This document shows positions 1 to 64,000 of a stretch of DNA of 64,000 bases, one piece after another (position 1 is the first letter of the stretch; the number at the start of each line of letters is the position of its first letter). The stretch is from assembly GCF_000019085.1 (NCBI RefSeq), contig NC_010321.1, positions 1,561,001 to 1,625,000 of the forward strand, written 5' to 3'. The translations under genes were made by a program, and so were the position numbers. The stretch comes from Thermoanaerobacter pseudethanolicus ATCC 33223. Its GTDB lineage: Bacteria > Bacillota > Thermoanaerobacteria > Thermoanaerobacterales > Thermoanaerobacteraceae. The notes beneath the pieces are model-generated. The model saw only the letters and a program-made list of their open reading frames with translations, did no database searches and had not been told where the DNA came from.

Positions 1-172
1 CAATCCTTAAGAGTCTCAAATATTCTTGTCTTGCAAAATCGTACTTTAGCCTTGCTAACTTTATCTTGAGGTAGTTGTCATTTTCCAGCATTTCTAAATT
101 TCTTTCTGCTTCTTTCATCGCCTTTAGTGCTTTATCTATCTCCCGTAACAACGCAGTACCTGTTATTTCCAT
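1..172 (-). CDS. Small hypothetical protein, 3' end outside the window
   Basis: The open frame begins with ATG at 172 after the ribosome binding site AAGGTGG and runs off the left edge, giving at least 57 residues. The product is highly charged and helical, with heptad-like leucines (LLREIDKALKAMKEAERNL near the start), and has no cysteine or membrane segment. The pattern weakly recalls the small DUF2508/YaaL family, but this is only an impression. It lies 48 bases downstream of folC on the same strand and is probably cotranscribed with it. Confidence 0.6.
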   Translation of the reverse strand, partial: MEITGTALLREIDKALKAMKEAERNLEMLENDNYLKIKLARLKYDFARQEYLRLLRI

Positions 173-220
173 AACAACCACCTTCTCATTACGGCCTTTA
201 CACCTTACATTATATTAAAA

Positions 221-1504
221 CTATGTCTTAATTATTACCTTTTTAAGCATAGACCTCACATAACCAATCATGTACAATGAACCACAAAAAAGCACCATAT
301 CCTCTTCCTTAGCTATATCCAAGGCGTATTTTACTGCCTTTTCAATATTTTCAATTGGAATTACGTTTTCTTTATCTATCTTTTGTGCAAGTTCACTTGC
401 CTTATAAGCTCTTTCACTTATTGGGGTGGTTGTTATTATCATATCTGCCTCTGGCACAATTATATCCAACATCTTCTGTGTATCTTTGTCTTTAAGCATT
501 CCAATTACTAAAATCAATTTATCGTATTTAAATAATTTTAGAGACTCTTTCAAAACAGTCATTCCTTGAGGATTGTGAGCACCGTCTATCACTACGTAGG
601 GTTTTTTTCTCATTACTTCCAATCTTCCAGGCCATTTTGCCCTGTAAAGCCCTTCCTTTATATCTTTTTCTGTGACTTCATACCCATACATTCTTAATTT
701 TTCTACACTCTCTACTGCCAAAGCAGCATTGTAAATCTGATGTTCTCCCAATAAAGTAATTTTTAAGTCCTTGTATTTTTTGTAGTCAAAAATCTGAAAA
801 TCAGGGTTTTGTTCTTTTATAATTACGTTACTTTTTTCAAGTACAGTCAAATAAGCATTTCTTACCTCACAGGCTTCTATGATGACCTTCATCGCTTCTG
901 GTTGCTGATAAAAACTCACTACAACTCCCTTTTGCTTGATGATTCCGGCTTTTTCATATGCAATCTCTCCTAAAGTATGTCCCAATCTGTCTGTATGGTC
1001 ATAATCAATAGTCGTTATGACAGAAACCAAAGAAGAATCTATGGCATTTGTCGCGTCAAATCTGCCTCCAAGCCCCACTTCCAATACTACAAAATCCACC
1101 TTTTCATCGTAAAAATATTTAAAAGCAATTGCAGTTATCACTTCAAATTCTGTCGGATGATTGTAGCCTTCTTTTACCATTTTAGATATTATAGGTTTTA
1201 TATACTCAACATAGTAAATCAACTTTTCCTTGGAAATATTTTCTCCGTTTATTCTCATTCTTTCTTCAAATTCTTCGAGGTAGGGAGAAGTATATAAAGC
1301 TACTTTGTATCCAGCCTGCTGCAAAATGTTGCTTATAAAAGCTGATGTAGAGCCTTTTCCATTTGTACCAGCAACGTGGATAATTTTAAGGTTTTTTTGA
1401 GGATTCCCCATATAACTTAATAATCTTCTTATATTTTCTAATCCCAACTTTATGCCAAATTTGTATGTACCATGTATGTAGCTAATCGCTTCTTCATAAT
1501 TCAT
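221..1504 (-). CDS. folC: Bifunctional folylpolyglutamate synthase / dihydrofolate synthase
   Basis: FolC is a cytosolic Mur-ligase-like enzyme that ligates glutamate to dihydropteroate and then to reduced folates, using ATP. The 427 residues match the usual family length. The ATP-binding loop HVAGTNGKGST is at residues 43-53, the motif GEIAYEKAGIIK lies mid-protein and the C-terminal-domain signature DGAHNPQG is near residue 305. The start is supported by GGAGATGGG five bases before ATG. It is the last recognisable member of a minus-strand run valS-GNAT-folC, an arrangement common in Firmicutes. Confidence 0.96.
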   Translation of the reverse strand: MNYEEAISYIHGTYKFGIKLGLENIRRLLSYMGNPQKNLKIIHVAGTNGKGSTSAFISNILQQAGYKVALYTSPYLEEFEERMRINGENISKEKLIYYVEYIKPIISKMVKEGYNHPTEFEVITAIAFKYFYDEKVDFVVLEVGLGGRFDATNAIDSSLVSVITTIDYDHTDRLGHTLGEIAYEKAGIIKQKGVVVSFYQQPEAMKVIIEACEVRNAYLTVLEKSNVIIKEQNPDFQIFDYKKYKDLKITLLGEHQIYNAALAVESVEKLRMYGYEVTEKDIKEGLYRAKWPGRLEVMRKKPYVVIDGAHNPQGMTVLKESLKLFKYDKLILVIGMLKDKDTQKMLDIIVPEADMIITTTPISERAYKASELAQKIDKENVIPIENIEKAVKYALDIAKEEDMVLFCGSLYMIGYVRSMLKKVIIKT

Positions 1505-1532
1505 TTAAGCCCATCTCCCATATAAACGGATT

Positions 1533-2069
1533 TTACAAAAACAATCCCATCAAAACCTCATCTACGTATTCATCACCAATTTTAAACTGTTTTTTTCTTC
1601 TACCCTCTTCTTCAAAACCAAATTTCTTATAAAGGTGTATTGCTACTTCATTGGTACTAAAAACACTGAGGCAAAGTTTTTCATAACCTTTGCTTTTTGC
1701 CCAATTAATAGCTTCTGTAAACAATTTTGTTCCGATTCCTATATTCCTAAATCGAGCGTCTATACTTATACCTATTTCTCCTACATGTTGTACTTTAGGA
1801 GACCTTCCTCCATAATAACGAAAGAGAGTAAGGCAGCCTACGATTTCTCCACCGTAGTCTGCCACTAGGATCAAATCTTTGTTGCGGTCTAAATTTTTTA
1901 TAAGCTGTTTTTCTTCCTCTTCAGACCAGTTAAATGTCTCTGACACCATATACAATTTTTCTCTTCCAACACTGCTTAAAAGCTTTATTATCCCCCTCGC
2001 ATCTTTTATCTTAGCCTCTCTTATCACCAGTTGAGGCTCTTTTTTTGGCCTTTTAAACAAAGATAACAT
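1533..2069 (-). CDS. GNAT family N-acetyltransferase
   Basis: The 178-residue protein has a GNAT fold: an N-terminal strand-helix region, the acetyl-CoA loop R-F-R-N-I-G-I-G-T around residues 105-113, and a C-terminal part with NEVAIHLYKKFGFEEEG, the usual end of the fold. The substrate cannot be read from sequence. Some relatives are RimI-like ribosomal protein acetyltransferases, but the loop alone does not prove this. GGGGG lies six bases before ATG. The gene sits between valS and folC with gaps of 17 and 28 bases and is likely in the same transcript. Confidence 0.88.
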   Translation of the reverse strand: MLSLFKRPKKEPQLVIREAKIKDARGIIKLLSSVGREKLYMVSETFNWSEEEEKQLIKNLDRNKDLILVADYGGEIVGCLTLFRYYGGRSPKVQHVGEIGISIDARFRNIGIGTKLFTEAINWAKSKGYEKLCLSVFSTNEVAIHLYKKFGFEEEGRRKKQFKIGDEYVDEVLMGLFL

Positions 2070-2086
2070 ACAAATCCCCCTAGAGG

Positions 2087-4726
2087 TTAACTCTTTAATA
2101 ACTTAAGTCTTTCCTCTATGTTTTTAAGCATTGTAGTATATTTTTCCAATTTTTCTCTTTCTGCATTAACTACTTTTTCTGGCGCTTTTTTGACGAAATT
2201 TTCATTATTTAAAAGCCCTTGTGCTCTTTCAATTTCGCTTATCACTTTTTGTCTTTCTTCATTAAGCCTCTTTATCTCTTCTTCTAAGTCAATTAAATCT
2301 TCAAGTGGAAGTACCACCAATCCTCCTTCTATTGCTCCACTCAAAGCTTTATGAGGAATTTTACTCTTATCTGTTTCAATTACAACTTCGCTAGCACCTG
2401 CAAGTTTCATTATATAATTTGTGCCCACTTCAAACACCTTTACATAATTTTCATTTTCAACAGCCACAATAACTTTTGCTTTTTTAGAAGGGGAAACATT
2501 TGCTTCTGCTCTTAAATTTCTAATGGTCCTAATAGCTTCCATTATAATCTCAGCATTTTTCGCTTCTTCAGTGAAATCCAGTTCTTCTTTGTATTTCGGC
2601 CATTCAGCAATCATTATGCTCTCGCCTTCATGAGGTAAATTCTGCCATATTTCTTCAGTTATAAAAGGCATAAAAGGATGCAAAAGCCTCAAAGTATTAT
2701 CAAGCACATATCTTAGAACAGACTTTGTAACCTTTTTAGCTTCAAGGTTGTCACTGTATAACACAGGTTTACTAAGTTCTATATACCAATCGCAAAATTC
2801 ACTCCACACAAAGTCATAAAGTTTTGTCGCAGCTATTCCTAACTCAAATTTTTCTAAATTCTCTGTCACTTCTTTTACTATGTTGTTATACCTTGTCAAA
2901 ATCCACTTATCAGCAATAGTCAACCCATCTGTATAAAGGTTAGTATCATTATCAGTTAAATTCAGCAACACATACCTTGAAGCGTTCCACAATTTATTTG
3001 CAAAGTTTCTGCTGAGTTCAACTTTATCTTGACTAAACCTCATATCGTTTCCTGGGGCATTTCCTATGACTAATGTAAACCTTAAAGTGTCTGCCCCATA
3101 TTCTTCAATAACCTCTAATGGGTCTATCCCATTGCCAAGAGATTTGCTCATTTTTCTACCTTGAGCATCTCTGACTAAACCATGTATCAAAACATGCTTA
3201 AATGGCACTTCTTTCATGAATTCCAAACTCATAAAAATCATTCTTGCAACCCAGAAGAAAATTATGTCATATCCTGTAACAAGAACATCAGTAGGATAGA
3301 AGTATTGGAGGTCTTCTGTTCCTTCCGGCCAACCCATAGTAGAGAAAGGCCAAAGTGCAGAACTAAACCAAGTGTCTAATACATCTTCGTCTTGATGTAT
3401 GTGGGGGCTTCCACAAGCTTCACATTTTTGCGGGTCTTTACGCGATACAGTTATATGACCACAGTCATCGCAGTACCAGGCAGGAATTCTGTGTCCCCAC
3501 CATAATTGCCTGGAAATACACCAATCCTTTATGTTTTCTAACCAATTAGTGTATATTTTCTCAAACCGTTCTGGCACAAATTTTATTTTTCCTTCTTTTA
3601 CAACCTCTAAAGCAGGTTTAGCTAAAGGTTCCATCTTTACAAACCACTGTTTGGAAAGTAGAGGCTCAACTACTGTATCGCATCTGTAACAATGCCCCAC
3701 ATTGTGAACGTGGTCTTCAACTTTTAGAAGTAGTCCGAGATTTTTGAGGTCTTCGACTATTCTTTCTCTCGCCTCATATCTATCAAGACCTTTATATTTT
3801 CCTCCATTTTCATTGATTATCGCATTCTCATTCATTATATTGATAAATGGAAGATTATGTCTTAATCCCATCTCAAAATCATTTGGGTCATGGGCAGGTG
3901 TAACTTTTACAGCACCTGTTCCAAATGAAGGGTCAACGTAACTGTCAGCAATTACAGGTATCTCTCTTCCTACAAGTGGCAGTATCAAAGTCTTACCTAC
4001 CACATCCTTATACCTTTCATCATCAGGATTTACAGCAACTGCTACATCCCCCAGCATCGTCTCAGGCCTCGTCGTAGCTATAACTACATATCCATCTTCA
4101 CCTTTTATGGGGTATTTGATGTACCACAAATGCCCTTTTTGCTCTTTATGTTCCACTTCCGCATCAGATAAAGCAGTGTTGCAGTCTGGACACCAATTTA
4201 TTATCCTGTCTCCTCTATATATGAGCCCTTTTTCATAGAGGGAGACAAAAACTTCTCTTACCGCCCTTGAACATACTTCATCCATAGTAAAGCGTGTCCT
4301 TGTCCAATCACAAGAAGAACCCAACTTTTTTAATTGGCTTAAAATACGGTTTTCGTATTTGTCCTTCCATGCCCATGCCCTTTTCAAAAACTCTTCTCTT
4401 CCTATTTCTTTCTTTGTGAGCCCCGTTTCTTCTCTTATCGTGTCTAAAACTTTTATCTCCGTCGCAATGCTGGCATGGTCTGAGCCAGGTATCCACAAAG
4501 CTGCATAACCCTGCATTCTTTTCCATCTTATCAATATGTCCTGCAAAGTATTGTCAAGTGCATGTCCCATATGTAATTGCCCTGTTATGTTTGGAGGCGG
4601 TATAACAATGGTAAATGGCTGTTTTTCAGGGTCTATTTTAGGAGTAAAATATCCTTTTTCCATCCAAAAAGCATAAATTCTATCTTCAAATTCCTTTGGA
4701 TTGTACGTCTTAGCTATCTCTTTCAT
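2087..4726 (-). CDS. valS: Valine--tRNA ligase
   Basis: ValS charges tRNA-Val with valine and edits mischarged threonine. All 879 residues fit the bacterial family. The class I signature HMGH is at residues 52-55 and KMSKS near residue 525. The CP1 editing domain carries [10 protein letters not shown]. Two CxxC pairs near residues 425-445 resemble the zinc-binding insertion seen in many bacterial ValRS. The C-terminal 60 residues form the expected tRNA-binding coiled coil. The gene follows a T-box leader that should couple expression to uncharged tRNA-Val. Confidence 0.98.
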
Positions 4727-4739
4727 GCCTTACACTCCC

Positions 4740-4984
4740 TCCGTAAAATTTTAAAACCCTTTCACCCACAAAGGGCGAAAGGGCATTTCGCGGTACCACC
4801 TTTATTTATCACTCAAGCTATAACGGGCAGACCCGTTTAAACCTACTGAACTTCGGTTTACAGGCTCCAGAGCTACCTTCAGTGTACCTTTGGCGGGAAT
4901 CCTTTCAGCCCATGGGATATCCCTCTCTTTAGCCAGTATACACTTACTCCTCTCTTTCATAGCCTTATATTCCATTTGATATAT
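4740..4984 (-). promoter_or_regulatory. T-box riboswitch leader of valS
   Basis: The conserved T-box core GGTGGTACCGCG is at 4789-4800 (minus strand). It is followed by an intrinsic terminator at 4745-4783 whose 11-bp stem (CCCTTTCGCCC / GGGTGAAAGGG) competes with the antiterminator. Upstream, 4810-4970 holds the Stem I region, including AGTAAGTG and GGTAGCTCTGG. Two in-loop GTA triplets are candidate valine specifier codons; I cannot choose between them without a fold. The placement immediately before valS fits a valine-responsive T-box. Confidence 0.93.
4745..4783 (-). terminator. T-box regulated intrinsic terminator before valS
   Basis: An 11-bp stem with one G-T pair (4757-4783, loop TTTGT) is followed on the minus strand by TTTTAAAATTTT. 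It is the terminator arm of the T-box switch. Confidence 0.9.
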
Positions 4985-5013
4985 AATATATATAAAATCT
5001 CACCAATTGTCAA
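4985..5013 (-). promoter_or_regulatory. Sigma-A-type promoter of the valS T-box transcript
   Basis: TTGACA (5008-5013) and TATATT (4985-4990) on the minus strand are separated by exactly 17 bases and lie just upstream of the T-box leader. Confidence 0.8.
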
Positions 5014-5106
5014 CAGTTAAGTTGTTTTAAAACAAACAATCAGATTAAATTTGCATAAGTATGATATAATGATAATAAGAAGATGTTTTAAATCGAGGTG
5101 TAAAAA

Positions 5107-5529
5107 ATGTTAAAATTTCATGTTAAGGCAATTACAATGGACGTAGAAGGAAATTTCTCCGTCCTATTGACAGATGAAGAGGAAAAGAAAGTTTTGCCCA
5201 TCGTCATAGGTCCATTGGAAGCCCAAAACATAGCTATCCCTCTTCAAGGAATTACACCGCCTCGCCCTTTAACCCCCGACCTTTTAAAATCTGTTATTGA
5301 ACAACTTGGAGGAAAACCTGAAAAAGTTGTAATTACTGATTTAAAAGATGACACTTATTATGCAGAGCTTTATATAAAACAAGGGGATAGAGTTATAAAA
5401 TTAGACTCAAGGCCCAGTGATGCTATAGCTTTAGCAATACGAACTGATATACCAATTTTCTTAAATGTTCGTTTAGCGGAATTCACTTATGATATGGCAG
5501 ATTTAAAATTTGAAGATGGAGATAATTAA
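5107..5529 (+). CDS. Bifunctional nuclease family protein (DUF151)
   Basis: This 140-residue protein spans a full BFN (DUF151) domain. Visible family features are LPIVIGPLEAQNIAIPLQG near residues 35-55, the stretch ITDLKDDTYYAELYI, and SRPSDAIALAIR near residues 100-110. Relatives have been reported to degrade nucleic acids, but the role here is inferred from family only. GAGGTG precedes ATG at ordinary spacing and TATAAT lies upstream at about 5065. It is a single-gene unit with its own terminator. Confidence 0.9.
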   Translation: MLKFHVKAITMDVEGNFSVLLTDEEEKKVLPIVIGPLEAQNIAIPLQGITPPRPLTPDLLKSVIEQLGGKPEKVVITDLKDDTYYAELYIKQGDRVIKLDSRPSDAIALAIRTDIPIFLNVRLAEFTYDMADLKFEDGDN

Positions 5530-5539
5530 AATTCTACTG

Positions 5540-5572
5540 GCCCTCTTAAAAATTTAAGAGGGCTACTTTTTT
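5540..5572 (+). terminator. Intrinsic terminator after DUF151 gene
   Basis: The palindrome GCCCTCTTAAA / TTTAAGAGGGC is followed by TACTTTTTT. Confidence 0.9.
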
Positions 5573-5578
5573 AAAGAA

Positions 5579-5609
5579 TTGTTAACCATTATGTAAAAAT
5601 AGTTGACAA
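5579..5609 (+). promoter_or_regulatory. Predicted BirA operator of bioY
   Basis: Half-sites TTGTTAACC (5579-5587) and AGTTGACAA (5601-5609) form an imperfect inverted repeat; extended outward it is AGAATTGTTAACC against AGTTGACAATTCT. This matches the Firmicute biotin-repressor consensus TTGTTAACC...GGTTAACAA, with a 13-base centre here. The right half-site contains the -35 box of the bioY promoter, so BirA binding would block RNA polymerase. Confidence 0.85.
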
Positions 5610-5631
5610 TTCTTTTTAAAAAAAATATAAT
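5603..5631 (+). promoter_or_regulatory. bioY promoter
   Basis: TTGACA (5603-5608) and TATAAT (5626-5631) are perfect consensus boxes with a 17-base spacer. Confidence 0.88.
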
Positions 5632-5664
5632 AATTGTTGTAATAATACAATGAGGAGGAAAAAT

Positions 5665-6213
5665 ATGATAAAAACTAAAGACATGATTTTAGCTTCTCTT
5701 TTTGCTGCTATTACTTTTATAATGGGTTTTGTAAAAATACCTTTGCCTTTTTCTCCAGTACCTATCACAGGGCAGACTTTTGCAGTTATGTTAGCCGGAG
5801 GACTTTTAAATCCTACATCAGCATTTTTGAGCCTTTTTATTTTTGACCTTTTAGGTGCAATTGGAATACCTGTGTTTGCAGGACTTACCGGAGGACTAAA
5901 TATTTTAATAGGTCCTACAGGAGGATATATTTTAAGTTGGCCCTTTGCAGCCTTTTTAATCTCTTTGACTTTAAAAAATAAAAAAGCAAATTTTATTAAT
6001 ATTTTTATAAGCTATCTCTTATTTGCAATAATTTTTGTTTATATTTTAGGAGTAACTCAGCTCTCTTTTGTTACAGGAATACCATTTAAAAAAGCCATTT
6101 TAGCCGGGGCACTTCCTTTTATACCTGGCGACTTAATCAAAGCATTTATCGCTTCCTATCTCACTTTAAAATTAAAACCTGTTATAAAATCTAATGAAAA
6201 AAGGCAAGGTTGA
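5665..6213 (+). CDS. bioY: Biotin ECF transporter S component BioY
   Basis: BioY is the membrane-embedded biotin-binding subunit of an energy-coupling-factor transporter. The protein has about six hydrophobic segments and the family stretch LIGPTGGYILSWPFAAF in its middle. I chose ATG at 5665 because GAGGAGG (5652-5658) lies seven bases before it; the upstream in-frame ATG at 5650 would put that ribosome binding site inside the gene. No ECF ATPase or EcfT gene is adjacent, so it presumably shares the common energising module. Upstream BirA operator supports biotin control. Confidence 0.94.
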   Translation: MIKTKDMILASLFAAITFIMGFVKIPLPFSPVPITGQTFAVMLAGGLLNPTSAFLSLFIFDLLGAIGIPVFAGLTGGLNILIGPTGGYILSWPFAAFLISLTLKNKKANFINIFISYLLFAIIFVYILGVTQLSFVTGIPFKKAILAGALPFIPGDLIKAFIASYLTLKLKPVIKSNEKRQG

Positions 6214-6229
6214 ACCCTTGCCTTTTTTC
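6197..6229. terminator. Bidirectional terminator between bioY and the convergent secreted-protein gene
   Basis: AAAAAAGGCAAGG / CCTTGCCTTTTTT forms a near-perfect palindrome with A and T tracts on both sides, serving both convergent genes. Confidence 0.88.
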
Positions 6230-6230
6230 A

Positions 6231-6788
6231 TTACTGCTGAACAGTTGGTCCAAAGTTTCCTCTATAGCCTGCTCCTTTATGCGCTCCTTTAGCACCAAAA
6301 CCTGCTCCCAAGCCTACACCTGTATTGCCATTGCTATTTTTTCCAAGTCCAAGACCTAAACCTACACCTGAACCTTTACCATATTGACATGTTCCATCCC
6401 ATGAATTTATCTTGTCTTCAATGGTTTTTTTGATTGTGTCAGCCCTATCCTGAGTTATTTTACCATCTTTAACTAATTGGTCTATAAACCCTTCTTTTTG
6501 CTCAATTAAAGCTTTTTTCAGATTGTCAAGTGTTATGCCATTTTCTTCTGCAATCTGAACTATTGTTTTCCCTGATTGAAGTTCACTTAAAATTTCATCT
6601 GCTGTCTTACCTGTCAGTTTTGCAAGAAAATCTGCATTTCTACTCATTCCGTATCTTGGTGCTGTCGTAGAATATTGAGGTGGAGTTGAAGAACTAGCTG
6701 TATTGCCAGTTGTGGCTGCATAAGCAGCTATTCCACTTAAAAGCATACCTCCTGTAAGTACTACTGCTACTACCTTTTTGAAATTCAT
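6231..6788 (-). CDS. Secreted DUF2680-like protein with glycine-rich tail
   Basis: The 185-residue product has a signal peptide (lysines at 4-5, hydrophobic core VVAVVLTGGMLLSGIAAYA). One helical unit follows, LDNLKKALIEQKEGFIDQLV with KDGKITQDRADTIKKTIEDK, resembling the repeats of the neighbouring gene. It ends with a low-complexity tail rich in glycine (GVGLGLGLGKN, GVGLGAGFGAKG). It is extracellular by inference; function is unknown. It and the next gene share an unusual three-box upstream element, suggesting joint control by the adjacent response regulator. Confidence 0.75.
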   Translation of the reverse strand: MNFKKVVAVVLTGGMLLSGIAAYAATTGNTASSSTPPQYSTTAPRYGMSRNADFLAKLTGKTADEILSELQSGKTIVQIAEENGITLDNLKKALIEQKEGFIDQLVKDGKITQDRADTIKKTIEDKINSWDGTCQYGKGSGVGLGLGLGKNSNGNTGVGLGAGFGAKGAHKGAGYRGNFGPTVQQ

Positions 6789-6853
6789 TTAAAACCACAC
6801 TCCTTTTTTGATTTTTGTTTTTTATTTGTTACACTTATATAATAACCCTTTAG

Positions 6854-6891
6854 TTTGAGATAACTATATTGGATTTGTGAAGGATGTGTGA
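6854..6891 (-). promoter_or_regulatory. Three-box operator upstream of the glycine-tail DUF2680-like gene
   Basis: On the plus strand the boxes are TTTGA (6854), TGTGA (6876) and TGTGA (6887), that is spacings of 22 and 11 bases. Read on the gene's strand they are TCACA-N6-TCACA-N17-TCAAA. The same boxes with the same spacings occur before the neighbouring gene at 7940-7977. Direct repeats of 11-base period are typical of OmpR/PhoB-class regulators. Confidence 0.65.
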
Positions 6892-6944
6892 ACATTTTTT
6901 TAGAGTAATATGAGGGTTCCTACTATGCAAAGTTTTGAAAATAG

Positions 6945-6974
6945 AAAAGAGATGGCATTTAACCATCTCTTTTT
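6945..6974 (-). terminator. Terminator after the triple-repeat secreted protein gene
   Basis: AAAAGAGATGG / CCATCTCTTTT flanks a short loop and has T and A tracts on either side; it lies 16 bases past the stop codon at 6990. Confidence 0.85.
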
Positions 6975-6989
6975 ATTCAAAAAATTCAA

Positions 6990-7883
6990 TTAGAGAGAGT
7001 TACTATACCCTTGAGGAGCAGTATTGGTTTGTCCATTTCCATTTTGCCATTTACCTTTAAAATTTCCTCTTTTTCCTTCAAAATGTTTGAAAAATCCTTG
7101 AGGCAATCCGTTTTGTTGCATATTTTTTACCATTGTATCAATTCTATTTTTAATCGTATTTCCTTGGTCCTGAGTAATAACTCCAAAGCTTACAAATTTA
7201 TCAACTAATTGTTTTTGCAATTGTGCCATTTGTTTGTAATAATTGATTAACTCATTCTTTTGCTGGTCTGTCAATTTAGATGGATCAACACCTCTCAAAA
7301 TAAACCCCAATCCATCGTTGCCACCGAACATAGCATAGCCTTTTTTATCAGCATTAGCTATTGTATTATCTATCGCACTTGTGATTTTGTTTGCTTGGTC
7401 TTGAGTCAATAATCCTTCAGAAACCAATTTGTTTACTATATCCTTCTGAAGTGACGCCATTTGTTTGTATATTTCTGTCAAAGCTGCTTTTTGTTGTTCT
7501 GTAAGCTTTGAAGTATCAATTGGGCCTATTCCAAAATATCCTTTGTCAAATCCTCTTCCGCCACCAATGAAGAAGGGAACATTGTCTTGATTTGCTTTAG
7601 AAACTTTGCTATCAATGTTTTTAATTATATTATCTGCTTGTTGTTGAGTTATAAGCCCTTCTGATAAGAGTTTGTTTATAAACTCTTTTTCAAGGTCGGC
7701 TATTCTTTTGTTGTAATCTGTAATTATTTGCTCTTGCTCTGGTGTAAGCTTTGATGTGTCAATTCCAAAAAAGCCTTTTATGCTGTTTGTCAGTGGTGAA
7801 TCAGTATTTGCTGCAAAAACTGTCAAAGGAATTGCTAAAGCCAATACAACTGCTAAAACTATTAACCATTTGTTTCTCTTCAT
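6990..7883 (-). CDS. Secreted protein with three DUF2680-type helical repeats
   Basis: The product is 297 residues with a signal peptide (MKRNKWLIVLAVVLALAIP then AFA-like cleavage region). Three repeat units of about 75-80 residues follow. Each starts DxSKLTxxQ and contains a helix ending in (L/F)VxxGxITQxQ(A/G) and a final helix (xIxxxIDxxV). The last part is basic and glycine/asparagine rich. GGAGG lies nine bases before ATG at 7883; an upstream in-frame ATG at 7919 has no such site. The role is unknown. Position next to a two-component system suggests a cell-envelope stress function, by inference. Confidence 0.8.
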   Translation of the reverse strand: MKRNKWLIVLAVVLALAIPLTVFAANTDSPLTNSIKGFFGIDTSKLTPEQEQIITDYNKRIADLEKEFINKLLSEGLITQQQADNIIKNIDSKVSKANQDNVPFFIGGGRGFDKGYFGIGPIDTSKLTEQQKAALTEIYKQMASLQKDIVNKLVSEGLLTQDQANKITSAIDNTIANADKKGYAMFGGNDGLGFILRGVDPSKLTDQQKNELINYYKQMAQLQKQLVDKFVSFGVITQDQGNTIKNRIDTMVKNMQQNGLPQGFFKHFEGKRGNFKGKWQNGNGQTNTAPQGYSNSL

Positions 7884-7939
7884 ATATGGATACCTCCTTT
7901 TAAATTTTTCCTTTTTCATTCTTTATGATACCCAAATAG

Positions 7940-7977
7940 TTTGAAGTAATTTTATATAATTTGTGAGGAAAGTGTGA
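7940..7977. promoter_or_regulatory. Three-box operator in the divergent region between secreted gene and response regulator
   Basis: TTTGA at 7940, TGTGA at 7962 and TGTGA at 7973 repeat the 22/11-base geometry of the site at 6854-6891. Flanking bases are also shared (ATAGTTTGA..., TTTGTGAGGAAAGTGTGAAG here; TTAGTTTGA..., TTTGTGAAGGATGTGTGAAC there). Lying between divergent genes, it may control both the secreted protein and the regulator itself. Confidence 0.65.
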
Positions 7978-8042
7978 AGTTTAATTTTAAATATTGTAAA
8001 CTGATTAAAAAATAATTAAACTAAAGATGGGAGGTGTTTTTT

Positions 8043-8717
8043 ATGCAAAAAGTTTTAGTAATTGAAGACGAAGAAGGAATGAGAGATATTTTAAAAACTT
8101 ATTTAGAAAATAATGGATATGAAGTATTGGTAGCTGAAAATGGCAAAATAGGGCTTGAATATTTTAATAATAATAAAGATATAAGCATAATCCTTTTAGA
8201 TATAATGCTTCCAGATATAAGTGGTTGGAGCCTTTTAAAAACAATTAGAGAAAAGTCAAAAGTGCCTGTAATGATGATAACAGCAAGAGGAGAAGAGTAT
8301 GATAAACTTTTAGGGTTTGAATTAGGAGCAGATGATTACGTTGTAAAACCTTTTAGCCCTAAAGAAGTAATCGCTCGCGTTAAAGCAATTTTGTCAAGAA
8401 CTTATGGAGCTTCAGAAGAAGAGGGGAAAACAGAATATGAAGGAATTTCTATAAATGTAAGTTTTAGGGAAGTTACGGTTGATGGAGAAAAAATTGACCT
8501 TACGCCAAAAGAATTTGACCTTTTAAAACTCTTAATAGATAATAAAGGAAAAGTTGTATCCCGCGAAAAGTGCCTTAATGAAGTATGGGGATATGATTTT
8601 TATGGAGATTTAAGAACAGTTGATACCCATATAAAACAGTTAAGAGAAAAATTAGGAGAAAAGCGCAAACTCATAAAAACAGTGTGGGGAATAGGTTACA
8701 AATTGGATGGTGAATAA
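8043..8717 (+). CDS. OmpR/PhoB-family response regulator
   Basis: The receiver domain occupies residues 1-115, with acidic residues E8-D9, phospho-acceptor D53 (LLDIMLPD) and conserved lysine in VVKPFSP. The winged-helix DNA-binding domain follows (LTPKEFDLLKLL, then DLRTVDTHIKQLREKL). I start it at ATG 8043 because GGGAGGTG at 8030-8036 is its ribosome binding site; the earlier GTG at 8034 overlaps that site. It is cotranscribed with the histidine kinase that follows after two bases. Likely target is the three-box element found next door. Confidence 0.93.
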   Translation: MQKVLVIEDEEGMRDILKTYLENNGYEVLVAENGKIGLEYFNNNKDISIILLDIMLPDISGWSLLKTIREKSKVPVMMITARGEEYDKLLGFELGADDYVVKPFSPKEVIARVKAILSRTYGASEEEGKTEYEGISINVSFREVTVDGEKIDLTPKEFDLLKLLIDNKGKVVSREKCLNEVWGYDFYGDLRTVDTHIKQLREKLGEKRKLIKTVWGIGYKLDGE

Positions 8718-8719
8718 AT

Positions 8720-10060
8720 TTGAAAGGAATAAGAAAAAAGCTTTTTATCTCTTACCTTATCATAGGCCTTATAATTTTATCTATGTTTTGGCTTACTCAA
8801 GTAGTTTTTATTAATAAGATATACTCTTATTACAAAATAAATCAACTTAAAAATTACAGTGAAAAAATTGTAGAAGCAATAAATAACAACGATGAAATGC
8901 TTATAAGTGAACTTATTGACAAATCTAATGCCCAAGTCGTCGCAATGACACAAAACAACATAATAATTGCAGGAAATAACAGAGGATACGGTCGAGGTTT
9001 GGGAATCCCTGAAGTACTTCTTCACCCTATAAACACTGTAAAAGTTGTAAAATATGAGCATCCTTTTTTGCATATAGAATATCTTTCTATTGTAAGGCCT
9101 TTTTTATATAACGGAAAACCCGCTACTTTAATAATGAGCATCCCTATCGCCGCTATAAACGACTCTGTCAATCTTTTTAAACAAGTTTTTTGGCGGATTT
9201 TTGTCGTCACAATAGCAGCAATTTTATTTGTGTCAATTTACATGTCAAAAAAGTTTACTCGACCTATACAAATTTTGAAAAATGCTGCTCACCAAATCGC
9301 TTCTGGAAATTTAGATGTCAAAATAAATTACAAAGAAGACGATGAATTAGGAGACCTTGCAAAATCTATGAACACAATGGTAAAACAGTTATCTATCACA
9401 GACAAGTTCAGAAAAGATTTGATTGCAAATATAAGCCATGATTTAAAAACACCTCTTGGCCTTATACGTGGATATTCTGAAATGCTTTTAGACTACTATG
9501 GAGACGATAAAGAAAAAAGAGAAAAATATTTAAATACAGTGATTAAAGAAACAGAGAGAATGTCTAAATTAGTAGACGACGTGTTACAGCTTTCTAAGCT
9601 CCAATCAGGAATGGTAGAAATAAAAGAGGAACCTATAGATTTAGAAAAACTTATATTTGAAACTTTAGACATATTTGAAATTCAAATTTTAGAAAAAAAT
9701 ATAGAAGTAAAGCTTAATAATCTTAAACTTAAGGTAATAGCGGATAGGGAAATGATAAAACGGGCAATTATAAATATAATAAGCAATGCTATAGCGAGTA
9801 TGGAAAATGGCGGAATTCTTACTATAACTGCAGAGCCTCAAGATAAAGAAATTTTAATTAAAGTATCAGATACGGGATGCGGCATACCTCAAAAAGATTT
9901 AGAGCACATCTTTGACAGGTATTACAAAGGAAACAAATCAGGCACAGGGCTTGGACTTGCAATAGTAAAAGAAATATTGACATTACACGGCAGTAAATAT
10001 GGTATAGAAAGTCAAGAAGGAGTAGGAACCACTTTTTATTTCACATTAAAAGCGGGTTAA
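8720..10060 (+). CDS. Membrane sensor histidine kinase
   Basis: The 446-residue kinase has a first membrane segment near residues 8-28, an extracytoplasmic region of about 130 residues and a second membrane segment near 158-178. A HAMP linker, a HisKA domain with H240 in NISHDLKTPLG, and an ATPase domain (N-box SNAIASMENGG, G1 SDTGCGIP, GTGLGLAIVKE) follow. The start is TTG at 8720 with GGTGA upstream. The stimulus is unknown; pairing with DUF2680-like secreted proteins suggests envelope sensing. Confidence 0.92.
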   Translation: MKGIRKKLFISYLIIGLIILSMFWLTQVVFINKIYSYYKINQLKNYSEKIVEAINNNDEMLISELIDKSNAQVVAMTQNNIIIAGNNRGYGRGLGIPEVLLHPINTVKVVKYEHPFLHIEYLSIVRPFLYNGKPATLIMSIPIAAINDSVNLFKQVFWRIFVVTIAAILFVSIYMSKKFTRPIQILKNAAHQIASGNLDVKINYKEDDELGDLAKSMNTMVKQLSITDKFRKDLIANISHDLKTPLGLIRGYSEMLLDYYGDDKEKREKYLNTVIKETERMSKLVDDVLQLSKLQSGMVEIKEEPIDLEKLIFETLDIFEIQILEKNIEVKLNNLKLKVIADREMIKRAIINIISNAIASMENGGILTITAEPQDKEILIKVSDTGCGIPQKDLEHIFDRYYKGNKSGTGLGLAIVKEILTLHGSKYGIESQEGVGTTFYFTLKAG

Positions 10061-10069
10061 CCCCGCTTT
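10048..10069. terminator. Terminator between the histidine kinase and larC2
   Basis: AAAGCGGGGTTAACCCGC-type palindrome (AAAGCGGGTTAACCCCGCTTT in the plus strand, stem of 7-9 bp) lies between the convergent stops. The T tract is short, so it is moderately convincing. Confidence 0.65.
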
Positions 10070-10075
10070 CAATCT

Positions 10076-10510
10076 TTAAAAAAATAGCAAATCAATGTGT
10101 CTCATCACATTCCTGTAAATATCGCTAATTGAATTCCCAGTCTTTTCAGCAATGGCTTTAACATCTTCATACTCAGGATACGCTTTAATAAGTTTTCCAT
10201 TTAAATAGCCCTTTTTTACTCTTATTCTTCCGTAAGGAGTATCCACAACTAAAAAATCTCTATCAAGTTTGTACCTTAACGCTTCGTAATACCTTATGCC
10301 AAAAGTAGAAGTCTCTCTAAATATTATCTCCTTTAATTTATCAGCATTTTCTTTTTCACAAATTACCGTAAGAAGCGTTCCCGGCCTTTGCTTTTTCATA
10401 ATAATAGGAATCAAAAACACATCCAATGCCCCGTTTTCAAAAAGTTTTTCAAATAGATACTGATAAAACTCTGGATTCATATCATCTATATTAGTCTCTA
10501 AAATCATCAA
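10076..10510 (-). CDS. larC2: LarC C-terminal part (LarC2), joined to LarC1 by -1 frameshift
   Basis: This frame encodes the C-terminal half of the nickel-inserting cyclometallase LarC; it opens with ILETNIDDMNPEFY, the family motif that normally follows directly on the N-terminal half. It overlaps larC1 by four bases. A slippery A-AAA-AAC lies 14-20 bases before the overlap, and a -1 shift there produces a continuous protein with the join ...EEVKK-PESLMILETN. In Lactiplantibacillus plantarum LarC is also made by programmed frameshifting. An independent start at ATG 10510 or 10507 lacks a clear ribosome binding site, which favours the fusion. Confidence 0.88.
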   Translation of the reverse strand: MMILETNIDDMNPEFYQYLFEKLFENGALDVFLIPIIMKKQRPGTLLTVICEKENADKLKEIIFRETSTFGIRYYEALRYKLDRDFLVVDTPYGRIRVKKGYLNGKLIKAYPEYEDVKAIAEKTGNSISDIYRNVMRHIDLLFF

Positions 10511-11247
10511 TGACTCAGGTTTTTTTTTACCTCTTCCTCTCCCACATATGTCCTCAAAACATTTGGTATCTCTAAATCCTTAGTACCAGCACCATATCCA
10601 ACAGAATTTATCGTCATGTCAGGTATACCACCAAACTCATTCGCTAAAGTTTTTACAATAGCGGCACCGGTAGGTGTCACAATTTCACCTTTTACATCGC
10701 TTTGGTACACAGGTATTCCTTTTAAAAGTTCTGCTGTTGCTGGTGCAGGCACAGGTATAAGACCGTGTTGAGTATCTACAAAGCCTGAACTTACTGGCAA
10801 AGGAGAAGAAACAATCTTATCTGGCTTTATCATGTCTATAAGTATCGCCGTACCTATTATATCTACTATAGAATCTACTGCCCCCACTTCATGAAAATGC
10901 ACTTCTTCGGGAGATTTTCCATGCACTTTTGCCTCTGCTTCTGCTAATTTCTCAAACATCTCAACACTCATTTTCCTGACTTCTTCCTCTAAATCACTCT
11001 TATCGATGATTTCTCTCACATCTTTCATATGCCTATGATGGTGATGATGCTCTTCCTCATACAATACCTTAAAAGTCTTAGCACTTATACTATTCTTTTG
11101 TGTTTTCCCTATCTCTATATCAAAATTGTCCAAAGCTATTTTCTTTACCTTCTTTTTAAACTCTTCCACATCTACATGAGATAATAATGAAGCAATAGTC
11201 ATATCTCCAGAAATTCCAGCAAAACAGTCAAAATATAAGACTTTCAT
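10507..11247 (-). CDS. larC1: LarC N-terminal part (LarC1), nickel insertion for pincer cofactor
   Basis: LarC inserts nickel into the pyridinium bisthiocarboxylate mononucleotide made by LarB and LarE. The 246-residue frame starts MKVLYFDCFAGISGDM, typical for the family, and has the histidine-rich stretch EEHHHHHRHMKD (residues 67-78), FHEVGAVDSIVDIIG and GYGAGTKDLEIPNVLRTYVGE near the end. The start overlaps the larB stop as ATGA. After GEEEV the frame enters an A9 run and stops soon after; see the slippery site entry. Confidence 0.92.
   Translation of the reverse strand: MKVLYFDCFAGISGDMTIASLLSHVDVEEFKKKVKKIALDNFDIEIGKTQKNSISAKTFKVLYEEEHHHHHRHMKDVREIIDKSDLEEEVRKMSVEMFEKLAEAEAKVHGKSPEEVHFHEVGAVDSIVDIIGTAILIDMIKPDKIVSSPLPVSSGFVDTQHGLIPVPAPATAELLKGIPVYQSDVKGEIVTPTGAAIVKTLANEFGGIPDMTINSVGYGAGTKDLEIPNVLRTYVGEEEVKKNLSH
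10518..10532 (-). promoter_or_regulatory. Candidate programmed -1 frameshift site in larC
   Basis: On the minus strand the larC1 codons read GAG GTA AAA AAA AAC CTG. A-AAA-AAC is a classical X-XXY-YYZ heptamer in the zero frame. Re-pairing by -1 gives CCT GAG TCA TTG ATG ATT, which is the larC2 frame. The zero frame then stops (TGA) three codons after the shift point. Alternatively an A10 run would also fuse the frames. Confidence 0.7.
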
Positions 11248-12005
11248 TTTGATTCCTCCCCTATCCTATTTATTAAACTTGCAGAATAAGCCGCACCAAA
11301 ACCGTTATCAATATTTACAACACTTACGCCACTGGCACAGGAATTAAGCATAGTCAAAAGAGCGGACAAACCGTGAAAGTTAGCACCATATCCTACGCTT
11401 GTAGGCACTGCAATTATAGGAGAGCTAACCAATCCTCCTAACACAGTAGGAAGTGCTCCTTCCATACCAGCAACTGCAATCAATACACGGCATTGTCTGA
11501 TTTCATCTAATTTATCTAAAAGCCTGTGTAGTCCTGCAACTCCAACATCATAAAATCTTTTTACAGTGTTTCCCATAAGTTCTGCAGTAATAGCCGCTTC
11601 TTCAGCAACAGGCAAATCAGAAGTTCCAGCAGCCACTACTCCAATTATGCCTTTTGTCTTTTTTATTGGCGTATTTCTTATGGAAATTATACGAGCTTCC
11701 TCATAATAGACAGCTTTTTCCACTACTTCTTTTACCGCTTCAAAATGTTCTCGCGACGCTCTTGTCCCTAAAACATCACTTCCATTTTTGAACATATTAA
11801 AAGCAATTTCTTTAACCTGCTCGGGAGTCTTTCCTTGACAAAAAATTACTTCAGGAAATCCCTTTCTTATCTCTCTGTGATAATCAATTTTAGCAAATCC
11901 TAAATCTTCATAAGGAAGTTTCTTTAAAGCTTCTAATGCTTCATCTGTTGATATCTTGCCTTGTTTAAACTCCATTAAAATCTGCAATATTTTCTCATTG
12001 TACAT
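11244..12005 (-). CDS. larB: LarB, pyridinium-3,5-biscarboxylate synthase
   Basis: LarB carboxylates and hydrolyses nicotinic acid adenine dinucleotide, the first step in nickel-pincer cofactor synthesis. The C-terminal half is PurE-like: GVVAAGTSDLPVAEEAAITAE in two parts, RVLIAVAGMEGALPTVLGGLV and VPTSVGYGANFHGLSALL, with GFGAAYSA at the end. The N-terminal part has DYHREIRKGFPEVIFC. At 253 residues it has family length. It overlaps larE by 11 bases and larC1 by four, so the three are translationally coupled. Confidence 0.96.
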   Translation of the reverse strand: MYNEKILQILMEFKQGKISTDEALEALKKLPYEDLGFAKIDYHREIRKGFPEVIFCQGKTPEQVKEIAFNMFKNGSDVLGTRASREHFEAVKEVVEKAVYYEEARIISIRNTPIKKTKGIIGVVAAGTSDLPVAEEAAITAELMGNTVKRFYDVGVAGLHRLLDKLDEIRQCRVLIAVAGMEGALPTVLGGLVSSPIIAVPTSVGYGANFHGLSALLTMLNSCASGVSVVNIDNGFGAAYSASLINRIGEESK

Positions 12006-12858
12006 TTTTTACCACCTTCACATGAGGCTCATTTAAGCTACCAGTTCTGTATCCTTCTAAATCCATCGTTACATACTTAAAGCCAGCATTTTTAATTCTT
12101 TTTACAACTTCTTCCCTTATACCTTCTTCAAAAATTGTCTCCATCTGCTCCTTTGGAAGTTCAATCCTTGCAACATCTCCATGGTATCTCACTCTAAATC
12201 CTGAAAAGCCTAAGTCTCTCAAATCCTCTTCTGCCTTTTCTACCATAGAAAGCTTATCATAAGTTATCTCTTCTCCGTAAGGGATCCTTGAAGCAAGACA
12301 TGCATAAGAAGGCTTACCCCATGTAGGAAGCCCCATCTCTTTGGATAAAATCCTTATCTCTTCTTTTTTTATACCACATTCTAGCAAAGGGCTTAAAATT
12401 CCTAATTCTTTTAACGCCCTTCTTCCTGGCCTGAAATCAGACACATCATCTGCATTTGTGCCTTCTAGAATATATTTGAAGCCCTTTTCTTCTGCAATAG
12501 CTTTAAACCTTGAAAATAAATTGGATTTACATATATAGCATCTATTTAAAGGATTTTTTCTAAATTCTTCTATTTCAAGAATATCATTAAATTCCACAAC
12601 CAAGTGGGGAATTCCTATTTTTTTAGCAAGCTCTACAGCTTCTTTTAATTCACTTTTAGGATGCATTGGAGAAGTAGCAGTCACAGCTAATACTCTATTC
12701 CCTAAAACGTCGTAACTTACTTTTGCCAAAAAAGTGCTATCTACACCTCCAGAAAAAGCAATTAATGCGTTATCTAATTTTAACAAATATTCTTGCAATT
12801 TCCTTAGCTTCTCTTTAATAATTTCTATATTAACACCCCCTATGGTATACCTCATCAA
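11995..12858 (-). CDS. larE: LarE, ATP-dependent sacrificial sulfur transferase
   Basis: LarE adenylates and then thiolates the biscarboxylate from LarB. The PP-loop AFSGGVDST lies early, RCYICK near residue 110 and YACLASRIPYGE near residue 195; the cysteines there suggest either a sacrificial Cys or a cluster-type LarE. The outer frame opens at TTG 12858, but nothing like a ribosome binding site precedes it. AGGGGG (minus strand, about 12835-12840) instead points to an ATA codon at 12826-12828, which would give (M)EIIKEKLRKLQEY, the normal family N-terminus. The start is therefore unsettled. larA itself is not in the window. Confidence 0.93.
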   Translation of the reverse strand: MMRYTIGGVNIEIIKEKLRKLQEYLLKLDNALIAFSGGVDSTFLAKVSYDVLGNRVLAVTATSPMHPKSELKEAVELAKKIGIPHLVVEFNDILEIEEFRKNPLNRCYICKSNLFSRFKAIAEEKGFKYILEGTNADDVSDFRPGRRALKELGILSPLLECGIKKEEIRILSKEMGLPTWGKPSYACLASRIPYGEEITYDKLSMVEKAEEDLRDLGFSGFRVRYHGDVARIELPKEQMETIFEEGIREEVVKRIKNAGFKYVTMDLEGYRTGSLNEPHVKVVKNVQ

Positions 12859-12958
12859 TTTTACGTATAACTATTTTATCACAGATAGTAAAATAAACAA
12901 AATGTTTGTGTTTTCCCACATCTGAAAGCTGCTCTTCTGTAGAAGCACTTACTTCCTC

Positions 12959-13474
12959 TTAATTATCTGTGCTCCTTTTATAAAACTCCAACGTATAGAT
13001 AACAAAGGCTAAAATAGCCAATAACAGTGCTATAATCATCAAAGTAAATCCATAAGGCCACTTAAAAATTGAAAAAATTATCGCAATATAAAAGAAAAGT
13101 GTCGCAGCTTTGCCATAGTTATTAGCGGGTATAGCAATTTCTTGCTTTTTATAAAGTATCGCAGCACCTATTATCATTGATAGTTCTTTTACCATTAAAA
13201 TAGCAATAACAAAAAAATGAATTAAATCTTTTATCCATAAACTGGTCAAAACAGTAAGTATCATCAACTTGTCCGCAAGAGGGTCAAGCAAAGTACCTAT
13301 TTTTGTCACTTGGTTATAGTGCCTCGCTATATAACCATCCAAAATATCCGTAATACCTGATAATATAAAAATCACTGCAGCATAAGTATTTCCCTCGGGA
13401 ACATAAAAAAAAGTGTATACAAAAAGAGGTATAAGTAAAAATCTAACAAGTGTAAGAAAATTTGGTATATTCAT
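12959..13474 (-). CDS. pgsA: CDP-diacylglycerol--glycerol-3-phosphate 3-phosphatidyltransferase
   Basis: PgsA makes phosphatidylglycerophosphate in the membrane, the committed step to phosphatidylglycerol and cardiolipin. The CDP-alcohol phosphotransferase motif D-G-x2-A-R-x8-G-x3-D-x3-D is visible as DGYIARHYNQVTKIGTLLDP followed by LADK (about residues 46-68). About five to six hydrophobic segments fit the family and 171 residues is a usual length. It stands alone 100 bases upstream of the lar operon's left neighbour in transcription direction; the gap 12859-12958 holds nothing I can name. Confidence 0.94.
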   Translation of the reverse strand: MNIPNFLTLVRFLLIPLFVYTFFYVPEGNTYAAVIFILSGITDILDGYIARHYNQVTKIGTLLDPLADKLMILTVLTSLWIKDLIHFFVIAILMVKELSMIIGAAILYKKQEIAIPANNYGKAATLFFYIAIIFSIFKWPYGFTLMIIALLLAILAFVIYTLEFYKRSTDN

Positions 13475-13532
13475 CTAAACACCTCTACTTGTCAAGTTTG
13501 ATAAAATTATAATACAAAAAAATCAAAAGTAA

Positions 13533-13550
13533 AAGGCCCTTATCGGGCCA
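13533..13550 (-). terminator. Terminator overlapping the stop of the 13.5-14.0 kb gene
   Basis: GGCCCGATAAGGGCC followed on the minus strand by TTTTACTTTTGATTTTTTT; the stop codon of the gene lies in the stem. Confidence 0.75.
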
Positions 13551-14034
13551 CATTTACAGGAACTTCTATCTCATCTAAAGCTATGCGGAAACTATATCCT
13601 TCTTCTTCTTTTTTAAAGTCTTCTATATTGGTAAAACATTTGGCAAAAACATCATTTTTTGTGTGAACTTCAATATCTTTTAAATTGTACTTTAAAGCTG
13701 TCCTCCTCACTAAAGAATTAATTATTTCTTGTGCAGTTTCTATTCCTACATTTTCCTTCTTCTCAATATAAATATACATACTGCTCTTTTTTTGTTGCCA
13801 ATCAATATCGTATAGTACACAGAATCCCAACTTTACGCCATCTTTCGTTTCCAACACAAACATTTTACGGTTTTTGCCAAAAGGTATATTTAAAACATTG
13901 TCTTTCCCTCTTGATATTTTAAACAAATCAATTAAAAATTTGACCACATTAATGTCTTGCAACCATAAGGAAAATATTTTTTTATCTTTTTTCTCTAAAT
14001 CTTTAATTAAAATCTTCCCATTTTCTCCCATCAT
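13540..14034 (-). CDS. Hypothetical protein, weakly GNAT-like
   Basis: The product is about 164 residues. It has no signal peptide or membrane segment. The order of strands and helices (KLGFCVLYDIDWQQKKSSMY, then IGIETAQEI-type helix GIETAQEIINSLVRRTALKY, then DIEVHTKNDVFAKCF) recalls a GNAT fold without the acetyl-CoA loop consensus. AGGTGGTG lies directly before TTG-ATG-ATG; I take the first or second ATG (14034 or 14031). No function can be named. Confidence 0.7.
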   Translation of the reverse strand: MMGENGKILIKDLEKKDKKIFSLWLQDINVVKFLIDLFKISRGKDNVLNIPFGKNRKMFVLETKDGVKLGFCVLYDIDWQQKKSSMYIYIEKKENVGIETAQEIINSLVRRTALKYNLKDIEVHTKNDVFAKCFTNIEDFKKEEEGYSFRIALDEIEVPVNVAR

Positions 14035-14245
14035 CAACACCACCTATCTATAAATATATATTCTTTACAAATTTCAAAAATCCTGCTTAAAAACAGAAAA
14101 TAATTTTCGACAAATAAAAAATACAGTATAAATAAAAAAGAGCAGAAAACCCACTTTTTATTTTTTTCTTTAAATTTGTGTTAAATTTTTTCACTATGAA
14201 GGAAAATAAATTTTTTTGGTGAATTATATATAGTGAGGTGATAAA

Positions 14246-15115
14246 ATGCAAGCAGAAATATTAAAAGCTATTCAAACAATTTCAAACCCTTTTTTAGACT
14301 ATTTTTTTATAGCTGTAACTATGTTGGGAAGTTCAGGATTTTATTTTATTTTTATCCCCCTTTTTTACTGGTGTGTAGATAAAAGATTTGGTCTAAAATT
14401 GGGACTCATATTGATAAGCTCTATCTATGTAAACACTGTTTTAAAAGAGATAACAAAAATAGCAAGACCTATAGGATATCCAGGAATAAGGTCTATTTTT
14501 ACACAATCGGCAGGAGGATATTCTTTCCCAAGTGGCCATGCACAAGGTTCTACAACTGTTTGGGGAACTTTAATGGTACACTATCAAAAAAAATGGCTGT
14601 GGTATGTAGGAATCGCCATCGTATTACTCGTATCATTTTCGCGAATGTATTTAGGTGTCCACTGGCCGATAGATATTATTGGCGGAATATTGATAGCTGT
14701 TTTAATAATAATTTTAAGTGAACTTATTGATAGCATCGTGAAAGAAAGCAATTTTAACATAAGTTTATCTTTTAAAGTTATTTTGTCAATTTTAATCCCT
14801 GCGCTTTTTATATTAATTTTCCCTCACAAGGATATTTATGAATACATGGGTTTAATTTCTGGTACTTTAATAGGTTATTTTATGGACAAAGAAAAATTTG
14901 ATTTTACTGTCCATGCTCCTCTTCAAAAGCAAATTTTGAAGTTACTAATTGGAATAATTGTATTTTTTGTACTTAAAGAGGGATTAAAATTTGTGTTGCC
15001 TTCTGGCAATATTTTTAACGCTATAAGGTATGCAATTTGCGGACTGTGGCTTTCTCTTGGTGCACCTTATGTATTCAATCTTTTTAAATTAAACGATAAA
15101 ACAATAAAGACATAA
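14246..15115 (+). CDS. PAP2 family membrane phosphatase
   Basis: This 289-residue integral membrane protein carries the three acid-phosphatase motifs: KIARPIG (from K-x6-RP), SFPSGHAQGS and SRMYLGVHWPIDIIGG. The active site is therefore complete. About eight hydrophobic segments are seen. Likely substrates are lipid phosphates such as undecaprenyl pyrophosphate, but this is inference from the family. GAGGTG lies seven bases before ATG, after an AT-rich stretch (14050-14240) in which I see no gene. Confidence 0.92.
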   Translation: MQAEILKAIQTISNPFLDYFFIAVTMLGSSGFYFIFIPLFYWCVDKRFGLKLGLILISSIYVNTVLKEITKIARPIGYPGIRSIFTQSAGGYSFPSGHAQGSTTVWGTLMVHYQKKWLWYVGIAIVLLVSFSRMYLGVHWPIDIIGGILIAVLIIILSELIDSIVKESNFNISLSFKVILSILIPALFILIFPHKDIYEYMGLISGTLIGYFMDKEKFDFTVHAPLQKQILKLLIGIIVFFVLKEGLKFVLPSGNIFNAIRYAICGLWLSLGAPYVFNLFKLNDKTIKT

Positions 15116-15116
15116 A

Positions 15117-15143
15117 AATAAGACCTCCTTCGGGAGGTCTTAT
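15117..15143. terminator. Bidirectional terminator between PAP2 and YkuK genes
   Basis: AAGACCTCC-TTC-GGGAGGTCTT is a perfect stem with a UUCG-like tight loop, serving both convergent genes. Confidence 0.92.
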
Positions 15144-15628
15144 CCAATATTAGCCATACTTTTAGTGTGCTTATCAGCTACTTTGCTAGCCCCATAAGAT
15201 GCAGGCTTAACTTGTGCTTCAAATCCACATCCTAACACCATGTTAACTACTTCTTTTATAATATCTCTTGTTTTACCATTTTCCCCTACGTCTAAATGAA
15301 TCTGTATATTTATATCCTTTTTATCAGTCTGATTGATCTTTTCAAAAAGCTGATTCGCTATTTCAATGCTATAAGTAGCCTCCATAAAAATCCTTTGTTT
15401 TAAAGACAACACCTTTTTATTACAAAATTTCCTATAATAATACCTGGCACCTTTCCCTTCTCGGTATATGATTACAGCAGTGACAAAGCATACGGATTTA
15501 CCTGGTTGAGAGTCTGTACCCACCATCAACTTGTAATTAGATTGCCGGTCTCCCTCAACAAATTCCATAATGTCTTGGAACATTTTATCAATATCCATTT
15601 TTCCCTTGGTTGGGCTAATGAAATACAA
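15140..15628 (-). CDS. YkuK-type ribonuclease H-like protein (DUF458)
   Basis: The protein has the DUF458 layout: FISPTKGKMDIDKMFQDIM at the start, the acidic strand VGTDSQPG, a central basic helix and IHLDVGENGKTRDIIKEV with PASYGASKVADKHTK at the end. RNase H-like fold is known for the family; the cellular role is not. I place the start at TTG 15628 because AAAGGAGATG sits six bases before it; this also gives the usual YkuK N-terminus. An upstream in-frame start at 15652 would place the ribosome binding site inside the gene. Confidence 0.87.
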   Translation of the reverse strand: MYFISPTKGKMDIDKMFQDIMEFVEGDRQSNYKLMVGTDSQPGKSVCFVTAVIIYREGKGARYYYRKFCNKKVLSLKQRIFMEATYSIEIANQLFEKINQTDKKDINIQIHLDVGENGKTRDIIKEVVNMVLGCGFEAQVKPASYGASKVADKHTKSMANIG

Positions 15629-15737
15629 TGACCCCATCTCCTTTAACTGCAAATTGCTTAGCGCAATTAAATCTTATTTTAATTTTTATTATACACCATT
15701 TTCTTAAAAAGTGTATTAAAATTTTTTTATTTTTTTG

Positions 15738-16556
15738 TTAAACTATCAATTTTGTAACAAACAGTATCAACTCTGCAGCTGGTATAAATATAAGCTGAGC
15801 CAGCAAAGTACCCAAAATTTTCCCCAACACAAGAAGCACTACCATACTGTCCACATCATGTTGGGTCCTTTTACCGCTTAAGGCCTGGTCAGTTATAAGA
15901 GCCGCCACAGGGTCCACTACAACGGTAAACAATACAGTCGCAAACCCGTTTACAATACCCGAAAGCTGACTGGCTGTAATTCTATACTCAGGAAGAATGG
16001 CTCCAGCGTAAAGTGAAGAGATAATACCTGTGGTGTAAATAGAAGTAATAATAACGTTATATATCAAAAAAGTTTTTGGTACGTTAGCCTTCCACACACC
16101 TTTTAGCATAGACAGCCTTGGCAAAACAATTTTTTTCTTTATCTTTTTTAAATTACTCCATCTAAATCCTTTAAGAATAAGCTTAGGGACTGTTCCAGCC
16201 CCTTCCATTCCATTTATGGCAACAGTAAAAATCGATACAAAAGTGGGCATCAGGGGTGCTCCTATCAATGCCCCTAATGTAGCTGAAAAAAGTACAATTC
16301 TCATATCATTTTGAAGGAGATAGACCTTGTCCATTTTTATCGCCATATCTACAATACTGCCAAGAAAAGGTGCTTGAATCATATTTGATAATCTTGATAT
16401 CACAGCCATAATATTAAAAAGCGAAAGAGCAACAGCAAGCTTTCGAGTTCTTACACCCGAAGGTCTTATTGAATAAGAAAGTGTGTCAATCAGATTTATG
16501 ACCATTGTGAAAAAAGCTACTATCATCAGTCTTTTTGCATCTATCATTTGTCCCAT
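15738..16556 (-). CDS. amj: Amj-type lipid II flippase
   Basis: Amj (YdaH, DUF2837) flips lipid II across the membrane and can replace MurJ in Bacillus subtilis. The 272-residue product is highly hydrophobic with about six to eight segments. It has the family-typical start FFTMVINLIDTLSYSIRPSG and RTRKLAVALSLFNIMAVISR. No other peptidoglycan gene adjoins it, so it appears to be transcribed alone. Start choice between two nearby ATGs (16556 and 16547) is uncertain. Confidence 0.9.
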   Translation of the reverse strand: MGQMIDAKRLMIVAFFTMVINLIDTLSYSIRPSGVRTRKLAVALSLFNIMAVISRLSNMIQAPFLGSIVDMAIKMDKVYLLQNDMRIVLFSATLGALIGAPLMPTFVSIFTVAINGMEGAGTVPKLILKGFRWSNLKKIKKKIVLPRLSMLKGVWKANVPKTFLIYNVIITSIYTTGIISSLYAGAILPEYRITASQLSGIVNGFATVLFTVVVDPVAALITDQALSGKRTQHDVDSMVVLLVLGKILGTLLAQLIFIPAAELILFVTKLIV

Positions 16557-16711
16557 CCATTCTTTTCTTTATTTAAAATTCCTCTATAATTATATTGTAC
16601 AATGCCTTTTTTTTCAACATTTATCTTTTGCCAAGTGCGTGTAAAGAATTAGTAGATAACTTATTTAGCTGACATTTTGCACAGACTTTTGCCAAAGATT
16701 GTGGTATAATT

Positions 16712-16717
16712 TATAGT
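16712..16717 (+). promoter_or_regulatory. Extended -10 promoter of the MFS-ndk unit
   Basis: TGGTATAAT occurs just upstream of the ribosome binding site CGGAGGG; I see no good -35 at proper distance, consistent with an extended -10 promoter. Coordinates are approximate to a few bases. Confidence 0.55.
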
Positions 16718-16733
16718 ATCGGAGGGAAAATAA

Positions 16734-18131
16734 ATGTCACAAAAACAGTACAACAAATGGTTAATTCTTTCTGCAGTTGTCATTGGTAGCATAATGGGGC
16801 CAATTGACGGAAGTATAGTCAACATAGCAATGCCAGAATTTACAAAGATTTTCCACACAAATATAACAACAGTAAGCTGGGTCTCCATGACATATTTATT
16901 AGTTTTAAGTAGTCTAATGATGACTTTTGGAAGACTTGGCGATATGTTGGGTTATAAAAAACTGTATCAATACGGCCTTTTGACTTTTTCAATATCTTCT
17001 GCGATCTTGAGTCTTTCTGTAAATATATATATGTTAATAATTATGCGAGCTTTCCAAGCAATAGGAGCTGGCATGCTAATGTCAATGACATCAGCTATTA
17101 TAACATCCGTGTTTCCTCCAAACGAAAGAGGTAAAGCTCTCGGCATTAACGCTATGTCTATATCTATCGGGCTTGCAATAGGTCCTACATTAGGGGGTTT
17201 TCTTTTATCAAATTTGGGTTGGCAGTCTATATTTTATATAAACGTTCCTATCGGTATAATAGGTTACATATGGGCTCATATCGTGGTACCTGACAACAAA
17301 GGAGTTCCTGAAAAATTTGATATTTACGGATCTATTTCTTTCTTTGGCTTTCTTGCAAGCCTCTTGCTCTTTATATCAGAAGGTGGAACATGGGGTTGGA
17401 CATCACTTCCAAGTATAATTTCATTATTGACATCAGTAACATTTTTAACAATCTTTGTAATTATAGAAAATAAAGTAGACTTTCCTATGTTTGACTTCTC
17501 TCTTTTAAAAATAAGGTCTTTTACCTTTGGAAACATAAGCACCCTGCTAAACTTTATGTCTCAAAACACAATGACTTTTTTAACTCCTTTCCTCCTTCAG
17601 CATCTAGGATTTACTACTGAAAAAGCAGGTATAGTAATGACTTCTTTCCCTCTCGTCATGTTCGTCGTGGCACCCTTAAGCGGTATTTTAGCTGATAGAT
17701 ACGGAGCCCAAATCCTCTCAACTATTGGTGCACTCATTTCTGCAACAGCCCTTTTTCTTATGGTAACTTTAACAGAAAAATCTACTATGTTTTCCATTAT
17801 GACCCATCTTGCCCTTTTTGGCGTAGGAAATGCCATTTTTCAGACACCAAACAACAGTGCAGTAATGGGAAGTGCGCCAAAAAACAGATTAGGGGTAGCC
17901 TCTGCCTTTCTCGCAACAATGAGAAATGTAGGAATGGTAATGGGCATTGCAGTAGGAAGCGCTATATTTACAAACAGGTTAAAAGTCTATCAAGCTCTAA
18001 AATTTTCTTCCAACACTACCTTTATGATGGCTATTAAAGAAGCTTATATAGCCGCCGGAATCTTTTCATTAATATGCGCCTTTACTTCTCTTGTGAGAAA
18101 TGATGTTAAATTAATAAAAGGAAAGGATTGA
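16734..18131 (+). CDS. DHA2-family MFS drug exporter (EmrB/QacA type)
   Basis: The 465 residues hold about 14 hydrophobic segments, as in the DHA2 drug:proton antiporters. Motif A appears as GRLGDMLGYKKLYQYG, motif D1-like VVIGSIMGPIDGSIVNIA opens the protein and motif C-like ALGINAMSISIGLAIGPTLGG lies in segment 5. The substrate cannot be told. CGGAGGG precedes ATG. Its stop lies five bases before ndk, so the two are cotranscribed. Confidence 0.93.
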   Translation: MSQKQYNKWLILSAVVIGSIMGPIDGSIVNIAMPEFTKIFHTNITTVSWVSMTYLLVLSSLMMTFGRLGDMLGYKKLYQYGLLTFSISSAILSLSVNIYMLIIMRAFQAIGAGMLMSMTSAIITSVFPPNERGKALGINAMSISIGLAIGPTLGGFLLSNLGWQSIFYINVPIGIIGYIWAHIVVPDNKGVPEKFDIYGSISFFGFLASLLLFISEGGTWGWTSLPSIISLLTSVTFLTIFVIIENKVDFPMFDFSLLKIRSFTFGNISTLLNFMSQNTMTFLTPFLLQHLGFTTEKAGIVMTSFPLVMFVVAPLSGILADRYGAQILSTIGALISATALFLMVTLTEKSTMFSIMTHLALFGVGNAIFQTPNNSAVMGSAPKNRLGVASAFLATMRNVGMVMGIAVGSAIFTNRLKVYQALKFSSNTTFMMAIKEAYIAAGIFSLICAFTSLVRNDVKLIKGKD

Positions 18132-18136
18132 TTTAA

Positions 18137-18544
18137 ATGGAGACCACCCTTGCTATAGTAAAACCCGACGGTGTCAAGAGAGGGCTTATAGGAGAAATAT
18201 TAAAAAGATATGAAAACAAAGGTTTAAGGCTTAAAGCGGCAAAAGTAATAACTCCAACAATTGAGCTTTTAGAAAAGCACTACGAGGAACACAAAGGCAA
18301 GCCTTACTACAAACCTTTAATACAGTACATGTCCTCAGGTCCTGTCTTTGCAATGGTACTAGAAGGAGAAAACGCCGTAAAAATAGTAAGACTTTTAAAT
18401 GGTGCCACAAAAGTAGAAGAAGCACTTCCTGGGACGATAAGAGGTGATTTTGCCATAAGCACCACTTTTAACATCATACACGGCTCAGATAGTATTGAAT
18501 CTGCAAAGAGAGAAATAGCACTGTGGTTTCCTGAATTAGCATGA
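18137..18544 (+). CDS. ndk: Nucleoside diphosphate kinase
   Basis: Ndk transfers the terminal phosphate among nucleoside triphosphates through a phosphohistidine. The 135-residue protein opens METTLAIVKPDGVKRGLIGE and has the active-site stretch NIIHGSDSIESAKREI with the catalytic histidine near residue 115, and the C-terminal WFPE. All family residues visible to me are present. AGGAAAGGA lies about ten bases upstream of ATG, inside the end of the MFS gene. Confidence 0.97.
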   Translation: METTLAIVKPDGVKRGLIGEILKRYENKGLRLKAAKVITPTIELLEKHYEEHKGKPYYKPLIQYMSSGPVFAMVLEGENAVKIVRLLNGATKVEEALPGTIRGDFAISTTFNIIHGSDSIESAKREIALWFPELA

Positions 18545-18601
18545 ATATTTTTGTGGACAGGGCATAAACTCTAATAGAGAAAACTATTGGAGGTATACCT
18601 T

Positions 18602-18937
18602 ATGCCCAAAATAACAGTAGAAAGTAAAAATAACCAGTATGGAATCATCTACGGAAGAATTGATGACTATAACTGGTACGCATTGGTACAAAAAGAAAAA
18701 GTAAGTTACGGAATAAATCCTGTTACTTTAGAAAAAGGAGATGGGAAAGTTTCAAGATTGTTTGTTTACAAAAAATTTTCTTCCAAGATTCCCAATGACT
18801 TTATAAAATCAGTAGTGGCTGATTACAGACATAAATGGAATTGGTTAGAAAAAGACAAAAAAGAGCTAATAACAAGATTAGTAAATTATTTAGAACTTCG
18901 ATATTCTCTAAAAGTATTAAAGTCTAAGGCGAAGTGA
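18602..18937 (+). CDS. Hypothetical protein of 111 residues
   Basis: I do not recognise a domain. The protein is basic, soluble and strand-rich in its first half (ITVESKNNQYGIIYGRID, then WYALVQKEKVSYGI), with a helical C-terminus (WNWLEKDKKELITRLVNYLE). ATG at 18602 follows TTGGAGGTATACCTT; the TTG inside that ribosome binding site is in frame but too early. The last residues KAK and the stop codon lie inside the palindromic terminator shared with the opposite gene. Confidence 0.75.
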   Translation: MPKITVESKNNQYGIIYGRIDDYNWYALVQKEKVSYGINPVTLEKGDGKVSRLFVYKKFSSKIPNDFIKSVVADYRHKWNWLEKDKKELITRLVNYLELRYSLKVLKSKAK

Positions 18938-18953
18938 CTTCACTTCGCCTTAG
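18924..18953. terminator. Palindromic terminator shared by two convergent genes
   Basis: CTAAGGCGAAGTGA is followed by TCACTTCGCCTTAG, a perfect 28-base palindrome with no extra loop. It contains the stop codons of both neighbours; each strand reads AAG GCG AAG TGA, so both proteins end Lys-Ala-Lys. Confidence 0.85.
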
Positions 18954-21615
18954 TTAATGGTACTATATAAGCAGTATAAAGATTGTTAAATACAAATTCT
19001 ATTGAAGAGAAAAATACCACCACCAGCCAATCATAGCCAGTAAGCACTGTTGTCCTAAACACAACACTTAAAGGTGGAACATATATTGTAGCTAAGAAAA
19101 GCAAAAATGATGTTAAAACTGCTAACACCAAGTAAGGATTAGTAAAAATCCCTATCTCAAAAATTAAATTTCTTTCTGACCTGCACTCAAAGGCGTGTAT
19201 CAGCTCTACCATCACTAATGTAGCAAAAGCTACAGTCCTAGCTTTTTCCAATGTCCCATAACTTAATGCAAATACATATGCTCCAAGAGTACTTACTGCC
19301 ATTAAAAATCCCACTATAATGATTCTTATACCCAACCCTCTTGAAAACACACTTTCTTTAGCGTTTCTTGGTTTCATCATCATTATATCTTTTTCAGGAG
19401 GATCCATCCCCAGAGCTAAAGCTGGTAACCCATCAGTAACAAGATTGACCATTAATATTTGAATTGGAGCAAGAGGCAATTTTAAGGCCATTAAAGCTGC
19501 AAAAAACATAGTCAAAACTTCTCCAAGATTACAAGAAAGCAAAAATCGTATAAACTTTCGTATATTGTCATAAATTATTCTTCCCTCTTCAACAGCTGCC
19601 ACAATAGTAGCAAAATTATCATCTAATAAAATCATAGAGGAAGCCTCTTTTGCAACTTCTGTTCCTCCTTTTCCCATAGCAATACCTATATCTGCCTCTT
19701 TCAAAGCTGGAGCATCATTTACACCATCCCCTGTCATAGCTACTGTAAAACCTTTGTTTCTAAGGGCTCTGACAATTCTGAGCTTATGTCTTGGGGTTAC
19801 TCTTGCATAAACACTAATATTTGTACAAGCTTTCTCAAGGTCCTTATCGCCCATGTTATCTAAATCCTGCCCTGTGATTACTTTATCATTTTCCCCTAAT
19901 ATTTTTAATTCTTTTGCTATAGCAGTTGCAGTAATCTTGTGGTCACCTGTTATCATAACCGGCTTTATTCCTGCCATCTTGCATTTTAAAATCGCCTCAT
20001 ATACTTCCCTTCGAGGAGGGTCTATCATCCCTTCCAATCCTACAAAAACCAAATCTTTTTCTATAAACTCCGCAACCATTGGAAATTTAGGAGGAAGCTT
20101 TTTATAAGCAAAGGCCAATACTCTTAAAGCTTCCCTGCCAAAACTTTCATTGATATCTAATATTCTTTTTTTATCAAAAACAGTAAGTGGCACTTCTTTT
20201 CCTTCTGTATATTTATATGTACAAAGGTCCAACATTACATCTGGTGCACCTTTTACATAGACATATTTTTCACCGCTTATCTCCACAATAACGGACATCC
20301 TTTTTCTATCTGAATCGAAAGGAATTTCCTCCATTCTTTTAATATTTTCTACCAATTCAAGAGAAAGTCCTGATTTCATTGAAAAAGAAAGTATAGCAGC
20401 TTCGGTAGGGTCTCCTAAGTATTTTTCTTCTTCTAAAGTTTCTTTGCCAATTTTTATCTTTTCCCTCTTAATCTTTGCATTATTGCACAATGCTCCTATC
20501 TCCAACATCTTTCTAAAAGCGCTTCTCTCTTTATTTCTCATTGTAGTAAATTCTTTACTTTTATCACCTTTTACTTCAAAAACTTCTTCATCGCAAAACA
20601 CTTTTGTCACAGTCATTTTGTTCTCTGTCAAAGTACCTGTCTTATCCGTACATATTACATTAGTGCATCCCAAAGTTTCAACAGCAGGTAATTTTCTTAT
20701 TAACGCATTTCTTTTAAGCATCCTTTGTACCCCAATAGCCAAAGAAACTGTAACAACAGCAGGAAGTCCCTCAGGAATAGCAGCAACTGCAAGACTTACA
20801 CCTGATAAAAACATATAATATAAAGACTCTCCTCTTATTATTCCTAATACTATTACAATACCGCATATAGCAAGAGCTCCAGCTACTAACACTTTTCCAA
20901 GTTTATTAAGTCTTTTTTGTAATGGCGTTTCATCTCCTTCAATATCTTTAATCATCCCTGCAATTTTCCCCATTTCTGTTTGCATACCTGTAGCAGTTAC
21001 AATAGCTTTCCCTCTTCCTTTCGTAACAATCGTACCCATATAAACTACATTACTATTAGTTACTGCCGCTCTTTTTACATTGTTTACAGCTTCCTTGTGG
21101 ACAGGGACTGACTCACCAGTCAAAATCGATTCATCCACTTCTAAATTATGACTTTCTATCAAAACAGCATCTGCTGGAACTTTATCTCCCGCCTCCAATA
21201 TAATAATATCATCTATTACAATCTGAGAAGCCTCTATCTCTTTTTGTTCTCCATCCCTCAAAACTTTTGCAATAGGCGCTGCAAGTTTTTTTAAAGCTTC
21301 CAAAGACTGCTCTGTTCTATATTCTTGGATAAATCCTAATACAGCATTTAAAATGACGATTATCGTTATTGTCAAAGCATCCGCTAATTCTCCCATCAAA
21401 GCAGAAATTAAAGTTGCTGCCAATAAAACCATCACCATAAAATCTTGAAACTGGTTTAAAAATATTTGCAAAGGACTAACTTTGTGCCCTTCCTCCAATA
21501 TATTCGGCCCATATTTCAATAACCTTTTTTGCGCTTCTTGACTATTTAAGCCGGTAAAGTCAGTTTTATCAAAGTAGTAAATTGTTTGTTGCATTTGCTT
21601 CTTACCGTAAGACAT
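18940..21615 (-). CDS. Calcium-type P-type ATPase (P2A)
   Basis: The 891-residue pump has an N-terminal cation ATPase domain, the actuator TGES loop (ILTGESVPV), and PEGLP in segment M4 ([11 protein letters not shown]), as in SERCA-type Ca2+ pumps. The phosphorylation motif [11 protein letters not shown] is near residue 323, then KGAPDV, TGD and [12 protein letters not shown]. The C-terminal membrane part has [13 protein letters not shown] in M6, supplying N and D calcium ligands. It probably exports Ca2+ in exchange for protons. It stands downstream of the DUF2225 gene, which has its own terminator. Confidence 0.95.
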
Positions 21616-21656
21616 CCCAATCCCCTTTCTTAAACTTTTTGCTCTCTAAATAAAAT

Positions 21657-21686
21657 ATGAGGGCATTCTAAAAAACATGCCCTCAT
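21657..21686 (-). terminator. Terminator after the DUF2225 gene
   Basis: ATGAGGGCAT / ATGCCCTCAT is a perfect 10-bp stem with T-rich flank on the minus strand; it overlaps the last codons of the gene. Confidence 0.85.
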
Positions 21687-22342
21687 TCTTTTAAACTTTG
21701 CCATCCATCTCTTGCAAGATTGACTATTAAATTATGTCGAGACTTGTCAGGATGATTTATAACTTTATTATACCATTTTAATGCCTCTTCTTTATTGCCT
21801 AACATTCTATTAAGTTCTGCTATCATGTATATAAGAAGTATTTCTTCCTCATATATATCCGAACCACTATAGGCTTTTATATAAGAATCCAATGCATATT
21901 TCAAATATTTTTCTTCATTTACCTTATCATTTAAAATCCTATATATCCAAGCAATTCTAAGACAAGTCTTCGCAAAAACTATGGGTTTATCTTCTTTTAT
22001 CTGGGAACAATATAAAGCCAATAAATAGGTTTCTAACGCTTTTTGAGGTGTTCTTTCACCAGAAAATTCTCTTTTAACCCACTTAGCCGTTACCAGTGAC
22101 AGGATTTTTTCCTTTTTGTCATTAGTTATTCTGTCAAATTCAGATTCCAAAGCAGCATATCCACAATTTGGGCACACAATAACCTCATAAAAGAAAGGAT
22201 TAATGCCATCTTTATATTTAGTATAAAAATCTCTTTCTCTTTCTTCCACCTTCAATTGTGAAGTCCTTACTTTAGTATATGTAAATTCTCTCTTACACAC
22301 TGGACATACGGCTTTTTTCTCGTACAAATATTTGTTCTCCAA
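21683..22342 (-). CDS. DUF2225 zinc-motif protein with TPR-like repeats
   Basis: The 219-residue protein has paired CxxC motifs: CPVCKREF near residue 9 and CPNCGYAA near residue 55, probably one zinc site. The C-terminal half is helical and TPR-like (YKAYSGSDIYEEEILLIYMI, then KEEALKWYNKVINHP). The family role is unknown. I choose TTG at 22342, five bases after CGGAGGTG; this gives MENKYLYEKKAVCPVC, the normal family start. A longer in-frame start at 22438 would add 32 hydrophobic residues with no ribosome binding site. Confidence 0.85.
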   Translation of the reverse strand: MENKYLYEKKAVCPVCKREFTYTKVRTSQLKVEERERDFYTKYKDGINPFFYEVIVCPNCGYAALESEFDRITNDKKEKILSLVTAKWVKREFSGERTPQKALETYLLALYCSQIKEDKPIVFAKTCLRIAWIYRILNDKVNEEKYLKYALDSYIKAYSGSDIYEEEILLIYMIAELNRMLGNKEEALKWYNKVINHPDKSRHNLIVNLARDGWQSLKE

Positions 22343-22447
22343 TATTACACCTCCGTCCAACATTAGTCCTATTAAATATTTTAACATACTCATCAACATT
22401 TTTCGACATTCTCTAGATAAAAAATTAGCTATCTGCAAAAGTTGAAA

Positions 22448-23497
22448 TTATTTGTGATTTATTATTCCATATGTAAGGCCAATAAGCATAATAATGCCTC
22501 CATAACCAGCAATAGGATATAAATAATGAACAAGTTTTGCAAAACCAAACCTACTAGCTATAAGGGCTATTCCTCCCGAGGCAACAGTAAAAATCTTATA
22601 TTTCACTGACCCAACTTCTGTAAACCTTGCCGCAAACCCATATAGATTTCCAACAGCCGTAGTATATATTTCTGCAATCAAAATAAAACTGTATACAAAT
22701 TTCAAAACCGGTGAAATATTACCAGCAACATAAAGCATGGGTATCTCATATAAAGAAGCAGTAGGCATATTTATAAGAATTGTAAAAAATATCAAAAACG
22801 CACCTAATCCTAATCCCATTCCTCCTAATATAGCTCCCCATCTTAGTTTTGACCTGTCGTTGGTTTTCTGTCCAAGAGGAGCAAGAATGGCAACTGCCAT
22901 CAAAAGATTATAGGAAGCATAAAGTACTCCCGACAATGCAAAATTTTTTACTGCAGCTTTAAAAGGAAAGTCAGCAATTGTTATAACCGTAATGTCTGGT
23001 CCATAAAAAAGGGAAAAAGTACCCACAATGATTATGGCAAGCAAGAGCAAAGGCACTACAAAAGAAATGGCAGAAATAACTCCTCCAATTCCTGTTAATA
23101 CTGTTACAACCGATAATACTGCCATTACTACACCCCCAAAAGTAGAAGGAAGCCCAAATTGCTCTTCAAAAATTGCACCACAACCTGCTATCATTGCAGA
23201 TAGTGCTCCAAACAAAAAAAATGTAACTACTAAATCTATCACTCTTCCAAATAAAGGTCCCCCAGCCTTCATGATGACCTTTTTATAGGAAGAGGCATTA
23301 AGCCTGTTACCTAATCGTAAAATTATATACCCATAAAACACAAACATAAAAACAGCAATTACAAGCCCTATAGTTCCTTTTACTCCGTGATATGCAAAAA
23401 ACTGCAATATTTCTTGTCCCGAAGCAAATCCCGCCCCTACTACTGTTCCTATATAGCTTGCAGCAACTTTAAAAGCCGAAATCTCTTTTCTACTCAA
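22448..23497 (-). CDS. YkvI-type membrane protein, LeuT-fold transporter family
   Basis: This 349-residue protein has about ten hydrophobic segments and opens AFKVAASYIGTVVGAGFASG, with the unwound-helix glycines VGAGFASGQE characteristic of the YkvI family in the APC superfamily. The substrate is unknown. Its start is TTG at 23497; the ribosome binding site GGCGGG is the 3' arm of a hairpin described separately. It is followed 10 bases upstream-in-coordinates by the DUF2225 leader, and may be cotranscribed with it only in part because their gap contains no terminator. Confidence 0.88.
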   Translation of the reverse strand: MSRKEISAFKVAASYIGTVVGAGFASGQEILQFFAYHGVKGTIGLVIAVFMFVFYGYIILRLGNRLNASSYKKVIMKAGGPLFGRVIDLVVTFFLFGALSAMIAGCGAIFEEQFGLPSTFGGVVMAVLSVVTVLTGIGGVISAISFVVPLLLLAIIIVGTFSLFYGPDITVITIADFPFKAAVKNFALSGVLYASYNLLMAVAILAPLGQKTNDRSKLRWGAILGGMGLGLGAFLIFFTILINMPTASLYEIPMLYVAGNISPVLKFVYSFILIAEIYTTAVGNLYGFAARFTEVGSVKYKIFTVASGGIALIASRFGFAKLVHYLYPIAGYGGIIMLIGLTYGIINHK

Positions 23498-23501
23498 AAA
23501 A

Positions 23502-23543
23502 ATCCCGCCTTTCTTTCTATTTTAAATATATTTTTGGCGGGAT
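23502..23543 (-). promoter_or_regulatory. RBS-occluding, terminator-like hairpin in the ykvI leader
   Basis: On the minus strand ATCCCGCC (23536-23543) pairs perfectly with GGCGGGAT (23502-23509), with a 26-base AT-rich loop. GGCGGG is the ribosome binding site of the following TTG start, and TTTTTT directly follows the stem. The element could act as an attenuator or a translation lock. Confidence 0.6.
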
Positions 23544-23652
23544 AAAAAATATTATTCTTTTTAAAAAACTATTTACTTTTTATTAGAAAATGAGTTAAAA
23601 TAATAGTTGTGCCATAACAAAATATTCTAGTACGTTTTATGAGGTGAAACAA

Positions 23653-24564
23653 ATGAAAAGAAAGAAATGGTTTATTTTCTTTTTAATATTATCTATTGTA
23701 GCTTCAGGAGCCTTTTTTGTATATTATAAATACATACGTATAACAAAACATCCAGAGAGTGTATTTAACAATGATAATAAAAATAATATTTCCAATTCTG
23801 AACAAGCATTACCTAAAGACAAAGTATATATTGCCTTTTTAGGCTTAGATAAAAATGATGAAAGAGTACACACTCTAGGAAGTTTTAGGACTGACACTAT
23901 AATGATATTTTCAATTGATTTAAATGATAAAGTCGTAAAAGTTCTTTCCATTCCGCGAGATACATACGTAGATATTCCCGGATTTCATAAAGACAAAATA
24001 AATGCTGCATATGTATATGGCGGTATGGGAGAAAAAGGTTATGCTCTTAGCTTAAAAACCATAAGTGATTTTTTAGGTATCGATGTGCCTTATTACATTT
24101 CAATAGACATGCAGACAATACCAGATATTGTAGACGCAATCGGTGGAGTACCCCTCGATGTAGAAGTAAATATGCATAGCCATGGAGCCAACTTAGATAA
24201 AGGATACCAAATTTTAGATGGGCAAAAGGCTTATCAGTATCTAAGATGGAGATATGACCCCATGGGAGATATAAACAGAATTAAAAGGCAACAAAAGTTT
24301 ATAATTGCCTTTGCCAACCAGCTTAAAAGTAAAGCAAAAGATGTTTCTACTTATATAAATTTATACAATACTTTTAAAGGAAAGTTGTACACTAATCTCA
24401 ATTATGAGCAAATACTTGCCTTAATATACGCTGTTAAAGACATATCACCAGATTCGATAGAAAAATTCACAGTGCCAGGAGACTTTTATGATTTAAATGG
24501 AATAAGTTACTGGAAGCCAGATATGGAAAAATTAAACGAGGTGCTTCAAGAATTCACAAAATAA
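23653..24564 (+). CDS. LytR-CpsA-Psr (LCP) family protein
   Basis: LCP proteins transfer lipid-linked glycopolymers to peptidoglycan outside the cell. A single N-terminal membrane anchor (WFIFFLILSIVASGAFFVYY) is followed by the LCP domain: RTDTIMIFSIDL, VLSIPRDTYVDIPG, KINAAYVYGG and the arginine-rich YLRWRYDPMGDINRIKRQQK. The conserved D and R residues for pyrophosphate binding are present. GAGGTG precedes ATG at 23653; a GTG within it (23644) is unlikely. It faces the cps operon, a common pairing. Confidence 0.93.
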   Translation: MKRKKWFIFFLILSIVASGAFFVYYKYIRITKHPESVFNNDNKNNISNSEQALPKDKVYIAFLGLDKNDERVHTLGSFRTDTIMIFSIDLNDKVVKVLSIPRDTYVDIPGFHKDKINAAYVYGGMGEKGYALSLKTISDFLGIDVPYYISIDMQTIPDIVDAIGGVPLDVEVNMHSHGANLDKGYQILDGQKAYQYLRWRYDPMGDINRIKRQQKFIIAFANQLKSKAKDVSTYINLYNTFKGKLYTNLNYEQILALIYAVKDISPDSIEKFTVPGDFYDLNGISYWKPDMEKLNEVLQEFTK

Positions 24565-24597
24565 AGAGACGCAGCTAGAAGCGTCTCTTTATTTTGT
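24557..24597. terminator. Bidirectional terminator between LCP gene and cpsB
   Basis: CAAAATAAAGAGACGC / GCGTCTCTTTATTTTG forms a long perfect stem around AGCTAGAA-type loop; both convergent genes end inside it. Confidence 0.93.
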
Positions 24598-25354
24598 GAA
24601 ACCAACTTAGTTTCTTTTTTATTGGTTCTATCACTTCAATATCTTCACCATTAATCACTTTTTGACTATTACTAATCAAATAGTCTATGTAGGCATCTTC
24701 AATTCCTTCTTTTTTTAAAGTCTCTAAAGCTTTTGATATCTTAGGCGCTCTTCCCCTTGTTGTATGAGCATCAGAAGCTATAAAATGCACCATATTGTGT
24801 TTTATAAGCTCTAACGACTTATACCTTATCTCATCTCCAAACAAGCCTGTAATGCTTGTAGAATTAATTTGCATAAGCGCTCCTTCGTTAATTAACCTAT
24901 ATATTATATCAAAATCTCCTTTAACATATGAATATCTTTCTATGTGAGCTATAATAGGAGTAACTCCTATCACCTTAAAGTCAAATATTACATCCTCTAT
25001 GTATTCCGGATAACTAGCTACCGGTAATTCTATCAAAATATATTTACCCATATCGTTTATTGACATAACTTCTCCTTTTTTATAACTTTCCACTAATGTA
25101 GGAGAAATAAAAGCTTCACACCCTGGAATTATCTTTAAATCTATGTGATTTTGAATTAAAAACTCATTTAACTGCTGACAAGCATTTAAAATACTCTCTT
25201 TTGATATTTCATGCTCATATTCTATATAATGAGGTGTCGCTACAATTGACTCTATACCATCTTGTACTGCAATAAGTGCCATTTCCTTGGAAATGTCCAA
25301 GGACTCAGCACCATCATCAAGATTAGGTAATATATGACAATGTATGTCCACCAT
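24575..25354 (-). CDS. cpsB: CpsB-type tyrosine-protein phosphatase (PHP domain)
   Basis: CpsB removes phosphate from the tyrosine tail of CpsD. The PHP metal ligands are visible as DIHCHILPNLDDGAE at residues 3-17, VATPHYIEYE near residue 40, IIAHIERY and IASDAHTTRGR near residue 195. The 259 residues are of normal length. Its start overlaps the last base of cpsD, so it is the last gene of the operon. Confidence 0.94.
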   Translation of the reverse strand: MVDIHCHILPNLDDGAESLDISKEMALIAVQDGIESIVATPHYIEYEHEISKESILNACQQLNEFLIQNHIDLKIIPGCEAFISPTLVESYKKGEVMSINDMGKYILIELPVASYPEYIEDVIFDFKVIGVTPIIAHIERYSYVKGDFDIIYRLINEGALMQINSTSITGLFGDEIRYKSLELIKHNMVHFIASDAHTTRGRAPKISKALETLKKEGIEDAYIDYLISNSQKVINGEDIEVIEPIKKKLSWFHKIKRRF

Positions 25355-26061
25355 TATCTTTTCCTTCTTTTCCTATGTTGTGGTTTATTATCATCATAAT
25401 AATAGTAATAGTAGTATCCTCCATGACTTTCTTTTACTCTGTTGAGTACAACCCCAAGGATATTAGCTTTTACACTTTCTAAAATCTCTTTTGCTCGGCT
25501 AACTGCTCCAATCTCTGTCTTCCCAGCTTGTATAACAAGTATTACCCCATCAACAACAGGTGCTAATACTACTGCATCAGTTACAGTAACAACAGGAGGA
25601 CTATCTATAAATACATAGTCGTAATTTTCTTGAATACTACTTAATAATTTTTTCATTCTATTAGAACCCAACAGCTCAGCTGGATTAGGTGGAATTGGCC
25701 CAGAAGTTAATATATGTAAATTACTGTAACTGGTATCTACATTTAAATAAGCCTCATAGTCCCCTTCATCTATCAGTAAATTTGTTAAACCTCTACTATT
25801 AGACAAATTAAAAGTTTTATGAACTGTGGGATTTCTTAAATCTGCATCTATTACAATAACTTTACTTCCTGTCAAAGCTACAGAATAGGATAAGTTTTTG
25901 ACAATAGTACTTTTCCCTTCATTTGGAAGCGAGCTGGTAATCAATATACTTTTAACTTTTCTATCTACACTGGTAAATTGCAAATTAGTTCTTAAAGCAC
26001 GAAAAGCCTCAGCAAAAGGCGATTTTGGATCTGCTACAATTGGATTTCTTGCTACTACCAT
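25354..26061 (-). CDS. cpsD: CpsD-type tyrosine-protein kinase (BY kinase)
   Basis: This cytosolic BY-kinase works with the membrane activator CpsC. Walker A is SSLPNEGKSTIVKNL near residue 45, Walker A' VIVIDADLRNPTVHK and Walker B YDYVFIDSPPVV. The C-terminus carries the autophosphorylation cluster GGYYYYYYYDD followed by a basic end (HRKRRKR). Seven consecutive tyrosines are notable. The start MVVARNPIVADPKSPFAEAF is the family-typical CpsC-contacting segment. Confidence 0.95.
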   Translation of the reverse strand: MVVARNPIVADPKSPFAEAFRALRTNLQFTSVDRKVKSILITSSLPNEGKSTIVKNLSYSVALTGSKVIVIDADLRNPTVHKTFNLSNSRGLTNLLIDEGDYEAYLNVDTSYSNLHILTSGPIPPNPAELLGSNRMKKLLSSIQENYDYVFIDSPPVVTVTDAVVLAPVVDGVILVIQAGKTEIGAVSRAKEILESVKANILGVVLNRVKESHGGYYYYYYYDDNKPQHRKRRKR

Positions 26062-26085
26062 TCATTTTCACATCCTTACCTAAAT

Positions 26086-26805
26086 TTAATTTTTTATTTC
26101 GGGAATGACACCTAATACAGGTAAGTCCAAGTATTTCTTTATATCTTCTGGGCTTTTTATAGTTCTATCCATATATTCCAATAAAAATACAATAAAGACG
26201 CTTATCATAAAGCCTAAAATAGCAGCTACCGCAATATTCAAACTTGTTTTAGGACTAATTTTAGAGGTTGGTGGAATAGCTTTATCAATTACTTGCACAT
26301 TATCAATGTTCATTATTTTTACAATGTTTTCCACAAATGAATCCGCAATCGCATTTGCTATTTCTGCTGCTTTACGAGGGTCACTATTTTTTACGCTTAT
26401 CTCAATAATCTCTGTGTTACCTTTAGCTGCTACATCTACACTATTTTTTAATTGGTCAACAGTTAGAGGTAGTCTCAGTCTCTCAATTACTGGCTGCAAA
26501 ACCCTCCTGCTTTTAACAAATTCACTATAAGTGGCAGCTAGCATCCTACTAGTTTGTATATCTTGAACTTGTATCTGACTATTGTTAAGCGCGGAACTTT
26601 GTGTTCTGCTGACTATCAAAGAAGTACTCGCTTTATACACAGGAGTAGCAATGAAATATGAAAATATCCCACTAATTATCGTAGCTAAAAGGGTAATAAT
26701 TACTATCATTTTTGTCCTTTTTCTTATAATCAGGAAAATTTCTCGCAAATCAATTTCCTCTTCTGCTATTTTTAAACCCCCTTTTATCCTTTCCTTTGTA
26801 TACAA
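26086..26805 (-). CDS. cpsC: CpsC/YveK-type chain-length and kinase-activator protein
   Basis: The protein has the Wzz domain: EEEIDLREIFLIIRKR at the start, two membrane segments (about residues 34-54 and 195-217) and an extracytoplasmic helical domain between. It sets glycan length and activates CpsD. The outer frame starts at TTG 26805, but the only good ribosome binding site, AAGGGGG, points seven bases on to an ATA codon at 26767-26769, giving (M)AEEEIDLREIF, the usual family start. The true start is therefore uncertain by 12 residues. It follows galU by 42 bases. Confidence 0.92.
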   Translation of the reverse strand: MYTKERIKGGLKIAEEEIDLREIFLIIRKRTKMIVIITLLATIISGIFSYFIATPVYKASTSLIVSRTQSSALNNSQIQVQDIQTSRMLAATYSEFVKSRRVLQPVIERLRLPLTVDQLKNSVDVAAKGNTEIIEISVKNSDPRKAAEIANAIADSFVENIVKIMNIDNVQVIDKAIPPTSKISPKTSLNIAVAAILGFMISVFIVFLLEYMDRTIKSPEDIKKYLDLPVLGVIPEIKN

Positions 26806-26847
26806 TTTGCTATAAAAGCAAAATTCAGTTCTTTTTAAATTTTTTTG

Positions 26848-27756
26848 CTATTTTACTTTTGTAACCGCAGCCTCCTTTTCGATAGCTGTTAAATTGTCAA
26901 CAAGTTCTAATAAATACCTCTTAAAAGGTTCACTTAAGTCCTCTCTTTTTAGAGCATACTCAACAGTTGCCATAAGGTAACCTAATTTATCTCCCACATC
27001 ATATCTCTTGCCAATAAAATTATAGGCGTAAATTGCTTCATAATTTAAGAGAGTTTTTAAAGCATCTGTAAGCTGTATTTCACCTCCTGCTCCTGGTGGC
27101 GTGTTTTCCAATATTTCAAATATTCTTGGTGTAATTATATATCTTCCCAAAATAGCGATGTTAGAAGGCGCCTTTTCTTTTTTAGGCTTTTCCACAAGGT
27201 CTTTGACTTTGTATAATCTATCCTCAATAATAGCAGCGTCAACTATTCCATATTTATCTACATCCTCATACGGCACCTCTTGTACCCCAATAATAGAACA
27301 GTTGTACCTTTCGTATTGGTCAATCATCTGCTTTAAAACCGGCACTTCTGAATCTACTATGTCATCTCCTAAAAGTACTGCAAAAGGCTCATTTCCTACA
27401 AAAGATTTAGCACAGTAAATAGCATGTCCCAACCCTTTAGGTTCCTTTTGCCTTATATAGTGAATGTTCACCATATTGCTAATATCCTCTACAAGGTTAA
27501 GTAAACTTTCCTTGTTTTTCTTTTTTAACTCCAGCTCCAACTCCACAGATTTATCAAAATGGTCTTCTATTGCTCTTTTATTTCTGCCAGTTATTATAAG
27601 GATATCCTCAATTCCCGATTGAATCGCCTCTTCGACTATATATTGAATAGTGGGTTTGTCCACAATTGGAAGCATTTCTTTAGGCTGAGCCTTGGTAGCA
27701 GGCAAAAACCTCGTACCAAGGCCTGCAGCCGGAATTATCGCCTTTCTTATTTTCAC
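26848..27756 (-). CDS. galU: UTP--glucose-1-phosphate uridylyltransferase
   Basis: GalU makes UDP-glucose for envelope glycans. It opens with the nucleotide-binding motif [20 protein letters not shown] (residues 10-29) and contains [23 protein letters not shown] and [13 protein letters not shown]. The 302 residues match the family. It is cotranscribed between the phosphohexomutase and cpsC, so the operon makes activated sugar plus chain-length control. Confidence 0.96.
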
Positions 27757-27786
27757 TGTTTTTTCCTCCCATGCAAGTTTTACAGC

Positions 27787-29154
27787 TTATTTAAACTCTA
27801 CGCTAAATTTAGCTAAAGCTTCTGAAAGCTCTTTTTTAATCGCTTCAAGTTTTTCTTCTGTCTTTGCCTCACATCTCACAATAAGCTCTGGTCCTGTGTT
27901 AGAAGCTCTAACCAGTCCCCATCCTCCATCAAACAACACTCTTGCACCATCAACATCTATAATGTTGTATCCTTTTTCTTTAAAGTATTCAGTTACACCT
28001 TTTACCACATCAAATTTTTTCTCATCGTCACATTCTAACCTTATTTCAGGTGTTGCAGGATATTTAGGAACATCAGCTAAAAGCTCAGACAAAGATTTAT
28101 CTGTATTAGAAAGTATTCGTAAAAGCCTTGCAGCAGCGTATGCCGCATCATCAAACCCATAGTACTCATCTGCAAAAAACATATGACCAGACATTTCTCC
28201 TGTAAACACAGCACCTAATTCTTTCATTTTTGCTTTTATGAGGGAATGCCCTGTTTTGAAGAAGATAGGTTTGCCTCCCAATCTCTCAATTTCTTCTACT
28301 AATGCCTGAGAACATTTCACTTCTACAATGGCATCAGCGCCGGGATGTTTTTTCATTATTTCTCTCCAATAAAGAATCATCAACATATCTCCCCAAATTA
28401 CATTGCCTTTATCATCTACGACGCCGATTCTATCACCGTCACCGTCAAAAGCTATACCCAAATCTGCGTTTACCCTCTTTACTTCTTCAATTAAATCTTT
28501 TAAATTTTCTTCTTTTACTGGATCTGGAAAATGGTTTGGAAATGTAGGATCAGATTCACAATAGAGAGGATATACTTCACAACCTAAATTGTATATCACA
28601 TCAGGATAAAAATATGAACCTGTGCCATTCCCACAATCGACAACAACTTTAAGCTTTCTGTCGCCTAATTTAACCTTTTCTTTTATCATATTAATATACG
28701 AATTAATTGGATAAGCATACTTCACATTTCCTGTACCTTCTTCAAATTCGCCTTTTTCTGCTATATAGTAAAGTTTTTTAAGTTCATCGCCATAAATTGT
28801 AGAAGGTCCTACCATAACTTTGAAACCATTAAATTGTGGCGGATTGTGGCTTGCAGTAATCATCATCCCTGCTTGATAATTGTACAGGACATTAGAATAG
28901 TAAAAAGCTGGAGTCGTCAAAACCCCTACATCTAATACATCACAGCCTGTAGAAGTAAGTCCTTTAATCAAAGCATCTCGTATAGGTCTTGATGATAATC
29001 TATTATCTCTGCCTACCAGCACATCCTTAATTCCTTTTTGTCTCACATATGTACCAAAGGCCTTCCCTATAAGCTCAGCACTTTCAACAGTCAAATCATC
29101 TTCCCATACGCCTCTAATATCATACATCCTAAACATATTTTCATTCAACTTCAT
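27787..29154 (-). CDS. Phosphomannomutase / phosphoglucomutase
   Basis: This alpha-D-phosphohexomutase interconverts sugar 1- and 6-phosphates, feeding galU with glucose-1-phosphate. The phosphoserine loop TASHNPPQFNGFKV is near residue 105, the metal loop DGDGDRIG near 240 and the sugar loop GEMSGHMFF near 320. RASNTGPELIVRCEA lies near the end. AGGAGGTTGAGACAA precedes ATG at 29154; the TTG inside (29163) is not a credible start. Confidence 0.94.
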   Translation of the reverse strand: MKLNENMFRMYDIRGVWEDDLTVESAELIGKAFGTYVRQKGIKDVLVGRDNRLSSRPIRDALIKGLTSTGCDVLDVGVLTTPAFYYSNVLYNYQAGMMITASHNPPQFNGFKVMVGPSTIYGDELKKLYYIAEKGEFEEGTGNVKYAYPINSYINMIKEKVKLGDRKLKVVVDCGNGTGSYFYPDVIYNLGCEVYPLYCESDPTFPNHFPDPVKEENLKDLIEEVKRVNADLGIAFDGDGDRIGVVDDKGNVIWGDMLMILYWREIMKKHPGADAIVEVKCSQALVEEIERLGGKPIFFKTGHSLIKAKMKELGAVFTGEMSGHMFFADEYYGFDDAAYAAARLLRILSNTDKSLSELLADVPKYPATPEIRLECDDEKKFDVVKGVTEYFKEKGYNIIDVDGARVLFDGGWGLVRASNTGPELIVRCEAKTEEKLEAIKKELSEALAKFSVEFK

Positions 29155-29262
29155 TTGTCTCAACCTCCTTTTTTATGCCATACAATTTAATTATATAGAT
29201 AATACTGAAAATCCTCAATACACAATCTTCACAAAATTGTTTCTTGACTTTATGCAAATATG

Positions 29263-29802
29263 TCAACAAGCATAAACCAGACTCCTTTGCTGCTCAGATA
29301 CATTTTCCATCACTTCAATAGCTAAATCTACACTTTTTAGCTCACCTGCTATACTAAATATAACTTTTGCCCTCTTTTTTCTTTTGTCTATTTTCTTAAT
29401 AAGCCCTTCATACCCTTTTAATGGTCCTTCAATTATCTTTACTCTTTCTCCTTCCATTATACCTTTCGACAAATCTATTAAATCAGAATTTTTAGTAAGA
29501 GATAAAATTATTTTCATCTCCTCTTCTTTTACAAAAGCAGGCCTTTTTCCTTCTTTCAGAAAAATACCTCTTTTTAAAACTTCAGATATTTTATAATATA
29601 AATCATCACTCATCTCGGCATTTACAAAAACATATCCAGGAAATAAAAGTTTAATTTTTTCCACTGGTTGTCCTTTTACTCTCTCTATAATTTTTCTTTT
29701 CGGAATAAGCAATTTCACTTCCTCTTTAAAGCAATTCTCAATAATATCTCTAACTTTGTTCTCATAACCACTTCGAGTAAAAATAACATACCATTTTTTC
29801 AT
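29263..29802 (-). CDS. loaP: LoaP-type NusG paralogue (processive antitermination factor)
   Basis: The protein has the NGN domain (KKWYVIFTRSGYENKVRD at the start, LLFPGYVFVNAEM near residue 60) and a KOW domain with GERVKIIEGPLKGYEGLIKK. As a NusG paralogue leading an exopolysaccharide operon it fits LoaP, which promotes read-through of long polysaccharide operons. Start is ATG 29802 after GGGGTG. It is the first gene of loaP-mutase-galU-cpsC-cpsD-cpsB; no glycosyltransferases follow. Confidence 0.87.
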   Translation of the reverse strand: MKKWYVIFTRSGYENKVRDIIENCFKEEVKLLIPKRKIIERVKGQPVEKIKLLFPGYVFVNAEMSDDLYYKISEVLKRGIFLKEGKRPAFVKEEEMKIILSLTKNSDLIDLSKGIMEGERVKIIEGPLKGYEGLIKKIDKRKKRAKVIFSIAGELKSVDLAIEVMENVSEQQRSLVYAC

Positions 29803-29858
29803 TTTTCTACACCCCATTTTATAATTTTATCTCTTATTCTTACAAAATTCAACATATA
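29803..29858 (-). repeat. Promoter/leader segment of loaP, repeated upstream of the DUF1998 fragment
   Basis: The minus strand reads TATGTTGAATTTTGTAAGAA then TAAGAGATAAAATTAT; TTGAAT and TAAAAT with a 17-base spacer could be a promoter. Nearly the same sequence (one mismatch in about 36 bases) lies at 60216-60252, and the bases down to the start codon remain similar (TGGGGTGTAGAAAAATG against TGGGATAACTGTAGAAATG). Confidence 0.7.
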
Positions 29859-29904
29859 ATTCCTAATTATGATATAAATAAGTATGCAAATGGAAACTTG
29901 AAAA

Positions 29905-30054
29905 ACTCGACCATTGTGCTATATTATAATTATTCGAAACAAATTAACGTTTAAAGGGGGACTTTTTATGCAAATAGAACACAAAAGATAAAAGACATAA
30001 AACTAAAGGGCGGGCATTCAGAAAAATACCCACCCCAACTCTTGACAAAGAGCC
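29905..30054 (+). mobile_element. Probable ISL3-type insertion sequence remnant (internally deleted)
   Basis: At the right edge the minus strand reads GGCTCTTTGTCAAGAGTTGG, which resembles the terminal repeat of ISL3-family elements. On the plus strand AAAGGGGG is followed by ATG and a seven-codon frame (29968-29991) that would be the truncated transposase start. A GGGCGGG / TACCCACCC hairpin (30008-30035) follows. The left terminus is not clear. I see no other gene in 29859-30084. Confidence 0.5.
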
Positions 30055-30069
30055 TTTAAAAAATTTTTT

Positions 30070-30099
30070 ATAAAATAAAAAGGCTTAAGAGTTAAGCCT
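30070..30099 (-). terminator. Terminator of pdxS-pdxT
   Basis: AGGCTTAA / TTAAGCCT stem (30081-30099), followed on the minus strand by TTTTTATTTTAT; the pdxT stop codon lies within the stem. Confidence 0.88.
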
Positions 30100-30654
30100 C
30101 AAGAAATATTTATAAAAACTCAAATCATCAGTAAGTTCGGGATGAAAAGAGGTAGCAAGCAAATTATCTTGCTGTGCTGCCACAATTTTACCTTGGTGCT
30201 TCGCAAGTATCCTGACACCATTCCCTACATTTTCTATATACGGAGCCCTTATAAAAACCGCCTCTATCTCATTATTGGAAACTGCTGGTATTATAAGCTT
30301 TGTTTTAAAGCTGTCAAGTTGACTGCCATATGCATTTCTTTTAACTGAAATATCCATTATTCCAAGGTGCACTTTGTCATCATTAACTATATATTTTGCC
30401 ATAAGTATCATGCCAGCACAAGTGCCCCATATGGGAATTTTCCTCTCATTCAGCTTTAAAATAGCATCTTTGAGTCCAAAATCTACAATCATTTTCCCTA
30501 TTGCAGTGCTTTCGCCACCCGGTATAATCAATGCATCTAAGCTTAGCAGAGTATTTTTGTCTTTTGCCAAAACAGCTTCTACACCATCTATAAGCTTTAA
30601 TTTTTCAATATGTTCTCTAACAGAGCCCTGAATTGCCAATACTCCAACGCGCAA
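30085..30654 (-). CDS. pdxT: Pyridoxal 5'-phosphate synthase glutaminase subunit
   Basis: PdxT releases ammonia from glutamine and passes it to PdxS. The class I glutaminase nucleophile is in WGTCAGMILMAK, the glycine strip GGESTAIGKM lies before it and the His-Glu pair in SFHPELTDD near the end. I place the start at TTG 30654, after AAGGGGATGG, giving MRVGVLAIQGSVREH as in the family. The longer in-frame start at 30693 lies within pdxS. pdxS ends two bases before this start. Confidence 0.95.
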   Translation of the reverse strand: MRVGVLAIQGSVREHIEKLKLIDGVEAVLAKDKNTLLSLDALIIPGGESTAIGKMIVDFGLKDAILKLNERKIPIWGTCAGMILMAKYIVNDDKVHLGIMDISVKRNAYGSQLDSFKTKLIIPAVSNNEIEAVFIRAPYIENVGNGVRILAKHQGKIVAAQQDNLLATSFHPELTDDLSFYKYFLRLNS

Positions 30655-30655
30655 A

Positions 30656-31534
30656 CTACCATCCCCTTGAAGCATATAGATCTTTTTCATCAAGTTTTCT
30701 TATATCAATACTCTGCATGGCTTCTCCCAATCCTTCTGAAACTTCTGCCAATATTTCTGGTTTGTCGTAATAGGTTACAGCTTTTACTATAGCCTCTGCC
30801 ATTTTTTCAGGATTTTGTGACTTAAATATTCCAGAACCAACAAAAACACCATCTGCACCAAGCTGCATCATTAAAGCCGCATCCGCTGGTGTCGCAATCC
30901 CTCCTGCCGCAAAATTTACAACCGGAAGTCTCCCATGTTGTGCAACATATTTTACAAGTTCATATGGCGCTTGAAGTTCTTTAGCAGCAGCCATAAGTTC
31001 GTCTTCTCTTAAAGTAGTAAGCCTTTTTATTTCGGCATTTATTATCCTCATATGCCTTACTGCTTCTACTACATTTCCTGTACCTGCTTCTCCTTTTGTC
31101 CTTATCATAGAAGCACCTTCCCCTATACGCCTTAGTGCTTCTCCAAGGTTTCGTGCCCCGCACACAAAAGGTATCTTAAATGCCCACTTATCTATATGGT
31201 ACATCTCGTCTGCAGGGGTTAAAACTTCGCTCTCATCAATAAAATCTATCCCAAGTGCCTCTAAAATCTGTGCTTCCACAAAATGCCCAATTCTAACTTT
31301 TGCCATAACAGGGATTGATACTGCTGCCTTTATCTCCTTTATTATTTTAGGATCTGACATTCTTGCGACTCCGCCTCTTGCCCTAATATCAGCTGGAACT
31401 CTCTCTAAAGCCATAACTGCAACAGCCCCTGCCTTTTCAGCAATAACCGCCTGTTCTGGTGTTGTCACATCCATTATGACTCCACCCTTTAGCATTTGCG
31501 CAAGGTTTTTATTAAGCTCATATCTTTCATTCAT
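30656..31534 (-). CDS. pdxS: Pyridoxal 5'-phosphate synthase lyase subunit
   Basis: PdxS condenses ribose 5-phosphate, glyceraldehyde 3-phosphate and ammonia into PLP. It is one of the most conserved bacterial proteins, and the sequence shows [50 protein letters not shown] and [20 protein letters not shown]. The 292 residues are standard. AAGGAGG lies nine bases before ATG. It is the first gene of the two-gene operon. Confidence 0.98.
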
Positions 31535-31632
31535 TGTTCTATTCCTCCTTACAATTGTATTGTCATTTTATATATCTTAATATCAATTGTACCTATTAAA
31601 TCGAAACAAATCAATCAGAACATTATAGATAC

Positions 31633-31656
31633 AAAAAAAGAATGCATAACGCATTC
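31633..31656 (-). terminator. Terminator after the metallo-hydrolase pseudogene
   Basis: GAATGCGTTATGCATTC followed by TTTTTTT on the minus strand. Confidence 0.85.
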
Positions 31657-31867
31657 TAATCCAAAAGTTCTCTATACAATTTCATTAAACTTTCATTTAT
31701 ATTGTTTATCTCACTTACATCAAAAATAAATTCTTGATAGTTTAACTCGTCTTCAACTTCTCCCCCCTGAAACATACGCAATCTACAAGAAATTTAGTTT
31801 TTTCCGTCTCAACTAAATAGCATGAGCCTGTAACTTCTTTAGTAGCTCCCAAAAAACTTATTTTCAC
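31656..31867 (-). pseudogene. Truncated, frameshifted beta-CASP metallo-hydrolase
   Basis: A GTG at 31867 follows AAAGGAGACG. The first frame reads MKISFLGATKEVTGSCYLVE and TEKTKFLVDC. A one-base loss (TGCGTATG where TGCGGTATG is expected) moves the rest to another frame, MFQGGEVEDELNYQEF and IFDVSEINNI. The reading then joins abruptly to a short C-terminal tail (NESLMKLYRELLD). The start matches RNA-processing beta-CASP metallo-beta-lactamase proteins of about 530 residues, so more than 85 percent is deleted. Both ribosome binding site and terminator survive. Confidence 0.8.
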
Positions 31868-31886
31868 AATAACGTCTCCTTTCATA

Positions 31887-32327
31887 TTAGGAATAATAAT
31901 TTTCTTCGATCCATTTATTTATATAATGTATATATCTAACAAAATCATCCAAATGGTTCTTTAATATGTCAACAATTACCTTCTCGTCAATTTTCATATA
32001 ATCATGTACAAGTATATTTCTAAAAGAAACCATGTTAGAAATATTTTTGGCAAAATTTTCTGGCAAAATGTTTGCTTTACCTAATAATAAAACCGTTTCT
32101 CTATAGGTATCGGGTTTTTCTAAACCAAGAGAAGAAATAATTATATTGGCTATATCAATAACACATTCTATAGATATTTGAATTCCTCTTTCTATTCCCC
32201 AATATTTGAGCATATCCTCTTTTATATTTTCTTTATTTACTTCTTGCGATACTTTTTTTAACAATATTAAATTTTTTTGTAACTCTTTTATTTTAGAATT
32301 TATTGTTTCTATTATACTTTTAGTCAC
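31887..32327 (-). CDS. hepT: HEPN-domain toxin HepT (DUF86)
   Basis: HepT is a HEPN ribonuclease of type VII toxin-antitoxin modules. The catalytic R-x4-H-x-Y motif is intact as RNILVHDY at residues 103-110. The protein is all helical, with the usual YWGIERGIQISIECVIDIAN segment. The GTG start at 32327 overlaps the end of the antitoxin gene (AGTGACTAA), so they are translationally coupled. It lies just left of the Wadjet operon. Confidence 0.9.
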   Translation of the reverse strand: MTKSIIETINSKIKELQKNLILLKKVSQEVNKENIKEDMLKYWGIERGIQISIECVIDIANIIISSLGLEKPDTYRETVLLLGKANILPENFAKNISNMVSFRNILVHDYMKIDEKVIVDILKNHLDDFVRYIHYINKWIEENYYS

Positions 32328-32760
32328 TATTATCACCTACAACACTTTTTACCCATTCTTTAATAACATCCATCTGCACTTTTCTAAAATATTCCATGTC
32401 CATATATTCTCTTAGAGTTTTAACCTCAAATTCCACCTTTACATCTTCATTTTCTTCAAAAATAAGTTTGCCGTGCTTTATTACTTGATGCTTAAGCACT
32501 GGATTTGCAGAATTTAATATTACCAAATCTATATCATCTCGTTTAAATATTGAAACCAAATCGCCAATTAAAGCAAGTTTGTCCATAGGATCATATCCAT
32601 TCCCTAAAAGTACCGCAATATCAAGATCACTATTTTTTGTATTAGTGCCTTTACTATATGAGCCAAAAACATATATCAACTTTATGTCATATTTACCCTT
32701 TAAATATTGCAAATTTCTCTTAAATATTTCTTCCACTTCTTTTAAATCTCTCTGAACCAC
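32320..32760 (-). CDS. mntA: MNT-type nucleotidyltransferase antitoxin MntA
   Basis: MntA neutralises HepT by adenylylating the tyrosine in its R-x4-H-x-Y motif. The nucleotidyltransferase signature G-S-x10-D-x-D is intact: VFGSYSKGTNTKNSDLDIAV at about residues 31-50. The start is GTG; I favour 32760, eight bases after GAGG, over 32769, which overlaps the ribosome binding site. It precedes hepT in the same transcript. Confidence 0.9.
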   Translation of the reverse strand: MVQRDLKEVEEIFKRNLQYLKGKYDIKLIYVFGSYSKGTNTKNSDLDIAVLLGNGYDPMDKLALIGDLVSIFKRDDIDLVILNSANPVLKHQVIKHGKLIFEENEDVKVEFEVKTLREYMDMEYFRKVQMDVIKEWVKSVVGDNSD

Positions 32761-32798
32761 TACAGACACCTCTTTAAGAAGGCATTATTACCTTAATT

Positions 32799-34094
32799 TT
32801 ACCACTCCCCCTTACCTTCTTCAATCAATTTTATATCATTTATAATATCATCTATTATAAGCTCCTGATACCCTGCTTTTTTTATTATTTTCATCTCTTT
32901 TGCCACATCAAAAAGTAAAGGTGATTCAATCTTATTTAGCTTACTAAGCCTTACATCATTTATGACTTCATTTGAAAGAGATTTTAAATAATCTTCTACA
33001 CCGTACCTTAAAAAGTGAAACTTGTCTTTATACCTTTTGTACAATCTATCTGCTATCATAAGCCCCTCTGGGTCAAAATCTCCTGAGTAATATATCTCTG
33101 TCCCTTCTTTATAAAGCATGTCCAAGAGCAGGAGAGAAGAAAGTTTTGGCTGGCCATATGTGCATACAAGAGGAAATACTTTGCTTGTGGCATCTATTAA
33201 AGATGTAAAAACTGAAGGATTCTCTACAACATACACTTTCTTAGAAGGGCTTATGACCCTCTCAATTTTACTCAAATTTAAAAGAGGAACTTGCAAGACT
33301 TGATTGCTTTCATAAGCAGCCTTAAATACTTGATTTTCCGTATCGCCCTCATATGCCAAAAGTCCTGAGAGTGTGACATAATTGGATATTTCATCTATCA
33401 AAATGCCAACGTTGTAATAAAGTTCTGATATTTCTTCACTTCCTTTTACTTCATTCAGCCCCATTAAAGTGCATAAAGCGTTTATAAACATACTTCCAGC
33501 TTCTGTATTTGAATCAAAATAGTGAGGATTACGTGCAATCTGGGAAGAAAACACCGGCAGTCTTTTCTTTTCCCCTTTATAAACAGGCAAATTATTTATA
33601 GCATCACATACATACATTATATCTTTTTTTAGCCCATTTCTATCATTTAAATACCTCTGATTTACTGTCCTTACCCCTACAGCGGTTCCCTCATACAAAC
33701 TTTTTAGCCAATCAATGCACTTACATTCCTGGTATTTAGAGAAGAGCTCTTTAAAGAACTCTTCTCTTTCTTTTGCCAATATTTCCATATCCTCTTTTTT
33801 GCTGGTGAGTTTTTCGCCAAAATAGTATTCCAGTATGTCTTTTAGCGTATACTCCTCAAATCGCGTATTTTTTAGCGACTCTTCAAACTTTGCCACATCA
33901 ATGGATGCAGATTTTTTTGTCCTATAGTCTTTTTTAAAATGGTTTGTAAGTACTTCTTTTTCATCTTCCGTAAGATTATCAAGCTTTACAACGCCTCCAA
34001 GACGTCCTAAACTTCTGTACTTTTCCCTTATACCTTTAAAAATCCTCTTGTATCCCTTTTTTTCTTTAAAATATTTAAGTTCTTCTTTATTCAT
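32799..34094 (-). CDS. jetD: Wadjet type II JetD (DUF3323-DUF2399, TIGR02679)
   Basis: JetD is the Toprim-like nuclease subunit that cleaves plasmid DNA in Wadjet systems. The C-terminal DUF2399 domain shows VYVVENPSVFTSLIDATSK and the acidic Toprim-like site YYSGDFDPEGLMIADRLY near residue 338. The N-terminal half contains the TIGR02679-like LGGVVKLDNLTEDEKEVL segment. At 431 residues it is of typical length. Its ATG overlaps the jetC stop (ATGAATAA). It is the last gene of the operon. Confidence 0.92.
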   Translation of the reverse strand: MNKEELKYFKEKKGYKRIFKGIREKYRSLGRLGGVVKLDNLTEDEKEVLTNHFKKDYRTKKSASIDVAKFEESLKNTRFEEYTLKDILEYYFGEKLTSKKEDMEILAKEREEFFKELFSKYQECKCIDWLKSLYEGTAVGVRTVNQRYLNDRNGLKKDIMYVCDAINNLPVYKGEKKRLPVFSSQIARNPHYFDSNTEAGSMFINALCTLMGLNEVKGSEEISELYYNVGILIDEISNYVTLSGLLAYEGDTENQVFKAAYESNQVLQVPLLNLSKIERVISPSKKVYVVENPSVFTSLIDATSKVFPLVCTYGQPKLSSLLLLDMLYKEGTEIYYSGDFDPEGLMIADRLYKRYKDKFHFLRYGVEDYLKSLSNEVINDVRLSKLNKIESPLLFDVAKEMKIIKKAGYQELIIDDIINDIKLIEEGKGEW

Positions 34095-37000
34095 TTACAG
34101 CACCCACCTCAAGAGCGGCAACCTCCTCTTTTTCAGGAAGTATAAGATGCTTTACCTTTCCATCCCACAAATACTTCATGACCAATACAGCCTTTGCATT
34201 TTTTGGCCTTATAAGTTCATAAATTGAAAGCTTGGGGACAGTGTCATAATCTCCCCACAAAACCTGCGAATTCATTATATAATTAAATCTTAGATCTTCA
34301 ATCAGTTTAAACATATCCCTTATGTTTGTGTCATCAACCCCTGCAAATGCTTCATCTAGAGATATTATGCGAGGTGCAGTCGGGGGTGCTCCCTCATACC
34401 TTGAGTAAACCGCGGAAAACAAAGGTATATACATGGCCATCGCCTTTTCTCCACCGCTCAACTTATTAAAGGCATTATCAGTAAGCTCCTTGCGACTTTC
34501 CCCTTCTTTTCTGTAGTAAAGCTTAAACTCAAACCAATCTCTGTAATCTAATATTTCTTTCATAATCTTGTGAAAAGTTTCTGTATTGTTTTTTTCCTCC
34601 ATTGCCCTCCTGGCTCTTTCTACTTTTGACCTAAAATGATTTACAACTTTATCGAAGACTTCCTTTTTCAGCATATCAGCATCAGATTTTAAAATATCCA
34701 CAAGTTCCTTTGTATCAAGTTCTTCTTCATTAGAAGCAGGAATGCTTCTCCACTCAATAGAGAACATAAGTCCGCTGGAAGTATCCCTTTCAGACATGAG
34801 TTTGTTCATTTTCTTTACCCATTCTTCTGCTTTAAAAATCTTTGCCCTTATCTTAATTCCCACATTGTGCATTATAATCTCTTCAAAAAGAATCTTATCC
34901 GTCTCTCTTAAAAGGCTTTCATTCGCCATTATATCCTCTTCAATATTAGAATAAAGCGTATATAATGAAACAACTTTACCATTTATATTTGCCGTAATAT
35001 TAAGTCTTCTCTGCTTACTCTTTGCTTCTTTTATTCTTTCATTGTCTCCCTCACAAGCTTCGTCAAAGATATTGCCAATTGAAAGTCCATATTCTAAAAG
35101 TTCGTTGCGAGTTTCAAAATACACATTTTGAAGTCTCTCTGTAAACTTTTCTCTGTCAAAGCCCGCTTTGTCAAAAAAGCCTTTGTATTCAGAAAGAATG
35201 CTTTTACTTAATTTTAACATATCCTCCATTTCAACGTCTTGCTTGACAAAGCCAAGTGCTAATTCCTTTTTTAAACCCTCTTCAACAATATTGTAAATTT
35301 CCTCTTTAAGATGAATCTCTTCTTCAATGTTTAAAAGGTCTTTTAAGCTTCTCTGTAGCCGCTCCTCAAGTTTTGCTTTTTCGGCTGATTTATTTGTAAT
35401 CTCTTTAGGTATTTCCTCCAGCCTTTTTAGGCAAAACTCTAGTTCTTTCTCAATTTCTTCAAGTCCAAGTTCTTTTAATGTCTCTTTTAGCATCTCAATT
35501 TTCTTAACAGAACTCTGTATTTTGTTTTCCAGTACGTCTATTTCGTACTTTAAGTTATCAATATCGTATTCTAAATCTTGTTTTTGCTGCAATAACATTT
35601 CTTCGTTTGAAATGTGCAAAACATATTTGTTGTATAGTATTTCTACTTCATTAAGCCCTGAAGCGTATTCTTCCGCATATTCATACGCAGAAGAATAGGT
35701 ATCAATATCTGGATGTATGTTTATGCCAGATGTCAATTCTCTTACAACAGCTTTCTTTTTCTGAAGGTCCTCAAAACAGTTTTTAACTGTAAAAAGCTGT
35801 TCATCCAGTTTATGAGAGGTGTATTCGTAATCAGCCTTTGCCGTTTTTAAATATCTATATGCTTCTTCAATATCTTCTTTCCCGGGAAATGCCGAATATT
35901 CGTAATCCAGCCTCTGTATCCTTGATTTTTTTGCATTTATTTCCTCATCGATTGCAGATATTTCAGCTTTTATAGCCTGTATTTCTTCTTGTATAGATTT
36001 AATAAGCTCTTCTCTGTAGCGCTTTCTAGACTCACTCCCGATGTACTTTGATTTAACTTTATCCCGCGCTTTCCCTTTTATTACTCCTATTCCATATGTG
36101 CCATTTGAATCAATATAGGTTGTCCCGCTTTCTTCGGATACAAATATATTGCTTAAAGCATCCGAAATATCTTCTGGTGAAACTCCTTCTTCATTGTCAA
36201 CTACTTTAAAATATTGAGATACATTTAACATCATATTAAAGCTTCCAGGCATAACATATTTATCCGCCATATTGCTGTCCATTTGAAGAGCTTTTTCAAA
36301 ATATTCTTTGGGAACGATAAGAGCATCCAAAAGCCCCATGTCTTCTATCGCAGCTTCTATATTGCCTCTTGTCTCTTCATCCACATCCTCTTTAAAATCA
36401 ATCGCCATGTAAAGAGGAATGTAAGGAATTCCAGCTTCTTTAAGCCTTTTTCTGTTGTTTATGACTTGTTCATCTCTTTCAGGCTCAGGATCTTTTTTGT
36501 TTTTCCATTCCTCCAATAACTTTTCTTTCTCATGAAGCTGATTTTCTTTTACCTCTCTTTGATTTTGTAATCTTAAAATTTCTTGCTGAATTCCATTTAG
36601 TATTTCCTCATAGGGTTTTCTCACAAAAGCCAAAATATCGTCAAATCCTTTATCCTCTCCATACGCCAGTATGACACGGCTTAAGCCTTCCAGTTGGCTA
36701 CTTAAAAGCTTAAGTTCTGCATTGCCCTGCGACCAACTATAAACTCTTTCAACGTATTCTCTTTTTTGTTCGTCAAAAAGCCTTTCTGCCTCATTAAGCT
36801 TTTTAGCCCTGTCTTCTCTTTCTTTTTTAAGCCTTTCCTGCTCTTTAAGTGCGGCATCATACCTTTTATTTGCTTCTATTTCTTCTCTCAATGCACTCAT
36901 TGCACGCTTTATTTTATCTTTATGCTTTTTTAATTCATTTTTCCAATAAGTAAAATCAAATTCTTTTCCATACACTTTTTTAAGTTCACTTACAGAAAAC

Positions 37001-38253
37001 TCATGTTCCATGAAATCTATATCCTGTGCAATTGAAGATATATTCTCTAATTTATCCTGTAGTTCTTTATCCAGTTTGTATTTTTGTTCCTCAGTGTTTT
37101 TTATCTTTCTTTCTAAACCATAATATTTATCTTGTTTATTCCGGAGTTCTTCTTCTTTTTTAGACTTATCCTCCAAATACTGCTTATATCGATCCTCTTC
37201 TTCTAATAACTCCTTTTGGGTTCTTTTAGCATCACCACTTGAAAGCTGTTCTTCCTTTTTCTTTAAGGCTTCTCTTTCACTTTCAAGAGAAATGATGTCA
37301 TTTCCTAAGTTTGCTATTGTACTTCTGTAATTTTCAATATCTTTAGTTAAATTATCGTATTCTTTTTTTGATGCGTATAAATCGCTGTATGCCTTTACTA
37401 AATCCCCAGCCTTTTCATAAAGAATGTATCTGTTATAGTTGTCGTACTCATTTTTAAGCTTTTTTACTGCAGCCATATTCCTGTAAAGAACATCAAGGTG
37501 CATCTTAATCTGGTCCATATTTTCTATGGTTTCTGAAAGAGGCCTCAAATCATCATCTGTGAGTGAAGGCAGTGAAGCCTTCATAATTTCATATATCACA
37601 GTAGGCCTGAAGTCTTTGGAAAGCTTTGGACTTCTAAGCTGTATCAGCAGTTTTATGAGCTCGTCGTATTCCTCGATAGAACTAAAGCCAAAAATGTATT
37701 TATTGACCATTTCCATGTACTCTTTTTGGCTTTCAACTACTTCTCCGCCTTCACCTATTCTATTCTTAAGTTCTTTTTTGGTAAGTGGGACTTTTGCTCT
37801 TTTGCCGTCATCGCCTATTTCCATTTTGTATAAAAAGAAGTCGATACCTATACGCCTGCCGTCAAGTATTACAAAGCCCCAAAAGTCCATATTTTGATGC
37901 CTTTTCGCCTTTAGTCCAATGCCTATTGTAATGTAGCTGTCTTTTTTCTCTTTTTTAAATTCCATGAAAAGATAGCCAGTTCTTTCATCAAGCCCACTTA
38001 CCTCTTCTTCCCCAAGAAGATAGTCCTCAAGCTTTCTCGCCTTTGAGCCAAAGGGATCAAGTCTTTCAGGACTTTTGTTGCCATCTAATACTAAAGGTAT
38101 GAAACTCTGCATTGTCACTGACTTTCCAGAACCATTAGCACCTCTTAAAAGAAGCCTTCCATCTGCAAACTCAAATATTTCATCATCATAATACCAAAAA
38201 TTAAGAAGCCCAATCCTGTTAATCATCCATCTTTCGGCTAATTTTTCACTCAT
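34087..38253 (-). CDS. jetC: Wadjet type II JetC, SMC/MukB-like ATPase (TIGR02680)
   Basis: JetC is the DNA-loop-extruding ATPase of Wadjet. It has Walker A RGANGSGKSV at residues 37-46, and more than 1000 residues rich in glutamate, lysine and leucine that form long coiled coils around a central globular hinge. The ABC signature KLSGGEKAMAMY is near residue 1266 and Walker B IISLDEAFAGVDD near 1294. I start it at ATG 38253, behind AAGGAGAAGGTG, overlapping the jetB stop by eight bases. The outer start at 38295 has no such site. The 1388 residues match the family. Confidence 0.95.
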   Translation of the reverse strand: MSEKLAERWMINRIGLLNFWYYDDEIFEFADGRLLLRGANGSGKSVTMQSFIPLVLDGNKSPERLDPFGSKARKLEDYLLGEEEVSGLDERTGYLFMEFKKEKKDSYITIGIGLKAKRHQNMDFWGFVILDGRRIGIDFFLYKMEIGDDGKRAKVPLTKKELKNRIGEGGEVVESQKEYMEMVNKYIFGFSSIEEYDELIKLLIQLRSPKLSKDFRPTVIYEIMKASLPSLTDDDLRPLSETIENMDQIKMHLDVLYRNMAAVKKLKNEYDNYNRYILYEKAGDLVKAYSDLYASKKEYDNLTKDIENYRSTIANLGNDIISLESEREALKKKEEQLSSGDAKRTQKELLEEEDRYKQYLEDKSKKEEELRNKQDKYYGLERKIKNTEEQKYKLDKELQDKLENISSIAQDIDFMEHEFSVSELKKVYGKEFDFTYWKNELKKHKDKIKRAMSALREEIEANKRYDAALKEQERLKKEREDRAKKLNEAERLFDEQKREYVERVYSWSQGNAELKLLSSQLEGLSRVILAYGEDKGFDDILAFVRKPYEEILNGIQQEILRLQNQREVKENQLHEKEKLLEEWKNKKDPEPERDEQVINNRKRLKEAGIPYIPLYMAIDFKEDVDEETRGNIEAAIEDMGLLDALIVPKEYFEKALQMDSNMADKYVMPGSFNMMLNVSQYFKVVDNEEGVSPEDISDALSNIFVSEESGTTYIDSNGTYGIGVIKGKARDKVKSKYIGSESRKRYREELIKSIQEEIQAIKAEISAIDEEINAKKSRIQRLDYEYSAFPGKEDIEEAYRYLKTAKADYEYTSHKLDEQLFTVKNCFEDLQKKKAVVRELTSGINIHPDIDTYSSAYEYAEEYASGLNEVEILYNKYVLHISNEEMLLQQKQDLEYDIDNLKYEIDVLENKIQSSVKKIEMLKETLKELGLEEIEKELEFCLKRLEEIPKEITNKSAEKAKLEERLQRSLKDLLNIEEEIHLKEEIYNIVEEGLKKELALGFVKQDVEMEDMLKLSKSILSEYKGFFDKAGFDREKFTERLQNVYFETRNELLEYGLSIGNIFDEACEGDNERIKEAKSKQRRLNITANINGKVVSLYTLYSNIEEDIMANESLLRETDKILFEEIIMHNVGIKIRAKIFKAEEWVKKMNKLMSERDTSSGLMFSIEWRSIPASNEEELDTKELVDILKSDADMLKKEVFDKVVNHFRSKVERARRAMEEKNNTETFHKIMKEILDYRDWFEFKLYYRKEGESRKELTDNAFNKLSGGEKAMAMYIPLFSAVYSRYEGAPPTAPRIISLDEAFAGVDDTNIRDMFKLIEDLRFNYIMNSQVLWGDYDTVPKLSIYELIRPKNAKAVLVMKYLWDGKVKHLILPEKEEVAALEVGAVNE

Positions 38254-39397
38254 CTGCACCTTCTCCTTTTTCAAAATCTGGAGGATATTCCCCAATTAAC
38301 TTTGCCGCCATAGGCAATATTTTAATAGAATGCAATTCCTCAACTCTTTTTATCATCTTAAAGCTTTCCATGTTTTCAATGACCTCTTCTATAAGCTGCT
38401 TTTCACTCATTTCCCTGTAAGACTTATACCAACCATCACTAAATCTTTCCTTTACTTTCAAAATAATATTTATAAATTCTGCTTCAGTTATATCTATAGT
38501 ATCATCAGGATTATAGGCGAGTTTTCCATCTTCAATCATTTGTCTTATAATTTTACTTACCTGCAGCATTATATCAGATATGTTTTTGTTTTTGTCGGGA
38601 AAATAGGACTTTAAATATTTGTTGTCATTAAAGAGAACAAAAGCAGAAGTTTTGTGAAGGTGAAGTTTTGCATCAAGATACTCCTCTAAATCTTTCGCTA
38701 TGGTATTTCTGTAATTTTTTATATACATGAAGTCTTGGTCATCAGGTCCTTCACTATACACAGCGGGTGAAAGAATAAGTTTTCGGTACGCCCTGTGCCT
38801 TCTCTGTATAACCGCATCTTTGGGGTTTGAAAGATTTAAATCCTCCTGCAAAAAATCCTCAATCTTCATGTCTTCTGTAATTTCTCTGTTAAAAGACCTC
38901 AAAAAATACCTTGAAATGCCTGTGTTTTCGTAAAGAACTTCAGTATCTTCACTTTCTGAAAACCTCTCGTGGTCACCATCATCTATTTTAATTATGCCAA
39001 TATCTACAGCAAAATTGAGCACCCGCACAAGTGACTTTCTGTGCTGAAAAAGCGTCCAATCTACTTTATCAGGTCCATCATACTGCGCCTCTATATATTC
39101 CGTTATATTAGACAGTACAAACTGGTCTTCTGGTCCTTTATCCTCCAAAAAAGCTAAGAGCAAACACAAAAATGCATAATCCATAGGCATTTGAAATGCA
39201 GCTATCCCCATCCACTCTTCAACATCTGACGGCACTTTTTCTAACTTAATAATATATGGGTTTATAATCAATCTATATCCTAACTTCTCTTCAGCAAAAG
39301 GTTTTATTTTATTCTCCGCATCTCTTATTTTGTTGAAATTTTCTCTATCCTCTCTCAGTATCCAAAAATTTTCAAGAAGCATCTGAAGTTCTTCCAT
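38246..39397 (-). CDS. jetB: Wadjet type II JetB (DUF2398, TIGR02678)
   Basis: By analogy with type I Wadjet and MukBEF-like complexes, JetB is the small kite-like subunit. The 383 residues carry TIGR02678 hallmarks: LENFWILREDRENFNKIRDA at the start, YAFLCLLLAFLEDKGPEDQF near residue 85, and ILSPAVYSEG-type segment LILSPAVYSEGPDDQDFMYI in the middle. ATG 39397 follows GAAGGTGAAAAT; the in-frame start at 39424 lies within jetA. It is tightly coupled to both neighbours. Confidence 0.92.
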   Translation of the reverse strand: MEELQMLLENFWILREDRENFNKIRDAENKIKPFAEEKLGYRLIINPYIIKLEKVPSDVEEWMGIAAFQMPMDYAFLCLLLAFLEDKGPEDQFVLSNITEYIEAQYDGPDKVDWTLFQHRKSLVRVLNFAVDIGIIKIDDGDHERFSESEDTEVLYENTGISRYFLRSFNREITEDMKIEDFLQEDLNLSNPKDAVIQRRHRAYRKLILSPAVYSEGPDDQDFMYIKNYRNTIAKDLEEYLDAKLHLHKTSAFVLFNDNKYLKSYFPDKNKNISDIMLQVSKIIRQMIEDGKLAYNPDDTIDITEAEFINIILKVKERFSDGWYKSYREMSEKQLIEEVIENMESFKMIKRVEELHSIKILPMAAKLIGEYPPDFEKGEGADE

Positions 39398-39407
39398 ATT
39401 TTCACCT

Positions 39408-40895
39408 TCAATCAACAAACTCAATTACAATATCAGGCATATCAAGATTACCATCTGTGCATTTTAGTATTGCCCTCTCACCATTCTTTGGCATATGAAG
39501 CTTGTATGTTCTTCCATCTTCTGTCTTACCTATAAAGCCATTTCTTGCCATCGCTTTTCCTATCCATTTAAGTATCGTTGCCCTCACAAAAGGTTTTACA
39601 ACAGGTAAATCCTTTATCCTTATTCTATTGCCAACAATGCAACTTGCTATTATTTCATCTTCTATATTTTTCTGATTGAGATAGTCCATCAGCATCTCCG
39701 TCTTGTCAGCACTTCTATCAATAATCGCATTTGTCTTAACAGAATTACTGTAGCTCCTTGTTTTTGGCTTTATAATCACTTTAAAGGGCGGTTCTTCCCA
39801 TACGCTCTGGTTTACACTTTCTGTCTTTCTTTCAAAATCACCTTTTATGTGCCTTGTGTAAAAGCAACCGAAAACCGCCGCAGACAAAAGGTGTGCTTCT
39901 TTTATATTGCTTGCTTTTGCAAACATTTTAGAAAGAGCAATATATTCATTCTTTCTGCTGGCAGCTTTCATCCTGTTTTCTGCTATTCTCGCCGCATACA
40001 TTGTTATTTTTCTGATTATTTCGTTTGATATATTAAGAAGCCTTACTGCCTCGCTGTCTTCAAAATTATGACCTGTAAACCAAAAAGATATGTTATTCCA
40101 CTTATCCATCAAATCTTCTTTTACTTCCTCTTCATTTAAAACCCTGTCAATTCTTGGGATACTCATTTCATATTGGCATAACTTATCTACAACGGAATTG
40201 ACAATCTCCGGACTCACCTTTTTCAAAAAACTCTCTATGGCAACAGAAAATCTCTGAAGGTCTTTTATAAAATCTCTTAAATATTCTATAAGTTTGTCTT
40301 TGTAAATGATAAACTGCTCTGACTTCATAAGTTCATCAGCGTTAGAGCTTTGAAGACTTGCAATGTAATCTGTCGCATTGTGATATATATTTTCAAAGTC
40401 GGTATTGAGGTCTTCCCACCATCTGTTTATTTCCTGTAAATCCTCTTTTTTCGCCATTTCATTTATCTTTATTAAATTGCGGTAAATCCTTTCAAATAAA
40501 GACGGCTGTAGTGACCCACCATAACCGACGATGCTTTCCAGCCTTATGGTCATTCTCTCTATCTCAATAGAATATGGACTCAGCTGATACCTGAATTTTT
40601 TGTTTTTAAATTCGTCAATCGTAGAAGCTTTACTGGTATCTTGTGTCGCAATAAGGTTTTTCCATTCAGTAAGTGCTTTTAAGTCCTGCTCACATTTTTC
40701 CATTGTATAGTCGGAAAACACATCAAATTGACTTACATATTCATATACATCCTCTTTGTACAGCCAATATTTAAATTTCTGGTACTGTTCATAAAAATAC
40801 CTCATGATGAGGCGATATCGCGAAGCATTTTCCGCAGACAAATACTTTACCTCTTCAATCGGTTTTATCACATTCAAATCAAGTTTATCTTCCAT
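39408..40895 (-). CDS. jetA: Wadjet type II JetA (DUF2397, TIGR02677)
   Basis: JetA is the kleisin-like subunit that bridges the JetC heads. The 495 residues match TIGR02677: YLSAENASRYRLIMRYFYEQ at the start, then YEYVSQFDVFSDYTMEKCEQ, helical middle, and AHLLSAAVFGCFYTRHIKGD near residue 340. A winged-helix C-terminus (DLPVVKPFVRATILKWIGKA) follows. AGGTGAAG lies before ATG. It is the first gene of the operon. Confidence 0.92.
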   Translation of the reverse strand: MEDKLDLNVIKPIEEVKYLSAENASRYRLIMRYFYEQYQKFKYWLYKEDVYEYVSQFDVFSDYTMEKCEQDLKALTEWKNLIATQDTSKASTIDEFKNKKFRYQLSPYSIEIERMTIRLESIVGYGGSLQPSLFERIYRNLIKINEMAKKEDLQEINRWWEDLNTDFENIYHNATDYIASLQSSNADELMKSEQFIIYKDKLIEYLRDFIKDLQRFSVAIESFLKKVSPEIVNSVVDKLCQYEMSIPRIDRVLNEEEVKEDLMDKWNNISFWFTGHNFEDSEAVRLLNISNEIIRKITMYAARIAENRMKAASRKNEYIALSKMFAKASNIKEAHLLSAAVFGCFYTRHIKGDFERKTESVNQSVWEEPPFKVIIKPKTRSYSNSVKTNAIIDRSADKTEMLMDYLNQKNIEDEIIASCIVGNRIRIKDLPVVKPFVRATILKWIGKAMARNGFIGKTEDGRTYKLHMPKNGERAILKCTDGNLDMPDIVIEFVD

Positions 40896-41079
40896 AACAC
40901 TTCACCTTGCATTTATATTTCATATATATTGTAAACTTAATACTCCATCATTTCAATTTATTTTTTGACCTTTTGAAACAAAAATCCTTATCACTTCCCA
41001 AATTTATGGAAATAATAAGGGTCGCGTGCTATTTTGGAGACTTCTATCTTATCATTCTGAATCGAAGCGAAGCGGAGCC
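40896..41079 (-). other. Leader region between second HEPN gene and jetA
   Basis: This 184-base gap is AT-rich with no gene. It includes CGAAGCGAAGCGGAGCC near 41065, a short GC-rich patch without an evident stem partner. A promoter for the Wadjet operon probably lies here but I cannot place it. Confidence 0.4.
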
Positions 41080-41586
41080 TTACTCCTCTTTTATAATAGA
41101 TTCCATCTCTGCAATAAATTTTTCTACATCTTTTTTTAATTCATCTACCGTTTCAGGGAAAATTTCTAATAATCTTTCTATCCTTTCAGGCATAAGATTA
41201 AATCCGTAAATGTTTCTAAATATATGCCTAAATCCTCTAAATTCATTAAGCAATAATTTAGTATTTACACTTATAAAAGCTGGTCTTTCTCCCTGTATAG
41301 CAACAGACATCTGTTCAAGTAATTCTAAATGCCACTCAGAACCAGACGGAACTGAACCATCTATATTTTTAGCGACAATCTTAAACATATTCTCAACCGC
41401 AGTATAAAAATCGTGAAAAATAGATCCAATTGCTCTTAATGTAAAATCATCAGCTAATTTTTCCTTTCTATGCTTATCACTTTTTAGCATGCCTTTATCC
41501 TTTAAAGTATCATAAAGTTTTTGTATATTTTCAAGCTCTAATTGCAATCTCGCTAAAGCAACTTTTATTTTACCAGCATCTGTCAA
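41080..41586 (-). CDS. HepT-like HEPN-domain protein (second module)
   Basis: The 168-residue helical protein resembles the second HepT-like family: LADDFTLRAIGSIFHDFYTA and VENMFKIVAKNIDG, then ELRGFRHIF-type motif FRGFRHIFRNIYGFNLMPER. R and H are present, though the position after FR is asparagine, which I recall as common in this subfamily. Its TTG start overlaps the stop of the preceding nucleotidyltransferase (TTGA). It is likely the toxin partner. Confidence 0.82.
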   Translation of the reverse strand: MTDAGKIKVALARLQLELENIQKLYDTLKDKGMLKSDKHRKEKLADDFTLRAIGSIFHDFYTAVENMFKIVAKNIDGSVPSGSEWHLELLEQMSVAIQGERPAFISVNTKLLLNEFRGFRHIFRNIYGFNLMPERIERLLEIFPETVDELKKDVEKFIAEMESIIKEE

Positions 41587-41960
41587 ACTATTTCCCTCCC
41601 CTCTTTTGCTATTTCCTTTAGCAAAGCCTGCCCAACATCTTTTTGTGTAACTACACTCACTTTATAAGGTCTTGCAATATCTTCTACCTCAATAAACATT
41701 GACCAATAATTAAATTTACTGTCATCCCATCCATCTACAAAAATATCAATATCGGACAAATCATCAAAAGGCCCTTCTCTTGCCAATGAACCATACAAAA
41801 TAACTCTCTTTACTGAATATTTTTCTTTTAAAAATTTAGCAATTTTATAGACTCTATCCATCGCTTCTTTTCTTCTTATCTTTTCTTTTTCTCTTTCTTT
41901 TTCACTTCTTATGCGCCAGTTTTCTCTTATTTTCCTTTTTTCTTCATCTGAAATAGTCAT
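41583..41960 (-). CDS. MNT-type nucleotidyltransferase (second module)
   Basis: The 125-residue protein has a charged N-terminal helix (RSEKEREKEKIRRKEAMDR) before the nucleotidyltransferase core YGSLAREGPFDDLSDIDIFV. Its C-terminus ends KEIAKEGREIV. It is presumably the antitoxin of the HepT-like partner. ATG 41960 follows GTGTGGTGATAAAG. This pair sits just upstream of the Wadjet operon on the same strand, mirroring the pair downstream. Confidence 0.87.
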   Translation of the reverse strand: MTISDEEKRKIRENWRIRSEKEREKEKIRRKEAMDRVYKIAKFLKEKYSVKRVILYGSLAREGPFDDLSDIDIFVDGWDDSKFNYWSMFIEVEDIARPYKVSVVTQKDVGQALLKEIAKEGREIV

Positions 41961-42020
41961 CTTTATCACCACACAAAAATTCTTTACATATATTCTACCA
42001 TTTTATAGCATTCATATCAA

Positions 42021-43304
42021 TCACACCACAAAACTTATAAGAAGCATAACATTTAAAATTGTCACTATAATTCCTGTAGTCCACAACAATATCTTATAAA
42101 GCAATGTATTTGCAAACTTTCCCATTATCTTCTTTGAAGAAGTCAAATAAATGAGCAAAAAAATTGTAATGGGAAGCTGTACACTTAAAAACATCTGCGA
42201 ATAAACTAATCCTTGAAAGGGGCTTTTTACAAAGAATATTAGGAGTACTGCAAAAATATATGTAATTCCCACTCCAACTCTTGTGTGAATATCATTTATA
42301 TCATAAGGCTCTTTATATATCCCTGCAAAAATACTTCCACCTGCCATTCCTGCTGTTATAGATGAAGAAATTCCTGCAAAAAGAAGAGCTAAAGCAAAAA
42401 CAACTGCTGACGCATTTCCCAAAAGAGGTTTTAACATCTGCTGTGCCTGGTCTAATTCTGTAACACTTATGTGATTAGCAAAAAAGGCTGATGCAGCAAC
42501 AATAATCATCGCACTGTTTATCGCCCAACCTATTACCATGGAAAAAATAGTATCAAAATACTCATAATTAAGCTGCTTTACAATTATTTCTTCATCTTCT
42601 AAATTCCACTGCCTGCTCTGGATTATCTCTGAATGTAAAAACAAATTGTGGGGCATAACAACAGCACCAAGCACACTCATGATTATAGGCATTGAACCAG
42701 GCGGAAATTCTGGTTTCACCCAGCTTACAACTGCTTCTGTCCACTTTACATCAACTAATGAAAGCTCAAATATAAAAGAAATGCCGATAAGTGATACAAA
42801 ACCTATAATCCATTTTTCCAACTTTTTGTAGGAATTTGTATAAAGCATCCATGACACAAAAACAACAGTAATCAAACTTCCTATCTTTATAGGAATTTTA
42901 AAAAGCATTTGAAGAGCTATTGCAGCTCCTAAAATTTCCGCCATCGCCGTAAGTATAGAAGCTAAAACTGCTGAAATAAGCACAAATTTGGACACAGAAG
43001 GTTGCAAAAATTTACTTGCAGCTTCAGACATGCAATAACCTGTAACTATGCCGAGATGTGCAGCATTGTGTTGGAGTATAATAAGCATAACAGTAGATAA
43101 AGTTACCATCCATAAAAGCTTGTAACCATATGATGACCCTGCAGCAACATTAGAAGCCCAATTCCCCGGGTCAATAAAACCAACAGTAACTAGTAACCCT
43201 GGTCCTATGTATTTAATAAAGTCTAAAGCCATAAACTTCGGACGATGTCTGCCTTTAAACAAATTCTTTATGCCTTTAAACAAATTCTTTATGCCTTTAA
43301 ACAT
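42021..43304 (-). CDS. Nramp family divalent metal transporter
   Basis: The transporter imports Mn2+ or Fe2+ with protons. The metal-site motifs are DPGNWASNVAAG in the first segment and MPHNLFLHS in the sixth, with about eleven hydrophobic segments. GAGGTG lies before ATG 43304; the outer frame to 43337 lacks a site. The N-terminus is unusual: FKGIKNL is repeated because of a 21-base tandem repeat. An internally deleted copy survives at about 60.3-60.4 kb. Confidence 0.94.
   Translation of the reverse strand: MFKGIKNLFKGIKNLFKGRHRPKFMALDFIKYIGPGLLVTVGFIDPGNWASNVAAGSSYGYKLLWMVTLSTVMLIILQHNAAHLGIVTGYCMSEAASKFLQPSVSKFVLISAVLASILTAMAEILGAAIALQMLFKIPIKIGSLITVVFVSWMLYTNSYKKLEKWIIGFVSLIGISFIFELSLVDVKWTEAVVSWVKPEFPPGSMPIIMSVLGAVVMPHNLFLHSEIIQSRQWNLEDEEIIVKQLNYEYFDTIFSMVIGWAINSAMIIVAASAFFANHISVTELDQAQQMLKPLLGNASAVVFALALLFAGISSSITAGMAGGSIFAGIYKEPYDINDIHTRVGVGITYIFAVLLIFFVKSPFQGLVYSQMFLSVQLPITIFLLIYLTSSKKIMGKFANTLLYKILLWTTGIIVTILNVMLLISFVV
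43252..43304. repeat. 21-base tandem repeat inside the Nramp start
   Basis: The unit TGCCTTTAAACAAATTCTTTA occurs twice plus a partial third (TGCCTTTAAACA). It encodes repeated FKGIKNL heptads. The relic copy near 60.39 kb has only one divergent unit, so the expansion arose after duplication or was lost there. Confidence 0.85.
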
Positions 43305-43328
43305 ATGTTCACCTCTTTTTAAAATTTT

Positions 43329-43431
43329 AATCTTCACCTTTTAAACTGCAAGAGGTGTCAGGCGTACAATAAGTATTGTAATCCCTCTTTAGTAATTTTT
43401 TAGCTTTGTTGCGAGAAAGTCTTCGTCCTGC
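43329..43431 (-). pseudogene. Internally deleted rtcB remnant (block copy A)
   Basis: On the plus strand AAAATTTTAATCTTCACCTT then TGCAAGAGGTGTCAGGCGTA and TAGCTTTGTTGCGAGAAAGT correspond to the end of intact rtcB (60424-60500 and 60610-60661). About 110 bases between these are missing, and everything upstream to the promoter is gone. 43495-43525 resembles the promoter zone of intact rtcB at 61980-62025. Confidence 0.8.
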
Positions 43432-43579
43432 AATAAAAAACATATCACCAATGTTGCAATTTTTCTCAATTATCCATTCTTTCACCATTTCCTTTTTAAT
43501 TTTATTATATCACACTTTTAAATATTCCCCTCCTGTATGGTATTCTTCGTCATGCTTCGCACTCAGCCCCCAAAAGCAA

Positions 43580-43616
43580 AAAAACATTGACAATGAATTA
43601 TATCATTGTCAATGTT
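43580..43616 (-). terminator. Terminator of RseC-like gene, copy A
   Basis: AAAACATTGACAATGA / TCATTGTCAATGTTTT is a 16-bp perfect stem with a short ATTATA loop; the gene's stop codon is in it. Confidence 0.92.
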
Positions 43617-44049
43617 TTTTAGGCTGGTTGTCCAAAATATTCACTATTTTCGCAGTGAACATGCGGCTCTTTTCAAAAAAACCGTTGTTAGCGTATATAC
43701 CTGCGAAAGCCAGTGCAATAAAAAGAAGTCCCATTATGAACGAAAAAAGCTCCCTCCATATGATATTCAGGATATCTGCCAGCTTCAACCCCAGGACCAC
43801 TCCCAAAAGAAAACCTGCCAGCGGAATCACGTAAAGTATAAAAGTAGCGGAAAGCAGCGCCCTAGACTCCATCTCGATTTCCACTATCTGGCCTACTTCA
43901 GCATTCGTTTCATTTTCAGCCCAAACTTTTAAGGTCTGTTTATTCGAGCCGCTACTGCAAGCCCTACACTTTGAACAGGCAGACGTCCGTATCACTTCAA
44001 CTTCGGCTTGGTTGCCCCTCTTTGAAACAACAATAGCTCTTTCTTTCAC
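43609..44049 (-). CDS. RseC/SoxR-reducing-system family membrane protein, copy A
   Basis: The 146-residue protein has an N-terminal domain with clustered cysteines (TSACSKCRACSS, residues 22-33), then two membrane segments (LSATFILYVIPLAGFLLGVV and FSFIMGLLFIALAFAGIY). This is the RseC/RsxC-associated family layout. Role is unproven here; a link to Rnf-type electron transfer is possible in relatives. GTG start follows GGAGGG. The first 90 residues are identical to copy B at 62096, the rest diverged. Confidence 0.88.
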   Translation of the reverse strand: MKERAIVVSKRGNQAEVEVIRTSACSKCRACSSGSNKQTLKVWAENETNAEVGQIVEIEMESRALLSATFILYVIPLAGFLLGVVLGLKLADILNIIWRELFSFIMGLLFIALAFAGIYANNGFFEKSRMFTAKIVNILDNQPKKH

Positions 44050-44140
44050 TAAGAATCCCTCCGATAGTTTTTATGATATCACACAAATAGTTTTAAATCA
44101 ATGGGTGTTTAAAATAAGTTCCTCTGTTATTAGAAGTGCT

Positions 44141-44183
44141 AAAATAAAAAAGACTCCTTTGAGGAAAAACCCCACAGGAGTCT
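44141..44183 (-). terminator. Terminator of hppA, copy A
   Basis: AGACTCCT / AGGAGTCT stem (44151-44183), followed on the minus strand by TTTTTTATTTT. Confidence 0.88.
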
Positions 44184-44192
44184 TTTTCAAGA

Positions 44193-46202
44193 TTACTTCA
44201 TGAACAGCGGTGCGAAAACCAGAGCCACGATAGTCATCAGTTTTATCAGTATGTTCAAAGAAGGGCCCGAAGTGTCTTTGAAGGGGTCGCCCACGGTATC
44301 TCCCACAACGGCCGCCGCGTGGGTGGGCGTACCCTTGCCGCCATAATTTCCTTCCTCAATATACTTTTTGGCATTATCCCAAGCTCCGCCTGAGTTAGCC
44401 ATCTGGATTGCTAACATAACACCGGTCACCAGGGCACCAGCTAAAAGCCCTCCCAGAGCTTCTCTGCCAAATATAAACCCAATGGCTAGTGGTGCAATAA
44501 CAGCAATAAGACCAGGAATTATCATTTCCCTAAGAGCCGCTCTAGTGCTTATATCAACGCACCTTGCATAATCAGGCTTGGCCCTTCCTTCCATTATGCC
44601 CGGTATTTCCCTGAACTGCCTGCGAACCTCTTCGATCATCTGGTATGCCGCTTTACCCACCGCTTCCATGGTCATCGCGGAGAACAGGTAGGGCAGCATT
44701 GCCCCTATGAAGAGACCGACTATAACATCGGCCCGCAGAAGGTTAATACCCTCTTTCAAACCGGCGGCTGTAGTGTATGCCGAGAACAGCGCCAGAGCCG
44801 TCAGCGCTGCGGAACCAATGGCAAACCCTTTGCCCATGGCTGCCGTAGTATTTCCGACCGCATCCAACTTATCGGTGATTTTTCTGACAGATGGGTCAAG
44901 TTCGGCCATTTCCGCAATACCACCGGCGTTGTCGGCTATGGGCCCGTAGGCATCTACCGCAACGGTCATGCCCGTAGTAGACAGCATACCGATTGCCGCG
45001 AGAGCTATGCCGTAGAGGCCGGCAAATTTATAGGATATAATTACCGCCAGGGCTATAAACAGCACCGGCAGAGCTGTACTTTTCATTCCGACCGCCAGGC
45101 CTGTTATAATGTTAGTGGCTGGGCCGGTCTGGGATGATTTTGCGATTTCTTTCACTGGGTTGTAGTTGGAAGAAGTATAATATTCGGTAAGCATTCCTAT
45201 AATAATACCCACCACGATACCGGAAGCAGTCGCATAAAAAGCGTTTATTTCCCGCAGGAAGTACCTGCTGAGGAAGAAAGTGGCCAGTATCACAAAGATG
45301 CCGCTGGCAAAGCTCCCTTTGCTGAGAGCCTTCTGGGGATCGGCTCCCTCTCCGGTCCTCACGAACAGAGTACCAATGATGGAGCTTATTATTCCCGCCG
45401 CCGCCACAAGCATTGGGAAGATGATGCCCTTGATACCATATGGTTGTCCCGTCATAGGACTGATGGCAACGGCGCCAATGGCTATACCGGACACTATTGA
45501 ACCCACGTAGGATTCGAAAAGGTCGGCCCCCATACCAGCCACATCACCTACGTTATCCCCTACATTGTCAGCTATTACCGCCGGATTCCTGGGATCATCT
45601 TCAGGTATGCCGACTTCCACCTTACCGACCAGGTCTGCTCCGACGTCGGCAGCTTTAGTATATATTCCCCCGCCCACCCGGGCAAACAGAGCTATGGAAC
45701 TGGCTCCGAGGGCAAAACCATTGATGACGTCAAAGCTTTTTACATCCGACGGGTTCCCGAACAGGAAGTATAGTATCCCAAGGCCCAGAAGACCCAGGCC
45801 AACCACCGACATCCCCATAACGGTGCCGCCGGAAAAAGCTATAGAAAGGGCCTTATTCATTCCTTCCCGTGCCGCATTGGCGGTTCTTACATTGGCTCTG
45901 GTAGCGACGCTCATGCCGATAAATCCCGCTAGAACAGAAGCTATAGACCCGGTTATGTAACTTATGGCCGTCTGCCAGTTTATAAATGTGCCTATAACTA
46001 GGAACATTATAATAACGAATATCGCCAAGGTTTTATATTCCCTGAAGAGAAAAGCCATGGCACCTTCGTGTATGGCGTCGGATATTTCGCGCATACGCTC
46101 GTTCCCTGCAGGGCTCTTGACAACCCTCATGACGTTAATGAAGGCAAACAAAAGTGCAAGTAAGCCCGAGACGGGCGCTATCCACATTAATCCTTCCATC
46201 AT
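44193..46202 (-). CDS. hppA: K+-dependent membrane pyrophosphatase, copy A
   Basis: The enzyme couples pyrophosphate hydrolysis to H+ or Na+ pumping. The 669 residues form about 16 membrane segments. The substrate site [20 protein letters not shown] is near residue 210. [10 protein letters not shown], with alanine where K+-independent enzymes have lysine, marks the K+-dependent class. The end has [14 protein letters not shown] and [16 protein letters not shown]. Base composition is visibly GC-richer than the neighbouring genes, suggesting transfer. The RseC-like gene follows it. Confidence 0.96.
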
Positions 46203-46420
46203 TCCCCCTCATTCTCCCTCCAAAAAGTAAATTGTTTTAGGCCATTGCAGAAACCAAAAACCTCACAAACTGCCATTAGCTATTATTGTTTGTAAATATT
46301 ATTTTACCACTATTTTTTGTTAATTTGAATATATATTGTTTAATTTGTTCTTCTATATTTTCGCTTATTGTTGTATAACACAAGCATTTACGAGTAAGTT
46401 ACCCCTTTATTTAATTAAGG
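46203..46420. other. Gap upstream of hppA copy A
   Basis: This holds the hppA ribosome binding site (GAGGGGGA) and an AT-rich run. I see no gene or repeat in it. Confidence 0.4.
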
Positions 46421-46909
46421 TTAGAAAAACAAACTTCCTACGCCATAACTCAATATCATAATTAAAATGGCTGCTATAATATTTCCCATAAATATGGCCA
46501 AAAGTGCCTGCTTGAATTTCATGTTTAAAAGAGCTGCAGCCAAACTTCCACTCCATACTCCCGTTCCAGGCAAAGGAATAGCTACTACCAGTACAAGCCC
46601 CCATACGCCATATTTCTGTATTTTTTCCCCATTATATTTTAAAGATCTATCTGTAAGCTTATCTACTAACTTTTTAAATAATCTCGTTTTTTTAAGACGA
46701 TTAAATATAGGTTTAATGGTAAATAATATAAAGGGTGCCGGTATCATACTACCTATCAAGCTTATAATCGTAGCATAAAAAGGAGATAACCCTAAAGATA
46801 TGCCTATTGGAATTGCTCCTCTAAGCTCTATTACTGGCAATGCTGCTATAAATAGAACTGCTAATTCTCTGGGTAGAAAATTGAGTATTTCTTTTACAAA
46901 TAATTCCAT
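46421..46909 (-). CDS. COG2426 small multidrug export family protein
   Basis: This membrane protein of about 162 residues has four to five hydrophobic segments and the family signature LPVIELRGAIPIGISLGLSP near residues 25-44, with VAIPLPGTGVWSGSLAAALL in the second half. The label comes from the Pfam family; export activity is not established. ATG 46909 follows AGGGGT; an ATG two codons earlier is also possible. Confidence 0.88.
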   Translation of the reverse strand: MELFVKEILNFLPRELAVLFIAALPVIELRGAIPIGISLGLSPFYATIISLIGSMIPAPFILFTIKPIFNRLKKTRLFKKLVDKLTDRSLKYNGEKIQKYGVWGLVLVVAIPLPGTGVWSGSLAAALLNMKFKQALLAIFMGNIIAAILIMILSYGVGSLFF

Positions 46910-46929
46910 TATCATACCCCTTTACATCC

Positions 46930-47125
46930 TACTATTATGAAATCCTACAAAGTTTTCTCCAAAGGTTTCGTGAAAGTTAGAATTTCTTTGTAATTTACAT
47001 ACTCCGCTAATAAATTTATACACTTTGTTATACTAAATAGCTTGCTCTACATTTTTATCATTATCCTTATTCTAGTCTTTTTAATATTATTATATATCAT
47101 AAATGATAAATTTTGAACAATATTT
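46930..47125 (-). pseudogene. First Rpn-family nuclease remnant
   Basis: Two patches match the intact Rpn gene at 57.9-58.96 kb. TTCTCCAAAGGTTTCGTGAA at 46958 matches its middle, and 47038-47120 (CTACATTTTTATCATTATCC, then CATAAATGATAAATTTTGAA) matches its 5' end and leader. The part between is deleted and no frame is open. Confidence 0.7.
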
Positions 47126-47295
47126 CTTTGTAATCTATACTATCTAATAATTTTTCTTCCCCATTATACAACACTATCGGAATTATATCTGGCAATTTGA
47201 TATCCTTTTTCCTCGCCCTTTTTCTAATATCTGTCCATATTTCTAACATGTAATTCCTGTTTTACAAAACTTCTTAATAACTCTATGAATACCCG
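47125..47295 (-). pseudogene. Second Rpn-family nuclease remnant
   Basis: CATTATACAACACTATCGGA and CCATATTTCTAACATGTAA match the middle of the intact Rpn gene; CTGTTTTACAAAACTTCTTA then ATAACTCTATGAATAC match its N-terminal coding part. It is cut at about 47295, where CARF-gene sequence begins. Confidence 0.7.
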
Positions 47296-47573
47296 TTATT
47301 GCAGACATAGCTTTAGTGCCACCTGTAAAATCAATGGCAGTTTTATCTGGTTTACCCCATTTATCTACATAAACTCCCTTTAAAATCTTATAAATTTCAA
47401 TAGGACTATCTTTTACAATTTCTTCTGCTATGTACTGAGAAGGTAATAAACCAGTTAACTCTATTACTTTGTCTAAATTTTCTATGGTACATCACATTAG
47501 CAAATTCTTTCTTTAAAACTTCCTTCTTTTCTGGTGCAATCTTTTCTTTTGTAATTAAATTTACAATTGGCAT
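47296..47573 (-). pseudogene. Fragment of a CARF-domain gene (middle part)
   Basis: The minus strand encodes MPIVNLITKEKIAPEKKEVL then KKEFANVMYHR, and in another frame ENLDKVIELTGLLPSQYIAE, EIVKDSPIEIYKILKGVY and DKTAIDFTGGTKAMSAITG. D-F-T-G-G-T-K-A-M-S is the hallmark of CARF proteins of CRISPR type III loci (TIGR02710-like). The frames are broken and both ends are joined to unrelated relics. Confidence 0.72.
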
Positions 47574-47587
47574 AATTCTCACATATT

Positions 47588-47640
47588 GCCATAACTCCTC
47601 CTATAGTAAGCCCAAACCCCTCGTGAATATCCGGCAAAAA
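47588..47640 (-). pseudogene. Short rtcB N-terminal scrap
   Basis: CATAACTCCTCCTATAGTAA then CCTCGTGAATATCCGGC encodes PDIHEGFGLTIGGVMAI, matching the intact rtcB motif PDIHEGFGLPIGGVMAI at about 61.65 kb. Only some 50 bases are recognisable. A 72-codon frame across it (47497-47715) is a chance join of this scrap, CARF sequence and the end of the aldo/keto reductase region. Confidence 0.78.
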
Positions 47641-47653
47641 ATAATACTCGCCT

Positions 47654-48571
47654 TTATGGTAATTTATTTCCTGCAGCTCTATATAACTCATACCATTCCT
47701 CTCTTGTAAGTTCAATCTCTGATGCTTTGCATATATCTTTCAATCGAGAAGGATTTGTCGTACCAACAATAGGTTGTATCTTTGCTGGATGTCTTAAAAT
47801 CCATGCAATAGGTATAGCAATATTTGGCACACCCTTTTTAGCAGCAATTTCGTCAATTTTGTCATTAAGTTCTTTAAATTTTTCGTTACCTAAAAAAGTG
47901 CCTTCAAAAAATCCATATTGGAACGGTGACCATGCCTGTATCGTAATATTCTTTAACCTGCAATACTCCAAAACACTGCCATCTCTATCTATAGACTGAT
48001 CTACTTTCATATTCACATTAAAACCAGAATCTATCATACCTGTATGCATAATACTAAACTGCAATTGGTTTATGATAAGCTTTTGGTTTAAATACTTACT
48101 AAGCAGTTCTATCTGCATCGGATTAAAATTACTTACACCGAAATTTCTAACCTTGCCACTGCTGTGAAGTATTGAAAAAGCCTCTGCAACCTCTTCTGGT
48201 TCCATCAAAGTATCAGGACGGTGTAATAACAGAACATCTATGTAGTCAGTTTTGAGTCTTTTTAAGCTTCCATCGACAGATTTTAAAATATGTTCTTTTG
48301 AAAAGTCATAATACCCTTTTCTAATACCACACTTAGTCTGAATAATGATTTTTTCTCTAATACTAGGCTTCATATCTATAGCTTCAGCAAAAACTTCTTC
48401 AGATTTGCCACCGCCATATATATCAGCATGGTCAAAAAAATTTATACCTTCTTCTAAAGCCGTATTTATAAGTTCCGCCACTTCTTTTACAGACTTATCA
48501 GCAATCCTCATACAACCCAATGCAATTGCCGATGCCTTTATCTCCCCATTACCAATATTGATATACTTCAT
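47654..48571 (-). CDS. Aldo/keto reductase
   Basis: The 305-residue protein is a YdhF-like NADPH oxidoreductase. It opens SAIALGCMRIADKSV and has the catalytic tyrosine and aspartate in FFDHADIYGGG, the lysine in IQTKCGIRKG, and HRPDTLMEPEEVAEAF. NADPH contact PIVGTTNPSRL lies near the end. The substrate is unknown. Its stop codon lies within 15 bases of the relic zone. Confidence 0.93.
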   Translation of the reverse strand: MKYINIGNGEIKASAIALGCMRIADKSVKEVAELINTALEEGINFFDHADIYGGGKSEEVFAEAIDMKPSIREKIIIQTKCGIRKGYYDFSKEHILKSVDGSLKRLKTDYIDVLLLHRPDTLMEPEEVAEAFSILHSSGKVRNFGVSNFNPMQIELLSKYLNQKLIINQLQFSIMHTGMIDSGFNVNMKVDQSIDRDGSVLEYCRLKNITIQAWSPFQYGFFEGTFLGNEKFKELNDKIDEIAAKKGVPNIAIPIAWILRHPAKIQPIVGTTNPSRLKDICKASEIELTREEWYELYRAAGNKLP

Positions 48572-48762
48572 TTAAAACACCTCTTAATTTTTTGTTTTTA
48601 TTATAACATACAGCGAAAATTTTTCTAACCGTTTTTCACTAAATCCTATCTTATCTCTGGTTACAATATAATCAACTTTTTTCGTCTTACGTCATTCCCA
48701 AACTTCGATTAATTATAAGGTAATAAAGGTGACTATATTAAAATCATTATAGTACTTACATA

Positions 48763-49317
48763 TCATTCCAAAGACAAAATATCTTTTCCGCTTTCCAAAT
48801 CAATTATATGAACACTTCCACTTTCAACTTCAATAAACCCTACTGAATTAATCTTATCTTCCCGTTTGCTAAGGGATGTAGAACCCGGATTAATCACCAC
48901 ACAATTTTCAATCTTTTTTATTAAAGGAATATGCGTATGTCCCGTTATAAAATAATCCAATTTATACTTCTTAATCAACTTATGTATATCTTCGTCAGAA
49001 ATACTGTGACCATGATTAATCATAAATCTCTTCCCTTCAATGAAAGCAAAAACATACGGCGTTTGTATAGGCACCTCAAGCATCATTTGGTCAACATAAG
49101 CATCACAATTCCCTTCCGCAATCAAAAGCGGAACAGGACAAGCATTTATTGCATCAGCAAGTTTTTTAGGGTCATATCCTTCAGGAATTGGATTACGGGG
49201 TCCATGATATAAAACATCCCCTGCATGTAAAATAATATCCGAATCCTTTAAAAAATCCCACGCCTTTTCCCATGATTTATAATCTCCATGAGTGTCACTT
49301 ATAACACCAATTTTCAT
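48763..49317 (-). CDS. YfcE-type phosphodiesterase
   Basis: This calcineurin-like metallophosphoesterase has the metal ligands DTHGD (residues 8-12), HAGDVLYHGP near 31, EGNCDAYVD near 70, INHGHS and TGHTHIP. The 184 residues match YfcE, which acts on phosphodiester model substrates; the natural substrate is unknown. It ends with NPGSTSLSKR. It stands alone. Confidence 0.92.
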   Translation of the reverse strand: MKIGVISDTHGDYKSWEKAWDFLKDSDIILHAGDVLYHGPRNPIPEGYDPKKLADAINACPVPLLIAEGNCDAYVDQMMLEVPIQTPYVFAFIEGKRFMINHGHSISDEDIHKLIKKYKLDYFITGHTHIPLIKKIENCVVINPGSTSLSKREDKINSVGFIEVESGSVHIIDLESGKDILSLE

Positions 49318-49385
49318 AAAATATCACCCTACCTTTCTACACCTTAATTTTAATTTTATCATTTTATAAAGCAAAATCCAACACA

Positions 49386-49476
49386 AATATTAAGAAAATT
49401 CCGACATACCATGACAAAAATAATCTAAACTTATTTTGGAACACCTGATACCAAAAGTTATATTCTGTTGCATGTA
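49386..49476. repeat. Left copy of a dispersed repeat before lemA
   Basis: AATATTAAGAAAATT, a less similar middle, then GATACCAAAAGTTATATTCT and GTTGCATGTA recur at 52203-52277 with one indel and few mismatches. The rest of 49318-49623 holds only the lemA promoter zone (TATAATATAATG near 49490) and the ribosome binding site. Confidence 0.75.
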
Positions 49477-49623
49477 TAATAGATATATAATATAATGAAA
49501 CTAAGAAAGATTTAAGAAAACAAGAATATAAAAGCTATTAAAATGTCAAACTTAGTGTAAGAAAATTAAAGGAGCAAATATGGTAGGTCAGAAATTTATA
49601 ATGAATATGAAGGAGGAAATCAA

Positions 49624-50169
49624 ATGATATGGATAATTTTAGGTATCGTAGCAGTTATAGTTTTGTGGTTTATTGTGACTTACAATGGTTTTATTAATTT
49701 GAAAAACAGAGTAGAAAATGCTTGGGCGCAAATAGATGTACAGTTAAAGAGAAGATATGACCTTATACCTAACCTTGTGAATACAGTAAAAGGATATGCT
49801 GCTCATGAAAAAGAGATTTTTGAAAATTTAGGAGAATTAAGGGCTAAGGCAATGGGAGCTCAATCAGTAAAAGAAGTAGGAGATACTAATAATCAGATTA
49901 CACAAGCTCTTAAGACAATTTTTGCTGTTGCAGAAAATTATCCGGAATTAAAGGCAAATGAAAATTTTTTAAAACTCCAAGAAGAATTAACTAATACAGA
50001 AAATAAAATTGCTTTTGCAAGACAGTTTTATAATGATATAGTCATGCAGTACAATGCAGCACAACAGAGAATCCCTGCTTCTATTGTTGCAAATATGATG
50101 AGATTAACACCCAAGGAATATTATCCTGTTGATGAAGGTGAAAGAGGACCTATTAATGTTCAATTTTGA
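49624..50169 (+). CDS. LemA family protein
   Basis: The 181-residue protein has one N-terminal membrane segment ([20 protein letters not shown]) followed by the LemA helical domain: [48 protein letters not shown] and the end [10 protein letters not shown]. Its function is not settled. AAGGAGG precedes ATG. It is followed 20 bases on by htpX, a very common pairing. Confidence 0.94.
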
Positions 50170-50189
50170 TTAACGAGGGTGTGAGTGTA

Positions 50190-51089
50190 ATGTCTAGAAA
50201 AACTCTATATGAACTTCAAGCAGAAAATGTAAGGAAAACTTATCTATTTATAGTTACATTTTCTCTTATACTTTTTGCTATAGGTTATTTTTTTGTATGG
50301 TATTTCAACTGGGGACTTACAGGAATAGTTCTTTTAGCAATTTTCATTGTGCTGTATAATTGGATAGCGTATGAACAGTCAGATAAAATAGCTCTCGCGT
50401 CGGTGGGAGCCATTCCGGCAAATCCAGAGGAGTATTATGTTCTTCATAATATTGTGGAAGAAGTCGCTCTCGCAGCAGGTATACCAAAGCCCAATGTTTA
50501 TATAATGGAAGAATCCCAACCTAATGCTTTTGCTACGGGCAAAGACCCAAAGCATGCTTCTGTTTGTGTCACAACCGGTCTACTTCAAATGATGAATAGA
50601 GAAGAGCTCCAAGGAGTAATAGCTCATGAAATATCTCACATCAGAAATAGAGATATACTTTTAATGACGGTTGTTGCAGTTGTTGCAGGACTTATAATTT
50701 TACTCAGGGATGTAATGCTAAGAAGTATGTGGTGGGGAATGGGAGAAAGCAGAAGAAGAGATAAAAATGACAATGGAGCTATAATTCTCCTCATTATTGG
50801 GCTTATTTTTTCTATTATTGCTCCTCTTATTGTATTAATTATAAGGTCTGCAATTTCAAGACAAAGAGAATATTTGGCAGATGCAACTGGTGCCTTTATT
50901 GTAAGAGATCCCTATGGTCTTGCATCAGCTCTTGAAAAAATAGGTAGTTATACTAGACCCATGAGAGTTACCTCTGACGCAACAGCTCATTTGTTTATAT
51001 CAAATCCTTTTGGAAGAGCGGAAAAGTTATTTGCAACTCATCCACCGATTGAAGAGAGAATTAAGAGGTTGAAGAGCCTTACAATGTAA
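50190..51089 (+). CDS. htpX: HtpX-type membrane zinc metalloprotease
   Basis: HtpX degrades damaged membrane proteins. The zinc motif HEISH lies in [18 protein letters not shown] and the third ligand in [14 protein letters not shown]. Four membrane segments are seen. I place the start at ATG 50190, after GAGGGTGTGAG; an in-frame start at 50166 overlaps the lemA stop. Substrate motif PNAFATG is present. Confidence 0.95.
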
Positions 51090-51128
51090 AAGACATAAGA
51101 AAATTTTATAAGGAAGGTGTAAATAGTA

Positions 51129-52142
51129 ATGAAAGAAAAAGCGACATTAGAAGAGTGGAAAGAATTGTATGAGGTAACTGTTAAAATAAAGGAATTAAAT
51201 CCTTGGAAATATTTTTGGGATGTAGATATAATAACATTAATTTTGCCAGAAAATGAAGAACCAGTATATTGTAGTGTAATGGGAAGAGGAGGAGAATTTT
51301 ACGGTATAGGTTTTTATTTTGGGTTTGATGCTTTGGACAATTTTTACAAAATTATTGAGACTACTGATATGCCACCAGAGCAAATTCAGCGATTTCAAGA
51401 AGATAATGTAATTATATGCTATTTTGGGGATAGAGAAGAGTTGTTTAAAGAAGAATTGCAAATTGTAAAAGACCTGGGATTGAAGTTTAGAGGTAGGAAT
51501 AACTGGATCTATTTTAGGTCTTTCAAGAAAGGATATGCTCCTTATATTTTGAATAAAGAAGAAGTATTAAAACAGACAGCAATAATGAGACATTTATTAC
51601 AAGCACTAAAAAATTACATTGAAGAAGATATTGTAGTTAACTTCGAAGAGGGAGAAACTTTAGTTCATAAATACGATGAGCAAAAAAATCAATGGGTTAC
51701 TTTAGCAGCTCCCCTTTTGTTACCCCAAAGAAAATATTTAATCCCTATATTAAAAGATGAGCTTCTTTTATCAAGAATGGCAAAGCAAACAACTACTTCT
51801 GCCGAAATAGAAGTTGATATAGCGTACTTGAATACCATAATTAGAGATAAAGAATATGATAGACCAATTGCAGGGAGAATTTGTATTCTTGCTGATTCTA
51901 AATCAGGGATGATAATAGATCAACATATTCTTTCTCCAGAAGACGATGAAGTGCAATATATTTTTGATATGGTAATTCCATATATTTTAAATATGGGTAA
52001 ACCAAAGAAAATATTTGTAAGAGATGAATATTTATTTCATTTATTGGTTGATTTGTGTGAAAGGACTAAAATTGGTTTGCATATAAAGAGCCGATTAAAT
52101 GCGATTGATTATTTCATAGAAGAATTTGTAAACTTTAGATAG
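51129..52142 (+). CDS. DUF7309/DUF6930-type hypothetical protein
   Basis: This 337-residue soluble protein recalls a Firmicute family with two domains: an N-terminal one (WKELYEVTVKIKELNPWKYF, then VYCSVMGRGGEFYGIGFYFG) and a C-terminal one (DRPIAGRICILADSKSGMII, then FVRDEYLFHLLVDLCERTKI). I know no function. AAGGAGG-like AAGGAAGG precedes ATG at 51129. It follows htpX by 39 bases, so it may share the transcript. Confidence 0.78.
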   Translation: MKEKATLEEWKELYEVTVKIKELNPWKYFWDVDIITLILPENEEPVYCSVMGRGGEFYGIGFYFGFDALDNFYKIIETTDMPPEQIQRFQEDNVIICYFGDREELFKEELQIVKDLGLKFRGRNNWIYFRSFKKGYAPYILNKEEVLKQTAIMRHLLQALKNYIEEDIVVNFEEGETLVHKYDEQKNQWVTLAAPLLLPQRKYLIPILKDELLLSRMAKQTTTSAEIEVDIAYLNTIIRDKEYDRPIAGRICILADSKSGMIIDQHILSPEDDEVQYIFDMVIPYILNMGKPKKIFVRDEYLFHLLVDLCERTKIGLHIKSRLNAIDYFIEEFVNFR

Positions 52143-52143
52143 G

Positions 52144-52166
52144 GAGCAGGATTTTATCTGCTCTTA
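52144..52166 (+). terminator. Weak terminator after the DUF6930 gene
   Basis: GAGCAGGATTTTATCTGCTC is a 6-bp stem followed by TTACTTATTTTC. Confidence 0.5.
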
Positions 52167-52202
52167 CTTATTTTCAAGGTAATATATAATATCGCTGATG
52201 TA

Positions 52203-52277
52203 AATATTAAGAAAATTTCAACAAGTTCTGACTTATTTTAACGCACTGGATACCAAAGTTATATTCTGTTGCATGTA
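52203..52277. repeat. Right copy of the dispersed repeat
   Basis: This matches 49386-49476. It overlaps the 3' part of the P-loop kinase scrap: the minus strand reads RYMQQNITLVSSALK across it. Confidence 0.75.
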
Positions 52278-52355
52278 CCGCTTTTTCTTGAGCTCTGCCG
52301 CAAAAGTTGACTTGCCTGCACCTGGAAGCCCTACAAGAAGGACAAGAGCCCCCAT
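52233..52355 (-). pseudogene. Truncated P-loop kinase scrap
   Basis: ATG at 52355 follows GGGGAGAG and encodes 40 residues, MGALVLLVGLPGAGKSTFAA then ELKKKRYMQQ. The P-loop GLPGAGKST is complete but the rest of a kinase-like ATPase is missing; the frame stops in the dispersed repeat. It could be a small nucleotide or polynucleotide kinase remnant. Confidence 0.7.
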
Positions 52356-52427
52356 TTTCTCTCCCCTCATTCTCTTTTATTTAACTCTATTTTAACAAGT
52401 TTGAGCCGTAAAACAAAATTTTTAAAA

Positions 52428-52490
52428 AACTTTTACTATTCTTCCTGTGTTTTTATCAATAATTTCTATTATTATATCCAGCCTGCCGTA
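52428..52490 (-). pseudogene. McrC gene scrap
   Basis: AACTTTTACTATTCTTCCTG then TGTTTTTATCAATAATTTCT and ATTATTATATCC are identical to bases at about 54287-54345 inside mcrC, ending just past GCCTGCCG. It encodes the part around IIIEIIDKNTGRIVKV. The remaining bases in 52356-52555 show no gene. Confidence 0.8.
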
Positions 52491-52555
52491 GAAATTATCT
52501 AAATTCTCTATTTTATAGCATTATTCATTTCTTACCAATTCCTCAGCATTCATTC

Positions 52556-52819
52556 CTATTCGTAATGTGTCCACATCCTATACATCTTTATAATGTGTTC
52601 ATCCTCTAAAATTTCATAAATTATTCTGTGCTGAATATTTATTCTTCTTGAAAGTTTCCCTTGGAGATCACCTTTTAATTTTTCGTATGGAGGAGGATTT
52701 TGATGCGGATTTTCTTTTAATATTTTTAAAATTTCTTTTGCTTTTTTGTCAAGTCCACACGCTTCTAATTTTTTTGCATCTTTTAGAGCGTATTTAGAAA
52801 ATTTTAATTTATATCCCAT
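52556..52819 (-). CDS. yoeB: YoeB/Txe family mRNA interferase toxin
   Basis: The 87-residue RelE-fold toxin cleaves mRNA on the ribosome. Features are LKFSKYALKDAKKLEACGL at the start, PPYEKLKGDLQGKLSRRINI and HRIIYEI in the middle, and the C-terminal histidine-tyrosine pair in MWTHYE. It overlaps its antitoxin by 16 bases. The catalytic residues look intact. Confidence 0.93.
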   Translation of the reverse strand: MGYKLKFSKYALKDAKKLEACGLDKKAKEILKILKENPHQNPPPYEKLKGDLQGKLSRRINIQHRIIYEILEDEHIIKMYRMWTHYE

Positions 52820-53061
52820 CCTAAGTCCTTTTCATCCTTCCACTCTTCCAAGGGAATTTTATCTGACTCTATGATGCTTTCTCTTAAATTTGGTACTGAC
52901 AACAAATATAGCGTTTCTTGAATAGCATTCCAATCTTCTTCGGAAATTAAGACTGCATTTCCTTTTTTAGAAGTTATCTGTATAGGTTCATTACTTACCA
53001 TTATTTGTTCTAAAATTTTGTATATATTTTGTCTTACCGTTGTTACCGGTATTGTTTTCAT
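52804..53061 (-). CDS. yefM: YefM/Phd family antitoxin
   Basis: The 85-residue antitoxin has the Phd/YefM DNA-binding part (KTIPVTTVRQNIYKILEQIM, then ITSKKGNAVLISEEDWNAIQ) and an acidic C-terminus for toxin contact (PLEEWKDEKDLGWDI). ATG 53061 follows AAAGGAGTG. It precedes yoeB in the same operon and should autoregulate it. Confidence 0.93.
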   Translation of the reverse strand: MKTIPVTTVRQNIYKILEQIMVSNEPIQITSKKGNAVLISEEDWNAIQETLYLLSVPNLRESIIESDKIPLEEWKDEKDLGWDIN

Positions 53062-53119
53062 AAAAATCACTCCTTTTAAATTAATTATAACGTACGTTTT
53101 TATGTATGTCAGTAAAAAA

Positions 53120-53412
53120 TTAGATGACTTGTTATTGAAAATCCTTTATGTAAATTACTTTTCTCTTGTTCTTTAACATAACGCTGAATTGCGTTGTTAA
53201 ATACTTCTTTTTCAAGCTTATTTTTATAACGAAGAACATCACACATGCTTTGCAAATCGGGTAATTTACTGTAATTTTATCGTATTTTTTGGAAACTTGC
53301 AAAATTAAGATTAATAAAAACTGTTGCAAAGCCTACCACCATTAACTCTTCCTTCAAGCTCTAATATAAATCTGTTACCAAAAAAGGTACCATATGGATA
53401 AAACCTTTTCGT
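53120..53412 (-). pseudogene. Broken gene of unknown type beside the CRISPR repeat
   Basis: The minus strand contains FYPYGTFFGNRFILELEGRV then NGGRLCNSFY in one frame, and in another PDLQSMCDVLRYKNKLEKEV, FNNAIQRYVKEQEKSNLHKG and FSIT to a stop near 53125. Frames are interrupted, so a gene decayed here. Its position next to a CRISPR repeat and a CARF fragment suggests a Cas-type protein but I cannot assign it. Confidence 0.5.
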
Positions 53413-53419
53413 TTTAATT

Positions 53420-53449
53420 GTTTCAATCCCTTATAGGTAGGCTAAAAAC
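53420..53449. CRISPR. Solitary CRISPR repeat
   Basis: The minus strand reads GTTTTTAGCCTACCTATAAG then GGATTGAAAC, 30 bases. This has the GTTTTTA...ATTGAAAC ends of repeats I recall from type I-B/III arrays in Thermoanaerobacter and related thermophiles. No second copy lies within 30-50 bases on either side, so there is no array and no visible spacer. Confidence 0.75.
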
Positions 53450-53693
53450 TGTATATAGTATGTATAGTTAATACGAGAGGTTCAAAAGAAAAACCTAATG
53501 ACAAAATCAGGTTTTCATATCTTCCATGAAAATTAGTATTATTATCTAACTGAAACTTTTCTATTACCAATGGGAATATCACTTTGTAATAATAATCTTC
53601 AGCTTCTCTGGCTGGTATTGTCTCCCAAATTTCTACTTTTTCTCTTATTTCCTCTTCAATTTTATCACTTGGCAATATCGTTTTCTTTTCCAT
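53442..53693 (-). pseudogene. N-terminal fragment of a CARF-domain gene, ended by a CRISPR repeat
   Basis: The frame starts with ATG at 53693 after GAGGAGGG and encodes EEEIREKVEIWETIPAREAE, DYYYKVIFPLVIEKF and NLILSLGFSFEPLVLTI. The last segment is the first strand-loop of a CARF domain (compare L-x-x-S-x-G-x-S-x-E-P). After 83 residues it stops at TAG inside the CRISPR repeat. The missing part fits the fragment at 47296-47573, so both may come from one gene or from paralogues. Confidence 0.7.
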
Positions 53694-53831
53694 TTTTCCC
53701 TCCTCTTTTCTAAAAAATAAAACAATTTTACTATTATATTTATAATTTTACCATTTTATTCTCCAAAAAACAACATAAATATAAATAAAATTCCAATATA
53801 TTTCGATAAATTTGTCTCTTTTTTCTCTATT

Positions 53832-53931
53832 AAACATGACATGACTGTTTGGGGAGTTATCGTTCTAATTCTTGCTGTAATAGAATTCTTTGCAGGACGC
53901 AAACCGCAAAAAGCAAATAAACAAGCTTAAT
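53832..53931 (+). pseudogene. C-terminal scrap of a small membrane protein
   Basis: An open stretch encodes KHDMTVWGVIVLILAVIEFF then AGRKPQKANKQA and a stop: one membrane helix and a basic tail. There is no ribosome binding site before the internal ATG. It looks like the end of a lost membrane protein; a 30-residue peptide is possible. The remainder of 53694-54044 shows no gene. Confidence 0.4.
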
Positions 53932-54044
53932 CACCACGGCCCTTTTTTTGGGCATCTTCTTTTGCACCGACAATTCTAACATACATTTTACCATTTGAAG
54001 TTTTACCTGTTGTAACTTAATAGCCTACAAATCTTACTGATAAG

Positions 54045-55343
54045 TTATAGCAAAATCTCTTTAGTATCCGTCCCATACACCTTTACAATCTCATTGTGCA
54101 ACGGCTTAAAATCAATATTATCTACAAACAAAATACCCTCCACTTCTATGCCACTTTGTGGATTGTCAAAAACGTACATGCCTTTTATTGACTTTTCCTT
54201 TATATAATAAACATACTCCAAAAGCTCCTTTAAACCCTGTATCATATATTCTCTATCTGTTGTATACTTTACTTCTCCTAAAATAACTTTTACTATTCTT
54301 CCTGTGTTTTTATCAATAATTTCTATTATTATATCCGGCCTGCCGCTCCAAAAGATATTGCCCAAAGTACCTTTATCTTCAAAAAGTTTATCTGCTATCT
54401 CGTGAGTCTTTTTAACTACTGCCATCATCCTTCTAAAATATTCATTTTCAATATTTTCTACTTCCTCAAATCCTATCTTAAATATTAGATTATCAGAACC
54501 AGTACTGTTGTGATAAATATTGTATAGTAAATTTCCGTCTTCCCAACTCGCTATTTTATTATTCGTGCCATCAACGATATACATTTTTTCATTACAAGCG
54601 TTATCTCTTAAAATTCTTACAACCCAATATAATTCAAACAAAGTATTTTCATCAGCAATTTCTATAAAAGTTTTCTCAAAAAGTTTTTTAATCTCTTCAT
54701 AATCAATAAAATTTATAATTTGTCTGTACTTTCTTAAAAGCTTAGCTGCATCACTATAGAGTTTACTCCTGTTTTTTGCAACATCTTCAATCATCCTATC
54801 CGTGACATTTATACCTTCAATATTTATCCTGCTCATATAAACATTTTTTTCATATATCTCTTTTACAATTTTATTTATTTTTTCTCCCTCTACGTACCAA
54901 TCATAACCTGTAAATCTATCCATATTAAGGCCTATAACGATGTCATACAAAACTTCTATAAACTTTTTTAAGACTACATTTTCTTTGGTATTATAAAGCT
55001 TATTCCTTTCATTATAAGAAAAAAGAGTTTTATCTTTATAATTTGTATTCAATCTCTGTCTTATAGTCTCTTTCCAATCTATGCTGCCTCTAATTTTATT
55101 ATAACTTATCTCCTTTGTAAGATTAGTTGAAACCTTCAATTCCCTAATCATCATTGGAAGATTTAATATATAATCCTTAACCTCATCCATTAATAAAAAA
55201 TGTATTTTCAACAAATCTTCCACCTTATTTATGTTTAAATTTAACTCATTCAAAAAAGGTAGCGGAGATAATTTGCCAGACTTTAAATATACCAATAAAT
55301 CCTCTTTGATAGATTCTAAAAGCACTTCTTTACTTGTCTTCAT
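54045..55343 (-). CDS. mcrC: McrC-family restriction subunit
   Basis: McrC is the nuclease partner of the GTPase McrB in modification-dependent restriction. The PD-(D/E)xK site is WSGRPDIIIEI then VILGEVKYTTDREYMIQ near residues 345-380, so it appears active. The N-terminal part contains LFSYNERNKLYNTKENVVLK. ATG 55343 follows AGGGGATTTGACT; the TTG two codons earlier is less likely. It follows mcrB by 18 bases. Confidence 0.9.
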   Translation of the reverse strand: MKTSKEVLLESIKEDLLVYLKSGKLSPLPFLNELNLNINKVEDLLKIHFLLMDEVKDYILNLPMMIRELKVSTNLTKEISYNKIRGSIDWKETIRQRLNTNYKDKTLFSYNERNKLYNTKENVVLKKFIEVLYDIVIGLNMDRFTGYDWYVEGEKINKIVKEIYEKNVYMSRINIEGINVTDRMIEDVAKNRSKLYSDAAKLLRKYRQIINFIDYEEIKKLFEKTFIEIADENTLFELYWVVRILRDNACNEKMYIVDGTNNKIASWEDGNLLYNIYHNSTGSDNLIFKIGFEEVENIENEYFRRMMAVVKKTHEIADKLFEDKGTLGNIFWSGRPDIIIEIIDKNTGRIVKVILGEVKYTTDREYMIQGLKELLEYVYYIKEKSIKGMYVFDNPQSGIEVEGILFVDNIDFKPLHNEIVKVYGTDTKEILL

Positions 55344-55361
55344 AGTCAAATCCCCTAAAAA

Positions 55362-57773
55362 TCACATTTTTATTCCAAAAAAGTCTTTTATGAATCCATC
55401 CAATCTATCCTTTTGTCTAGAAAAATCTCCTATACTGCTTTTATACAATTCCTCTGCAAATTTTTTAATATCATTTTCCATAACGCCTTCGAACTGCGGC
55501 AGGACATAAAGTATAACAGCAGAAGTGTAATCCCCTTCAACGCTAACATATCTGGCAATGTCTTCAATAATAGCAGGTCCAACTCTTCTGTATTTGTTAA
55601 TAATATTCCAAACCTCCGCCAGTCCCTCTTTTAAATCCACATTATTGATGCTTTTATCCTCTATCCCCCATATATTAAGATATTTCGCAACAAGGTCCTT
55701 ATCAATGTTTTTTGGCACACCAACAGGAATAAAAGCAAATCGCCTCATAAAGGCATAGCTCATTTCATATAAAGAAGTTTTGTCGTAAGTGTTCATAGTC
55801 CCAATAATGCGAAAATCTTTAGGAATTACATACCCATGTTCTTGTATCTCTACCTCTTCTTCATCATCTTCCTCCGGACGTATGACTATATTCTCTCCAG
55901 ATTTTGACTTAAAACTCAGTGTCACCCTGTCCCCTGTTAAGGCAGAAAATAATACACCAAAAGCTTTGTCAATATCAGCTCTGTTTATTTCATCTATAAT
56001 TAGCCACTTGATATTGGAATTGTTATTTTTCTTATTTTTAAAAAGCCGTAAAAATACGCCTTCATCAAAATACAAAGTTCCATCCCTATCAGGTTTATAA
56101 CCACCAATAGTATCATAAGTAGACCAATCGGACATGGCAGTCACCATTTCGTATTCTACTCCGTAACTTTTACATATTTCTTTAGCTAGTTTGGACTTGC
56201 CTGTTCCAGGAGGACCTACCAATATTATGTGTTTACCTGATTTTAAAGCAGTAGATATTTGCTTTGATAAAACCTCTGCATCCTCAAAAAATAAATTATT
56301 TATTTTAATTTCTCTTTCAAAATCAATTTCATGAAGAAAGCCATCTTTCTCCTCCTCGCCGCTTTTATCCTTTTCCCCATGAGACACCTTAATAATGTCC
56401 TCTCTATTTATACCATTTATCTTTTTAAACCTATCAAAAACTTCAATAAACTTCTTCACCATTTTCTTATATGTAAAATCATTAGGGTTATCAATGGTTT
56501 CTATATCATCGTGTTCTTTGGTGCCTTTCTCTTCAAGAATTTTATTAATATCATCACCTATATATAAACCATACGAAATATTAGAATACTTTTCCGTTTC
56601 ATCTCCCCCAATTGTAAAAAATAACTGAGCAGCTTCTTTATGTGTTTTTTTCTTTTCGGGATATATTGCAAACCAACATCTACTCCCTCCAAAATTCTGT
56701 GGTCCATAAAAATCACTAATATATTTATTTTCTTTAAATTTAAAATTAGGAAATATCGATTTAATACTATTGTAAATTTTTCTAATTTCTATATTCACTT
56801 TTTCCTTATACTTTTCATAATATAATGGAAACAAAATCTTAAAATCATTCCATGATTTTAAAATATCTTTTTCATGTTTATTTGCAACTTCATTCTTTAT
56901 GCTCTCCAAATTTTTCTCATCCACATAATCACCATTTAAAATCATCTCACACACTCTAAATCTAATTTCATTGACTTTTTCATCACCTTTGTATCTTTCA
57001 TATAAAACTTGTAAATATTCTCTATCTAATTCCTTTAAATATTCCAAAAAAGCATTTATATCCTTACTAAAAGAATACAATACCTTTGCATGTTCATAGA
57101 GATACTTTACACTTACTTTTACATACAGTTCCTTGTAGTTGGTAAGACAATAAATGAAATCCTGTGCATCCAACATATCTGGATTTTTTATATAATTTTT
57201 CTCTTTAAAATAATCGAGCAAAATATTACAAACTTCATAATAGGTAGAATACTTATCTGCTACATCTTCAGTTAAAGACTCATTAATTCCAAAAGAATTT
57301 AAAAACTCTCTAAATGCCTGATCCCTATACAAGGGATACTTCTCTAAACTAAAACCTGCTAATAAATATCCAAAAAGAGAAGTATCAAATTTAATAGTAG
57401 TATTATATCTTTCCCCAGTATTCACAAATCTTCGTATTCTATCTTCTAAATCTGCCGAATCATCATATAGATAGTTAAACAATTCAGCTACTTCTGAAGG
57501 TTTTTCTTCTGCATATTTATATAAATCATCTAAATTCGACCAATGAACAAAACCACCCTTTTGTGGATTTTTACTTTGAAAATACTTAATTATTTCTATA
57601 ACATTCTCCCCAGCAATACGCTTGTCTTTTAAATAATCATTTATTTCGCTTAAAACTTCTCTTTTATACTTTTCATCGTAATCCACAGTTTCTTTGAACT
57701 TTAAATATTCCTCAATAGCAATGTCCATATAATTGTCCATAAAAAATTTTCCTTTTAAATCTTCAATCTTCAT
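55362..57773 (-). CDS. mcrB: McrB-family AAA+ GTPase
   Basis: The C-terminal AAA+ motor has Walker A LVGPPGTGKSKLAKEI near residue 520, Walker B WLIIDEINRADIDKAFG near 595 and the McrB-type sensor IGTMNTYDKTSLYEMSYAFM with RRFAF. The N-terminal 480 residues are not the short DNA-binding domain of E. coli McrB. They contain RCWFAIYPEKKKTHKEAAQL and YGLYIGDDINKIL, likely a different target-recognition module. GGGGG precedes ATG by nine bases. It heads the mcrB-mcrC operon. Confidence 0.92.
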   Translation of the reverse strand: MKIEDLKGKFFMDNYMDIAIEEYLKFKETVDYDEKYKREVLSEINDYLKDKRIAGENVIEIIKYFQSKNPQKGGFVHWSNLDDLYKYAEEKPSEVAELFNYLYDDSADLEDRIRRFVNTGERYNTTIKFDTSLFGYLLAGFSLEKYPLYRDQAFREFLNSFGINESLTEDVADKYSTYYEVCNILLDYFKEKNYIKNPDMLDAQDFIYCLTNYKELYVKVSVKYLYEHAKVLYSFSKDINAFLEYLKELDREYLQVLYERYKGDEKVNEIRFRVCEMILNGDYVDEKNLESIKNEVANKHEKDILKSWNDFKILFPLYYEKYKEKVNIEIRKIYNSIKSIFPNFKFKENKYISDFYGPQNFGGSRCWFAIYPEKKKTHKEAAQLFFTIGGDETEKYSNISYGLYIGDDINKILEEKGTKEHDDIETIDNPNDFTYKKMVKKFIEVFDRFKKINGINREDIIKVSHGEKDKSGEEEKDGFLHEIDFEREIKINNLFFEDAEVLSKQISTALKSGKHIILVGPPGTGKSKLAKEICKSYGVEYEMVTAMSDWSTYDTIGGYKPDRDGTLYFDEGVFLRLFKNKKNNNSNIKWLIIDEINRADIDKAFGVLFSALTGDRVTLSFKSKSGENIVIRPEEDDEEEVEIQEHGYVIPKDFRIIGTMNTYDKTSLYEMSYAFMRRFAFIPVGVPKNIDKDLVAKYLNIWGIEDKSINNVDLKEGLAEVWNIINKYRRVGPAIIEDIARYVSVEGDYTSAVILYVLPQFEGVMENDIKKFAEELYKSSIGDFSRQKDRLDGFIKDFFGIKM

Positions 57774-57851
57774 CCTAAGATCCCCCTAAAACTACATTAA
57801 TGTATGTTATATTATCTATTCTATAAATTTATTGAAAATCCTTTATATTTC

Positions 57852-57886
57852 CATAAAAAATAAAGACACTACCTTTCATAGTGCCC
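57852..57886 (-). terminator. Terminator after the Rpn nuclease gene
   Basis: GGCACTA / TAGTGTC stem followed on the minus strand by TTTATTTTTTATGG. Confidence 0.75.
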
Positions 57887-58957
57887 TTATTTCAAAAACT
57901 TATCTAAATCCTCTATCTTATCTATATCAAATATATTGTCAACAATATCCATCAACGTTTCCCTGTTTGCACCATCTATTTTCTTTACATATTCTTCAGG
58001 AACATTCCCAAATTTCTTCTCTAATAACTTAATAACAGTTACTCCTATTCCCTTCTCCATGCCTTTTTCTATTCCTTTTTCTATTCCTTTTTCTATTCCT
58101 TTTTTTATCCCTTTTTTTATCCCTTTTTTAATACCCCTTTTCTCACGCTCTTTCATCTCTTGCAATATGGTCTTTTCAAGATTTGATATCATCTCTTCCA
58201 CCTCCTTGTTTTCATCTATTATCCTCTCTATATTTTCTCGCTCTTCTTCCGGCAATCTAGCTAGTAATATCTTTTTAAACCATGCTTTAAATAATAATAT
58301 TTCATCTTTATCCAAGTTATTTAATATCTCTGATAATTCCTTAAGCCTTTTCATTATTTCTTCAAATTCTACTTTTTGTTCTAATAAAAATACAGAAGCT
58401 ATTAAGTTTTCTAACTTTAATAATTCTTCTTTTGTATACCTATTTACATCTATTAGTATATATTTGAAATCTACTGCATATTCTCCAAAGGTTTCATAGG
58501 AATTTAGTGTTTCTTTGTAGCTTGTTTTTGCTGTCCACTTACGGACTCCGTTGTACAATACTATCGGTACTATAACTGGTAATTTAAAATCTTTCCTTCT
58601 TGATTCTTTTTTTGGTATGTCTTTTAATATGCTTCTCCATATCTCTACCATATATAAAAGTAATCTGTAAGGCATTTGATAGTCAACTGTAGATTGTAAT
58701 TCCATCAATATATAAAATATAACTTCTTTTTCCTTTAATTTTACTCTGTAGACTAAGTCTGCTTCTTTATCTGCAAAGTCTTGTAATACAAATGACTTAT
58801 CTACTTTAACTACATTTGCCTCGTCTATATCATTTACCCATTCCTGCTTTACAAAACTTCTTAATAACTCTATAAACACTCGCTTACTGGATAACAAAAA
58901 TTTATACCCTTTGTCATGCTGATTGTGAATAGCTTCCTTTACATTTTTATCATCCAT
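57887..58957 (-). CDS. Rpn-family recombination-promoting nuclease (PD-(D/E)xK)
   Basis: Rpn proteins carry a PD-(D/E)xK nuclease domain and promote RecA-independent recombination or act in phage defence. The start HDKGYKFLLSSKRVFIELLR and the site FADKEADLVYRVKLKEKEVI then FYILMELQST are typical, the acidic and E-x-Q residues intact. The C-terminus has tandem KGIEKGI units. ATG 58957 follows GGAGCAAAATGTC. Two decayed relatives lie at 46.9-47.3 kb. Confidence 0.88.
   Translation of the reverse strand: MDDKNVKEAIHNQHDKGYKFLLSSKRVFIELLRSFVKQEWVNDIDEANVVKVDKSFVLQDFADKEADLVYRVKLKEKEVIFYILMELQSTVDYQMPYRLLLYMVEIWRSILKDIPKKESRRKDFKLPVIVPIVLYNGVRKWTAKTSYKETLNSYETFGEYAVDFKYILIDVNRYTKEELLKLENLIASVFLLEQKVEFEEIMKRLKELSEILNNLDKDEILLFKAWFKKILLARLPEEERENIERIIDENKEVEEMISNLEKTILQEMKEREKRGIKKGIKKGIKKGIEKGIEKGIEKGMEKGIGVTVIKLLEKKFGNVPEEYVKKIDGANRETLMDIVDNIFDIDKIEDLDKFLK
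58052..58142. repeat. 12-base tandem repeats inside the Rpn gene
   Basis: The units CCTTTTTCTATT / CCTTTTTTTATC repeat about seven times and encode KGIEKGI-KKGIKKGI. Such runs vary in length in this family through slippage. Confidence 0.85.
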
Positions 58958-59062
58958 GACATTTTGCTCCTTCTTAATATCATTATATCTCATAAATCAT
59001 AAGTTTTGAATAATAATTTTTCACTCTACCCTCATTTTACCATTTTATTTCTCAAAAAACTA

Positions 59063-59537
59063 GCAATGGGTATTAAAAAATTTTCACTGCATTAACGAGA
59101 GTGAAGAGAGAAAACCTAAAGCCTTTGCCTGCGTTGGATAAGTATCAAAAATTTCTGATAGAAAGATGAGGAAGTACATAAGGCTAAGGCTTCTTGTCGT
59201 AGATGAAGTAGGGTATTTGCCTTTAGACAACCTTGGAGTAAATCTTTTTTTAGCTGATAAACGCACAGTATGAGAGAAGAAGCATAATACTTACAAGCAA
59301 TAGAGTATTTGGGGAATATGGTAAATTAAGGTGGAAAGTCAATTCTTGCAACTGCGTTTTTGGATAGATTGCCGTACCATGCCTATATAATTAACATAAG
59401 AAGTAACAATTACCGTTTAAAGGATAGGTTAAAGACTAGTCTTTATTATGTTAAAACGGTAAGCCTAAATTAAAAAAACACAGGGTGGGTCAATTTAAAA
59501 CCACTGAAAATGGGGCAACTTTAATCCGCTATTGACA
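59063..59537 (+). mobile_element. IS21-family remnant with decayed istB
   Basis: The plus strand keeps istB pieces in several frames: LLVVDEVGYLPLDNLGVNLF at about 59190 (Walker B region), SILATAFLDRLPYHAYIINI near 59345 and NNYRLKDRL near 59405. Stops and shifts break it, and the Walker A half and istA are missing. The right end, TGTCAATAGCGGATTAAAGT on the minus strand at 59537, resembles IS21 termini. The gap 58958-59062 has no gene. Confidence 0.8.
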
Positions 59538-59597
59538 CTATCTAATTCTCAAGACCTTTTCACATATTTTATTCTCATCTTTCACGTTATAACTCTC

Positions 59598-60194
59598 TTA
59601 CATCAAGTCTTCCAAAAGTTTAGAAACAAACTCCATTACATATCTTCTCTTTAATATATCATGACAGTATTGATTAGTATAATTTCTTAAACAACCATAG
59701 CAGCTTGCATCTCCTTCTTTACCTCCGCATTCACAACTTGAAACTACTTCTAGCGTTTTTTTAAGGACTTTTATGAAATTTTCTTCTTCCGCAATTCTTT
59801 TAACCTGTCCTGCTCCACCGGGTACGTCATCAAACAATACTATAGCAGGTCTTCTTGGATCCCCCGCATAAGAATATAACGTACTATCAACATCCTGCCT
59901 ATCAATCTCCAGAGCTTTGCATGCTCCCTCTATCAATCCATAAAGCAATGATTCCCAGAATCCTTCTCTCTCATCACTATACCCTATAAATTTTAGGGAA
60001 AGTATATCCGTTGAAAATTCATATCCCAAAGAATAACGTGAAAAAGTTCCTTTACATACTTTACCCATTCTTGTCTTATGCTCGCCTATAGGCTTTCCAT
60101 CATAAACTTTTGCGTATCCACAACTTTCACAAACAGCAAACCCAGCTCCTTTCCCATTATTTACAACAGCCAATTTACAATTCCCAGCTTCCAT
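59598..60194 (-). pseudogene. C-terminal fragment of a DUF1998 protein (DrmB or helicase-associated)
   Basis: The 198-residue frame has only the DUF1998 end of a larger protein: LFDDVPGGAGQVKRIAEEEN near residue 120 and the zinc-type cluster CECGGKEGDASCYGCLRNYT, then HDILKRR. Such ends occur in DISARM DrmB and in DUF1998 helicases of 600-1500 residues. Its ATG start lies directly after a copy of the loaP leader, so the missing N-terminal part was replaced by that DNA. Whether it is expressed is unknown. Confidence 0.72.
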
Positions 60195-60254
60195 TTCTAC
60201 AGTTATCCCAATTAATAATTTTATCTCTTATTCTTACAAAGTTCAACATAATAT
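60195..60254 (-). repeat. Copy of the loaP leader before the DUF1998 fragment
   Basis: See 29803-29858. The shared part includes TTGAAC and TAAAAT boxes with a 17-base spacer, so it could drive the fragment. Confidence 0.7.
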
Positions 60255-60309
60255 TTCCCAATTCTTGCATAAATGAGTATCCCAATGAAAAATAAAAAAT
60301 TGGCACTCA

Positions 60310-60411
60310 ATCTTTCTTATTTTCATTGCCACCACATTTCTCAACAAAACTTATAAACTATCCCAATCGGACGATGTTTGTCCTTAAATAAATTTTCATA
60401 CCTTTAACCAT
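60310..60411 (-). pseudogene. Internally deleted Nramp remnant (block copy B)
   Basis: ATTCACC with ATG at 60411 and CGGACGATGTTTGTCCTTAA match the start of the intact Nramp gene (43240-43310). CACATTTCTCAACAAAACTT at 60333 resembles its C-terminal end at 42025-42045. The roughly 1.2 kb between are missing; a 17-codon frame remains. Confidence 0.72.
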
Positions 60412-60433
60412 ATATTCACCTCATCTTAAAATT

Positions 60434-61798
60434 TTAATCTGCACCTTTTACAACCGCAAGAGGTACAAGGCGTGCAACAGGTGTTGTAATTCCTCTTTCT
60501 GAAAGGACAGAAATAACTTCTTCCACATCTTTATAGGCCAGTGGCGACTCATCAACTATATCCTTAAAAGACCTGACATTGTATATAACATCTCCCATAG
60601 CCTTTTCAAATTCCTCTTTAGTGATTTTTTTCGCTTTGTTGCGAGAAAGCCTTCGTCCTGCCCCGTGATTTACCGAATAAAAAGTTTCTGCCGCTTTCTC
60701 TGTGCCAACCACAACGTAAGAACCCGTACCCATACTGCCGGGAATAAGAGCAGGATGTCCTGATTCTTTGTAAAAAGAAGGATTTTGCGGATGCCCTGCT
60801 GGTAAAGCTCTCGTCGCTCCCTTTCTGTGAACAAGAAGCTTTTTTCCTCCATGTTCTTCCCATTTAGCAATATTATGAGCAACATCATATACCAGTCGAA
60901 AGCCCATAGATTCTGAAGATTTTTTTAATACATCTTCAAATGCTTTTATAACATCAAACATAATTATTTGTCTGTTTGAAAAAGCAAAATTCACTGCTGC
61001 TGCCATGGCTTTATAATACGCCTTACCTTCCTTTGAATCAATAGGAGCTGCCGCAAGTCCTTTTTCAGGAACATCAACACCGTATTTCTTTGCTGCCTCC
61101 CATAGAATCTTAGTATAATCTGTCGCAATCTGATGTCCAAACCCGCGGCTTCCTGTGTGAATCATTGCAGCAATTTGCCCTTTGAAAAGTCCAAAACGCT
61201 CTGCCAATTTCTCATCAAAAATAGAGTCAACCTGTTGAATCTCTATAAAATGATTGCCACCACCCAAAGTGCCAAGCTGCTCTTCTCCTCTTTCTTGCGC
61301 TTCTTTTGACACAGCAGAAATGTCTGCCCCTGAAAGCTTTCCACCCTCTTCAATAAAGTTTAAATCCGATTTTTTCCCAAAACCTGCTTTAATGACAGCC
61401 TCTACCCCATTATGAACTACATCATCAAAAATTAACCTCGTAATACCTTTATGCCGTCCCTTTTTCCCTATGCCTGTGGGAACATAATACTCAATCCGTT
61501 CTATAAGCTTATACAAAAGCTCTTTATTAAAATGCGCTGCTTCAAGATTAGTTCTCAAGAGCCTTACACCACAATTAATATCATATCCTACGGCTCCCGC
61601 TGAAATAACCCCTTTCTCCTCTATCGCCATAACTCCTCCTATAGGAAGACCAAATCCTTCGTGAATATCCGGCATCCCTATAACTGGTTTCACCACTCCA
61701 GGAAGGGTAGCAGCGTTGGTAATCTGTCTTAAAGACTGGTCTTCATGCAAAAGCTCTTTTAAGGTATCATTCACATAAATTACTGCATCAACACGCAT
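60434..61798 (-). CDS. rtcB: RNA-splicing ligase RtcB
   Basis: RtcB joins 2',3'-cyclic phosphate and 5'-OH RNA ends with GTP and Mn2+. The metal-site cysteine is in GYDINCGVRLLRTN, histidines in LGGGNHFIEIQ, IHTGSRGFGHQI and YDVAHNIAKWEEH, and the GMP-linked histidine in SVNHGAGRRLSR. The frame as read starts at ATG 61798 without a ribosome binding site. Family-like residues (TVVKDGINKWCIPKFGK) lie upstream in frame, and the credible start ATG 61875 (after AGGAAGGGG) is one base out of frame. The 5' end may thus carry a frameshift. Confidence 0.92.
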   Translation of the reverse strand: MRVDAVIYVNDTLKELLHEDQSLRQITNAATLPGVVKPVIGMPDIHEGFGLPIGGVMAIEEKGVISAGAVGYDINCGVRLLRTNLEAAHFNKELLYKLIERIEYYVPTGIGKKGRHKGITRLIFDDVVHNGVEAVIKAGFGKKSDLNFIEEGGKLSGADISAVSKEAQERGEEQLGTLGGGNHFIEIQQVDSIFDEKLAERFGLFKGQIAAMIHTGSRGFGHQIATDYTKILWEAAKKYGVDVPEKGLAAAPIDSKEGKAYYKAMAAAVNFAFSNRQIIMFDVIKAFEDVLKKSSESMGFRLVYDVAHNIAKWEEHGGKKLLVHRKGATRALPAGHPQNPSFYKESGHPALIPGSMGTGSYVVVGTEKAAETFYSVNHGAGRRLSRNKAKKITKEEFEKAMGDVIYNVRSFKDIVDESPLAYKDVEEVISVLSERGITTPVARLVPLAVVKGAD

Positions 61799-61875
61799 TT
61801 TGCCAAACTTGGGAATGCACCATTTATTAATCCCGTCTTTTACTACCGTATAACCCTGTATAACCTCTACCCCAT
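61799..61875 (-). other. rtcB 5' extension with a one-base frameshift
   Basis: ATG 61875 reads ATG GGG TAG and stops. If the G4 run were G5, it would read MGVEVIQGYTVVKDGINKWC and continue into rtcB. The remaining bases to 62095 are an AT-rich promoter zone and the terminator of the next gene. Confidence 0.6.
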
Positions 61876-62046
61876 AGAAGTTTACCCCTTCCTATCTCTT
61901 ATTTTCCTAAAATTCACGAATAAAAACCTATCATCTATACATCAATTTCTGTTGATCGTTCCTTATCTTGTCATTCTTTTTTAATTTTTTAACTTCATTA
62001 TATCATACTTTACTTTTAAGTATTCTAATAAAAGTCAAGACAGTTA

Positions 62047-62092
62047 GCAATATAAAAAACCCCCACCTTTTATACATGTTAAAAGTGGGGTC
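62047..62092 (-). terminator. Terminator of RseC-like gene, copy B
   Basis: CCCCACTTTTAACATG / TATAAAAGGTGGGG stem followed on the minus strand by GTTTTTTATA. It differs in sequence from the copy A terminator. Confidence 0.88.
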
Positions 62093-62095
62093 TTG

Positions 62096-62536
62096 TCAAT
62101 ATTTTTGATACTGGTCGTCCAAAACATTTACTATTCTTGCAGTAAACATACGACTCTTTTCAAAAAACCTGTTATTCGCGTATATACCAGCGAAAACAAG
62201 TATGATAAAAAGAAGTCCTATTAGGAATGAAAAAAGTTCTTTCCACATGATATTTAAAATATCTGCAAGTTTCAGCCCTAAGATCACTCCCAAAATAAAA
62301 CCTGCCAGTGGAATTACGTATAGTATAAAAGTAGCAGAAAGAAGCGCCCTAGACTCCATCTCAATTTCCACTATCTGGCCTACTTCAGCATTCGTTTCAT
62401 TTTCAGCCCAAACTTTTAAGGTCTGTTTATTCGAGCCGCTACTGCAAGCCCTACACTTTGAACAGGCAGACGTCCGTATCACTTCAACTTCGGCTTGGTT
62501 GCCCCTCTTTGAAACAACAATAGCTCTTTCTTTCAC
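62096..62536 (-). CDS. RseC/SoxR-reducing-system family membrane protein, copy B
   Basis: The 146 residues match copy A at 43609 almost exactly through residue 78, then differ conservatively (FILGVILGLKLADILNIMWK against FLLGVVLGLKLADILNIIWR). The cysteine cluster TSACSKCRACSS and both membrane segments are kept. DNA in the first half is identical between copies, pointing to recent gene conversion. Confidence 0.88.
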   Translation of the reverse strand: MKERAIVVSKRGNQAEVEVIRTSACSKCRACSSGSNKQTLKVWAENETNAEVGQIVEIEMESRALLSATFILYVIPLAGFILGVILGLKLADILNIMWKELFSFLIGLLFIILVFAGIYANNRFFEKSRMFTARIVNVLDDQYQKY

Positions 62537-62627
62537 TAAGAATCCCTCCGATAGTTTTTATGATATCACACAAATAGTTTTAAATCAATGGGTGTTTAAA
62601 ATAAGTTCCTCTGTTATTAGAAGCGCT

Positions 62628-62670
62628 AAAATAAAAAAGACTCCTCTGAGGAAAAACCCCACAGGAGTCT
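62628..62670 (-). terminator. Terminator of hppA, copy B
   Basis: AGACTCCT / AGGAGTCT stem (62638-62670) followed on the minus strand by TTTTTTATTTT, nearly the same as copy A. Confidence 0.88.
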
Positions 62671-62679
62671 TTTCCAAGA

Positions 62680-64000
62680 TTACTTCATGAACAGCGGTGC
62701 AAAAACCAGGGCCACGATAGTCATGAGTTTTATCAGGATGTTCAGGGACGGGCCAGAAGTGTCTTTGAAGGGGTCCCCCACAGTATCTCCTACAACAGCC
62801 GCTGCATGGGTGGGTGTACCCTTGCCTCCATAATTTCCTTCCTCAATATACTTTTTGGCATTATCCCAAGCTCCGCCTGAGTTAGCCATCTGAATTGCTA
62901 ACATGACGCCAGTCACCAATGCACCAGCTAAAAGCCCTCCCAGAGCTTCTCTGCCAAATATAAACCCAATGGCTAGTGGTGCAATAACAGCAATAAGGCC
63001 CGGAATTATCATTTCCCTAAGAGCCGCTCTAGTGCTTATATCAACGCACCTTGCATAATCAGGCTTGGCCTTTCCTTCCATTATGCCCGGAATTTCCCTG
63101 AACTGCCTGCGAACCTCTTCGATCATCTGGGATGCCGCTTTCCCCACTGCTTCCATAGTCATCGCAGAAAACAAGAAAGGCAGCATTGCTCCTATTAAAA
63201 GACCAACTATAACATCAGCCCGCAGTAGGTCGATACCCTCTTTTAAACCTGCAGCGGTAGTATACGCTGAAAACAGTGCTAGAGCCGTCAGTGCTGCAGA
63301 ACCAATGGCAAATCCTTTGCCCATGGCTGCCGTGGTATTTCCGACCGCATCCAGCTTGTCGGTGATTTTTCTGACAGATGGGTCAAGTTCGGCCATTTCC
63401 GCAATACCACCAGCATTGTCGGCTATAGGCCCATAGGCATCTACTGCAACAGTCATGCCCGTAGTTGACAACATACCAATTGCCGCGAGAGCTATACCGT
63501 AGAGGCCAGCGAATTTATAGGATATAATTATTGCTAACGCTATAAATAACACCGGCAAAGCTGTACTTTTCATTCCAACAGCCAGGCCTGTTATAATGTT
63601 TGTAGCTGGTCCAGTCTGAGACGCTTTTGCAATTTCTCTTACAGGATTGTAGTTAGAAGAAGTATAATATTCAGTAAGTATTCCTATCAAAACCCCCACT
63701 ACGATACCAGAAACAGCCGCATAAAAAGCGTTAATTTCTTGTAAAAAATACCTGCTGAAAAAGAAAGTGATCAATATTACAAAAATAGCACTGGCAAAGC
63801 TGCCCTTGCTGAGAGCTTTCTGTGGATTGGCTCCCTCTCCTGTCCTTACAAACAAAGTCCCAACTATGGAACTGATAATTCCCGCCGCTGCCACAAGCAT
63901 TGGAAAGATGACGCCCTTGATACCATATGGTTGATTTGTTACAGGACTGATAGCAACAGCGCCAATGGCTATACCGGATATTATTGAACCCACGAAAGAT
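62680..64000 (-). CDS. hppA: K+-dependent membrane pyrophosphatase, copy B, 5' end outside the window
   Basis: This is the C-terminal two thirds of a second pyrophosphatase, starting beyond the right edge. It keeps [10 protein letters not shown] (K+-dependent class), the [10 protein letters not shown] loop and the [12 protein letters not shown] site. Protein identity to copy A is very high. At DNA level, stretches identical to copy A alternate with stretches where GC-rich codons have become AT-rich ones, for example around 63170-63260 and 63520-63800. Confidence 0.95.

Follow-up and report, generated by a model that had tools for sequence, protein, structure and literature searches.

A four-box operator shared by two secreted DUF2680 protein genes and probably bound by the adjacent OmpR-family regulator in Thermoanaerobacter pseudethanolicus

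Two genes for secreted DUF2680 proteins in T. pseudethanolicus ATCC 33223 are preceded by what appear to be four-half-site operators of the OmpR-family response regulator encoded beside them, which would activate both genes in response to an envelope signal. We put the probability of this reading at about 0.83. Its parts differ in strength: an OmpR-type regulator very probably acts on the operator, and the binder is most likely the regulator next door (8043-8717). The basis is sequence: how the operator is built, that it is conserved, that it co-occurs with the regulator and that it also stands before genes unlinked to it; from these we infer binding by this regulator and activation rather than repression. 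The type of switch is well known. No description of the DUF2680 operator system or of its targets was found in the literature searched.

All coordinates refer to the window, which is the whole 64,000-nucleotide stretch analysed (contig NC_010321.1, positions 1,561,001 to 1,625,000), unless a contig or locus is named. Gene A (6231-6788, minus strand) encodes a secreted DUF2680 protein of 185 amino acids with a Gly-rich C-terminal part (PF10925, 30.6 bits). Gene B (6990-7883, minus strand) encodes a secreted protein of 297 amino acids with three DUF2680 repeats (PF10925, 201 bits over three stretches). Both products score above the Pfam cut-off of PF10925. A terminator-like hairpin (6945-6973, minus strand) lies 3' of gene B and ahead of the gene A promoter, which makes separate transcription of gene A, from its own operator copy, likely. 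The plus strand carries the gene for the OmpR-family response regulator (8043-8717; 224 amino acids; Pfam Response_reg and Trans_reg_C), the proposed binder, with the recognition helix RTVDTHIKQLR. It is followed by the gene for a histidine kinase of 446 amino acids (8720-10060, plus strand; HAMP, HisKA and HATPase_c), the proposed sensor.

Two other features of the window are recorded here in their own right. At 10076-11247 on the minus strand, beside larB- and larE-like genes, there are two overlapping ORFs in different frames; we take them to resemble the two halves of LarC, and presumably they could give a frameshift-made protein, as for LarC. The leader of the valyl-tRNA synthetase gene (4740-4980, minus strand) has what we assume to be the look of a T-box.

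The preliminary description of this DNA reported three boxes at identical spacing before both DUF2680 genes, with additional shared flanks and with one copy divergent from an OmpR-type regulator gene. The motif, TTTGA-N17-TGTGA-N6-TGTGA on the plus strand, is indeed exact at 6854-6891 and 7940-7977, and the second copy adjoins the gene at 8043-8717, whose family is assigned by Pfam. The shared flanks are real, and one part of them is a -10 element at a fixed distance; it is across the boxes and this element that the sequences upstream of the two genes are most alike. The plus-strand reading was right as to sequence but not as to orientation, as the array points to the DUF2680 genes on the minus strand. 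Read towards these genes, both copies are TCACA-N6-TCACA-N17-TCAAA. There is one further match in the window, with 2 mismatches (0.27 expected at up to 2 mismatches). In the complete 2.36 Mb genome, scanned by pattern and not by weight matrix, the exact motif is found at these two places only; 0.008-0.010 exact motifs are expected genome-wide, by base or dinucleotide composition. The gene set retrieved by the motif in this genome is genes A and B only. A third site with 1 mismatch (C1:1304814) was considered and rejected: it lies in the topA/hslV interval, points in the wrong direction and is kept in G005, a genome without the regulator.

TGTGA is the Crp half-site. Since the boxes read TGTGA on the plus strand, a Crp/Fnr-type site might be considered; such a site has the inverted arrangement TGTGA-N6-TCACA, whereas the repeats found here are direct, follow an 11-bp step and number four. 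This explanation is hardly credible.

The fourth box lies within the 17-bp gap. Arrays of other genera, which precede the orthologue of gene A or further DUF2680 genes, have TTAAA, TTACA or TCACA in this gap, exactly 11 bp past box 2. This register was assessed in ten promoters from outside the A and B orthologues of the window's genus, picked without regard to the position of box 3. It gives 46 of 50 matches against a shuffled mean of 22.8, and 0 of 20,000 shuffles scored as high. In Thermoanaerobacter, box 3 is degenerate (ATATA or ATAAA). With box 3 in register, the 22/11 phasing resolves into four half-sites at a constant 11-bp step, one of them weak. The gene A promoter thus has box 1 (TCACA) at 6887-6891, box 2 (TCACA) at 6876-6880, the box 3 slot (ATATA) at 6865-6869 and box 4 (TCAAA) at 6854-6858, all on the minus strand. 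In the gene B promoter, also on the minus strand, the same elements are at 7973-7977 (TCACA), 7962-7966 (TCACA), 7951-7955 (ATAAA) and 7940-7944 (TCAAA). The preliminary description had tandem dimers and a third site one helical turn further. Its helical phasing is retained, but in place of a dimer plus a third site the four half-sites make two tandem dimer sites.

The -10 elements are TATTAT (6839-6844, minus strand) for gene A and TATCAT (7925-7930, minus strand) for gene B, each 9 bp past box 4; this spacing is fixed in relatives. TAnnnT stands exactly N9 past box 4 in nine of the ten promoters, and other spacings score 0 to 2. No -35 is visible at the proper place, and the array extends from about -59 to -22. 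OmpR/PhoB-family activation is marked by head-to-tail repeats at 10-11 bp and by an array that takes the place of the -35 with constant spacing to the -10; the four slots at 11 bp and the constant N9 correspond to both. As judged from the sequence, the layout is that expected of an OmpR/PhoB-family activator substituting for the -35. An ordinary sigma-70 promoter is another way to read the same DNA, with box 1 (TTCACA) as the -35 and TATAGT or TAAAAT 18 bp on as the -10, and in a consensus scan both copies match it at 10 of 12 positions. However, other genera do not keep this -10 within the gap but do keep TAnnnT at N9 past box 4, and the repeated boxes would be left unexplained. A plain sigma-70 promoter is thus highly improbable.

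The preliminary description held that absence of the motif upstream of orthologous DUF2680-like genes would refute it; the motif is found there, and the idea withstood this check. The array is kept before the A and B orthologues within the genus, and in the genera g2, f2, f3 and f4 arrays precede DUF2680 genes, A-type or other; G021 has an unlinked B orthologue with a weak array only. By protein A, close relatives are Thermoanaerobacter and Caldanaerobacter, and a search of named genomes with this protein alone reaches only these and one clostridial genome. A class-wide DUF2680 search was made and, when repeated, gave the identical 37 genomes. In these, with up to 3 mismatches allowed, there are 80 matches to the full pattern and 8 to the reversed one. 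For co-occurrence, the array was counted when it departed from the full pattern by no more than 2 mismatches, and the regulator when an orthologue was present. Both are found in 27 of the 37 genomes of the class, the regulator only in 2, the array only in 0 and neither in 8 (Fisher p = 1.2e-6, not corrected for phylogeny, with genus members that are near-identical and not independent samples). The two regulator-only genomes, G030 and G032, have a weaker array. The co-occurrence is partly due to linkage, because a single deletion can take out the regulator, the genes and the array at once. The operator is real and predates the genus.

The genome encodes five OmpR-family regulators, that is, four besides the one at 8043-8717. 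One of these four (for example, a WalR-like regulator) might use the sites, or the adjacent regulator might repress; we regard both as unlikely. G005, where the regulator is missing, retains an array-like site near a polysaccharide deacetylase gene, which would favour another binder. However, this G005 site is without a fitting box 4 and -10, and no regulator-less genome has an array within 2 mismatches. Repression fits poorly with an array that substitutes for the -35 at fixed spacing and does not cover the complete promoter. Activation by the adjacent regulator is the preferred reading. The deacetylase site itself reads TCACA-N6-TCACA-N6-TTACA and is conserved in the genus, G005 included (L158; G009:C1:2632217-2632269). 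This genus site, near an SLH-protein gene (G002) as well as the deacetylase gene, is left unassigned, for the same lack of a fitting box 4 and -10 and for its retention in G005.

Arrays are also found away from the regulator. The regulator operon lies among different neighbours in two f2 genomes (G020 and G022), with no DUF2680 gene next to it. The arrays in these genomes are before an unlinked DUF2680-like gene, an A-like gene and two small SHOCT membrane-protein genes; linkage therefore cannot account for family f2. The regulator's own promoter in G020 and G022 has two boxes 11 bp apart, 28-29 bp ahead of TATAAT. These boxes are the sole sign of autoregulation, and feedback on the regulator operon is hinted at by them.

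In f4, array promoters are found ahead of DUF2680 and SHOCT genes. SHOCT-like domains are tied to membrane-stress systems (PMC11237479), which fits the envelope theme. The SHOCT genes of the two f2 genomes come in pairs; their products are tiny membrane proteins (MMWW...) whose C-terminal part is the SHOCT domain, and each gene has its own four-box array (L129:2290 and 5594; L130:2813 and 6108), and the SHOCT genes with arrays in f4 are similar (L138, L140). None of the SHOCT genes in the window's own genome has an array. An Amidase_3 amidase-like gene has a four-box array in G001, G003, G004 and G008 (L123:1551; L124:1306; L125:2999; L126:1607). The gene was not found in the window's genome or in G009, and four further genomes have it in broken or partial form; it is possibly a variable target. 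A gene for an HlyD-type membrane-fusion (efflux) protein in G023 is preceded by an array whose -10 is well placed (L150:1501-1553).

The DNA pattern can retrieve further members in other Bacillota without protein homology. Allowing up to 1 mismatch, the full pattern matches 37 times in 299 genomes of the phylum and the reversed one 7 times. Twenty genomes outside the class contribute 25 sites. Of these, five are directly before Pfam DUF2680 genes, and four of these five genes are above the family cut-off; the enrichment has p ~1e-10, assuming three such genes per 2,500 and computed with 24 sites. At four of the 25 the gene of an OmpR-type regulator is no more than 1.5 kb away, and each of these regulators has the helix RTVDTHIK, as in the window. 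Of the phylum-wide sites, about half stand before genes of other kinds, which speaks against a dedicated DUF2680 operator; small secreted proteins and some unrelated genes are found behind such sites.

Activation would proceed as follows. Two head-to-tail dimers of the phosphorylated regulator would bind, one on the strong pair TCACA-N6-TCACA and one on the two weaker boxes that occupy the following 22 bp, with all four half-sites on one helical face. In lieu of the missing -35, the array would recruit RNA polymerase to the -10, 9 bp downstream. The kinase is envisaged to sense a change in the cell envelope, whereupon the regulator would turn on both DUF2680 genes. The envelope signal, like feedback on the regulator operon, is a predicted part of this scheme. 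The preliminary description had also proposed a small envelope regulon. An OmpR operator serving a small, apparently envelope-related gene set agrees with the sequence data; in the own genome, however, the motif set is just two genes. DUF2680 has no described function; in a full-text literature search it was mentioned in a single paper, on toxin-antitoxin systems. A link to a defined two-component promoter gives the family a regulatory context and a testable signal pathway.

A parallel in gene order is CpxRA-CpxP, in which the gene for a small secreted protein is divergent from a regulator-kinase operon (PMC6737893). A secreted-protein gene is likewise divergent from the regulator-kinase operon in the window and in relatives. 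The DUF2680 proteins have signal-like N-termini and helical cores, and A also has its Gly-rich tail. They differ from CpxP in having no LTXXQ/CpxP/Spy sequence match: in Pfam, the CpxP/Spy LTXXQ domain is absent and only DUF2680 is above cut-off. AlphaFold models are of low confidence (mean pLDDT 56 and 60) and gave no fold match at E <= 0.001. Homology to CpxP/Spy was therefore rejected, with the fold result to be read in the light of these low-confidence models. A wider proposal is a Bacillota-wide envelope-response module. It would consist of OmpR-type RTVDTHIK regulators, the TCACA four-box promoter and DUF2680 (plus SHOCT) envelope proteins, which would serve as secreted buffers or chaperones and feed back on the kinase. 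This would be a functional counterpart of Cpx/CpxP made from unrelated proteins, and we offer it as a tentative and rather doubtful extension.

A comparison can also be made with RR_1586 of C. difficile, a clostridial OmpR-family regulator with an 11-bp direct-repeat operator that was then traced by comparative genomics (PMC6222199). It differs in its box, RTTAAG, and in its targets.

The closest likeness in operator design is to the PhoB/PhoP promoters of E. coli and B. subtilis, where an OmpR-family regulator acts at PHO boxes, which are pairs of 11-bp direct repeats (PMC4415409). The array could thus be a PHO box bound by PhoP, which would place genes A and B in the Pho regulon. The S. coelicolor box, GTTCACC, is akin to TTCACA, and the nearest solved structure to the window regulator by sequence is RegX3. 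The pst promoter of the same genome has the same design: it reads TAACA-N6-TAACA-N6-TAATA-N6-TTACA-N9-TACAAT (G000:C1, ~877839-877892; L221:1300-1353), and its arrangement of four boxes with N6 gaps and N9 to the -10 matches that of the DUF2680 promoters to the base. However, its boxes are TAACA/TTACA and not TCACA, and a separate, PhoP-like OmpR-family regulator and its kinase are encoded directly before pstS. The helix of that regulator is RTVDVHIRHLR, against RTVDTHIKQLR in the window regulator, and no pst gene lies behind any TCACA array examined. Membership in a PhoP phosphate regulon is accordingly very unlikely. With a separate pst regulator and with different boxes and helix, the window regulator would be PhoP-like in its working but not the phosphate regulator; it is a sister of PhoP, not PhoP. 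Paralogues elsewhere show further combinations. In f4, a DUF2680 gene and the gene of a second, paralogous regulator diverge from a region with TTTACA boxes in register, and this regulator has the helix RTVDVHIKQLR (L076, L077, L078, L083, L084). RTVDTHIK is not unique to the TCACA regulators, as a G023 paralogue with this helix faces a DUF2680 gene via a weaker array of the same geometry. The DUF2680 system thus shares its regulator family and its 11-bp direct repeats with the PHO-box promoters and is set apart by its TCACA boxes, its helix and its DUF2680/SHOCT targets in place of phosphate genes. Together, the pst and DUF2680 promoters are a natural experiment on operator separation among paralogous OmpR-family regulators.
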